A DNA stretch of 34,760 bases from Synergistaceae bacterium (GTDB lineage Bacteria > Synergistota > Synergistia > Synergistales > Synergistaceae): NCBI GenBank assembly GCA_031269875.1, contig JAISYM010000079.1, forward strand, positions 1-34,760, read 5' to 3'. The notes below the pieces were generated by a model. That model worked only from the letters and a program-made list of their open reading frames with translations. It was not told where the DNA came from and ran no database searches. This document shows, piece after piece, positions 1 to 34,760 of the stretch; the stretch's first letter is position 1; every line of letters begins with the position of its first letter. The translations under genes were made by a program, and so were the position numbers.

Positions 1-212
1 AGTTCGTTTATTTTTTCGGCGCTCAACGGCGCGTCCATCTGAGCGTTCCGGGCGTGCATCAATACCGAAAGTTCGGCTTTGTTCAGCCCCCGCGCGGTCA
101 TGCCACAACCATAGTTGAACAGCGTTTTTTCTACCTCTTCCAAGGCTTGCGCCATCAGCTTTTCCCGCTCGCCATCATCCTGTGAGATGCGGGTAATCTC
201 ATCGTTTGTCAT
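1..212 (-). CDS. Partial hypothetical protein of the mobile element (3' end off the window)
   Basis: An open frame reads from ATG at 212 to the window edge, giving at least 70 residues beginning MTNDEITRISQDD. It starts 5 nt after the primase stop (TAA at 220-218). A GAGAGG ribosome binding site lies about 9 nt upstream, so it is probably the next gene of the element's operon. The visible part is acidic and helical, with ALEEVEKTLF and LSVLMHARNAQM segments. I do not recognise the family. The frame has no stop in the visible part. Existence is supported by spacing and the binding site; function is unknown. Confidence 0.6.
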   Translation of the reverse strand, partial: MTNDEITRISQDDGEREKLMAQALEEVEKTLFNYGCGMTARGLNKAELSVLMHARNAQMDAPLSAEKINE

Positions 213-217
213 CGTTT

Positions 218-1060
218 TTATCCTCTCGCCAAAAACTCAAAACAACGCCGCCTGTAATCGGCGCGGTTCGTCCATTTCTCCCGTGACAACCCAGATTGCC
301 GGAACAGCGCGTCAGCTCGTGATTCGTCGCCACGCGTCCAAAACAGCAGCATCGACAGTAGCGCAATGTCGGCTCTTGAATCGTCCCCGCCATAGTCGCT
401 CACGTCGCCTTGCCACAGCCGCGCAAACTTATAGCCGTTTCTCGCCGAAGCGGCTTTGTGGAGTAGCTTGTGGTCGTCCGGGCATGGAGACACACTCCGG
501 GTGGGTTTCTGCGGTTCCGGTTTGCCTTGCCCCATCCACTTCAGGAGCCTGTCTATCTCAGGCTGGCAATCCCTCAACGGGCGTGGTTCCCCGTATGGCT
601 GGCCACTCACAGTAAAATACCTGCCCCGGTCGTAAATCTCGGCTTGTCCGCGCCTGTGCCTTGCGTCAGCAGAGATCACGCCACGGCAAAGGATGTGCAG
701 CCCCTGGCCTGATACGGAGTATTCCGTGTACGAGTTGAATGCCCCAACTGTGCGCTCTGCCCACGGCTCGATCTGCCCGCTCTCATTAATGACGTGATCC
801 AGGTCAACTCCGCAAATGCCGTCGCCCGGTGTGAACACGAAGCCGACACCGTAAAATGGTTTCTCCTGGCCCGGGGATACATAAGCCTGGTATGCCTTTT
901 CAAAGGTTGTCCAGTCATTCAGGTCTGTCGATTTCGCCTTGCGTCCGTCGATGCGGTAGGGAACTTTCGTGGGCTTGCCGCCGCCCTTACGTTCCTCTAA
1001 GCGCCAGCAAACCCATTGCGGCAAGGCCTTCAGTTCGGCAGGGATATTTTGGCTATCCAT
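218..1060 (-). CDS. Phage/plasmid primase-polymerase domain protein (NrS-1/P4-type N-terminal half)
   Basis: A 280-residue protein resembling the primase-polymerase (AEP) domain at the N-terminus of phage and satellite replication proteins, which makes primers or copies DNA. Visible AEP motifs are GVDLDHV (84-90; acidic D86 and D88), SVSGQGLHIL (115-124; motif II with H122) and EIYDRGRYFTVSG (141-153; third acidic motif). Residues about 195-280 form a helical domain like the one that follows the polymerase domain in NrS-1-type proteins. Full-length relatives continue into a helicase domain, but this one stops, so either the helicase is a separate gene beyond the window or it is lost. I chose ATG 1060 because AGGAAGGGGG precedes it and it overlaps the upstream stop by 8 nt; longer starts read through that gene. 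Confidence 0.8.
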   Translation of the reverse strand: MDSQNIPAELKALPQWVCWRLEERKGGGKPTKVPYRIDGRKAKSTDLNDWTTFEKAYQAYVSPGQEKPFYGVGFVFTPGDGICGVDLDHVINESGQIEPWAERTVGAFNSYTEYSVSGQGLHILCRGVISADARHRRGQAEIYDRGRYFTVSGQPYGEPRPLRDCQPEIDRLLKWMGQGKPEPQKPTRSVSPCPDDHKLLHKAASARNGYKFARLWQGDVSDYGGDDSRADIALLSMLLFWTRGDESRADALFRQSGLSREKWTNRADYRRRCFEFLARG

Positions 1061-1337
1061 CGACCGTGCCCCCTTCCTCAGCGAGGTTAGAGAAAGCCAG
1101 AAGTTCAGCAAGCCATCGGTCGAGGTCTGTGCGTCGGTAAAAAATCCTCCCGCCAAGGCGGATGTAAAGCGGCGTATTCGCGCGCTTCCCATGTTGGCCT
1201 TCGGAGCGGCCTTTCCGTAAAAAAGATGAACTGACGCCCAAATATTCACAGGCTGACTTTTCGGTTAGGAGCTGTGAGTATTCGCCCCTGGCCTGTTCGC
1301 CTTTTGCGGGAAGTTTGCTATTTTTGATCGAGTTCAC
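1053..1337 (-). CDS. Excisionase/AlpA-type helix-turn-helix DNA-binding protein
   Basis: A 94-residue protein with a winged helix-turn-helix of the HTH_17 (AlpA/excisionase) type in its C-terminal two thirds. LLTEKSACEYLGVSSSFLRK forms the HTH, followed by PLYIRLGGRIFYRRTDLDRWL, the beta-wing and YRRxDLDxWL helix typical of the family. Such proteins bend DNA during excision of integrated elements or regulate their genes. The start is GTG 1337, preceded by GAAGGGAGG at 8 nt and overlapping the stop of the upstream gene as GTGA. A longer frame back to 1385 lies inside the neighbour and is unlikely. It overlaps the primase gene by 8 nt, so the genes look translationally coupled. Confidence 0.8.
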   Translation of the reverse strand: MNSIKNSKLPAKGEQARGEYSQLLTEKSACEYLGVSSSFLRKGRSEGQHGKRANTPLYIRLGGRIFYRRTDLDRWLAELLAFSNLAEEGGTVDG

Positions 1338-2131
1338 GCTGCCCGCCTCCCTTCTGTTATAAGCCAAGAGCCGGGGACGAGCCACGGATGGAGTGTGCTA
1401 TTCAGTTGTTTTGGGCAAATGGGATAGGGTACTAAAGGAGGGTCGCTACAGTCTGTGTCTCCATCATCATCATCGTTGACACTACCGCCACCCCCGCTTC
1501 CTGTAAAAGTTGGGCGAGGGGCGCTATTGTGAGCACGCGAAGCTGTGCGCGCACATGGTTGTATGTGTTTAACTGAAACATTCACAGAAGATTTGATATT
1601 CTGTTTCTGTTGGCGTCTCAGCACAAGTTGTAACCGTTTCTTTGCCTTGGAAACTTCCGACTCAAGTTTTTCCGCTGAATGTTCATAAGCATTGCGCGCG
1701 TTTTCATCCTCCGGGTCGCTATGATGTTGTCCCAACAAAAGCAAAGTCTCATCGGATAAGCGATGAATTTCTTCATTCTTGCGCCCTGTTCTAACTTCAA
1801 GCCATTCTAAATCGTCCATTGCAATGTCTAAAGTTCCTTGGTCTTCTGCTGTGATTCCTAATTCCCTTTCGATCCGCTGGCGTCGTTCTTCGCACGTTGT
1901 AGATTCAGCATCGATTTTCTTCTCGAGCTCGAAGTCCGCGATCTCGCCTTTGGCGAATTCCAAAATAGACACATTATCCAGCTTAGCCCCGTGTACCCAT
2001 GAAGCACAAACCCTGATGATATCTTCTTCGGATGGGGGAGCGTACCCACGTGCGGCGTAAAGATCATAAACAAGCTTGCGTATGTCTTCCTGTTTTTCGA
2101 GTGGAACGTTATAATTCTCGTGATCACTCAT
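1334..2131 (-). CDS. Uncharacterised acidic, coiled-coil protein of the mobile element
   Basis: A 265-residue protein of no family I recognise. The N-terminal 90 residues are helical and acidic. Residues about 90-185 look like a long charged helix or coiled coil (EERRQRIEREL; KLESEVSKAKKRLQLVLRRQ). The C-terminal 80 residues are low-complexity, with GSGGGGSV followed by an Asp run (NDDDDGDTD), then a Pro-rich tail. It sits between the XRE repressor and the excisionase-like gene, which suggests an element-specific accessory, replication or transfer role, but this is only context. The start ATG 2131 has AAGGGAG about 10 nt upstream. The stop overlaps the next start (GTGA). Confidence 0.65.
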   Translation of the reverse strand: MSDHENYNVPLEKQEDIRKLVYDLYAARGYAPPSEEDIIRVCASWVHGAKLDNVSILEFAKGEIADFELEKKIDAESTTCEERRQRIERELGITAEDQGTLDIAMDDLEWLEVRTGRKNEEIHRLSDETLLLLGQHHSDPEDENARNAYEHSAEKLESEVSKAKKRLQLVLRRQQKQNIKSSVNVSVKHIQPCARTASRAHNSAPRPTFTGSGGGGSVNDDDDGDTDCSDPPLVPYPICPKQLNSTLHPWLVPGSWLITEGRRAA

Positions 2132-2163
2132 TGAACGAGACTCCCTTCTCTTATTTCGTCTTC

Positions 2164-2194
2164 GCCGCCCACTCGCCGGGCGGCTTGGCTTTTT
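2164..2194 (+). terminator. GC-rich hairpin with T-run between element genes
   Basis: A perfect 7-bp stem GCCGCCC/GGGCGGC with a 7-base loop is followed on the plus strand by TTGGCTTTTT. It sits in the 67-base gap between the repressor gene and the next element gene. As a rho-independent terminator it would act on plus-strand transcripts, yet no plus-strand gene precedes it. For minus-strand transcripts it is a stem without a U-run and may weaken read-through from the repressor gene or protect the transcript. The structure is clear; the role is inferred. Confidence 0.4.
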
Positions 2195-2198
2195 GTTG

Positions 2199-2408
2199 TC
2201 ATTCCGCTATGGCCGCCAATCCTTCGCGGTCAAAAAGAGCCTCCTGCGGTTCACGGTAGAACCGCGACAATTCATGCCGCGTCTTGGCAGACGGCGCTGC
2301 CTTGCGTCGCTCCGCTTGCGAGACGGCGGAGACATTCAGCCCGCGCGCCCGACACAAATCGATGAGCGACAACCGCCTTGACAACCGTAGTTCCCTCAAT
2401 CTCGTCAC
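2199..2408 (-). CDS. Small XRE-family helix-turn-helix transcriptional regulator
   Basis: A 69-residue protein consisting almost only of an XRE/Cro-C1 helix-turn-helix: LRELRLSRRLSLIDLC forms the first helices and GLNVSAVSQAERRKAAPS carries the recognition helix and following turn, ending in RFYREPQEALFDREGL. Proteins of this size commonly act as element repressors. The start is GTG 2408, preceded by AAAGGAGGG at about 8 nt, the best ribosome binding site of the element. It is the first gene after a sigma-70-like promoter at 2442-2470 and probably controls that promoter. All genes downstream share its strand. Confidence 0.8.
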   Translation of the reverse strand: MTRLRELRLSRRLSLIDLCRARGLNVSAVSQAERRKAAPSAKTRHELSRFYREPQEALFDREGLAAIAE

Positions 2409-2441
2409 CTGAAATTCCCTCCTTTCACTCGAATTTTATAA

Positions 2442-2470
2442 AGGATATCGTGATCGTCAGTTATTGTCAA
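2442..2470 (-). promoter_or_regulatory. Sigma-70 promoter of the mobile-element operon
   Basis: On the minus strand a perfect -35 TTGACA (2470-2465) is separated by exactly 17 nt from TATCCT (2447-2442). It lies about 35-60 nt upstream of the repressor start and is the only promoter seen for the five-gene operon. Inferred from consensus only. Confidence 0.6.
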
Positions 2471-2532
2471 ACTGAATCTTCAGGGCGTTTTTTTTAAAAG
2501 ACTGCCGCCGTGTGGGACAACAGTGGGACAAC

Positions 2533-2569
2533 GAAAAAAATGGGTTCAGGAGGAAATTCCCCTGAACCC
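2533..2569 (-). terminator. Rho-independent terminator of tRNA-Arg
   Basis: On the minus strand, 10 nt after the encoded CCA end, a 9-bp stem GGGTTCAGG/CCTGAACCC (2569-2561 and 2550-2542) closes a loop with a further GG/CC pair. It is followed by ATTTTTTTC. This is a textbook intrinsic terminator and separates the tRNA from the mobile element. Confidence 0.85.
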
Positions 2570-2579
2570 TTGATATCTC

Positions 2580-2656
2580 TGGCGTGCCCGCCGGGATTCG
2601 AACCCGGGACCTTTGGCTCCGGAGGCCAACACTCTATCCAGCTGAGCTACGGACAC
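2580..2656 (-). tRNA. tRNA-Arg (anticodon CCG), CCA encoded
   Basis: All four helices fold on the minus strand: acceptor GTGTCCG/CGGGCAC (one G-T pair), D-arm GCTCAGCTGGATAGAGT, anticodon stem TTGGC/GCCAA around loop CTCCGGA with anticodon CCG, and T-arm CCGGG-TTCGAAT-CCCGG. Discriminator G and CCA follow and are encoded (2582-2580). The tRNA reads CGG arginine codons. The mobile-element operon lies beyond its 3' end, the side used by tyrosine integrases that target tRNA genes, but only one possible attachment sequence is visible here. Confidence 0.95.
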
Positions 2657-2671
2657 ACGCGCAACGGGAGT

Positions 2672-2700
2672 ATCCTAGCTTTACAAGGCGTTTGAGTCAA
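2672..2700 (-). promoter_or_regulatory. Promoter of tRNA-Arg
   Basis: On the minus strand, -35 TTGACT (2700-2695), a 17-nt spacer and -10 TAGGAT (2677-2672) lie about 16 nt upstream of the tRNA 5' end. Spacing and consensus are both good. Confidence 0.75.
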
Positions 2701-2730
2701 GGGGAAAAAATCGCAATGGAAAAAATCGGA

Positions 2731-2770
2731 AAAAATTGAAGGTGCGGGGGGCGTTTTTGTTGTCCCCCGC
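2731..2770 (-). terminator. Probable terminator of rnpB
   Basis: On the minus strand, GCGGGGG (2770-2764) pairs with CCCCCGC (2750-2744) around a 13-base A-rich loop, followed after about 9 nt by a TTTTTT run. It starts 9 nt past the RNase P RNA 3' helix. A shorter hairpin (CCGCG-TTTA-CGCGG) partly competes for the same bases. The T-run is further from the stem than usual, hence the modest confidence. Confidence 0.5.
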
Positions 2771-2778
2771 GTAAACGC

Positions 2779-3092
2779 GGAAGCATCTCGTAAGCCGGGT
2801 TCTGTCGTGTCCAGTCATTTATCTGAGCGATCGTACCCGGGAGTCAGCGGGCAGCCTCATCCTCCCCTATTCGATCTTGCTCCGGGTGGGGTTTGCCAGG
2901 CACGCGCGTCACCGCGCGTCCGGTGAGCTCTTGCCTCGCCTTTTCACCCTTGCCGGAAATCGCTTCCGGCGGTATTTTTTCTGTGGCACTTTCCTTGGGT
3001 TCGCACCCACAGGAATTTCTCCTGCACCCTGCCCTTTGGAGCCCGGACTTTCCTCCGTCCTTTGGGGGACAGCGACTGGATGAGATACTTCC
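2779..3092 (-). ncRNA. rnpB: RNase P RNA, bacterial type A
   Basis: The catalytic RNA of RNase P, which trims the 5' leaders of tRNA precursors. The minus strand carries the hallmark GAGGAAAGTCCGGGCTCC near the 5' end and ACAGAACCCGGCTTACGAGA at the 3' end. The two ends pair as an 11-bp P1 helix, GGAAGTATCTC (3092-3082) with GAGATGCTTCC (2789-2779), one G-T pair. The length, about 314 nt, is usual. AGAGGTAA-like P4 elements sit inside the conserved blocks. It lies between tRNA-Arg and typA and is transcribed divergently from typA. Frames crossing this interval on both strands are not genes. Confidence 0.95.
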
Positions 3093-3099
3093 TGCACAC

Positions 3100-3108
3100 A
3101 TTTTAGCA
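3100..3108 (-). promoter_or_regulatory. Extended -10 promoter of rnpB
   Basis: On the minus strand TGCTAAAAT (3108-3100) is an extended -10 element placed 7 nt before the first base of the P1 helix, exactly where transcription should begin. The -35 region is poor and AT-rich. Confidence 0.6.
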
Positions 3109-3155
3109 TAGAGTGCGTATTTTTAAAAATTTCCAAGATGAAAACCGCCAAAATA

Positions 3156-3164
3156 TGCTATTAT
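3156..3164 (+). promoter_or_regulatory. Extended -10 promoter of typA
   Basis: TGCTATTAT is an extended -10 element about 58 nt upstream of the chosen typA start and divergent from the rnpB promoter 50 bases away. It also argues against translation starting at the earlier ATG 3138, which would precede the transcript. Confidence 0.5.
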
Positions 3165-3221
3165 ACGCTGTTGCTTATGCGGATGAGCACGAACCGCTTC
3201 AAAATAAACGAGGTGACATTA

Positions 3222-5099
3222 GTGTATGATGCTTCAAAGATTCGAAATGTAGCTATAATAGCCCACATAGACCACGGTAAAACAACGCTTATAGACTCGA
3301 TTTTCAGAGCTACTCAGACCGACAGGGAAAACGAGCGCATGGAGGAGAGGGTTATGGACGGACTCTCCTTGGAGCGAGAGCGGGGCATAACCATAAAGGC
3401 GAAACACTGCTCCGTCGAGTGGAACGGATACCGGATTAATATTGTGGACACGCCCGGGCACGCTGATTTCTCCGGCGAGGTCGAAAGGGTTCTCTCTATG
3501 GTGGACTCCGTACTCCTTCTCGTGGACGCGAACGAAGGGCCTATGCCGCAGACGCGGTACGTGCTGATGCGCGCGCTCAGGCTTGGCCTTCGCCCGATCG
3601 TCGTCGTCAACAAGGTCGACAGGCCCAACGCCGCGCCGGACTCGGCGCTCGACAAGACGTTCGATCTCTTCCTCGAGCTTGGCGCGACCGACGAGCAGTG
3701 CGAGTTCCCCGTGCTTTACGGCTCCGGCCTCAGCGGTTGGATGGTCAAGGAATCGTCTGACATAGAAGGCGGCCTCGCCAAGGGTATGCAGGAGTTGTTC
3801 GAGGCGATCGTCGAATTCGTCCCGCCGCCGAAGGTCGATAGCGGCGGAGCGCTCCTGATGCAGGTGAGTACGCTCTCCTGGAGCGATTATCTCGGGCGTA
3901 TCGCCTGCGGGCGCGTGCTGCGCGGGACGCTCGAACGGAACGCCCCCCTCATGGTAACCCACACAAAATGGACCGACCACGATCAGCAGAGCTTCGAGGT
4001 CGTATCCCAGAAAAAAGCGGTATGCGCGCACCTCTTCATCACTGAAGGCCTGGAGCGCAAGGAGGTCGACGAGGTTGGCGCGGGGGATATCGTCTGGTTC
4101 TCTGGCCCGGACGAGATTACGCTTGGCGACACGATTGCCGACGCTTCCGCCGCGGACAGCGTGCTGCCCCCGCTCGACGTCGAGGAACCGACAGTGTCGA
4201 TGTTCTTTCTGGTAAACACCGGCCCGTTTGCCGGGGAGGACGGCACAGCAGTAACGCTGCGGCAGGTAAAGTCGCGCCTGGAACGCGAGACGCGCGTCGA
4301 CCCCGCCCTTCGCATGGAGGATATCGGAAGGCCGGACGGCGTGAAAGTATCCGGTCGAGGCGAGCTCCATTTGGGGATACTGATCGAGGAGATGAGGCGC
4401 GAGGGCATGGAATTTTGCGTTTCACGGCCGGAGGTCATAACCCGCCAGGATGAAAACGGAGCGCTGCTGGAACCGATGGAGGAGCTTATAATCGACGTGC
4501 CGGAGGAATATCAGGGCGTCGTAATACAGAAGATAGCCTCGAGGCGTGGCGAACTCCTTCAAATGGAAAACGGCGGGACAGGTACGCTGAGGCTGTCGTT
4601 CAAAATACCGACGCGCGGCCTTATTGGCTATAGGGGAGAGTTTTTAACCGACACGCGGGGCCTCGGGATTTTAGCCTCCCGGTTTGTCGGTTACGACGCT
4701 TGGGCCGGAGATGTGGTGTCTCGCTCGCGGGGTTCGATGGTCTGCATGGACACGGGCGTCGCGACCAGCTACAGCCTTGAAAACCTTCAGGAACGCGGCA
4801 GGCTCTTTCTTGAACCAGGCGATCGCGTGTACTGCGGCATGGTGGTGGGGGAGAGCGCAAAACCGAAGGACCTGCCCTGCAACCCGGCCAAACGCAAGCA
4901 GCAGACAAACCACCGGTCCGCCACTAAGGACGCTACGATCGTCTTGGACGTCCCGCGAAAGATAACTGTGGAGTCGTCACTCGAATGGATCGAGGATGAC
5001 GAACTGGTCGAGATAACGCCGAAATCCGTTCGCATCAGGAAGAGCATCCTCGACCCGACCATGCGAAAGCGCGCCGAGACAAGAGCAACCGCCGCATAA
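3222..5099 (+). CDS. typA: Ribosome-associated GTPase TypA/BipA
   Basis: A translational GTPase of the EF-G superfamily that binds the 70S ribosome and assists 50S assembly and stress adaptation. 625 residues, close to the family's usual 605-615. G motifs are visible: AHIDHGKTT (14-22, P-loop), ERGIT (switch I), DTPGHADFSGE (switch II) and NKVDRP (base recognition), then an EF-Tu-like barrel, an EF-G domain III/V-type region (SGRGELHLGILIEEMRREG) and the BipA-specific C-terminal domain with GYRGEFLTDTRGLG and the basic NPAKRKQQTNHRS loop. I chose GTG 3222 because GAGGTGA lies 5 nt upstream and the protein then begins MYDASKIRNVAIIAHIDHG, matching family N-termini; an ATG at 3138 would add 28 unusual residues and precede the likely transcript start. 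Confidence 0.95.
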   Translation: MYDASKIRNVAIIAHIDHGKTTLIDSIFRATQTDRENERMEERVMDGLSLERERGITIKAKHCSVEWNGYRINIVDTPGHADFSGEVERVLSMVDSVLLLVDANEGPMPQTRYVLMRALRLGLRPIVVVNKVDRPNAAPDSALDKTFDLFLELGATDEQCEFPVLYGSGLSGWMVKESSDIEGGLAKGMQELFEAIVEFVPPPKVDSGGALLMQVSTLSWSDYLGRIACGRVLRGTLERNAPLMVTHTKWTDHDQQSFEVVSQKKAVCAHLFITEGLERKEVDEVGAGDIVWFSGPDEITLGDTIADASAADSVLPPLDVEEPTVSMFFLVNTGPFAGEDGTAVTLRQVKSRLERETRVDPALRMEDIGRPDGVKVSGRGELHLGILIEEMRREGMEFCVSRPEVITRQDENGALLEPMEELIIDVPEEYQGVVIQKIASRRGELLQMENGGTGTLRLSFKIPTRGLIGYRGEFLTDTRGLGILASRFVGYDAWAGDVVSRSRGSMVCMDTGVATSYSLENLQERGRLFLEPGDRVYCGMVVGESAKPKDLPCNPAKRKQQTNHRSATKDATIVLDVPRKITVESSLEWIEDDELVEITPKSVRIRKSILDPTMRKRAETRATAA

Positions 5100-5121
5100 A
5101 AAACGAGAAGGGGTGGATTTG

Positions 5122-6234
5122 ATGGACGAACGACGCGACAGAATTGCTGGTTTTGACTCGATGAGGCTTGTCATGGTGATTTTAGTCATAAAGCTTCACG
5201 CGGCCATGACGTACATGATGTTTGTGCCTCAGTGGTGGTACGTGATTGACGGCGAGAGTAGTTTCGCGATGGCGCTCCTCGTCGTCTTTCTCGATTCGTT
5301 TCCCATGTCCACCCTTTTCTTTCTTGCCGGTTACTTCGCTCCGCCGTCTTTGTCGAAGCGCGGCGCGTCGAAATTCTTGCGGGATAAATTTATGCGCATA
5401 GGGCTGCCGTGGATTATCGGCGTTGCGCTTGTCGCCCCGTTTTTCGCTTACGCCTCGTATATCAAGTTCGATATCGGGCCGGTGACGGCGTCCTCCTTTA
5501 TAAAAGATTGGTTTTTCGGGCCATTTTACCAACAGGGACACTACTGGTTTTTGGGGCTTCTGTTCCTTTTCCTGACCGCCTACGCCGCTCTCTGCAAGGA
5601 ACCACCCTCGCGCGGAAAGGCAAACGCCAGCGCCGCCCTTCCGATTGCGGCGCTCTGGCTCGTCTCGGTGCTTTCCTATTACCTCGCGGTGTATTTTATC
5701 AAGCCGGCGGAAGAATGGGTAAATATCGGGTATGTCCTTTATTTTCAGCACGCGCGCGTTGTGGGCTACGCCGGTTTCTTCGCGCTTGGGGTTTACGCGT
5801 GGAGACGCGGCTGGTTTACGCGTGACGGTTGGATTCCAAACCCCGTGTCATGGGGTTTCGGCGGAGTTCTGTCGTCTATTTTGTTATTGTACTGGAAATT
5901 TTTTGCCGCCCCGGGAATCAGCGCCGGGGCAAACGCGATATTGGACGCGCTCCTTTATAACTCGGTTATGATTTTGATGACATTTTTCCTTACCGGGCTT
6001 TTTATAAGGACAGGCGGAGTCCACCAGCACGCCGTTAAAATTTTGGAGCCTCATTCATACTCGATTTATTGGCTGCACCAGATAGTTCTGATGCCATTCG
6101 CGTATTTCATCAAGCCGTTTGACATAAATATATGGATAAAGTGGGCGGCGTGCAATCTTTTCACCGTATTCGCCTGTTTCTTTTTGAGCGCGTATTTTCT
6201 GAAACGTGCGCCGCTGCTCCGGCGTATATTCTAA
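5122..6234 (+). CDS. Acyltransferase-3 family membrane protein
   Basis: A 370-residue integral membrane protein of the acyltransferase-3 (OafA/YrhL) family, which transfers acyl groups to sugars, lipids or peptidoglycan at the cytoplasmic membrane. The family signature is at the N-terminus: [19 protein letters not shown], with the Arg and catalytic His (H26) in the first membrane helix. About ten hydrophobic segments follow, with RIGLPWIIG after the second. The last third ends in [17 protein letters not shown], a typical late helix. Substrate cannot be told. The start ATG 5122 is preceded by GAGAAGGGG at 8 nt, 22 bases after the typA stop, so the two probably share a transcript. The upstream GTG 5113 overlaps that ribosome binding site and is less likely. 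Confidence 0.85.
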
Positions 6235-6267
6235 TATTGGCCCCGCGAGGCAATTTTTCGGATCTTA

Positions 6268-6276
6268 TGATATAAT
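6268..6276 (+). promoter_or_regulatory. Extended -10 promoter of rpsO
   Basis: TGATATAAT contains a perfect TATAAT with the extended TGN, about 80 nt upstream of the rpsO start. No good -35 is seen at 17 nt. The roughly 70-nt leader that follows is long enough for S15 autoregulation, known in other bacteria, but I cannot fold a recognised S15 site in it. Confidence 0.6.
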
Positions 6277-6355
6277 CTCCCTACCCTCTACACGGACAGT
6301 CGTTTTGCGCGTCGGCCTGAGTTTGGGGATTTTGAAAGATTTAGGAGTGAAGGCA

Positions 6356-6622
6356 TTGATCGACAAGGAGCTAAAGCAGCAGGTAATCGAGAAGTACAAG
6401 ACGCACTGCGCCGACACAGGTTCACCGGAGGTTCAGATAGCGATACTGACTACCAGGATCAGACAGCTGACGGAGCACATGAAAGTACACAAGAAGGATT
6501 TCCACTCCAGACGCGGGCTTCTTATAATGGTAGGAAAGAGGCGCAAGCTTCTCCAGTATCTCCGCAATAAGGATTTCACACGCTATCAGACCCTTATCCA
6601 GAGCTTGGGATTGCGCCATTGA
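6356..6622 (+). CDS. rpsO: 30S ribosomal protein S15 (TTG start)
   Basis: 88 residues, the family's standard length. S15 binds 16S rRNA helices 20-22 and organises the platform of the 30S subunit. The family core is intact: [18 protein letters not shown] (residues about 20-37), [20 protein letters not shown] (48-67) and the C-terminal [12 protein letters not shown]. The start is TTG 6356, giving [14 protein letters not shown], with AGGAG 8 nt upstream; longer frames add residues not found in S15. rpsO then pnp is the classic bacterial order, here separated by a strong terminator. Confidence 0.95.
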
Positions 6623-6661
6623 GGCATATCCAATTATAAAAAACGAATAAGCGTTATCAAA

Positions 6662-6701
6662 GGGCCATGCAACAACCATAGTTTGGTTGCATGGCCCTTT
6701 T
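6662..6701 (+). terminator. Strong intrinsic terminator between rpsO and pnp
   Basis: A perfect 12-bp stem GGGCCATGCAAC/GTTGCATGGCCC closes a 12-base loop and is followed by TTTT. An A-run on the other side could make it bidirectional. In E. coli the rpsO-pnp gap also holds a hairpin where RNase III and PNPase autoregulation act; here a long stem stands in the same place. Confidence 0.85.
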
Positions 6702-6762
6702 CCTATGTGATATCATTTTGGAGTTTTAAAAATAGACAAGAGGCAAGAGGAGGAAAAAAATA

Positions 6763-9015
6763 ATGGCTGAAACATTTAGCCTTGAGATCGGCGGGAAGGC
6801 CGTCTCATTCGAAACGGGACGCATGGCAAAGCAGGCAAACGCGTCCATTCTTGCGCAGTGCGGGGAGACGGTTGTCCTCGTCACTTCCGTTATGTCCGAT
6901 AAACCGCGTGAGGGTCTGGATTTCTTTCCGCTCCTGGTAGATTATGAGGAGCGATACTACTCCGCCGGTAAAATTCCCGGCGGGTTCATAAAGCGCGAGG
7001 GGCGTCCGTCGGAGTCCGCGGTGCTGTCCGCAAGGGTAATAGACCGCTCGATACGCTCTCTCTTCCCTGAGCACATGCGCTATGACATTCATGTCGTGAG
7101 TACTGTCCTCTCCGTGGACCAGGTAATCGCTCCGAACATACTCTCCATCAACGCGGTCTCGGCGGCGCTCGCCATCTCCGACATACCGTGGAACGGTCCT
7201 ATCGGCGCTGTCAAGATAGGCTTCCTGGACGGCTCGTTTGTGGTGAACCCTACCGAGCAGGAGATGCTTCAAAGCACGTTGGACCTCACCGTAGCCGGCC
7301 ACAAAGGCGGCATAACGATGGTGGAGGCGGGAGCGCAGGAAGTGCCGGAGAGCTTGCTCATAGACGCGCTCGAGCTTGCCCAGAGCGAGATAAACAAGAT
7401 TGTGGACTTTATCCTCGAAATGAGGGAGAAGACCGGCAAGGACAAGTTCCTGATCCCAGAGCCCGTTCGCGTTGCCGAGATCGACGATTGGGTGACTGCC
7501 AACCTCTGGAACGACATATACTCCGCAATACAGATTCACGGTAAGGCGGAACGGTCCGCGGCGCTGTCGGCAATATCACAGAGGGCCTCGGAACGCTTCT
7601 TGGAGTCGCACCCCGATTCTAAGCCTTACATCGCCGGACTGATGGACGAACTCACTAAAAAGGGCGTCCGCAAACTTATCCTTGACGATAAACGCAGAGC
7701 GGACGGCAGGGCAATGGATGAGCTTCGCCCTATTTCATGCGAGGCGGGGGTGCTTCCGAGGACACACGGCAGCGCGCTTTTCACCCGCGGTGAGACTCAG
7801 TCGCTCTCCGTCACGACTTTGGGCATGGTCGGAACGGATGACCAGATGCTGGATGGGCTCAAGTGGGATGAACCGGCGAAACGCTTCATCCTTCATTATA
7901 ATTTCCCGCCGTACTCAGTCGGCGAGGTACGTCCGATGCGCGGACCGGGCCGCAGGGAGATCGGGCACGGCGCGTTGGCGGAACGGGCGCTCAGGGTTAT
8001 GATGCCGTCGGAGGAAGAATTTCCATATGTCGTGCGGATGGTCTCCGATATCCTCGAATCGAACGGCTCTAGCTCTATGGCGAGCGTCTGCGGCGGCAGC
8101 CTCTCTATGATGGACGCGGGCGTCCCGATCAAAAAACCCGTAGCCGGCATTGCCATGGGCCTGATCGCAGACGACGGTAAGTTTGGTATTCTGACGGACA
8201 TTCAAGGCCTCGAGGATCATTACGGCGATATGGACTTCAAGGTCGCCGGAACAAAGGACGGCGTCACGGCTCTCCAAATGGACAACAAAGCGGGGGGCAT
8301 AACGAGGTCGGTACTCGAACAGGCCCTTGGTCAGGCTCAATCGGCCAGACTGCGCATACTGGAGATTATGGACGGTGCTTTGGACAGAGCGAGAGATGAG
8401 ATATCGCCTAACGCGCCGCGTATCCTGACTCTGTCTATCGATCCCGAAAAGATTCGCGACGTGATCGGCCCCGGAGGGAAGATCATCCGCTCCATCGTCG
8501 CGCAGACCGGCGCCAAGATAGACGTAGGGGATGACGGCAGGGTGTTTATCTCCGCGATGGAGTCCGATTCGGCGCACGCGGCTATGAAGATAATCAGCGA
8601 TCTCACGAGGGAGGTAAAGGCGGGAGAGTTCTTCGTTGGCAAGGTGACGAGGATGATTAACTTCGGCGCCTTTGTGGAGATACTGCCAGGCAAGGAGGGG
8701 CTGCTTCACGTGAGCGAGATCAGCGTGAATCACATCCCTAAAATCGACGACGCTTTCTCCGTTGGGGACGATGTCTTGGTAGTGGTCAAGGAGATCGACG
8801 ACATGAACAGGATAAACCTCTCCCGCAGACGCGCTCTCGATCAGAAAGAGACTATTCTGGCCGACGCGGCGCTTGTCTCGCAGCTTCCGTCTGAACTCGA
8901 ACGCGAGGAGCGTTATTCAACCTTCCCAAAGGGCGAAAGCGCCCCAAGGCGTGACCAGAGGCCAAGCGGCGACAGGCCTCGCAATGGATACCGTTCGGAC
9001 CGGCGATCCAGATAA
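6763..9015 (+). CDS. pnp: Polyribonucleotide nucleotidyltransferase (PNPase)
   Basis: A phosphorolytic 3'-5' exoribonuclease that degrades mRNA and can add 3' tails, a trimeric core of the degradosome. 750 residues, full length. Domain order: RNase PH-like domain 1 (about 12-140), helical linker, RNase PH-like domain 2 starting at [13 protein letters not shown] with [15 protein letters not shown] and [14 protein letters not shown] as active-site segments, KH domain (about 554-612; [10 protein letters not shown]), S1 domain (about 622-690; [18 protein letters not shown]), and a basic, Arg/Pro-rich tail. The start ATG 6763 follows AAGAGGAGGAAAA. An extended -10 TGATATCAT at 6708-6716 may give it its own promoter after the terminator. 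The dut gene overlaps or abuts its 3' end. Confidence 0.97.
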
Positions 9016-9028
9016 CGCGCAAAACGTC

Positions 9029-9484
9029 ATGGGGCGAGAAATAGCGTTGACTGTCAAAGTCAAGAGGGGTGCCGGGTTATCCGGCATCCCTCTCCCGTCT
9101 TACGCCACCTCTGGATCGGCGGGCGTCGATCTGCGGGCGTCGGAGGCGGCTGTGATAGCTTCAGGAGAGTTTGCGACTGTCGGGACCGGTCTTTCTGTGG
9201 AGATCCCCGACGGATACGAAGGGCAGGTTCGGCCAAGAAGCGGGCTTGCCGCGCATCACGGCGTTACGGTGCTGAATTCGCCCGGCACCATAGACTCGGA
9301 CTACAGGGGCGAAATTCGCGTGACGCTGATCAACCACGGAAAGGACGCCTTTGCCGTGTCGCCGGGTGACAGAATAGCACAGATGATCTTTGCCCCGGTA
9401 ACCCGTGCCGAACTTGCCGAATCGGCCGATCTGTCCGGCTCCGAACGCGCGGCGGGCGGCTTCGGCAGTACCGGCGTGAAGTAG
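9029..9484 (+). CDS. dut: Deoxyuridine 5'-triphosphate nucleotidohydrolase (dUTPase)
   Basis: Hydrolyses dUTP to dUMP and pyrophosphate, keeping uracil out of DNA and supplying thymidylate synthesis. All five trimeric dUTPase motifs are present: AGVDLRA (31-37), RSGLA (70-74), [14 protein letters not shown] (83-96, with the catalytic Asp), PGDRIAQ (112-118) and the C-terminal arm [10 protein letters not shown]. With the start at ATG 9029 the protein is 151 residues, the usual size. No strong ribosome binding site is visible for this ATG or for ATG 8984, which would overlap pnp and add 15 residues, so the start is uncertain. It begins 13 bases after the pnp stop and probably depends on the pnp transcript. 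Confidence 0.93.
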
Positions 9485-9509
9485 GGCTGTAAAAAATATA
9501 AAAGAATGA

Positions 9510-9515
9510 TAAAAT
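9510..9515 (+). promoter_or_regulatory. Possible -10 element of thrS
   Basis: TGATAAAAT (9508-9516 region, core TAAAAT) is an extended -10 about 70 nt upstream of thrS in an AT-rich patch unlike its surroundings. No clear -35. The short leader holds no T-box-like structure or specifier loop. Confidence 0.4.
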
Positions 9516-9583
9516 GAAGCACGTTTTTTGATGCGCCCCTTACGCGGCGCTGTTTGAGAGTGGCGGTTAAAGGAGATGATATT

Positions 9584-11467
9584 ATGGCTCGTTTTGTTGG
9601 GCCGGAAGGCAACGCTTCAGACGGAGAGAAGACGACGCCGTTCGACCTTTTCAAGGAGTGGAATGTAAAGGGCGCGATCGCGGCGGTCGTAGGCGATGAA
9701 CAGGTTGACCTCCACAGAGAAATCACCGGAGGTGGAACCGTTCTTCCGATAACTCCGGAGACTGCCGAAGGGCTCGATATTCTGCGGCACTCGGCGTCGC
9801 ACCTGATGGCGCAGGCCATTTTGAGGCTGTACCCGGGGGCGCTCTTCGGTGTCGGGCCGTCAATAAAGGACGGCTTTTACTACGATGTCCTGTTCCCCAG
9901 GCCAATAACGGACGCGGATCTTCCGGCGATAGAGAGCGAAATGAAAAAGCTATCGAAGGAGAAGCTTCGCATAGAGAGGATAGATGTCACCGCTAAAGAG
10001 GCGCTGGAGCGGTTCAAGCTCGATCCGTTCAAGACTGAGCTTATAAAGGATATCGGGCAGGAGCGCGTGTCGCTCTACGGGCAGGGTGAATTTTGGGATC
10101 TCTGCCGCGGCCCTCATGTCCCAAATACTGGTTACCTGAAACACTTCAAACTTCTCTCGCTGGCCGGGGCCTATTGGAGGGGTGACGAGAAAAATCCCAT
10201 GCTCACGCGAATATACGGCACGTGCTTTGCGGACGCGGAGTCGCTCGATCTTTATCTGAAGCGCATGGAGGAGGCGCGCCTTCGCGACCACAGAAAGCTG
10301 GGACGCGAGCTGGACCTTTACAGCTTCCAGCCGGAAGGCCCCGGTTTCCCGTTCTTCCACCCGAAGGGTATGGAGCTGATGAACAAACTTCTGGAGTTCT
10401 GGAGATACGAGCACCGGCGGCGCGGCTACACCGAGATAAAGACGCCGATACTGCTTGACCGTGAACTCTGGTACCGCTCTGGTCACATGGATTACTACAG
10501 CGAGAACATGTACTTCACCGAGATCGACGAGAGGCCGTTCGCGATCAAGCCCATGAACTGTCCCGGCGGCATCATATACTACCAGACGGCTCTGCGCAGC
10601 TACAGGGAGATGCCCATGCGCATGGCCGAGCTCGGCACTGTACACAGGCACGAACGCTCCGGCGTTCTGCACGGTCTGATGCGGGTTCGCTCTTTCACGC
10701 AGGATGACGCTCATATTTACTGCACGGAAGATCAGGTCGAGGATGAGCTGAAGGCGGTAATGGACTTAGACAGGTACGTCTACGGCGTATTTGGATTCAA
10801 GTTCAACGTTGAGCTGTCGACGCGCCCTCCGAAGGCAATGGGGGATCCCGCAAGATGGGAAATCGCGGAGAAGAAGCTGCAGAACGCGCTCGAAGAGTCC
10901 GGCACACCGTATAAGATCAACCCGGGCGACGGCGCCTTTTACGGCCCGAAAATCGACTATCACCTCGAGGACAGTATCGGGCGGACTTGGCAGTGCGGAA
11001 CGATACAGCTCGACTTCCAGCTGCCTGAAAAATTCGACATGAATTACATAGGCGATGACGGAGCCCAGCACCGTCCCGTCATGCTGCACAGGACGATACT
11101 CGGCAGTCTGGAGCGTTTTATCGGAATATTGGTCGAGCACTACGCCGGCGCCTTCCCTTACTGGCTCGCTCCGGTACAGGCCAAAATTATTCCCGTTACC
11201 CGGGAGTACGACGCCTACGCGCGCGAACTCCAGGCGGAGCTGGCAAAAAGCGGGGTTCGCGTCGAGCGCGACGGGCGCGACGAGAAACTTGGCAAGAAGG
11301 TGCGAGACGCCCAAATTGAGAAGATACCGTATATGCTCGTAGTGGGGGCGAAGGAAACGGAGCTTCGTTCGGTCTCCGTGAGATCGCGATCCAGAGGCGA
11401 ACTCGGAAGCCATACGTGGGATGAACTGAAATCAATGTTAGAAGCGGAGTCGGACCCGATCCGCTGA
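9584..11467 (+). CDS. thrS: Threonyl-tRNA synthetase
   Basis: A class II synthetase that charges tRNA-Thr and edits mischarged serine. 627 residues. A short TGS-like domain (about 15-50), then the editing domain with HSASH (H69, H73) and the paired CRGPHVPNTG motif, the catalytic core with GHMDYYSENMYF, MNCPGG (zinc ligand C326), RHERSGVLHGLMRVRSFTQDD (motif 2, broken here at its usual Arg) and the late GSLERFIGILVEHYAGAFP motif 3, and an anticodon-binding domain with REYDAYARELQ. The start ATG 9584 follows AAAGGAGATGAT; an upstream in-frame start at 9554 lacks that spacing. The next gene begins 24 bases later with its own ribosome binding site. Confidence 0.96.
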   Translation: MARFVGPEGNASDGEKTTPFDLFKEWNVKGAIAAVVGDEQVDLHREITGGGTVLPITPETAEGLDILRHSASHLMAQAILRLYPGALFGVGPSIKDGFYYDVLFPRPITDADLPAIESEMKKLSKEKLRIERIDVTAKEALERFKLDPFKTELIKDIGQERVSLYGQGEFWDLCRGPHVPNTGYLKHFKLLSLAGAYWRGDEKNPMLTRIYGTCFADAESLDLYLKRMEEARLRDHRKLGRELDLYSFQPEGPGFPFFHPKGMELMNKLLEFWRYEHRRRGYTEIKTPILLDRELWYRSGHMDYYSENMYFTEIDERPFAIKPMNCPGGIIYYQTALRSYREMPMRMAELGTVHRHERSGVLHGLMRVRSFTQDDAHIYCTEDQVEDELKAVMDLDRYVYGVFGFKFNVELSTRPPKAMGDPARWEIAEKKLQNALEESGTPYKINPGDGAFYGPKIDYHLEDSIGRTWQCGTIQLDFQLPEKFDMNYIGDDGAQHRPVMLHRTILGSLERFIGILVEHYAGAFPYWLAPVQAKIIPVTREYDAYARELQAELAKSGVRVERDGRDEKLGKKVRDAQIEKIPYMLVVGAKETELRSVSVRSRSRGELGSHTWDELKSMLEAESDPIR

Positions 11468-11491
11468 CGACGATAGAAGGAGGTGAGCGGC

Positions 11492-11890
11492 ATGGCTGCG
11501 ACTGATCAACATTCGAAGGACGGACGGCACTTTGTAGAACGCAGGCAAGGGAGGGACTGGATGGCCAAAGCCATATCAATCTTCACCGCCGGCGGATGGT
11601 TGTTTGCCATGTTCATGCTGCTGCTTTTCAGCAAAGCGCAGCCCGGAACGGAGAATTTCATAACCAGGGTGCTGAATATCTCGGTCAACACAAACTATAA
11701 CTCGCGTTTCCTCTGGCTTTCGCTCTATTCGCTCATTGCGGCGTTCATCTTTTGTATCTTTGGCGTACTGTTCAATATAATGCGCTCTCGCCGCAAGACC
11801 GACCGCTTTAACAAACCGCTGATTTTCTTGAGCGTCATGTCGGCAGTCGGGATTTTTCTTTTCCTGTCGGTATTTTATAAGAGGATGTAG
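11492..11890 (+). CDS. Uncharacterised small membrane protein
   Basis: 132 residues with a charged, Arg- and His-rich cytoplasmic-like N-terminus (1-24) and three predicted membrane helices at about 26-47, 73-96 and 110-128, joined by a polar loop (TENFITRVLNISVNTNYNSR) and a basic loop (MRSRRKTDRFNK). I do not recognise a family; the three-helix pattern with a basic middle loop gives no function. The start ATG 11492 is preceded by AGGAGGTG at 6 nt; a GTG at 11483 lies within that site. It follows thrS closely and is probably cotranscribed with it, and is followed by a 300-base gene-free stretch. Confidence 0.75.
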   Translation: MAATDQHSKDGRHFVERRQGRDWMAKAISIFTAGGWLFAMFMLLLFSKAQPGTENFITRVLNISVNTNYNSRFLWLSLYSLIAAFIFCIFGVLFNIMRSRRKTDRFNKPLIFLSVMSAVGIFLFLSVFYKRM

Positions 11891-12194
11891 TAATCCGCCG
11901 GTTAAAAGTTCGAAACGGCGTTTAAGCGGGCAGACTCCAACAGTAAATCAATGTTTTCGTTCCACCCAGCGGGCCTATGGTTGAAAACCGCCGTATGGCC
12001 CGCGCTTTATGTGGTGACGCACTTCCAGCATCGGTGTTTTGTCGAAGTCAGACCTAAACCCCAAGACGACAAACAAGACGTGCCAGGACGATAAATCACG
12101 GATTTGCTTGGCAAAACGCTAGGCTGTTTGACGGGTTGCTGTTAAAATAACGGCGATATATATTTAGCTATCGAGCTTTTGAGGTGATTGGCGT
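11891..12194. other. Gene-free stretch with palindrome and a decayed frame
   Basis: About 300 bases without an intact gene. An imperfect palindrome at 11969-12003 pairs GCGGGCC with GGCCCGC and encloses a small GGTT-GAA-AACC hairpin. On the minus strand a 47-codon open frame (11975-12118) without a usable start crosses it. The right end holds the def promoter. No terminator with a T-run was found after the upstream gene. Confidence 0.6.
12136..12164 (+). promoter_or_regulatory. Promoter of the def-fmt operon
   Basis: TTGCTG (12136-12141), a 17-nt spacer and TATATT (12159-12164) lie 31 bases before the def start codon, with a likely transcript start near 12171. Consensus match is moderate. 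Confidence 0.5.
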
Positions 12195-12710
12195 ATGGCA
12201 ATACTTGATGTGCTTGTTTATCCGGATCCCGCTTTGCGTGTCATGGCTGAAGATGTGACCCGGTTTGACGACAAGCTGAAAAAACTGATATCTGATATGT
12301 GGGAGACCATGTATCTCTCTAAAGGGATCGGCCTTGCCGCGCCTCAGGTTGGCGTTCCCATGAGGTTGGTCGTGATTGATTGGGAGGGTATCAGATACGC
12401 GCTTGTAAACCCCAGGATAGTGGAAGAAGAAGGCGAGGAGCGGGCCGAAGAGGGGTGTCTCAGTTTTCCGGGCATATTTGAGGAGATCACTAGACCAAAT
12501 AAGATAAGGGTAGTCTATCAGGATGAGAACGGGGACGCGCGCGACGAGGTCATCGAGGGATTCCTCGCGAGGGTGTTCTGTCACGAGATAGACCATTTGG
12601 ACGCAAAACTGATGATCGACAAGCTGTCGAGGCTTAAGAGGGCGTTTATAAAGAAAAAAATGGAGAGAAAGGCGAAGTCTCTCGTCGACTCGGAGGTTCA
12701 AGAAAGGTGA
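12195..12710 (+). CDS. def: Peptide deformylase
   Basis: A metalloenzyme that removes the N-formyl group from nascent proteins at the ribosome. 171 residues. The three family motifs are intact: GIGLAAPQ (44-51), EGCLS (86-90, metal ligand C88) and HEIDH (130-134, ligands H130 and H134, catalytic E131). A basic C-terminal helix (KRAFIKKKMERKAK) resembles the ribosome-contacting tail of other deformylases. The start ATG 12195 is preceded by GAGGTGA. Its stop overlaps the start of fmt (GTGA), the usual pairing, since Fmt adds the formyl group that Def removes. Confidence 0.96.
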   Translation: MAILDVLVYPDPALRVMAEDVTRFDDKLKKLISDMWETMYLSKGIGLAAPQVGVPMRLVVIDWEGIRYALVNPRIVEEEGEERAEEGCLSFPGIFEEITRPNKIRVVYQDENGDARDEVIEGFLARVFCHEIDHLDAKLMIDKLSRLKRAFIKKKMERKAKSLVDSEVQER

Positions 12711-13663
12711 ATAACGACCTCTCCTGGGGTTTTTTCGGCTCCGGAGGCTTTGGGGCGAGGTGTCTTGCCCTGCTCTCGGCGTGGCGCCCTCCATCTTGGA
12801 TAGTGACTTCCCCTCAAAGACCGGCAGGCCGCGGCAAACGGCTCACGCCAACCGCGGTGGACGCCTTTGCCGGCTCTGAGCTGCAAGGCGTCCCTTTGGT
12901 CCGTTCGGGTAACGCTTCCGCTGACGCGGATGTTCTTGCGCTTCGGGAAAAAATCCGGGTCGATTTTTGCTTCGTAATAGATTTCGGCCAGTTGATCACA
13001 GAACCGATACTTGGCTTTGAGGAAAGCGTCGGGTGCCTCAATATCCACCCGTCGCTCCTGCCGGAATACAGGGGAGGCGCGCCGATACAGAGGGCGCTCA
13101 TGGACTGCCGCCCAAAGACCGGGGTCACGGTTTTCAAACTTGCCGCCGGGATGGATTCCGGCCCGATCTTATTGCGCAGGGAAATTACCGTAAACGCCCG
13201 CGATAACGCCGAAACGCTCATGGAACGCGCCGCGATTGCCGGCGCGTCTTCATTTATAGAACACATATCCAGCCGCTTAGAGGAGAGTTGGGCGTTTGAA
13301 GCGCAGGACGAGTCCGCCGCGACGTACGCTCCCAAGATTCGGCCGGAAGAGGAGATGATCCGCTGGGAGCGCTCATCTTCAGAGATATGCGGTCTGGTGC
13401 GCGCCCTCGCTCCGAAACCGGGTGCGTGGACGACAGCGCGAGATAAGCGGCTCCGTGTTTTGTCCGCCTTCCCTCTGACGCCGGACGCTGAATCTCGGGA
13501 CGCGCCAGGGACGCTCTATGGTGTGATAGAGGGCGGGGTTGCGGTCGGGACGGGAGAGGGCAGTATAATACTTCGCGAAGTTCAGCCGGAAGGCAAAAAA
13601 ATACAGCGCGCGCTTGACTGGTGGAATGGCCTCCGAGCGGCGGGTGGGGAGCGGTTATCGTGA
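12707..13663 (+). CDS. fmt: Methionyl-tRNA formyltransferase
   Basis: Transfers a formyl group from 10-formyl-tetrahydrofolate to initiator Met-tRNA. 318 residues, full length. The catalytic triad is present as N112 and H114 in LNIHPSLLPEYRGGAP and D150 in GMDSGPIL; the loop at 38-47 (RPAGRGKRLT) stands where relatives carry the PKGRG tRNA-contacting motif. The C-terminal OB-like domain (about 215-318) includes RALAPKPGAWT. The start is GTG 12707, overlapping the def stop, with GGAGG about 10 nt upstream. Its own stop overlaps the next gene in the same GTGA fashion, indicating translational coupling through the operon. Confidence 0.95.
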   Translation: MNNDLSWGFFGSGGFGARCLALLSAWRPPSWIVTSPQRPAGRGKRLTPTAVDAFAGSELQGVPLVRSGNASADADVLALREKIRVDFCFVIDFGQLITEPILGFEESVGCLNIHPSLLPEYRGGAPIQRALMDCRPKTGVTVFKLAAGMDSGPILLRREITVNARDNAETLMERAAIAGASSFIEHISSRLEESWAFEAQDESAATYAPKIRPEEEMIRWERSSSEICGLVRALAPKPGAWTTARDKRLRVLSAFPLTPDAESRDAPGTLYGVIEGGVAVGTGEGSIILREVQPEGKKIQRALDWWNGLRAAGGERLS

Positions 13664-14232
13664 CGTACATTATTGACAAGCTAGAGGATCTGACCGAAAC
13701 TTGTATGGAAAGCAGCCGTATTTACGAGGGGAGAATACTGAACGTGCGCGTGGACCGCGTGAAGCTCCCCTGCGGAAAAAACGCCTGCCGGGAGGTGGTG
13801 GAGCACCTGCCGGCTGTGGTCATCTTGGCCGAAAACGAGAACCAAGAGGTACTCCTGATCCGACAGTACAGGTACGCTTCCGGACAAGCGCTTATCGAAC
13901 TGCCCGCGGGCATATCCGAGCCCGGAGAGGATTTTGCCGATTCGGCGATTCGTGAACTCCGCGAGGAGACGGGCTGGAAACCGTCCAAAGTCGAGCGGGT
14001 AGCGGAATTTTTCACGTCTCCGGGCTTCTCTGACGAACTTCTTACACTCTTTTACGCAACCGGATTGTCACTGGATAGCTTGCCGCAGGACGATGACGAG
14101 CTCGTCCTTGCGCGCTTCGCTTCCCGGCAGGAGGTCGAGCGGCTGATGGAGCGCGGTCTTGTGAAGGACGGCAAGACGCTCTTCGGGCTCTGCTGGTGGC
14201 TCTATACGCTCAATATGAGGAATACCAGGTGA
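13660..14232 (+). CDS. NUDIX hydrolase, ADP-ribose pyrophosphatase type
   Basis: 190 residues. Hydrolyses a nucleoside diphosphate linked to another moiety, most likely ADP-ribose. The NUDIX box occupies 84-106 with Gly84, and RELREETGW supplying the metal-binding Glu residues; LIRQYRYASG just before it and the Pro after LIELPAG are typical of the ADP-ribose branch. An N-terminal strand region (SSRIYEGRILNVRVD) matches the dimerisation sheet of that branch. The start is GTG 13660, overlapping the fmt stop with GGGGAG at about 8 nt; an ATG at 13621 would overlap fmt more. The stop overlaps the recombinase start, again as GTGA. Confidence 0.9.
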   Translation: MTYIIDKLEDLTETCMESSRIYEGRILNVRVDRVKLPCGKNACREVVEHLPAVVILAENENQEVLLIRQYRYASGQALIELPAGISEPGEDFADSAIRELREETGWKPSKVERVAEFFTSPGFSDELLTLFYATGLSLDSLPQDDDELVLARFASRQEVERLMERGLVKDGKTLFGLCWWLYTLNMRNTR

Positions 14233-15230
14233 AACAGAAGCAGGCCGGCGGAAATGACGCCGCCTGTCAAGTGGTCTCCGGTTTCCTGGACTATATGACC
14301 TTGGAGCGCGGAGCAAGCGAGAATACCGTGAAGGCGTACAGGACGGACCTGCTTCAATGGATGGCTTTCTGCTCAAATGAGGGCAAACGTCACTACCCCG
14401 TGGAGCCGGAGCTCTTGGCGCGGTATCTGCGCCGGCTTCTCCTCGACGGCAAATCGTCCGGCACAAGGGCGCGAAACGCCGCTACGCTGCGCGCTTTTTC
14501 GAAGTATCTCCTTTACGATGGGATCGAGGAGTCTATACGTCCGCTGGGACAGCTTCCGAAGAGGGAAAAAACCCTTCCGCAGATTATGACCGAGGGCGAA
14601 ATAGAGCGTCTGCTGGACGGCTGTGAGAAGGGCGCTCGATCGGCGCTAGATGAGAAGGCGCTTGCGGCGGACAAAAAGAAAACGGCCATAGGCATGAGGG
14701 ACAGGGCGATGATCGAGATGGCGTACGACTGCGGGCTGCGGGCGAGCGAACTCTGTTCCATCGAGCTTTCAAATATTGACGAAACGGGCGGAGTGATGTA
14801 CGTTAAGGGTAAGGGGGGAAAGGAGAGGATAGTACCGTATGTCGGCGCGCTCAGGGGGGTCATCCGCCGGTACTTGGAGGAAGCCCGCCCAATTTTGGCC
14901 GGCTCGGTAGAAACTGCCTATTCGAAATATCTCTTTTTATCGGCGCGCGGAAGGCGGATGTCGAGGCAGGAGCTGTGGAATATCGTCCAACGGAGGGGCA
15001 GGGAGGCCGGAATCGCGAAGGCGCGGCTTCACCCGCACGTTTTGAGGCACTCGTTCGCCACGCATCTTCAGCGAAGAGGGATGGACTTGCGCACATTGCA
15101 GGAGTTACTTGGGCATTCTTCAATAGCGACTACTGAAAAGTACGCTCATCTTGACACAGAACTGAGGGATATCTATGACAGTTTTCACCCACGCGCAAGA
15201 TCTGATAAAGACGCTAAAAGAGGTGACTGA
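14229..15230 (+). CDS. xerD: Tyrosine recombinase, XerC/XerD type
   Basis: 333 residues. Probably resolves chromosome dimers at dif by strand exchange. N-terminal SAM-like core-binding domain (about 14-100; ERGASENTVKAYRTDL), then the catalytic domain with the complete set R171 (GLRASEL), K195 (KGKGGKER), H270 and R273 (HPHVLRHSFATH), H296 (LGHSSI) and nucleophile Y305 (TTEKYAH). About 15-20 extra residues before GMRDRAMIE (GARSALDEKALAADKKK) are longer than in E. coli XerD. Only one Xer gene is visible, so the C or D choice is not settled. The start GTG 14229 overlaps the NUDIX stop. Its chromosomal operon context argues against a phage integrase. The 3' end overlaps no confident start of the next gene. 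Confidence 0.88.
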   Translation: MKQKQAGGNDAACQVVSGFLDYMTLERGASENTVKAYRTDLLQWMAFCSNEGKRHYPVEPELLARYLRRLLLDGKSSGTRARNAATLRAFSKYLLYDGIEESIRPLGQLPKREKTLPQIMTEGEIERLLDGCEKGARSALDEKALAADKKKTAIGMRDRAMIEMAYDCGLRASELCSIELSNIDETGGVMYVKGKGGKERIVPYVGALRGVIRRYLEEARPILAGSVETAYSKYLFLSARGRRMSRQELWNIVQRRGREAGIAKARLHPHVLRHSFATHLQRRGMDLRTLQELLGHSSIATTEKYAHLDTELRDIYDSFHPRARSDKDAKRGD

Positions 15231-15243
15231 GGAAGGCATCGGA

Positions 15244-16083
15244 ATGCTGAACGCCGAGAAGACGGCTGAAACGCTTGCCGCAATAGGCCGCAGGACGACG
15301 CTGCGCCCCAAAATAGGCATAATTCTTGGCTCCGGTCTCGGCGGAGTCGTAGAGATGATCGAGAACTCGGTCGCGATTCCCTACGATGAAATCCCTTACT
15401 GGCCGCGAACGACAGCTATCGGACACGCCGGACGCCTCGTGATCGGCACTATAGAGGGGGTCCCTGTCGTCGCGATGCAGGGCCGCGTCCACTTCTACGA
15501 AGGCTATACTATGGAAGAAATCACTTTCCCGGTACGTATATTTGGAGAGATGGGCGTCGGCGGCCTGATAGCGACGAACGCAGCCGGGGGCGTGAATCTC
15601 TCTTACACTCCCGGAGACCTTGTCGTAATCAAAGACCACATCAACTTCATGGGCACTAACCCTCTTATAGGCTCGAACAATGACAAATGGGGGCCGCGCT
15701 TCCCGGACATGACTTACGCTTACGACCAGGAGTATATACGCGCGCTCATGGAGGTCGGAGAGGAAGAGGGCGTAAGGCTCCGGAACGGCGTCTACATAGC
15801 TTTCTCTGGACCGTCATACGAGACGCCGGCCGAAATACGCATGAGCAGGACGCTGGGGGCCGATCTCGTCGGCATGTCGACCGTCCCGGAGATAATCGTC
15901 GCCAACCACATGGGCATGAGGGCAGCGGCGATCTCCTGCGTCTCAAACTACGCGGCGGGCGTAACCGCTCAAAAACTGCATCACCAGGAAGTCCTGGACG
16001 CTATGAATGACGCGGCGGGCAGGGTGATCGTGATTATACGCGGTTTCCTCAGAAAAATCGCGCAAAATGCCGGGCATTATTGA
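15244..16083 (+). CDS. punA: Purine nucleoside phosphorylase (trimeric type)
   Basis: Phosphorolytically splits inosine and guanosine to base and ribose-1-phosphate in purine salvage. 279 residues, typical of the low-mass trimeric family. Motifs: GSGLG (29-33, phosphate), H61 in TAIGHAGR, GRVHFYEGY (80-88), NAAGG (112-116), GPSYETPAEIR (189-199, with the purine-binding Glu), VGMSTVPE (209-216) and CVSNYAAG (232-239, with the base-binding Asn). The start ATG 15244 follows GAGGAAGG at 7 nt and 13 bases after the recombinase stop; ATG 15175 would run through the recombinase 3' end. Next to a pyrimidine phosphorylase it forms a nucleoside-salvage pair. Confidence 0.93.
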   Translation: MLNAEKTAETLAAIGRRTTLRPKIGIILGSGLGGVVEMIENSVAIPYDEIPYWPRTTAIGHAGRLVIGTIEGVPVVAMQGRVHFYEGYTMEEITFPVRIFGEMGVGGLIATNAAGGVNLSYTPGDLVVIKDHINFMGTNPLIGSNNDKWGPRFPDMTYAYDQEYIRALMEVGEEEGVRLRNGVYIAFSGPSYETPAEIRMSRTLGADLVGMSTVPEIIVANHMGMRAAAISCVSNYAAGVTAQKLHHQEVLDAMNDAAGRVIVIIRGFLRKIAQNAGHY

Positions 16084-17389
16084 GTTTATAGAGCGAAAGC
16101 GAGACGGCTTCGCGCATACCGCGGAGGAGCTTGCGGAGTTTGTGACGCTTGTCCGGGACGGAGCGATACCGGACTACCAGATATCCGCGTGGCTGATGGC
16201 CGTCTTTTTGAAAGGCCTCACCGAGCCGGAACTCGTGGCGTTTACTGACGCGCTCGCCTCATCCGGTGAAATGGTTCGTTTTTTAAAGACTCCTTCCGAC
16301 GGAGGCGGGACGTTTTTGACCGTTGATAAACACAGCACCGGAGGGGTAGGCGACAAAACGACGCTTATATGCGCGCCGATTGCCGCCTCGTGCGGGCTTC
16401 GCGTCGCGAAACTCAGCGGAAGGGGACTCGGCTTCACGGGCGGAACGGTTGACAAACTGGAGTCGATCCCAGGCATGAACATGCGCCTCTCCACCGATCA
16501 ATTTTTAAAACAGGCGGATGAGATAGGGATAGCGCTTTCCGGTCACTCCCTGGCGCTCGCTCCGGCTGAGGGCAAATTTTACGCCCTCCGCGACGTGACC
16601 GGCACAGTGCCGTCCCTTCCACTGATATCGAGCAGTATCGTCTCTAAAAAAATCGCCGGAGGAGCTGACGCGTTCGTTTTCGACGTAAAATGCGGAAGCG
16701 GCGCGTTTATGAGGAGCATAGAGGACGCAAAAAGGCTTGCGGAAGCTCTTGTCAACCTCTCCAGGGCGCTCGGCAAAAAAAGTTCATACCTCGTTACGGA
16801 TATGGAACAGCCGCTCGGTGAGTGGATTGGAAACGCGGTTGAGGTTATCGAGGCGATAGAGGTTCTATCCGGCCGCGGCCCGCAAGATACCAGGGAACTT
16901 AGCCTCGCCCTTGCGTCTCGCATGTTGGTGTTCGGAGGCGCAGCGCGGGACGACGAATCCGCGTTGGACGCGGCTCGGAAAGCGCTTGACGGGGGAGATG
17001 CCCTCCGAAAGTTTGCCTCCATGATTCACGCGCAGGGCGGCGCTTCGGTGTGCGGCGATCCGTCAATCCTGCCGCGGGCGGGGAAAAAAAGGGTAATAGA
17101 GGCGCCGCGCTCCGGGGTTGTAGAGAGGATGGATGCGCGCGCGGCCGGAGTCGCGGTGCGCGCGTTAGGCGGCGGACGCATCCGCAAGGACGACCATGTA
17201 GACGTCTCCGTCGGGCTCAGAATCCTAAAGAAAGTCGGAGACCGCGCGGATAAGGGCGAACCACTCATTGAAATTTACTACAACGACGAGGGCCTTTTTA
17301 ACGGCGCAAAGACATATATAGGACAGATCAGCTCCGTTTCAGACACCGCGAAGCCGGACGCGCGCCCGCTGATTTTGCGCGCGCTGTGA
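16067..17389 (+). CDS. Pyrimidine-nucleoside phosphorylase / thymidine phosphorylase
   Basis: 440 residues, the full length of the family. Phosphorolyses thymidine, uridine or deoxyuridine to free base and (deoxy)ribose-1-phosphate. The family signature SGRGLGFTGGTVDKLESIPG spans 117-136 and the phosphate-binding KHSTGGVGDK spans 88-97; FDVKCGSGAFM (205-215) is the conserved metal-loop segment. The C-terminal alpha/beta domain (about 345-440) includes GGGRIRKDDHVDVSVG. The sequence is closer to the broad pyrimidine (pdp) than to a strict deoA type as far as can be judged by eye. The start ATG 16067 overlaps the preceding gene by 17 bases with no strong ribosome binding site, so coupling is likely. 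Confidence 0.92.
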   Translation: MPGIIEFIERKRDGFAHTAEELAEFVTLVRDGAIPDYQISAWLMAVFLKGLTEPELVAFTDALASSGEMVRFLKTPSDGGGTFLTVDKHSTGGVGDKTTLICAPIAASCGLRVAKLSGRGLGFTGGTVDKLESIPGMNMRLSTDQFLKQADEIGIALSGHSLALAPAEGKFYALRDVTGTVPSLPLISSSIVSKKIAGGADAFVFDVKCGSGAFMRSIEDAKRLAEALVNLSRALGKKSSYLVTDMEQPLGEWIGNAVEVIEAIEVLSGRGPQDTRELSLALASRMLVFGGAARDDESALDAARKALDGGDALRKFASMIHAQGGASVCGDPSILPRAGKKRVIEAPRSGVVERMDARAAGVAVRALGGGRIRKDDHVDVSVGLRILKKVGDRADKGEPLIEIYYNDEGLFNGAKTYIGQISSVSDTAKPDARPLILRAL

Positions 17390-17413
17390 CACGGTTTTTT
17401 TAGCGTAAAAACG

Positions 17414-17917
17414 ATGAAGAGCGCTACGGAGATATCCAATGAGATAGAAAAATACCTGCCGGTCGTGATGCGCGAGGCGAGAAAACTTTCAGGCAACGAC
17501 CTGTTCACGCGGGAGGATTTGACGCAGGAGGGGATAATGGCCGCCCTCCGCGCTATGGACTCCTACGATCCGGCTCGCGGCAGCCTTGAGGGTTACGTTA
17601 GGACGTGCGCGAGGAACAGGATGATATCGTATCTCAGACGCTCTTGGCATGAGTATGCGGTCGACGACGATATCTTAGACGCGCGGGTTTCGGGCTCGAT
17701 CGCGTCAAACGGAGGATTTGGGGAGCCCGAGGAGAGGATCGAGATAAACGAATCCCTTTCGAAACTGATAGAAGAGCTGAGCGCGTTCGAAAAAAACGTG
17801 CTGTACGCCTACCTTAGCGAGGGAAGTCTCTCCGGCGCGGCTCTGCTCCTCGATTGCGAGCGAAAAAAGGCCGACAACGCCCTGCAGCGGATCAGGAACA
17901 AGGCAAGGGCGATGTGA
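17414..17917 (+). CDS. Small sigma-70-family RNA polymerase sigma factor
   Basis: 167 residues. Region 2 spans about 12-80: YLPVVMREARKLSGNDLFTREDL, then QEGIMAALRAMDSYDP (the QEG/L core-binding segment) and GYVRTCARNRMISYLRR (the -10 recognition helix). Region 4 spans about 120-165, with FEKNVLYAYLSEGSLSGAALLL and the HTH ending in ERKKADNALQRIRNKAR. Size and organisation resemble the SigH-like or ECF group rather than a housekeeping factor. No anti-sigma factor gene is beside it; the next gene is an exported binding-protein-like protein. It follows the phosphorylase by 24 bases. I see no good ribosome binding site for ATG 17414, so the start is tentative. Confidence 0.85.
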   Translation: MKSATEISNEIEKYLPVVMREARKLSGNDLFTREDLTQEGIMAALRAMDSYDPARGSLEGYVRTCARNRMISYLRRSWHEYAVDDDILDARVSGSIASNGGFGEPEERIEINESLSKLIEELSAFEKNVLYAYLSEGSLSGAALLLDCERKKADNALQRIRNKARAM

Positions 17918-17963
17918 GGCCCCCTTGAATCGTCTTTTTATCCGAGAGGGGTTGTGATAGTTA

Positions 17964-18878
17964 ATGAACAGCCAGTTTTGGCGGTCAAACCGCCGGAGGA
18001 TTCTGTCCGCCTCAGCGGCCGCGCTCTTTTGCTGCGCCCTTTTCACAGCTCCTTCCGGGGCCTTTGATCCTATAATCAACCCCAACAAGGTCGTGCGTAT
18101 TTCGGAGTTCGCAAACTCGCAGGCCGCGCAACTTCTGCTCGTGGTGCTGAACAGCTCTTTTTTGGCGCTCACGGAAGTTCCGCCGACGTGGGAAACATTG
18201 CGGTCGGAGACTTTGGAGGAGAGGGATGAAATCCTGCGCGCGAGCGTCATAGGAACATTCGACATGATTTTCACGAGCGATCGCGAAGCGGTTGATGACC
18301 TGTTCGATCAGGGTCTTCTGCAAGGCTTCTTTCCAGTATTTTCCGAGGAGATCGTGCTGGTAGGCCCGGTCTCGTCTGGCGACGCCGCCGGGATCGGCGC
18401 GGCAGGCGTTATGGGACGAATTTTCCGCGAGGGGACTCATTTTTTCTCCCTCATTACGAACGAATGGTCCTTAAAGGCGGAGTACGCCCTCTGGGAAGCC
18501 TCCGGCATAGAGGATCCCGGCCTTAACAAGAATTATGTGCAGTCGAGCAGGGACGATGTAACGGCTATGTTTCAGGCCGGCGACGAGGGGGCTTTCTTGC
18601 TGGTCGGCGAGGGTTCGTACGCCGCGTACCTTAACGCGCAGAGCTCGTCGCCGGTGCTGGAGAAGGTCGCCGGAACCGGCGTCTACAGAAAAAGTTACGT
18701 ATGCCTGGTCAAAAACTCCGGTTATAGAAAAGACCGCGCGCGGATAGCCGCCAAACTGGCGTCGTGGCTTATGAGCGACGAAGCTGGAATAGTCGTCGAT
18801 TCGTTCGATATCGCAGGCGTGACGCCTTTCCGCAGGACGCCCCTGTTTGCGGAAAAGCGGTCCGGCGGCGCGCCTTGA
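17964..18878 (+). CDS. Exported TupA-like substrate-binding protein with altered ligand site
   Basis: 304 residues with a signal peptide (about 1-33, ending SGAFD). The mature part aligns by eye with the tungstate-binding protein TupA: KVVRISEFANSQAAQLLLVVL matches the family's N-terminal strand and helix, GTFDMIFTSDREAVDDLFDQG matches the xxVDVVLTHxxxxE segment, VFSEEIVLVGPV matches MYNDFVVIGP, and KAEYALWEASGIEDPG with EGAFLLVGEGSYAAYL matches the C-lobe. The TTTST oxyanion-binding motif seen in the tupA gene at the right end of this window is replaced by ISEFANS, so tungstate binding is doubtful. No permease or ATPase gene is beside it. GAGAGGGG lies 12 nt before ATG 17964. Confidence 0.75.
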   Translation: MNSQFWRSNRRRILSASAAALFCCALFTAPSGAFDPIINPNKVVRISEFANSQAAQLLLVVLNSSFLALTEVPPTWETLRSETLEERDEILRASVIGTFDMIFTSDREAVDDLFDQGLLQGFFPVFSEEIVLVGPVSSGDAAGIGAAGVMGRIFREGTHFFSLITNEWSLKAEYALWEASGIEDPGLNKNYVQSSRDDVTAMFQAGDEGAFLLVGEGSYAAYLNAQSSSPVLEKVAGTGVYRKSYVCLVKNSGYRKDRARIAAKLASWLMSDEAGIVVDSFDIAGVTPFRRTPLFAEKRSGGAP

Positions 18879-18906
18879 CGCGCATGTAAGGGATAATATT
18901 TTGCGC

Positions 18907-18934
18907 TTGCCATATATCGGATGTACGATAGAAT
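18907..18934 (+). promoter_or_regulatory. Promoter upstream of the 18979 gene
   Basis: TTGCCA (18907-18912), a 16-nt spacer and TAGAAT (18929-18934) lie about 45 bases before the start codon, inside a roughly 100-base gap. Consensus match is fair. Confidence 0.5.
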
Positions 18935-18978
18935 CGTCTGGAGATGTAAAAAATATTTTCACGGAAAGGAAGTTTTTG

Positions 18979-20613
18979 ATGACAGCGACACAGCGCAGTT
19001 TACCCCCTTACGGAGTGACAGGGGCACGCAAAAAGCTCCTTCTTTTAACGATCTTAGCTCTTTCCGTTTTAATGGCAGCCGGCGCGGACGCCGCTTCGCG
19101 GGCGTCGCTCGCGATTTCGCCGCTCGTGGGCGACGACCCAGCCTATTTTTACGCCGACTTCCAGGACGCGGGCGAGATATCGCGGCGTCTTCAGAAATCG
19201 GAGACGCTGCGATTCATCTCCAAGCAGGCCGGCGAGGCGCTGAAAGGGATCCCCGCACGTGAAATTTCTCTCATGTTCTCCGTCTCCGGTGATGAGGCGC
19301 CCTCCTTTCAGATGGCATGGACACTCGAAGACGGCGGGAGCGAAATCCTCGGGAGGATAGCGTCGGCCAATGCCTCCACGGCCGAATTGGACAAGTTCTT
19401 CGGCAAGATTTGGAGCAGTGTCGCGGTAGAGGCCCCCGACCATGACGTCCCATTCTATCGGTTGAATCCATTCGGTTTTTATTTTTCCTCGAACGGAGAA
19501 CTGCTGGTATTCGCCAACAGCATAGAAGGCGTCAAAAAATCACTGCTGGCCACACTGAACGGCTATAAGCGCTTTTCCCCAAAGACGAAGTCTAACGGGC
19601 GCAATCTGATCCTTTGCGGGCTCGGGAAAGAGTATTCAGCCATCTTCGCGAATGAGTTCGCGGCCATTGCCGGGTTTCCGAGCGGCGCGCCTTTTCCGGA
19701 AAATATCTCTGTCGAAATGAACGCCGCCCTGCGGCCCGGAGGGTGGGAGCTCGATATTTTCACGGACGCGATCAAACCGCTTTATGGCGACGCCTTTTTC
19801 GAACACAGCGTCTCAAAGCCCACCGGGTCGTTCCGCAGGGCTGGTGGAGGAAGGCTCGTGGCCGCTGTCGACGGGATTGTGAACGGCGACTTGTTAGACG
19901 GCTACAATTTTATGCGGCTTCTTTCTTATTACGTCGGCGTGAAGGGCGAATGGGACGACCAGGCCCTCCAGAAATTCGCCGAGGGGGACACGGCGGAATA
20001 TATCAGGTCCGCGCTTTCGGCGGCCGGCCGGCTGAACTTCGCCGTTACATCGGCGCCTGACGGCAGACTGACAGCTTATGCCGCTGTTTTGGACAGCGCC
20101 GGGGATTGGAAGAGGGCGGGCGACGCGCTCTCTAAAGCACAGAGCGCCCGCCGTAAGACAAATTCTGATGAGGCCGTGAACGCGAAGGAGATACCTGACG
20201 ATGATTGGAACCACGTCTTCAGTATTGAGACCAAGGAAGCCGAATCGGGCAGTCCGGTGAGTGTCACCGCGGCCTTCGGGGATGACCGCGCGTTTATCGG
20301 TTTTATGCCGCCGAATGACCTGAAAGAACCATTCAGCGTGAAGTCGGAGTTTTACGAGAATCTGACGAAGAATGAGGGTGCGCTTGAAATTGTGTATGCG
20401 GATATGAAATTCCTGAGGCAGATTTTAGCGACGCGGCGGCATAGCGATCCAAGCGCGAGCTATGACTCGACTCTCACGGCCATAGCCACGATCCCCTTTT
20501 TGGATATCAGGGAAGTGGGTGCCCTGACCCTGTCACCGGAACATTTCAGGTTTATCTTCAAGACCGGGTGGCTCGATTTTGAGGATAGGGAATACGTCAA
20601 TACTATTATGTAA
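18979..20613 (+). CDS. Uncharacterised exported protein
   Basis: 544 residues with a signal peptide (basic KK at 18-19, hydrophobic core about 20-36, cleavage near ADAAS). The mature protein has repeating alpha/beta segments such as YFYADFQDAGEISRRLQ, FYRLNPFGFYFSSNGE and LVFANSIEGVKKSLLATLNG. That layout recalls DUF3352-type proteins, where a soluble domain repeats the pattern 'aaYxyvxdxxxlxxxL', but the resemblance is by eye only and weak. No catalytic motif, metal site or Cys pair is seen. The start ATG 18979 follows AAGGAAG at 7 nt; the upstream frame overlaps the previous gene. It has its own promoter. Confidence 0.8.
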   Translation: MTATQRSLPPYGVTGARKKLLLLTILALSVLMAAGADAASRASLAISPLVGDDPAYFYADFQDAGEISRRLQKSETLRFISKQAGEALKGIPAREISLMFSVSGDEAPSFQMAWTLEDGGSEILGRIASANASTAELDKFFGKIWSSVAVEAPDHDVPFYRLNPFGFYFSSNGELLVFANSIEGVKKSLLATLNGYKRFSPKTKSNGRNLILCGLGKEYSAIFANEFAAIAGFPSGAPFPENISVEMNAALRPGGWELDIFTDAIKPLYGDAFFEHSVSKPTGSFRRAGGGRLVAAVDGIVNGDLLDGYNFMRLLSYYVGVKGEWDDQALQKFAEGDTAEYIRSALSAAGRLNFAVTSAPDGRLTAYAAVLDSAGDWKRAGDALSKAQSARRKTNSDEAVNAKEIPDDDWNHVFSIETKEAESGSPVSVTAAFGDDRAFIGFMPPNDLKEPFSVKSEFYENLTKNEGALEIVYADMKFLRQILATRRHSDPSASYDSTLTAIATIPFLDIREVGALTLSPEHFRFIFKTGWLDFEDREYVNTIM

Positions 20614-20685
20614 GAGGTTTTGCCGCGCTTATACTGTGCAAATATGATTTCAAGCTGGTATGACAACTATACGGGAGGTCGTAAT

Positions 20686-21450
20686 ATGAGAAGTAAATTT
20701 AAAATCTTTTTTTGCGTTCTTTTCGCTGTGGTGTTCGCGTTATGCTTCACCGCGGAGAGCATGGCGGCCAATCAATATGAGAAGGCAATGGCAAGGTGGA
20801 GCAGACATGAGGAGTACCGCAACGATCTGGGGGGCGTGTTTTCCGTAAAAGCGACGCTTTATACGGTCGAGTACATTAACAACCTCATGGAGAGCGAAGC
20901 GGAGAAAAACCTCTGGACGGCGAGCGAGCTCGAGGATTACAAGTATAACTTCCTCAACAGCGTCAAAATCGACGAGTACCTGCCCATTTACCTGGAACTC
21001 GAAGAGCTGGGGCCGACAGCGCACATGGCGCCCTTTAACGAGATGATACACCTCTGGGTCGGAAATAAAAAATACGCGCCTGCCGAGTACGATCAACGCT
21101 TCAATTTCCCTCTTCAGGGCAAGAGGGACGGCATAGTCTATTTCCCGAGGTATGACGAGAAAACGGGGGCTTCTATCTTTAACAGGGACACAACGCTGCG
21201 ATTTGTGATGGTATCCGGCGCAAGCCCCGTTCTGGACTCGAAGGAGGTTCGCCTCAACTGGGACGTGAAGCAGGAGAATGTCGGCGTCCCGACCAGCGGT
21301 ACAGCCGCCGACAGGATGGAGATAGACCGCCTTCTCAGGAGAATGGAGAAGCTCTCCGGGGAGAAAGCGGAGTTGGAAACACAACTGGAAAATAAAAAGA
21401 ACGAGATAGACGAAATTAACGCCCGCATAGATGAGCTCCGGCGGAATTAG
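20686..21450 (+). CDS. Uncharacterised exported protein with C-terminal coiled coil
   Basis: 254 residues with a signal peptide (1-28, cleavage near SMAAN). The middle part is mixed and rich in Tyr and Glu (YTVEYINNLMESEAEKNLW; LPIYLELEELGP), with a probable beta-rich segment at about 140-195. The last 45 residues are a strong heptad coiled coil starting at DRMEIDRLLRRMEKL and ending in DELRRN, suggesting oligomerisation or a partner. I do not recognise the family. The start ATG 20686 follows GGGAGG at 7 nt. The gene ends 13 bases before the pfkA start and shares a transcript with it on spacing grounds. Confidence 0.75.
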   Translation: MRSKFKIFFCVLFAVVFALCFTAESMAANQYEKAMARWSRHEEYRNDLGGVFSVKATLYTVEYINNLMESEAEKNLWTASELEDYKYNFLNSVKIDEYLPIYLELEELGPTAHMAPFNEMIHLWVGNKKYAPAEYDQRFNFPLQGKRDGIVYFPRYDEKTGASIFNRDTTLRFVMVSGASPVLDSKEVRLNWDVKQENVGVPTSGTAADRMEIDRLLRRMEKLSGEKAELETQLENKKNEIDEINARIDELRRN

Positions 21451-21463
21451 GAGGTTTTGCCCT

Positions 21464-22423
21464 ATGAAACGTGTAGGCATTCTTACAAGCGGAGGAGACG
21501 CTCCTGGGATGAACGCCGCGATCAGGGCCGTCACGAGGACCGCGATCTACAACGGTATGGAAGTCATCGGTTTTCGCAGGGGATACGAGGGTCTTCTGGA
21601 GGGGGACGTAATACCGCTCTCGGTGAGTTCCGTCGGCGGCATAGTTCACCGCGGCGGTACGATGCTCCGCACCGCCAGATGCGAACGATTCACTAAGCCG
21701 GAGGGCGTGCGCGAGGGTTTGCAGCGTCTCAAGGAATACGACATGGACGCGCTCGTGGTAATAGGCGGGGACGGCTCTTTCCGCGGAGCTTATGAGCTCC
21801 ATAAGCTTGGCTTTCCCGTAGTCGGGATTCCCGGCACGATAGATAACGATATCGCGGGCACCGATTGCACGATCGGATTCGACACCGCCTGCAACACCGC
21901 CCTTCAGTGCATAGAGAAGCTTCGCGATACGGCGTCGAGTCACGAACGCCTTTTCTTGGTCGAGGTGATGGGGCGCAACGCGGGCTTCCTCGCTCTCGAA
22001 GCGGCCGTTGCGGCAGGCGCGGAATTCGCTCTCGTTCCAGAAGTGCCGTTCGACATGGACGTACTGTGCAAGAAGCTTCATTACGCCAAGGAACGCGGTA
22101 AGAGCCACTCGCTCATAATAGTGGCCGAGGGCGTCATGCAGGCCTCGGAGTTACAGGCGCTCTTGAAGGATACGGGCGGATACGACGCTCGCATCACAGT
22201 ACTCGGGCACATACAAAGAGGCGGCAGCCCGTCGTCATTCGACGCTGTTTTGGCGTCCCGCCTTGGCGGCGGAGCGATAGACGCGCTGGTTCGCGGTGAG
22301 TTTGGCGTGATGGTAGGGCGGATCAATGGGGAAATAGTCACGAACCCCATCCAGATATCCTGGGAGCAGAAGAAAAGCCTCGACGCTGGTATGATGGCTC
22401 TGGTTGAAATACTCGGTATATGA
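21464..22423 (+). CDS. pfkA: ATP-dependent 6-phosphofructokinase
   Basis: Phosphorylates fructose 6-phosphate to fructose 1,6-bisphosphate in glycolysis. 319 residues, bacterial PfkA length. Nucleotide loop TSGGDAPGMNAAIRA (8-22); GGDGS (101-105), where Gly104 rather than Asp indicates ATP rather than pyrophosphate as donor; catalytic segment PGTIDNDI (123-130, D127 as base); MGRNAG (169-174); and GHIQRGGSPSSFD in the C-terminal part, the fructose-phosphate and effector region. The start ATG 21464 follows TAGGAGG at about 9 nt; a longer frame at 21431 overlaps the upstream gene. The stop overlaps the next start as ATGA. Confidence 0.96.
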   Translation: MKRVGILTSGGDAPGMNAAIRAVTRTAIYNGMEVIGFRRGYEGLLEGDVIPLSVSSVGGIVHRGGTMLRTARCERFTKPEGVREGLQRLKEYDMDALVVIGGDGSFRGAYELHKLGFPVVGIPGTIDNDIAGTDCTIGFDTACNTALQCIEKLRDTASSHERLFLVEVMGRNAGFLALEAAVAAGAEFALVPEVPFDMDVLCKKLHYAKERGKSHSLIIVAEGVMQASELQALLKDTGGYDARITVLGHIQRGGSPSSFDAVLASRLGGGAIDALVRGEFGVMVGRINGEIVTNPIQISWEQKKSLDAGMMALVEILGI

Positions 22424-23256
22424 CACCGCTTCGAGCGGACGTTGCGCATAAGCTGACCGGCGTAACCTCGTCCGGCCAAAGCCTCCGGGGTCCTTCCAGG
22501 CTTTGCGCCGACGAGATGTGGGGACTTGCGGTTGATTTGCTTCGCGACGCCGGGCATATCGCTGTCATTTCCGGTTTTTTCGTGCCGCAAGCGTCATCTC
22601 CCGAGACAGACGGTCCAGGCGGGAGCCTCGTTTTGGCGCGAGCATTGCTCCGCGCCGGGAAAAACATTCGCGTCTGGACTGATTCTCTTTGCCTGGGTGC
22701 TTTCAGAGCGTGCGCCGACGTTCTCGGATTCCCTCAAAACCTTGTAGAGGACGCGACAGCCCGGAATTTCGACCCAAGCGGGACGGATCTTTTCGTCTAC
22801 GTCGAGCGGCTTGGCCGCGCACTCGATGGAAAGTATTACAACATGCGGGGCGAGGATATAAGTTCCTGGACGGCGCCGTTCGACACCTTTGCCGTAAACG
22901 GCGCGCGCTCCATCGGAATCGGAGACGGCGGCAACGAGGTCGGGATGGGGAATTTTACCGCGGCGCTTTCCAGATTAATGCCCGATTACGCCAATTGCCT
23001 CTGCGTCGTAAAAACGGACGTCTGTTTGCCGGTTGACGTATCCAACTGGGGGGCTTATGCTTTGGTTTCGGCGCTTTCTTCGACATATGGCGAGTGGCTG
23101 GGGCAGAGCTGTGAGGAGGAGGAGGCCGTATTGCGGGCGCTTGCCCGCGCCGGGGTTGTCGACGGTATCACTAAGAAAAACGAAACTTCTGTGGACGGAA
23201 TGCCGCTCGAAAAACAGCTCGAAATCGTTTCTCTTCTTAAAAGCGCGGCAAATTGA
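22420..23256 (+). CDS. DUF4392 / D-glutamate cyclase-type protein
   Basis: 278 residues. The sequence matches the DUF4392 domain found in the C-terminal part of mitochondrial D-glutamate cyclase: SGFFVP (51-56) and ETDGPGGSLVLARAL (62-76) at the N-terminal side, and the hallmark SIGIGDGGNEVGMGNF (164-179). The family forms 5-oxo-D-proline from D-glutamate in eukaryotes; bacterial activity is less well known. The start overlaps the pfkA stop by four bases (ATGA), so translation is coupled, but no metabolic link to glycolysis is evident. C-terminal Cys-rich segment LCVVKTDVCLP is also typical of the group. Confidence 0.8.
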   Translation: MTPLRADVAHKLTGVTSSGQSLRGPSRLCADEMWGLAVDLLRDAGHIAVISGFFVPQASSPETDGPGGSLVLARALLRAGKNIRVWTDSLCLGAFRACADVLGFPQNLVEDATARNFDPSGTDLFVYVERLGRALDGKYYNMRGEDISSWTAPFDTFAVNGARSIGIGDGGNEVGMGNFTAALSRLMPDYANCLCVVKTDVCLPVDVSNWGAYALVSALSSTYGEWLGQSCEEEEAVLRALARAGVVDGITKKNETSVDGMPLEKQLEIVSLLKSAAN

Positions 23257-23293
23257 CCGTAGGGGCTTTTTAATTTCTTGATGGGGGTTTATA

Positions 23294-23785
23294 ATGACGC
23301 GCGGTGATCGACGGAATCAGGCTGGCGCATGTCTTGTGCTCGGCTTGTTTGTGGTGGGTCTCATGGTTTTTCTTTCTTTGAGCTTCAGGGCTGATAACGT
23401 AATAGCGGCCTCCTTCAAATTAGACGACGTACGGATATGTGAAGAGCTGGACGACGGCCTTAATCCCGTAAACCCGGGAACCGTACTTTCAGGCGATACC
23501 AAACAAGTTTGCCTGTGGTTTAAGTACTCCCGTGCCCGTGAGGGTGATTCTCTCGAGATTATATGGGGTTTCAGCGGCCAGATGGTTCAGAAGGACTCGT
23601 ACCGCCTCCAGGAATCGGAGGGTACCCGGGCGTTCTATCTCTTGAAAGAAGACGGCGGGGCTCTTCCAGGTGGCACATACTCGGTGTCGATAGCCTGTAA
23701 CGGCCGCGAGAGGAGGTTGGAGCGTTTCAGCGTTGAAGTGACCAGCGCAGACGAGGGATTCGATCTCGATGAAGCTCTAGACTGA
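23294..23785 (+). CDS. Uncharacterised membrane-anchored exported protein
   Basis: 163 residues with a hydrophobic N-terminal segment (about 10-33) acting as signal peptide or anchor, then a beta-rich extracytoplasmic domain: SFKLDDVRICEELDDGL, KQVCLWFKYSRAREGDSLEI, SYRLQESEGTRAFYLL and PGGTYSVSIACNGRERRLERFSVEV. The PGGTYSVSI-x-NG pattern resembles Ig-like or PKD-like beta sandwiches. Cys residues at about 49, 73 and 135 might form a disulfide. I do not recognise a family. The start ATG 23294 follows GATGGGGG at 6 nt. It closes the pfkA transcript unit before the rho promoter. Confidence 0.7.
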   Translation: MTRGDRRNQAGACLVLGLFVVGLMVFLSLSFRADNVIAASFKLDDVRICEELDDGLNPVNPGTVLSGDTKQVCLWFKYSRAREGDSLEIIWGFSGQMVQKDSYRLQESEGTRAFYLLKEDGGALPGGTYSVSIACNGRERRLERFSVEVTSADEGFDLDEALD

Positions 23786-23820
23786 TTCCTGATTATATTT
23801 TACAGACATCTGGAGCGCAG

Positions 23821-23849
23821 TTTACATATCGTAATATTCGCGCTAAAAT
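23821..23849 (+). promoter_or_regulatory. Promoter of rho
   Basis: TTTACA (23821-23826), exactly 17 nt, then TAAAAT (23844-23849) give a good sigma-70 match. It leaves an AT-rich leader of about 150 nt before rho. The leader contains GTGAA-ttcctt-TTCAC near 23933-23948. Confidence 0.6.
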
Positions 23850-24007
23850 CAAAATCGAGAATGAAATACACCTGCATATTATTCGGGGTCAATTATTCAG
23901 TTGATTTTGGAGAATTGTAATTCAGCACAAAGGTGAATTCCTTTTCACATTCGCTTACAGATCGTGAAAACTAAGTTATCAGCAAACTGGGAGGCCTATC
24001 AAAAACA

Positions 24008-25363
24008 ATGGACAACATAACGGAATCAGACGCACTCGCGCCGCAAGAGGCCGATGCAAACGCAGTGAGTATGGCGGTAGCCGAAACTACAGAACAGAAA
24101 CCAGCTCCTACCCCCCGGATGGATTTCAATAAACTGGCCGCGATGCCGATAATCGAACTTCGTAAGGTCGCTAAGGAACTTGGGGTTCAGAGTCCCACCA
24201 CGCTACGCAAGGATGATCTAATAGTGAGCGCTCTTGGCGCTCAAGCCGCCAATATGGGGTTCCGCTTCGGCGGAGGCACGCTCGAATGTCTGCCGGAGGG
24301 TTACGGTTTCCTTCGTCCTTCGGGACTCCTGCCGAGCAACAATGACATATACGTCTCCGCCTCGCAGATACGCAGATTCGGGCTCAGGAACGGCGACGTG
24401 GTCTGGGGGATGGTTCGCCCTCCAAGGGATCCCGAACACTATGAGGCCATAATAAGAGTTGAGACGGTAAACTTCTCCGACCCTGAGGAGGCTCGCAAGA
24501 GACCGCATTTCGAAGCGCTGGTGCCCATCTTTCCCGACCACAAGATTTTATTGGAGACTGAACAGAAAAGGCTTTCGACCAGGCTCGTCGATCTGTTCGT
24601 TCCCATCGGAAAGGGGCAGAGGGCGCTCATAGTATCGCCTCCGAAGGCAGGCAAGACAACGCTTCTGAAGCACCTCGCGAACGCGATAACGACGAACCAT
24701 CCCGAGATTATAATGATGGTTCTGCTCATAGACGAGCGCCCTGAAGAAGTAACGGACATGAGCAGGTCCGTCGACGGAGAGATCATCGCCTCGACATTTG
24801 ACCGTCCCGCAGAGGAACACATGCGGGTGGCGTCGCTTTCGCTGGAGAAAGCGAAGAGGCTCGTGGAAGTCGGTAAGGACGTCGTCCTGCTTCTGGACTC
24901 GATAACGCGTCTTGCCAGGGCCTCGAACCTTATCGTGCCGCCGTCCGGGCGCACGCTTTCAGGAGGCATGGATCCGGCGGCCCTCTACTTCCCGAAGAAA
25001 TTTTTCGGCGCCGCCAGGAACATCGAAAACGGCGGAAGCCTCACCATAGTCGGAACATCTCTCGTCGAGACAGGAAGCAGGATGGACGACGTTATCTACG
25101 AGGAGTTCAAGGGCACTGGCAACATGGAGATACACCTGTCGAGGAAGATCTCCGAGCAGAGGATTTTCCCGGCCATCGATATCACCCGTTCCGGCACGAG
25201 GCGCGAGGATTTGCTGGTGAATGACGAGGAGCTTCAGCGTCTATGGGGGCTGCGCAGAAAGATAGCCAATATGGACGAGGCGGAAGTGCTCGCGCTCATT
25301 ATAGATAAGCTTAAATCCACGACGTCGAACAAGGAGTTTTTGAGTACGATTAAAATGGGTTAG
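24008..25363 (+). CDS. rho: Transcription termination factor Rho
   Basis: A hexameric RNA-dependent ATPase that terminates transcription. 451 residues. After an acidic, Ala-rich leader (1-40), the Rho_N helical domain (about 43-80; [11 protein letters not shown]), the RNA-binding cold-shock-like domain (about 90-150; [16 protein letters not shown]), and the RecA-type motor with Walker [12 protein letters not shown] (211-221), [12 protein letters not shown], the Walker B/secondary channel [14 protein letters not shown], and [20 protein letters not shown] with the R and Q loops. The 40-residue N-terminal extension is longer than in E. coli Rho. GGGAGG stands 13 nt before ATG 24008, a wide spacing, so the start is probable rather than sure. 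Confidence 0.96.
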
Positions 25364-25417
25364 GTTTTTTCATGATCTTTCTGACAGATGAATAACAGAA
25401 TTGCTGGAGAGTTCCTG

Positions 25418-26716
25418 ATGAATATTAAAAAAAGACCTTTTTTTATTATGTCAATCGTAATAACAGCCCTTCTGACATACAGCTGCGTCAGTCACGCGGC
25501 TAAGTCCTCCGGCGCCTATTGGACGAGTTTTGAATCGGAGGACGGATCAGACGCCGGAGTCTCCTCGGGTTTCATCGCCATAGACGCGATCGACGCGAGA
25601 AAAGAAGACCCGGTCAAGTCCGGGATAGGCCCTTTCCGCGGCAGCGGACCATCATTTGAAGACTCTGACGTTGTCTTTGAAGAGGAGCCGGAAGAACAGG
25701 CGCCCGAACGACATCGGGATGAGTCTCAGTTCTGGAAAGAGATTTCTGTGTCCGCCGGAGAGACGCTCTCCGCTATCTCGGAGAAACACGGCTTGACGAT
25801 AAAGGACATTATGACCGCAAACGAACTGACCGACCAGCACAAGCTCAGGGAGGGGCAGGGCTTGTACATTCCCCTGAGCAGGGACTTCGTCCTCGAGACG
25901 CTTTCGCACGTCCGCGAACTCAAGGAGGAGGCAATCAAAAAAAGGAAATATACCGCGCCGGTCAAGGTTACAAACTATGTGATAATGAACGGCGACACGC
26001 TTTGGAAGATCGCTAACGCGTTCGACCTCGACGTAAACTCTCTCTTCGGCAGCAATAAGATATCCGAAACAGACGTGCTGAAGGTAGGTTCCACGATCAG
26101 GGTACCAAACCAGGATGGGGTATTTGCCGCGGTTAAATCAGGACAGACCGTGAAGAGCCTGGCCGCTGAATACGGAATATTCGAGGAAGCTATCCGGTCG
26201 GCCAATGAACTCTCCGCGGACGCCGTCCTCACCAAGGGGAGAGAGATATTCCTGCCCGGCGTGAAAATAATGGCTTTTGTGGAGACGCAGAAGGGCCGAA
26301 AGGCTGTCGTAAAGGAGAAAGTAGGCGCGGTAAAGGGATTTGGATGGCCGGTGGTCGGCAAGATATCGAGCTCCTTTGGATGGAGAAAGGACCCTGTACG
26401 AGGAGGCAGAGACTTTCACACGGGCCTGGATATCAGAGCCCCGCGCGGCAGGCAGGTCGTCGCGTCATCGGCTGGCAAGGTCGTTCACTCCGGGTGGATG
26501 GGCGGTTACGGCAAGACGGTCGTCATCCAGCATCCCGGAGGCGTCACGACGCTGTACGGCCACTGCAGCAAACTGCTCGTCAAGGCAGGGACGAATGTCC
26601 GCAGGGGTGAGCGGATCGCTCTTGTGGGAAGCACTGGCAGATCAACGGGAAACCATGTACACTTCGAAGTGCGTAAGGGCGGTTCTCCGACGAACCCTCT
26701 TAAGGTACTCCGCTAA
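25418..26716 (+). CDS. LysM-domain M23 peptidoglycan endopeptidase
   Basis: 432 residues, exported (basic KK at 4-5, hydrophobic 8-20). A Cys at 23 in LTYSC could be a lipobox but the -3 position is Thr, so lipidation is uncertain. An acidic linker (80-105) precedes three LysM repeats: about 108-152 (SAGETLSAISEKHGLTIKDI), 186-230 (NGDTLWKIANAFDLDVNSLF) and 235-280. The M23 domain starts near 310 (GWPVVGKISSSFGWRKDP) with zinc ligands H334 and D338 in FHTGLD and H415 in NHVHFE, plus H382 and H413, all present, so it should cut peptide crosslinks. NlpD/EnvC-type proteins that activate cell-wall amidases lack some of these ligands. The start ATG 25418 follows GGAGAG at 6 nt. Confidence 0.9.
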   Translation: MNIKKRPFFIMSIVITALLTYSCVSHAAKSSGAYWTSFESEDGSDAGVSSGFIAIDAIDARKEDPVKSGIGPFRGSGPSFEDSDVVFEEEPEEQAPERHRDESQFWKEISVSAGETLSAISEKHGLTIKDIMTANELTDQHKLREGQGLYIPLSRDFVLETLSHVRELKEEAIKKRKYTAPVKVTNYVIMNGDTLWKIANAFDLDVNSLFGSNKISETDVLKVGSTIRVPNQDGVFAAVKSGQTVKSLAAEYGIFEEAIRSANELSADAVLTKGREIFLPGVKIMAFVETQKGRKAVVKEKVGAVKGFGWPVVGKISSSFGWRKDPVRGGRDFHTGLDIRAPRGRQVVASSAGKVVHSGWMGGYGKTVVIQHPGGVTTLYGHCSKLLVKAGTNVRRGERIALVGSTGRSTGNHVHFEVRKGGSPTNPLKVLR

Positions 26717-26735
26717 TAAGATTGGAGGTCTTTGA

Positions 26736-28346
<1,611 letters not shown>

Positions 28347-28438
28347 TAATATTAGGAGAGCGGGCCGTCGTACTGTTTATGAACCGGACGGCGCGGTCCC
28401 TTTTACCCTGATAATGATTGAGGAGGAATACTCAAACT

Positions 28439-29461
28439 ATGAAGCGCTTTGCGATCATCTCTGCCGCCGTATTTTTCTTGGTTTTCGCGACATTTTCCGG
28501 GCGGTCATTCGCCGCGGATGATAATAACGATCCTGAAAGGCTTCCGCTGCAGGGCCTGGAAAAGGTGGAGAGCATCGTTTACGGCTCGCCCGGCACTGGC
28601 GGGCTGCTCCTTCGCCTTTCAAAAGTAGAGCGCGATCTTTTCGGGATGGAACTGCCCGGCAGTCTCACGGAGAGGCAGACGGCGCTCGAGAACTTTGTCG
28701 AAAAGGGGAATTCCGGCCAGCCCTCGCTCCTTTTCAAGACCGCCATCGCGGAGTGGGTCACCCTTAAAAGGGTTAATTCGGCGATGTCACTGATCGATAG
28801 GGTGAATACGCTCGAACAGACGCTTGAAGGCGAACCGCAGATTGGCGCGCTGTCGGCCAGAGTCGAGAGGCTCATTTCAAAGCTCATGCCAAACGGTGTA
28901 AGCGCTGTTTCGGTGAGCGTGCCCGCCAATACCGTCATGAAAACTAAATTTATAAACACGCTGACTGTCCGTAACGTAAAAAAAGGCGACTCGGTCGCGC
29001 TTGAAATCACGGAGGATTGCGTAATAGGCGGTTCGCTCGCGGCGGCAAGAGGCAACAGGCTATTCGCGGAGGTCACGAAAGTGCGGATGCCTCGGAGTTT
29101 CGGACGCCCCTCCGAGATAGAGGTCGGGTTTAAGAATATTGAATTTATCGACGGATCGACAGCGGAAGTCTTTATAGGCCCGGAGTCGAAAAAAGCTATG
29201 GAGGTCGACTCCGCGACGATAGGCGCTGCCGGCGCGAGCGTGGCGGGGGCCGTCCTTCTCGGGCCGGTCGGACTAGCGGGCGGTTTCCTCGTCCGGGGGA
29301 GCGATAAGCAGATCAAGGAAGGTACTTTGGTTTTCGTGGAAACTTCCGCGGCTTCGAGCATTATGGGGTATCAAATCCCGGCGCTCGTCCTTCCGGAAGT
29401 TGTGGACTCCACGTCGTCTTCTCCGTCCGGAGTAGAGCCCGGCGTAGATGTCTTCGAATAA
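28439..29461 (+). CDS. Uncharacterised exported protein upstream of lptC/lptD
   Basis: 340 residues with a signal peptide (1-26, ending SFAAD). A charged helical part (about 35-150; LPLQGLEKVESIVYG, NSAMSLIDRVNTLEQTLEG) is followed by a beta domain (about 161-248) with SVPANTVMKTKFINTLTVR, EDCVIGGSLAAARGNRLFAEV, PRSFGRPSEIEVGFKNIEF and DGSTAEVFIG. That pattern ('VxxGxxVPKGT ... GRPGxIxIxFxxI') recurs in many bacterial exported proteins of unknown role. A glycine- and alanine-rich hydrophobic stretch lies at about 262-286, then a Ser/Pro-rich tail. ATG 28439 follows GAGGAGGAA at about 10 nt. It overlaps the next gene by 14 bases. Confidence 0.75.
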   Translation: MKRFAIISAAVFFLVFATFSGRSFAADDNNDPERLPLQGLEKVESIVYGSPGTGGLLLRLSKVERDLFGMELPGSLTERQTALENFVEKGNSGQPSLLFKTAIAEWVTLKRVNSAMSLIDRVNTLEQTLEGEPQIGALSARVERLISKLMPNGVSAVSVSVPANTVMKTKFINTLTVRNVKKGDSVALEITEDCVIGGSLAAARGNRLFAEVTKVRMPRSFGRPSEIEVGFKNIEFIDGSTAEVFIGPESKKAMEVDSATIGAAGASVAGAVLLGPVGLAGGFLVRGSDKQIKEGTLVFVETSAASSIMGYQIPALVLPEVVDSTSSSPSGVEPGVDVFE

Positions 29462-30632
29462 GACTCGATTTACGGTTAACCGCCGCGCGCTCCTGGCGGT
29501 CATTGCCGCGCTGGCGCTCTTTGCCCTTCCGGCCGCGGCTGACGACAGGAGCGACGCTTTGGCGTTGCTCGACCAGCGAACCGCAATCCGCTGGGGAGAC
29601 GACAACCTGACGTGGGTGGTTCACTATACCGACAGATTTGTAGATTTATGGGTGAAATCCGAGGCGGCTCGGCAAAGGATGACCGCCGCGCAGGAAGACG
29701 CTTACCGAAAATCATTTACGGATGAACTTAGGACGAACGCCGCCACCGCCATACTGCTTTCCGTTCACGCGTTCGGTCAGGAGCCTCTCTCTTTGGCGCC
29801 TCTTTCGAAGAATATCGCGCTCCTTGACGCGTCAGGCAAGCGGATAAGCCCGATAGCTTTTGAAAAGAAACTCGACGGCCCTCTGTCAGGCCTCATGCAG
29901 GGGCTGGTGTTCTTCCCAAAACAGGAGAGCGGCGACTTCAAGATTGCGGTCAAGGGATTGACGAGGGAAGGAGAGACCGTTTTCTCTTTTTCGGGTCAAA
30001 ACGCGCCGCAGGCCATTGCGACGGCTGTTCAGGGCCGGACAAGCCAGCCAAGCCAGCTAAGCCAGCAAAAACCTCCGGTGCCGCAGACAAAGGAGACCAT
30101 CGTTAAAATTCCGACCGCGAAGCCAGCCGCGCCAATAACGCCGCAGCCGCCGAACTCGCCAAAAAATCCGGAACCTCCCGAGCGGGCAAAATCCGCCGAG
30201 CCGGCACCTGAGATATTTCCGCCCGCTGCCCCCAACGTGCCGGCGGCGCCCGAATTGGCGCCTCCGGTGATTTTGTACCCGTCTGATGATGAAAAGATCC
30301 AAGAGCCGCAGCAAACGCAGACGCGCTCAACGTCAAACGCGGCCCGCGCGGAGGCGCTAGACTCGTATCTCCGGGCCTGGATAAACGGGGACGTCGACAG
30401 GATGTACTCTCTCTTGTCGTCAGAATCTCAGGGCAGGATATCGCGCGAGCTTTTCACGCGGGAGATCCTGTCCGACGGTTTTCGCAAAGGGCTCAAGGAG
30501 GGCTACAAGGTCAACTGGCAGGGGGATTCGGCGCAGGTAACGGTCTCCAGACGGCTGCTCTTTATGAAGACGCTTGACAGCAAGCGGATTAATTTCGTGG
30601 AGGAAAACGGTTTAAATCGTGTATCGTGGTAA
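29448..30632 (+). CDS. Uncharacterised exported protein with Pro-rich linker and NTF2-like C-terminus
   Basis: 394 residues with a signal peptide or anchor (about 12-32, AADDRSD after it). An N-terminal domain (35-185) includes DNLTWVVHYTDRFVDLWV and ALLDASGKRISP. A linker at about 195-281 is rich in Pro, Ala and Gln (SQPSQLSQQKPPVPQ; APITPQPPNSPKNPEPPE) and could span the periplasm. The last 95 residues (ALDSYLRAWINGDVDRMYSLL ... VNWQGDSAQVTVSRRLLF) have the helix-then-sheet plan of NTF2-like/DUF4878 domains. Function is unknown. ATG 29448 overlaps the upstream stop; its own stop overlaps the lptC start by 14 bases. Confidence 0.75.
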   Translation: MSSNKTRFTVNRRALLAVIAALALFALPAAADDRSDALALLDQRTAIRWGDDNLTWVVHYTDRFVDLWVKSEAARQRMTAAQEDAYRKSFTDELRTNAATAILLSVHAFGQEPLSLAPLSKNIALLDASGKRISPIAFEKKLDGPLSGLMQGLVFFPKQESGDFKIAVKGLTREGETVFSFSGQNAPQAIATAVQGRTSQPSQLSQQKPPVPQTKETIVKIPTAKPAAPITPQPPNSPKNPEPPERAKSAEPAPEIFPPAAPNVPAAPELAPPVILYPSDDEKIQEPQQTQTRSTSNAARAEALDSYLRAWINGDVDRMYSLLSSESQGRISRELFTREILSDGFRKGLKEGYKVNWQGDSAQVTVSRRLLFMKTLDSKRINFVEENGLNRVSW

Positions 30633-31152
30633 AATCAAACTGCTCTTGGCAATCGCCGCGATCCTTGCGCTCGCGTTTTACATAAGGCGCGATATGAACC
30701 TCACGCCGGACTTCACTCTCGGGGACTTGCCGGACGTGTCCGTGGAAAACCTGGATTTCAGGCGGAGGATCCGAAGCAGGGACTGGCATCTTCGCGCGAA
30801 AAGGGCGGAACATGACTCTGGCGTGATAAGGGCTTTCGAAATGGAGATAGACGTGAGCGAAGCGGATTCCGACGGACTGATGTCTCTGCGCGCGTCAAAC
30901 GGCGAGTTCTCAGAGGCGGATTACTTTCTGGAGGTAAGGTCGCTCGACGGCGTTCTCTTTCGGGACGGCAGGAGCATGGACGTTCTGGCGCCTCAAGCGA
31001 GCTACGAGAGATCGCCCGATGTTTGGTTGTTTAACCGCGGCATAGAGCTTTGGGATGAAAAAACATATATCAAGGGCGGGATGGCGGCCATAGCCAGCGA
31101 CGGTGTCTTTGTCCTTTGGAAAGGGGCTTATGTCTCTTGGGCTGTAGAATGA
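30619..31152 (+). CDS. lptC: LptC-type LPS export protein
   Basis: 177 residues. A single N-terminal membrane helix (about 5-22) anchors a periplasmic OstA-like beta-jellyroll: LDFRRRIRSRDWHLRAKRAEHD, DGLMSLRASNGEFSEADYFLEV and VLAPQASYERSPDVWLFNRG are the repeated strands of the LptC/LptA fold. LptC receives LPS from the inner-membrane LptBFG complex and passes it along. The start GTG 30619 overlaps the upstream gene; the stop overlaps lptD as ATGA. LptC is poorly conserved, so the family call rests on the fold-like pattern, membrane helix, size and position next to lptD. Confidence 0.8.
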   Translation: MYRGKIKLLLAIAAILALAFYIRRDMNLTPDFTLGDLPDVSVENLDFRRRIRSRDWHLRAKRAEHDSGVIRAFEMEIDVSEADSDGLMSLRASNGEFSEADYFLEVRSLDGVLFRDGRSMDVLAPQASYERSPDVWLFNRGIELWDEKTYIKGGMAAIASDGVFVLWKGAYVSWAVE

Positions 31153-32840
31153 ATGGATCGCGTACTTATGCGCTCACAGTTGCAATAACGCTTGTTTTTT
31201 TACTTTTTGCCCCTGAAATCGCCGCTTCGGCCGAGATTAAGCTGGATGCGGACAGGATATCGTTCGAGGAGACCAGCGGTGTCGCGATTGCCGAGGGAGA
31301 CGTCAAGATTTCAAATGAGGAGATAACAGTCCTCGCCCCATACATGGAATACGACAGCTCAACAGAGAGCGTGAGGGCGGCATCGACCGCCGAGGGCGGC
31401 GTCACGCTCATGTCCGCCGGTACGAGGATAAACGGGGAGAAGCTCGACTACAATCTCTCTACCCGCAGGGGAATCTTTACGAAGCCGAACGGCAGGGTCG
31501 AGGCGTTCTTTGTGAAGGGCGCGTCCATCGAGGTCATGCCTCTCTCCGACGTGACCCGCTATTCGCCGAAGGGCGGGGCCAGCGCCGAGGAACAGGCGGC
31601 CAAGTGGAGCGGCGCCGTCATCACGACCTGCAACTATCCGCACCCGCACTATAGGTTAGAGGCAAAGGAGCTCTCGGTAATCCCAAACAGGAGGATCGTA
31701 ATAAGGAAACCTAAAGTTTACCTTGGAGAGACGCTGATATTTACATACCCCTTTGACTTTGTCTCGAATATTGGAGCGAAATCCCGTTTCAACAAACGTT
31801 CCATTTTCCCTAAGATTGGGTACGAGTCCGACAAGGGCGTCGGAATAGGCCTATCAGGGCCGTTTGTCTGGGATACCGGCGAACTCGGCCTCGAAGCGAT
31901 ATGGTGGAGCCAGAACATCTGGGAGGGCGGCGCTCTTCTGCAGCAGGAGGTGCTGCCCGGCGTGACCGCCTTTGGAAACCTCGCCAGAACGCATGACAAG
32001 GACAGGGATGAAACGCTCTGGCGCTCTAAGTGGGGATTTTGGTATGACGGCGACTGGCAGTTCGAGGCCGCATGGTCCGAGAGGGAGCTTGTGACGGTTG
32101 AGAAGTCCGCCGGCAGAGATTCGCGGTACGTGGTCTGGAGGAAGCCGGAGCTGAACATCGTCAGCCCCTGGATCGACGATCGCGCCGCGTCCGGCAGGTA
32201 CCGCCTGATGGGAAGCTGGGGCAAATATGAGGACGCTAGTTCCGGCGGCGGACAGCCCTCGATCGAGAGATACGGCGCTGGGGTTCAGATTGAGGGTTCA
32301 TTCGGGAACCAGTCTAAAAATTTCGAGCCCTTTTATAACGCTATTTACTGGTATTACAACTACGGCAGCTCAGAGTCGACAGAATCCGGCACGCAGCAAA
32401 TCGCGAACGCGATGCTCGGCGCCAAATGGAAGCTCGGAGACTTTGACATGGAGAGCGCTTACCTCAGGCGATGGGTATGGGGCCAGTCACCGATGCTCTG
32501 GGATAGCTACGAGCCGAGGGAAGATGTCTATCAGCAAATCGGCGTTACGATCCCCACCGGCTCGCCGGATTTTTGGTGGCGTCTCGCTCTCCGGGGCGCG
32601 TACAGCCTAAAGGACGACACGATGGCAGAAATGCTCTACAAGGTTCTCTACAACCAGCACTGCCTGCAGTGGGAGGTTATCTACCGGGATGACATGAGCG
32701 GAGACGATAATTGGGTAGGGCTCAAGCTGACCATCAACGCTTATCCTGATTCGAGCGTTCATCTGGTGGGTAGTGACCCATTCGAGCCCTCCACCGCTTC
32801 GGACAAGTTCGTTCCCGATTTTATAAAACGGCGGCCATAG
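31149..32840 (+). CDS. lptD: LPS-assembly outer-membrane protein LptD (short form)
   Basis: 563 residues with a signal peptide (1-27, IAASAEI). Residues about 29-130 are an OstA/LptA-like domain (IKLDADRISFEETSGVAIAEGDVKI). From about 150 the sequence matches LptD: ITTCNYPHPHYRLEAKEL with conserved C161, VYLGETLIFTYPFDF and FPKIGYESDKGVGIG, then aromatic-rich beta-strands to the end. LptD inserts LPS into the outer leaflet. It is short against the usual 750-800 residues, which would mean fewer barrel strands or shorter loops, and only one Cys is obvious in the N-terminal part. It indicates an outer membrane. No lptA gene is beside it. Confidence 0.85.
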   Translation: MNGSRTYALTVAITLVFLLFAPEIAASAEIKLDADRISFEETSGVAIAEGDVKISNEEITVLAPYMEYDSSTESVRAASTAEGGVTLMSAGTRINGEKLDYNLSTRRGIFTKPNGRVEAFFVKGASIEVMPLSDVTRYSPKGGASAEEQAAKWSGAVITTCNYPHPHYRLEAKELSVIPNRRIVIRKPKVYLGETLIFTYPFDFVSNIGAKSRFNKRSIFPKIGYESDKGVGIGLSGPFVWDTGELGLEAIWWSQNIWEGGALLQQEVLPGVTAFGNLARTHDKDRDETLWRSKWGFWYDGDWQFEAAWSERELVTVEKSAGRDSRYVVWRKPELNIVSPWIDDRAASGRYRLMGSWGKYEDASSGGGQPSIERYGAGVQIEGSFGNQSKNFEPFYNAIYWYYNYGSSESTESGTQQIANAMLGAKWKLGDFDMESAYLRRWVWGQSPMLWDSYEPREDVYQQIGVTIPTGSPDFWWRLALRGAYSLKDDTMAEMLYKVLYNQHCLQWEVIYRDDMSGDDNWVGLKLTINAYPDSSVHLVGSDPFEPSTASDKFVPDFIKRRP

Positions 32841-32842
32841 CG

Positions 32843-33766
32843 TTGGCGGCGGAATTTAAAAAAACGCGGGGCATAGTATTCGACTTCAAACGCTATGCCC
32901 TTCACGACGGCCCTGGAATACGCGCCTCCGTCCATTTCAAGGGCTGTCCTCTTGCGTGTCTCTGGTGTCATAACCCGGAGAGCCAGATATTTGAACCGCG
33001 CCCGTTATTTCGCCCGGAACGCTGCATCGGATGCGGCGCTTGCGTTGGGGCTTGTCCCAAGGGAGCCGTGAGGGCCTCGGAAGCCGGGCTTCTTACGGAC
33101 GAGACGCTCTGTGCGGGGCTGGGAAGGTGCGCCGACGCCTGCCCTTCCGGAGCGAGGGAGATGTGCGGAAAAAGTGTCGGCGTCGATGAAGTGACGCATC
33201 AGATTTTAAAGGAGAGGCTTTTCTTCGAGCAGTCGGGAGGCGGTGTGACGCTGACCGGGGGAGAACCGTTAAGCCAGCCGGAATTTGCCATAGCCATTCT
33301 TCGCGAGTGCAAAAAATATGAGTTGCACACAACGCTCGACACAAGCGGATTCGCGAGTCCTTCCGTAATTATGGAGACGATTCCCCATACGGATCTCTTC
33401 CTCTACGACATAAAGATTATGAATCCAGACAGGCACCGCGAATTTACCGGCGTGGACAACGAGATCATCCTCTCTAACCTCTCAAAGCTGGCAAGCGCCG
33501 GCGCGGAGATTTGGGCTCGAATGCCCTTCATCCCAGGGATAAACACCGACCTCGAAAACCTCAACGCCGCCGGAAAATTTATTTCCGGCCTTAACGCCGT
33601 TCGTCAATTGAACATTTTGCCGTACCACAGCGCAGCGGAGGACAAGCACAATCGCTGGGGCATTAAATTCGGCTTGAAGGGCCTGCGCCCGCCGACCGAA
33701 CAATCGCTCAGGAGCGCCGCGAAGATCATCGAGAGCTTCGGCGTAAAGGTCTTGATCGGCGGGTAA
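32843..33766 (+). CDS. Glycyl-radical enzyme activating protein (radical SAM)
   Basis: 307 residues, TTG start two bases after the lptD stop with no strong ribosome binding site. Uses SAM and a 4Fe-4S cluster to put a glycyl radical on a partner enzyme under anaerobic conditions. HDGPGIRASVHFKGCP leads to the radical-SAM motif C35-x3-C39-x2-C42; a ferredoxin-like insert has C61, C64, C67, C71 (CIGCGACVGAC). The second cluster site reads CAGLGRCADACP (C90, C96, C100): the usual second Cys is Leu93, with C108 nearby. TGGEPLSQPEF (138-148) is the SAM-binding GGE motif. No glycyl-radical enzyme gene is next to it, so the substrate is unknown. Confidence 0.9.
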   Translation: MAAEFKKTRGIVFDFKRYALHDGPGIRASVHFKGCPLACLWCHNPESQIFEPRPLFRPERCIGCGACVGACPKGAVRASEAGLLTDETLCAGLGRCADACPSGAREMCGKSVGVDEVTHQILKERLFFEQSGGGVTLTGGEPLSQPEFAIAILRECKKYELHTTLDTSGFASPSVIMETIPHTDLFLYDIKIMNPDRHREFTGVDNEIILSNLSKLASAGAEIWARMPFIPGINTDLENLNAAGKFISGLNAVRQLNILPYHSAAEDKHNRWGIKFGLKGLRPPTEQSLRSAAKIIESFGVKVLIGG

Positions 33767-33873
33767 CCGTGGGCGCCGACGCGCGAAAAATAGTCTTATT
33801 CCATTTCTATTTCATCAAGGCATTAATTATCCAAGGCCATGAGGTAATGGAGCGTGTAATCTCCGGAGAGTAG

Positions 33874-33892
33874 GGGCGGCAATCTGCCGCCC
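33874..33892. repeat. Short perfect palindrome (REP-like)
   Basis: GGGCGGCA-ATC-TGCCGCCC is a perfect 8-bp stem with a 3-base loop, preceded by GTAG. No T-run follows, so it is a poor intrinsic terminator. It looks like one of the dispersed GC palindromes common between bacterial genes; only one copy lies in this window. Confidence 0.45.
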
Positions 33893-33907
33893 GAATCCGT
33901 ATGATTT

Positions 33908-33947
33908 CGTTTCTAAATCAGATGAACTTCGATGCGGTTTAGAAACG
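33908..33947. repeat. Inverted repeat CGTTTCTAAA ... TTTAGAAACG
   Basis: Two perfect 10-base arms (33908-33917 and 33938-33947) enclose 20 bases. It abuts the left side of the decayed IS sequence and may mark an insertion or deletion junction, or be an independent repeat. No stem-terminator features. Confidence 0.5.
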
Positions 33948-33948
33948 G

Positions 33949-34248
33949 AATTACACCGCGTTCATCACGGACGTTTTTGCCAGGACGATAGTGGGTTATA
34001 ACGTATCCATGCGGCTGGACAGGAATATGGCTGCCTCAGCGTTCAAGATGGCGCTTCACATGAGGGCGCGTTCCGGGCGTGAATACATCGCCTATGAGAG
34101 TCTGAATCTAAGGACGGTTGAGTGGGTGTATTGGTACAACAATTCCCGAATCAGTGAGAGTAATGGATACAAAACCCCATAGCAGGTTGAGGAGATATGG
34201 TATAGTACCGATATGGATATCAGGAAGTACTCAAAAACAGAGCCCTAA
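33949..34248 (+). pseudogene. IS3-family transposase (OrfB) remnant
   Basis: The frame from AAT 33949 reads NYTAFITDVFARTIVGYNVS, matching the start of the IS3-family integrase core ('YVAFVxDVFSRxIVGW'), and later TVEWVYWYNNSRISESNGYKTP, matching the conserved 'LEWVDWFNNRRLxExxGxxxP' near the C-terminus. Between them about 60-80 residues that would carry the second Asp and the Glu of the DDE triad are missing, the N-terminal half and OrfA are absent, and a TAG at 34180-34182 interrupts the frame before QVEEIWYS and a final TAA at 34246. The gene is dead. Confidence 0.85.
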
Positions 34249-34250
34249 AA

Positions 34251-34276
34251 CTCTACACAAAACCCGGGGCGGTTCA
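34251..34276 (+). mobile_element. Probable right terminal inverted repeat of the dead IS3 element
   Basis: Read on the minus strand this end is TGAACCGCCCCGGGTTTTGT, which resembles the terminal repeats of the IS51/IS407-type IS3 elements as I remember them. It lies 3 bases after the transposase stop, as expected for a right end. The left partner is not present in the window. Confidence 0.55.
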
Positions 34277-34404
34277 TTTTTAGCGGTCTGGATTGGGAAC
34301 CGGCTGCTACTTTCGCAAGCGTCAGTTCGGGGTTTCCGGTATGGGCAAAACGCCCGGGCGGGCGTATTTGTTAAATAAAATATTCTTTTTTGGAGGAATG
34401 CGAT
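34277..34404 (+). promoter_or_regulatory. Structured leader candidate upstream of tupA
   Basis: Directly after the IS end, several segments pair: GGAACC with GGTTTCC (bulged T) encloses CTG-cta-CTT-tcgc-AAG-cgt-CAG, a two-step hairpin with a symmetric internal loop, and ACGCCC-gggc-GGGCGT follows, then an AT-rich stretch and GGAGG before ATG. Tungstate and molybdate genes are often under molybdenum-cofactor riboswitch control, but I cannot match this to that consensus, so it stays an unclassified candidate. It could also be IS-flanking debris. Confidence 0.35.
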
Positions 34405-34760
34405 ATGAGTAAGAAGGCAAGAAGTTTCAAACAGGCGTTTTTTTTCGCGGTATCCGCCACAATCGTGCTTCTGTTCGTTGGAATAGCGTTTTCGGCAGAT
34501 CCGGTTCTCAAAATGGCTACAACGACGAGCACCGACAACACGGGGCTATTAGATTATCTCGCGCCTATTTTCAAAACTGACGCAGGTGTCGAACTTCAGT
34601 GGGTATCCGTAGGAACGGGCAAAGCCCTCGAATATGGGCGCAACGGAGACGTAGACGTCGTTCTTACGCACGACCCCGAATCGGAAAAAGCCTTCATCGA
34701 CGGGGAATTCGGCGTCGAGCCGAAGCAAGTAATGTACAACGATTTCGTGGTGATAGGCCC
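34405..34760 (+). CDS. tupA: Tungstate ABC transporter substrate-binding protein (partial, 3' end off window)
   Basis: 118 residues visible. Signal peptide about 1-31 (VGIAFSADP). The mature start VLKMATTTSTDNTGLLDYLAP contains the TTTST oxyanion-binding motif (39-43) of TupA; WVSVGTGKALEYGRNGDVDVVLTHDP and VMYNDFVVIGP follow as in the family. TupA captures tungstate in the periplasm for the TupBC transporter, supplying tungsten cofactor enzymes typical of anaerobes. The start ATG 34405 follows GGAGG at about 9 nt. tupB and tupC would be expected just beyond the window. Confidence 0.93.
   Translation, partial: MSKKARSFKQAFFFAVSATIVLLFVGIAFSADPVLKMATTTSTDNTGLLDYLAPIFKTDAGVELQWVSVGTGKALEYGRNGDVDVVLTHDPESEKAFIDGEFGVEPKQVMYNDFVVIG

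What the first reader, a model, noticed from the sequence alone, without database searches (positions are those of the whole stretch)
17964..18878. A TupA paralogue whose tungstate-binding motif has been rewritten, with no transporter
Two proteins in this window share the TupA fold: the true tupA at 34405 and this one. The segments around VDVVLTHD/FDMIFTSD and MYNDFVVIG/VFSEEIVLV align by eye, but TTTSTDN is replaced by SEFANSQ, and no permease or ATPase is adjacent. It follows a small sigma factor gene. This suggests a solute sensor, a different ligand, or a structural periplasmic protein rather than tungstate uptake.
Basis: partly seen in the sequence, partly recalled or inferred. Interest (0 to 1): 0.6.

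Follow-up and report, generated by a model that had tools for sequence, protein, structure and literature searches.

The report
Orphan TupA-like periplasmic protein, tungstate site lost
This gene encodes a secreted relative of the bacterial tungstate-binding protein TupA that has lost the known tungstate-contacting residues and has no transporter beside it, and is kept as a lone protein in one lineage of Synergistaceae, so it has most likely taken up a new, still unknown job; this is a known kind of event in a new protein.

Summary
ORF 17964-18878 is a 304-aa exported protein with the TupA fold. Alone it is below every family cut-off. A profile of 12 orthologues hits crystal TupA 5my5 (E=1e-20), and an AlphaFold model built from those orthologues alone also matches TupA (Foldseek 5e-12).

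Orthologues occur in 20 of 53 family genomes, all Synergistaceae, and form one clade (100/99). In the 21 sequences TTTS, H59, T124 and D170 are replaced in all, R118 in 20. Near-invariant glutamates stand at the old site. dN/dS is 0.17-0.34, so it is under selection. Fifteen of the 20 genomes have no detectable TupA or TupB, so the protein does not depend on TupBC.

The sigma-factor link is mostly inherited synteny. The sigma gene ends the nudix-xerD-punA-(pdp) array in ten loci from other Synergistia families that have no such protein there. The protein also persists in four genomes where no sigma gene was found.

Verdict: a lineage-specific, repurposed orphan binding protein, not tungstate uptake. 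Ligand or partner is unresolved, and cleft conservation is only weakly above average. Interest is modest.

The parts
17964..18878 (+). CDS of the orphan TupA-like periplasmic protein (304 aa)
17964..18062 (+). Sec-type signal peptide, residues 1-33 (positive n-region, hydrophobic core, S-G-A before FDP); no lipobox cysteine
   Evidence: read from the sequence; orthologues keep a charged start, hydrophobic stretch and small-residue end; helix 4-28 in the model; no signal-peptide predictor was available
18102..18122 (+). Rewritten lobe-A motif, residues 47-53 SEFANSQ, aligned with TupA ATTTSTD; end of strand 45-49 and the following loop
18276..18278 (+). S105, at the place of TupA H59 (G/S/D in the clade)
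   Evidence: site from PMC5517513
18450..18452 (+). L163, at the place of TupA R118 (L in 16 of 21)
   Evidence: R118E abolishes binding of tungstate and molybdate in TupA (PMC5517513)
18468..18470 (+). S169, at the place of TupA T124 (V/S/I/L/A in the clade)
18585..18587 (+). E208, invariant in 21 of 21 (R, Q, H, K or L in TupA)
18606..18611 (+). G215-E216, at the place of TupA D170-R (G 19/21, E 20/21)
17414..17917 (+). Small sigma-70-type factor gene, upstream neighbour; position ancestral in the order
13621..17389 (+). Upstream array: nudix hydrolase, xerD-like recombinase, purine-nucleoside phosphorylase, pyrimidine-nucleoside phosphorylase (names by reading of the sequence and synteny, not by family search); mostly shared by orthologous loci
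18979..20613 (+). Downstream exported protein of about 540 aa, no family match; found with confidence only in g1, g13 and one g12 genome, so not a constant partner
20620..21450 (+). Exported protein, widespread in the family, usually downstream, also present in genomes without the TupA-like gene
34405..34760 (+). True tupA (first 118 codons, cut by the contig end), keeps TTTSTDN and THD

Best explanation
It is a neofunctionalised orphan solute-binding protein. Shown: the TupA-type (type II periplasmic binding protein) fold, a common origin of the clade, loss of the known tungstate-contacting residues, purifying selection, a near-constant genomic place directly after the punA/pdp(/sigma) array, and presence in genomes without detectable tupA and tupB. 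Inferred: it is exported to the periplasm as a soluble two-lobe protein and works without an ABC permease, either by closing on a different, non-oxyanion ligand (the cleft has lost its arginine and gained conserved glutamates, so a neutral or cationic ligand is likelier than an anion) or by docking to an envelope protein. I lean slightly to a retained but changed ligand site, because E48, N51, G215 and E216 at the old site are nearly invariant.
For: Homology: (Pfam SBP_bac_11 in 5 of 12 orthologues, best 5.1e-7). Single clade 100/99. Site loss: TTTS, H, R, T and D are fixed in the Synergistia TupA of the alignment and replaced in the clade. dN/dS 0.17-0.34. More acidic mature chain, median pI 4.7 against 5.7 for TupA. 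Same locus in nearly every genome; the start lies within a few bases of, or overlaps, the upstream gene in several. No TupA and no TupB in 15 of 20 genomes with it. Precedent for orphan SBPs repurposed away from transport: mycobacterial LpqZ and FecB, PMC12802301.
Against: Positions equivalent to the TupA site are only slightly more conserved than the rest (mean 0.70-0.73 against 0.59; random draws reach this in 5-10%), so a retained ligand site is not established. Lack of TupA/TupB does not exclude an unlinked permease of another type. The genomes are drafts, so some absences may be gaps. The better AlphaFold model (pLDDT 90.5) used TupA rows in its alignment and is not independent of the homology claim; the orthologue-only model (pLDDT 77) left the first strand unresolved.
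Confidence: 0.65

Rival explanations
1. It is still the receptor of an ABC importer encoded elsewhere, with a new ligand.
For: It keeps the two-lobe fold, an export signal, and conserved residues in the C-terminal lobe; unlinked receptors that share a permease are common (general knowledge).
Against: No permease or ATPase was recognised next to the gene in the orthologous loci examined; the most obvious partner, TupB, was not detected in 17 of 20 genomes with it. Other permeases were not surveyed.
Confidence: 0.2
2. It is a sensor or regulator working with the neighbouring sigma factor.
For: Sigma gene and this gene are adjacent in 15 of the 16 genomes that have both (an extra gene lies between them in G002); Fisher p=4e-8 in 53 genomes, not corrected for relatedness. 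Stop and start nearly touch in several genomes.
Against: The sigma gene occupies the same place in ten loci of other families without this protein there, and the protein persists in G014, G024, G030 and G171 without a detected sigma gene. No anti-sigma or transmembrane linker lies between them; a periplasmic protein cannot touch a cytoplasmic sigma factor.
Confidence: 0.1
3. Structural or chaperone-like envelope protein: the cleft is a relic and the surface binds another envelope protein.
For: Weak conservation of several cleft positions; precedent in PMC12802301.
Against: E48, N51, G215 and E216 at the old site are nearly invariant.
Confidence: 0.3
4. A decaying TupA copy on its way out.
For: Long stem branch and fast evolution: 65% identity between congeners against 97% for pfkA.
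Against: Open frames in 20 genomes, dN/dS 0.17-0.34, invariant new residues.
Confidence: 0.03

Closest known systems
TupA, tungstate-binding protein of TupABC (NF041772; PDB 5my5, 3lr1, 3kn3)
   Same: Fold, length, order of secondary structure, conserved scaffold residues such as D100, G134-P135, Y191, W268, F281, F289; top hits of profile and fold searches
   Different: TTTS, H59, R118, T124 and D170 replaced; no TupB/TupC beside it; 13.6 bits against a cut-off of 400
TupA2, the second TupA-like protein beside tupA-tupB in many Synergistia (group T2 here)
   Same: Another TupA-derived paralogue with a changed TTTST segment (S-T-I-G-P in 12 of 12)
   Different: Keeps the histidine, R118, T124 and D170 equivalents, lies next to the transporter, and is a separate branch
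ModA / YvgL-like molybdate receptors and FbpA-type ferric-binding proteins
   Same: Type II periplasmic binding protein fold
   Different: Weaker fold matches than TupA
Orphan SBP-like lipoproteins LpqZ and FecB of mycobacteria (PMC12802301)
   Same: SBP fold without transporter, reported as repurposed for envelope biosynthesis
   Different: Other SBP families; lipoproteins; partners AftA and AftB known

Membership tests
TupA (tungstate receptor of TupABC) | Score above the NCBIfam equivalog cut-off (400 bits) | tested here: not met
   13.6 bits. The cut-off is strict: only one of the Synergistia genomes reaches it, so this row alone is not decisive
TupA (tungstate receptor of TupABC) | TTTS motif in lobe A | tested here: not met
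   TTTS in none of 21; E in 21 of 21 and N in 20 of 21 at its first and last position; TTTS in 35 of 35 Synergistia TupA
TupA (tungstate receptor of TupABC) | R118, T124, D170 and H59 equivalents | tested here: not met
   L163, S169, G215, S105; the R118 position keeps R in one of 21 orthologues, the others keep the TupA residue in none
TupA (tungstate receptor of TupABC) | tupB/tupC alongside | tested here: not met
TupA (tungstate receptor of TupABC) | Binds tungstate with very high affinity | not testable with these tools
   needs purified protein
Type II periplasmic binding protein fold, TupA-related | Two-lobe fold and profile similarity | tested here: met
Orphan (transporter-less) SBP | No permease or ATPase next to the gene across orthologues | tested here: met
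   neighbours are housekeeping genes homologous to those of the window
Orphan (transporter-less) SBP | Functions without any importer | not testable with these tools
   other permeases not surveyed; needs genetics

The most novel reading that the evidence does not exclude
The oxyanion pocket of a TupA duplicate was inverted in charge to bind a cation or cationic metabolite, giving a permease-free periplasmic receptor or buffer found only in this lineage of Synergistaceae.
Probability: 0.12. Interest if true: 0.5.

Novelty: new variant of a known kind. Interest (0 to 1): 0.3.

Why it matters
It is a clean natural case of a transport receptor that lost its ligand site and its transporter yet stayed under selection. 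It also warns annotation pipelines: profile similarity to TupA here does not mean tungstate uptake, and 15 of 20 genomes with this protein have no detectable TupA or TupB. The sigma neighbour shows how inherited gene order can look like a functional pair.

Tried and rejected
Pfam and NCBIfam with the single sequence: below threshold. Scan of 84,980 species for close relatives: only three Synergistaceae MAGs, whose contigs match genomes already found. Alternative receptor for TupBC: rejected as a general role, TupB not detected in 17 of 20 genomes. Sigma-SBP module: downgraded after finding the sigma gene in the same place without the protein. Constant partnership with the downstream 540-aa protein: rejected, present in few genomes. 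Literature searches for TupA in Synergistota or a sigma-SBP pair gave nothing relevant. Pocket geometry could not be measured because the structure tool gives no coordinates. Gut or termite origin of the MAGs is suspected but was not confirmed.

Full report
What is there. The window is contig C94 of a Synergistaceae draft genome (named relatives are Synergistaceae MAGs). ORF 17964-18878 (+) encodes 304 residues beginning with a signal-peptide-like segment and no lipobox cysteine. Upstream, on the same strand, are genes read as nudix hydrolase, xerD-like recombinase, purine- and pyrimidine-nucleoside phosphorylases and a small sigma-70-type factor; downstream are two exported proteins and pfkA. 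A true tupA begins at 34405 and is cut by the contig end.

Homology. The single protein is below all cut-offs. Orthologues were found in 20 of 53 genomes of the family and nowhere else in the 183 genomes of the order, apart from a distant partial relative in G020 of the same family. Their profile hits TupA 5my5 at 1.2e-20 and other TupA chains; the TupA model hits orthologues at up to 5.9e-15; five of 12 match Pfam SBP_bac_11. The AlphaFold model from orthologues alone (pLDDT 77) matches 5my5 at 5.4e-12, TM 0.77. With TupA rows added it reaches pLDDT 90.5 and 3.6e-16, TM 0.83, but that second model is not independent evidence. In the tree the orthologues form one clade with 100/99 support, on a long stem, apart from TupA and from a second TupA-like group.

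The binding site. In D. alaskensis TupA the site is H59, T9-T11, S12, R118, T124 and D170, and R118E abolishes tungstate and molybdate binding (PMC5517513). These are fixed in the Synergistia TupA of the alignment. In the clade they read E, C/F, variable, N for TTTS; G/S for H59; L for R118 in 16 of 21; V/S/I for T124; G for D170; the next residue, R in TupA, is E in 20 of 21; and E208 is invariant. The mature chain is more acidic (median pI 4.7 against 5.7). Tungstate binding of the TupA kind is therefore very unlikely; a neutral or cationic ligand is an inference from charge, not a result. Site positions are only slightly more conserved than average (0.70-0.73 against 0.59, reached by 5-10% of random draws), so a retained ligand site is a lean, not a finding.

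Selection and context. dN/dS between closer pairs is 0.17-0.34, so this is not a decaying copy. Fifteen of 20 genomes with the gene have neither TupA nor TupB detected, and TupB is not detected in 17. Drafts may hide some copies, but genus g17 lacks both throughout. TupB was found in no genome lacking TupA, so the two searches agree with each other.

The sigma neighbour. Sigma gene and this gene co-occur (16 both, 4 and 2 alone, 31 neither) and often nearly touch. But an orthologous sigma gene stands at the end of the nudix-xerD-punA-(pdp) array in ten of ten loci sampled from other families, with no SBP homologue there. In eight of these ten (L192-L196, L198-L200) a tRNA-Sec was predicted in the same stretch, directly behind the sigma gene in seven and 2.4 kb away in L193. 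G008, within the family, shows the same arrangement. The simplest reading is that the SBP gene was added later behind a resident sigma gene. It is kept in G014, G024, G030 and G171 where no sigma gene was found, and in G015 sigma and SBP stay with pdp while w20620 and pfkA lie on another contig. G033 has two copies; the second groups with other g17 species and may be contamination.

Verdict. A new, lineage-restricted, TupA-derived orphan binding protein. What it works like: a repurposed SBP, as reported for LpqZ and FecB (PMC12802301). Whether it is TupA: no, several defining features were tested and not met. Function remains open between an altered ligand and a protein-docking role.

Noticed in passing
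L192-L200; G008:C1:1440651-1440743; family-wide: tRNA-Sec lies behind the punA-pdp-sigma array in most other Synergistia sampled, where this lineage has the SBP gene. A confident tRNA-Sec (over 65 bits) was found in only 1 of 20 SBP-bearing genomes (G167, 7% contamination) but in 27 of 33 others, suggesting loss of selenocysteine in the lineage.
   Followed up: partly
L053:6223-7074 and group T2: A second TupA-like protein follows tupA and tupB in many Synergistia; its TTTST segment reads STIGP in 12 of 12 but the histidine, arginine, threonine and aspartate of the site are kept.
   Followed up: partly
window 20620-21450 and 29448-30632: Two exported proteins of the window share a domain (E=2.6e-9); the first is widespread in the family and multi-copy in G016 and G018.
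   Followed up: no
window 2583-3091: tRNA and bacterial RNase P RNA on the minus strand, next to minus-strand ORFs 218-2131 that look by eye like part of an integrated element.
   Followed up: no
L036:5693-7003: In G002 an aminotransferase-like gene (by eye) lies between the sigma gene and the SBP gene.
   Followed up: no
L012:1483-2193 (G020): A distant relative, cut by the contig end, at another locus; TTTST reads QIHDS, and its D170 equivalent is kept.
   Followed up: partly

Follow-up and report, generated by a model that had tools for sequence, protein, structure and literature searches.

ORF1 and ORF2 are two genes for putatively exported proteins next to lptC and lptD. ORF1 keeps this linkage throughout the Synergistota, ORF2 is often absent or relocated, and the C-terminal part of ORF1 is modelled with the fold of VirB10, a component of type IV secretion systems (T4SS). 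Our tentative reading is that the four genes ORF1-ORF2-lptC-lptD form an operon, ancestral in the Synergistota, that serves the outer-membrane end of lipopolysaccharide (LPS) export, with ORF1 as a partner of LptD. We infer that ORF1 most likely acts together with LptD at the outer membrane. The locus described here lies in a 34,760-nucleotide stretch of Synergistaceae DNA, contig JAISYM010000079.1, hereafter the window:

25388-26716, + strand: LysM/M23 endopeptidase-like gene (by Pfam), a conserved neighbour given for context
26736-28346, + strand: pyrG, a conserved upstream neighbour given for context and not counted as part of the operon
28439-29461, + strand: ORF1 (340 aa, predicted to be exported), ATG 28439, stop 29461; present across the phylum upstream of lptC/lptD, almost always in one copy
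29448-30632, + strand: ORF2 (394 aa, two-domain protein predicted to be exported), ATG 29448, stop 30632
30619-31152, + strand: lptC (divergent), GTG 30619, stop 31152
31149-32840, + strand: lptD (short, 563 aa), ATG 31149, stop 32840

The original prediction, made from these letters alone, gave overlaps of 14 bases for ORF1/ORF2, 14 for ORF2/lptC, and 4 for lptC/lptD, and all three are confirmed at these coordinates. It also assigned signal sequences to the first two proteins; read from the sequence, both indeed begin with a signal-peptide-like N-terminus, and the lptC product has a hydrophobic one. It is worth remembering that the exact overlaps are local to this locus and not general: among relatives, where the counts depend on automatically chosen starts, ORF1 and ORF2 overlap at 21 of the 59 named loci with both genes, ORF2 and lptC at 20/51, and lptC and lptD at 38/56. 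Consensus scans for sigma-70 and terminator signals gave nothing above shuffles, and the hairpin between pyrG and ORF1 (-21.4 kcal/mol, z -1.53) was equalled by 20 of 200 shuffles and set aside.

Among 121 Synergistota genomes that are at least 90% complete, 119 have ORF1 and 117 have the divergent LptD. The two genes share a contig in 112 genomes, and in every one of these lptD lies downstream on the same strand, at a distance of 0.6-4.04 kb; five of the remaining genomes carry them on different contigs, two have ORF1 only, and two have neither. For these figures, the LptD piece on the contig of ORF1 was used for G078 rather than a larger piece elsewhere, the first piece set the distance where LptD is in pieces (G060, G124, and G125), the better of two ORF1 places was taken for G114, and some places are fragments (ORF1 in G131, LptD in G066). 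Among named loci that extend 3 kb or more downstream, LptD follows ORF1 in 60/61, the single exception having an array of ankyrin-repeat genes instead. This gene order is far beyond chance. The two proteins had been proposed to be lineage-specific envelope or LPS-transport accessories; that fits the data insofar as ORF1 is not scattered away from lptC/lptD in any of the 112 testable genomes, and the LPS-transport role itself is one that we infer.

The arrangement also extends to a family outside the order (f11), where ORF1 and ORF2 follow pyrG in 3/3 genomes with 34% and 25-27% identity, respectively, to the window proteins. Behind them stand an lptC-sized open reading frame, assigned by size and place only, and an LptD relative detected by profile in 3/3 and by tblastn in 2/3. 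A plasmid search with ORF1 returned no match at E<=1, and 17 pattern matches on viral contigs included no relative.

The conserved neighbours of ORF1 are rho, M23, pyrG, lptC, and lptD. Upstream, pyrG is found within 2.2 kb in 73/74 testable named loci and an M23 match in 61/61, and rho is kept in 37/55. Because the conserved block also includes pyrG and the M23 gene, linkage by itself cannot single out LPS. The whole block could be a frozen housekeeping neighbourhood whose members have no functional bond, as the retention of rho and M23 would suggest, but we judge this very unlikely: the order survives ankyrin or toxin-antitoxin-like genes inserted between ORF2 and lptC in some loci, it survives divergence as deep as that of the outgroup ORF1, and it ends directly after lptD, where a radical-SAM gene is kept in just 2/47 loci and the order decays right outside the block.

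The gene at 30619 is identified as lptC from its orthologues, since the Pfam LptC family (PF06835) matches 24 of 55 (frames from 54/70 loci plus the window) at E<=0.1, with a best value of 1.3e-6. The window lptC itself has no Pfam match, and a six-frame search of the window's own genome with PF06835 found nothing; the LptC profile matches LptA 8onu (E 0.0011). For LptD, the profile of 34 members (33/66 loci plus the window) matches LptA 8onu (3.4e-9), LptD 7omm (4.5e-4), and LptD 8h1r (0.0019) (residues 39-239), and the LptD_N/OstA domain PF03968 matches 26/34 members at E<=0.1. The Pfam barrel family matches 0/34 members and the cyanobacterial DUF3769 matches three (best 0.0067). The only two cysteines of LptD, residues 161 and 505, are invariant in 34/34. 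LPS is made and carried in these bacteria, with LpxC in 38/40 genomes and LptF/G in 38/40. A fused or replaced LptA was considered and rejected, as the genome has a separate open frame of the OstA type (297 aa) at another place. LptE (PF04390) matched in 0/40 genomes at E<=0.01, in a weak search whose control answered in only 3/14 genomes; LptE is poorly conserved, and its absence by Pfam is therefore weak.

Structure prediction of the single proteins divides ORF1 as follows:

28544-28885, + strand: residues 36-149, six-helix domain (predicted model and conservation)
28907-29374, + strand: residues 157-312, VirB10 C-terminal-domain-like beta fold (Foldseek, VIA-align, and hhalign)
29210-29293, + strand: residues 258-285, uncharged stretch rich in Gly/Ala/Ser that includes LLGPxGL, at the VirB10 antenna-helix position

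By inspection of the sequence, the six helices apparently fall into two repeats of three helices each, marked by the motif VYG..GGL..RL..VE.DLFG.ELPGS. Residues 157-312 are modelled as the fold of the VirB10/TrbI C-terminal domain (TraF, TrwE, ComB10, CagY, and DotG), which belongs to the T4SS outer-membrane core; VirB10 itself forms a ring. With the predicted ORF1 model, the top 21 Foldseek rows are all type IV secretion entries, mostly titled VirB10, ComB10, or CagY. The best has an E of 5.3e-4 with TM-scores of 0.25 (query) and 0.39 (target); just four rows have E<=0.001, and the top 20 span TM-scores of 0.21-0.25 (query) and 0.28-0.41 (target), with an rmsd of 14-28. VIA-align gives Z 9.7-6.1 for 14 T4SS entries (102-122 residues, rmsd 3.5-5.0) and 3.4 for the next row.

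A comparison of profiles likewise points to a relationship between ORF1 and VirB10. The ORF1 alignment (n=70; frames from 69/80 loci plus the window) scored 31.7 in hhalign against 16 VirB10 sequences, with E 0.00044 and a probability of only 33%; the maximum over 200 column shuffles was 24.5 (0/200 reaching 31.7) and the reversed profile gave 19.3. An earlier comparison with six VirB10 sequences was weak (P 0.0078). Of ten VirB10 loci, four had no usable frame and were left out. VirB10 has a two-helix outer-membrane antenna, according to the passages on its structure in two papers (PMC6536674, PMC4182333). At the corresponding position, by our own reading of the strand order, 70/70 ORF1 members have 25-30 consecutive residues among which D, E, K, R, N, Q, and H never occur. 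This segment is shorter than the antenna helices and Gly-rich, and its length is on the low side for spanning a membrane twice in full; residues 261-287 have a model confidence (pLDDT) below 50 and are mostly coil.

Pfam and NCBIfam gave ORF1 chance-level matches only, so that no unrelated known family claims it with confidence; TraM-type conjugation models appear weakly in 3/70 members per library (best 0.13 and 0.033). The TrbI family PF03743 is absent from the Pfam matches of the 70 proteins at E<=1, and at E<=0.1 it matched no ORF1 locus in 60 genomes and nothing in the window's own genome. A lipobox-like pattern was found in 0/70 members (first 40 residues searched). The window ORF1 has a single Cys, residue 194, and the window ORF2 has none; 26/70 ORF1 members are without any.

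ORF1 as a T4SS subunit was rejected, given no T4SS context and no TrbI match. It might instead be a former subunit, or a sister of one, that builds a separate channel in the outer membrane for some different substrate and has only a transcript in common with lptC/lptD. The VirB10-type fold, the profile match, and the uncharged segment at the antenna position in every member are all in keeping with such a channel. We nevertheless hold it to be improbable: ORF1 adjoins lptC/lptD and the housekeeping genes named above rather than T4SS genes, the TrbI family misses it, and in the model a helical domain makes up its N-terminal half in place of the VirB10 N-terminus.

In the model of ORF2, a long Pro-rich linker connects an Ig-like domain to one of the NTF2-like type:

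29544-29987, + strand: residues 33-180, predicted Ig-like beta sandwich, most similar to secreted domains of the YjhA/MPT63 type
29988-30329, + strand: residues 181-294, Pro-rich low-confidence linker of 114 aa (23% Pro against 2% outside)
30330-30629, + strand: residues 295-394, predicted NTF2-like domain of the MecA_N type (PF05223 and structure match)

For the Ig-like domain, VIA-align returned 3cfu (Z 10.4), 1lmi (Z 8.7), and 4eae (Z 8.6), and Pfam gave no match to any such domain. In the alignment of 52 members (frames from 51/62 loci plus the window), the linker measures 71-147 aa (median 99.5), and PF05223 matches 46/52 at E<=0.1 (best 8.7e-6), the window ORF2 scoring 17.6 bits where the cut-off is 22. 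Its NTF2-like domain aligns with the PBP2a N-domain at Z 10.0 (VIA-align); unlike MecA_N proteins, ORF2 has no detected transpeptidase domain and joins this part to the Ig-like domain through the Pro-rich linker. Both exported proteins had been credited with a recurrent beta domain and with a Pro-rich linker leading to an NTF2-like end. This description suits ORF2, whose beta domain recurs in a paralogue at 20620-21450 (match 20689-21156, 25% identity, E 6.8e-9), and fails for ORF1, with its six helices and VirB10-type beta domain; the two beta domains, lumped together at the time, are unrelated.

The company of ORF2 is also looser. Of 54 genomes, 31 have it in the operon, 3 have it elsewhere, and 20 have no strong match, so the expectation that it would stay beside lptC/lptD holds only in part. 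This count uses 35 strong places only (E no higher than 2.1e-25, a single place in each genome), leaving out weak N-domain matches and, in G040 and G042, a further strong place; in the same survey of ORF1, ORF2, and LptD, weak LptD places of G047, G050, and G055 were left out. A third exported gene, ORFx, follows ORF1 in 23/54 relatives, with a best Pfam E of 0.11 and a best PDB sequence E of 0.069. Neither ORFx nor the VirB10-like fold of ORF1 had figured in the original prediction.

ORF1 and ORF2 may be general envelope proteins, concerned for example with outer-membrane to cell-wall linkage or outer-membrane stability, and merely co-expressed with lptC/lptD, M23, and pyrG. The constant LysM/M23 match upstream favours this explanation, as does the generic nature of NTF2-like and Ig-like domains as binding modules. 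In relative evolutionary rates, the partial rank correlation with ORF1 is 0.27 for LptD (p 0.006), 0.48 for pyrG, 0.26 for M23, and 0.02 for LptC; ORF1 thus covaries with M23 as much as with LptD. Rate covariation does not single out LptD as the partner of ORF1, nor does it separate the rival explanations. We still find the general-envelope role rather unlikely, as Pfam finds no cell-wall-binding domain in ORF1, and ORF1 stays with lptC-lptD in the 18/54 genomes that have neither ORF2 nor ORFx in the operon (ORF1-LptD distance 0.6-0.9 kb).

In the operon for LPS export that we propose, both proteins would be exported to the periplasm, and ORF1 would settle at the outer membrane, on its periplasmic side. 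Its Gly-rich stretch may insert into that membrane like the VirB10 antenna, and ORF1 would there hold, fold, or plug LptD, a task that LptE performs in proteobacteria. ORF1 would fill the slot of LptE as outer-membrane partner of LptD, although it is no lipoprotein, is modelled with another fold, and has no LptE similarity. ORF2 would be a dispensable helper, with a linker that bridges part of the periplasm and so connects its two binding modules.

The closest precedent comes from Veillonella parvula. As described in the pertinent section of PMC5491611, two uncharacterised proteins encoded just upstream of lptD (Vpar_0647), namely Vpar_0645 and Vpar_0646, occur in the outer-membrane fraction and are suggested by the authors to be LptE equivalents; Vpar_0646 and lptD are syntenic through the Negativicutes. 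We liken them to ORF1/ORF2 by gene position and description only (PMC5491611). In the relevant passages of two surveys, LptD/E were not found in diderm Firmicutes (PMC5007114), and lptD and lptE were never found in atypical diderm genomes, the Synergistetes being left out of the main tree (PMC8871954). Our literature search found no paper pairing "VirB10-like" with "LptD."

A broader idea, which we consider unlikely as a whole, is that Synergistota insert LPS through LptD and a VirB10-type outer-membrane protein acting as an LptE-like partner or collar, that the lptD-neighbour proteins of Negativicutes are related to it, and that deep-branching LPS diderms share an alternative LptD partner. 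The finding bears on how LPS is delivered to the outer membrane in diderms outside the proteobacteria. Synergistota have a divergent LptD with a fixed partner gene, and the predicted T4SS-type fold of ORF1 makes it a direct candidate, open to test, for the half of the LPS transporter that is missing at the outer membrane. That fold suggests that secretion and lipid export have an outer-membrane domain in common, through shared origin or through reuse.

Two exported proteins translationally coupled to lptC and lptD, and perhaps acting as lineage-specific envelope or LPS-transport accessories, were the subject of the original prediction. The genes concerned, together with the conserved genes upstream, are:

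25388-26716, LysM/M23 gene
26736-28346, pyrG
28439-29461 (+), ORF1, product of 340 aa
29448-30632 (+), ORF2, product of 394 aa
30619-31152 (+), lptC
31149-32840 (+), lptD

The overlaps along the series from ORF1 to lptD are confirmed as 14, 14, and 4 bases, and we agree that ORF1 and ORF2 each have a signal-peptide-like N-terminus, as read from the sequence.

It is worth setting out how the last two genes acquire their names. Searched alone against Pfam, the product of the third gene has no match, and a PF06835 search of the window's own genome also returned none. The assignment to LptC is made at the family level: 24 of 55 members match Pfam LptC (E≤0.1, best 1.3e-6), and the family profile weakly matches LptA structure 8onu in the PDB (E 0.0011). 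The fourth gene encodes a short LptD, whose family profile matches an LptA structure (3.4e-9) and LptD 7omm (4.5e-4). In Pfam, LptD_N is matched by 26 of 34 members and cyanobacterial DUF3769, named LptD in PMC4365693, by three. The barrel part has no Pfam match. The window protein's only two cysteines, Cys161 and Cys505 (31629-31631 and 32661-32663), are invariant in 34/34 members, which suggests an inter-domain disulphide, reminiscent of those that link the domains of E. coli LptD.

The named genomes that carry close relatives of the locus belong to Synergistota, and many are metagenome-assembled Synergistaceae. The best 80 of 111 scanned relatives were retained as named loci, and all 80 titles name Synergistota or genera belonging to it; this does not imply absence elsewhere, because the search patterns were built from conserved Synergistota peptides. 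Upstream of ORF1, these loci have pyrG in 73 of 74 cases and the M23 gene in 61 of 61, with rho kept in 37 of 55. LptD lies downstream of ORF1 in 66/80, and in 60/61 where there is at least 3 kb of downstream room. A radical-SAM gene follows lptD in 2 of 47.

A set of 60 genomes, the window's own included, gave an ORF1 match in 56 (a fragment in G021) and an LptD match in 56 (weak in G050). Layout was compared in the 55 genomes with both: in 54, LptD lies 0.6-2.6 kb downstream of ORF1 on the same contig and strand, and in G051 they fall on two contigs. We then have a phylum survey of 121 genomes that are at least 90% complete, again including the window's own (thresholds E≤0.001 for ORF1 and E≤1e-10 for LptD). 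ORF1 was found in 119 and LptD in 117; wherever both occupy one contig, lptD is downstream on the same strand (112/112), and in five genomes they are on separate contigs. Two genomes (G085 and G105) have ORF1 without LptD, and two (G050 and G130) have neither, which may reflect joint loss or a missing contig, both being >90% complete.

Three genomes from a family outside the order (f11) served as outgroup. They carry pyrG, then ORF1 (34% identity), then ORF2 (25-27% to that of the window), and, in the position of lptC, an ORF of 179-188 aa without a tblastn match to LptC, followed by an LptD relative. Because the surveyed genomes and this outgroup keep the same order, the arrangement looks ancestral to the phylum. 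The predicted coupling to lptC and lptD is both real and ancient.

The genes between ORF1 and LptD vary. Among the 54 genomes, ORF2 occurs there in 31 and ORFx, an additional exported gene, in 23, with both in 18 and neither in 18. ORF2 lies outside the operon in three and has no strong match in 20; for ORFx, 19 have it elsewhere and in 12 it was not found. We take ORF1 to be the core partner, with ORF2 common in the operon but dispensable. ORFx products are 139-152 aa, with a mean column identity of 66% (22 members). In 24 of the 80 named loci (e.g., L103:8990-9424) the gene follows ORF1 and precedes ORF2 or lptC. It has a match in 45/60 genomes; among the 15 lacking one are all four from the window's genus, and a search of the three outgroup stretches did not find it either. 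Ankyrin-repeat or toxin-antitoxin-like insertions between ORF2 and lptC occur in lineages mostly of ruminant guts, with the surrounding order unchanged. The ankyrin-repeat genes (L115, L120, L121, L123, L124, and L139; in tandem in L124) include several with signal-like N-termini, and the short genes of L112, L116, L118, L125, and L138 were judged toxin-antitoxin-like by eye.

The ORF2 model (52 sequences, pLDDT 80.5, pTM 0.50) has a predicted Ig-like domain at 33-180 (YjhA Z 10.4, MPT63 Z 8.7), joined by a linker of 114 residues (23% Pro) to a predicted NTF2-like domain at 295-394 (PBP2a N-domain Z 10.0); 46/52 members match MecA_N. The Ig-like domain has an exported paralogue at 20620-21450, whose C-terminal tail looks coiled, and many relatives have similar second copies. 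Upstream of it (17964-20613) are two more exported-looking proteins, the first phosphate-binding-type periplasmic-like by eye.

The ORF1 model (70 sequences, mean pLDDT 84.5, pTM 0.78) has six helices (36-149) and then a beta domain (156-312). In Foldseek, the top 21 rows are all type IV secretion entries, titled mostly VirB10, ComB10, or CagY (best E 5.3e-4, four rows E≤0.001). At 0.20-0.25 by query and 0.28-0.41 by target, the TM-scores are modest; an extra domain in the model and a different loop may be the reason. With VIA-align, residues 156-316 gave Z 9.7-6.1 for 14 type IV secretion entries, the next row, unrelated, scoring 3.4. In hhalign, ORF1 against 16 VirB10 sequences scored 31.7 (E 0.00044, probability 33%, register 157-236), compared with ≤24.5 for 200 column-shuffled profiles, 19.3 for the reversed profile, and ≤17.0 for ORF2, LptC, LptD, ORFx, and the ORF1 helical half; a smaller set of six VirB10 sequences gave a weak match (P 0.0078). 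A VirB10-like fold is supported by two kinds of evidence, predicted model and profile match. According to PMC6536674 and PMC4182333, VirB10 forms its outer-membrane pore by a two-helix antenna. At that position, all 70 ORF1 members have a segment of 25-30 residues that lacks charged and amide side chains and is half Gly, Ala, or Ser; it is modelled at low confidence. We do not class ORF1 as VirB10, because the Pfam TrbI model does not detect it. Of the 60 genomes, seven (G001, G014, G021, G029, G032, G035, and G037) have VirB10/TrbI genes that span almost all of the family model, and type IV secretion proteins therefore coexist with ORF1 in the phylum.

Evolutionary-rate covariation (45 loci, 76 branches, partial rank correlation) was 0.43 for LptC-LptD and 0.42 for M23-pyrG; for ORF1, it was 0.27 with LptD (p 0.006), 0.48 with pyrG, 0.26 with M23, and 0.02 with LptC. 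The measure does not discriminate between partners and partly speaks against a specific ORF1-LptC bond.

LpxC and LptF/G are each present in 38/40 genomes, LptF/G as a single match in 37 and as two contig-end pieces in G041. G050, without ORF1 and LptD at the survey cut-offs, retains both. An OstA-domain match (E≤0.1) is found in 39/40, with the domain within LptD itself counted in; a separate match lies on contig C51 of the window's genome. LptE was found by Pfam in 0/40 genomes, a weak point given the rapid evolution of LptE and a control search that was positive in just 3/14 genomes.

Diderm Firmicutes are also reported to have a single LptF/G, and LptD/E were initially not found there (PMC5007114). 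In Veillonella parvula, LptD was found later; two uncharacterised proteins whose genes lie upstream of lptD occur in the outer-membrane fraction and were proposed as LptE equivalents (PMC5491611). In gene layout, the operon of Synergistota resembles that locus. Our best reading is that ORF1, with its predicted VirB10-like fold, would partner LptD on the outer-membrane side, a partnership to which gene order points.
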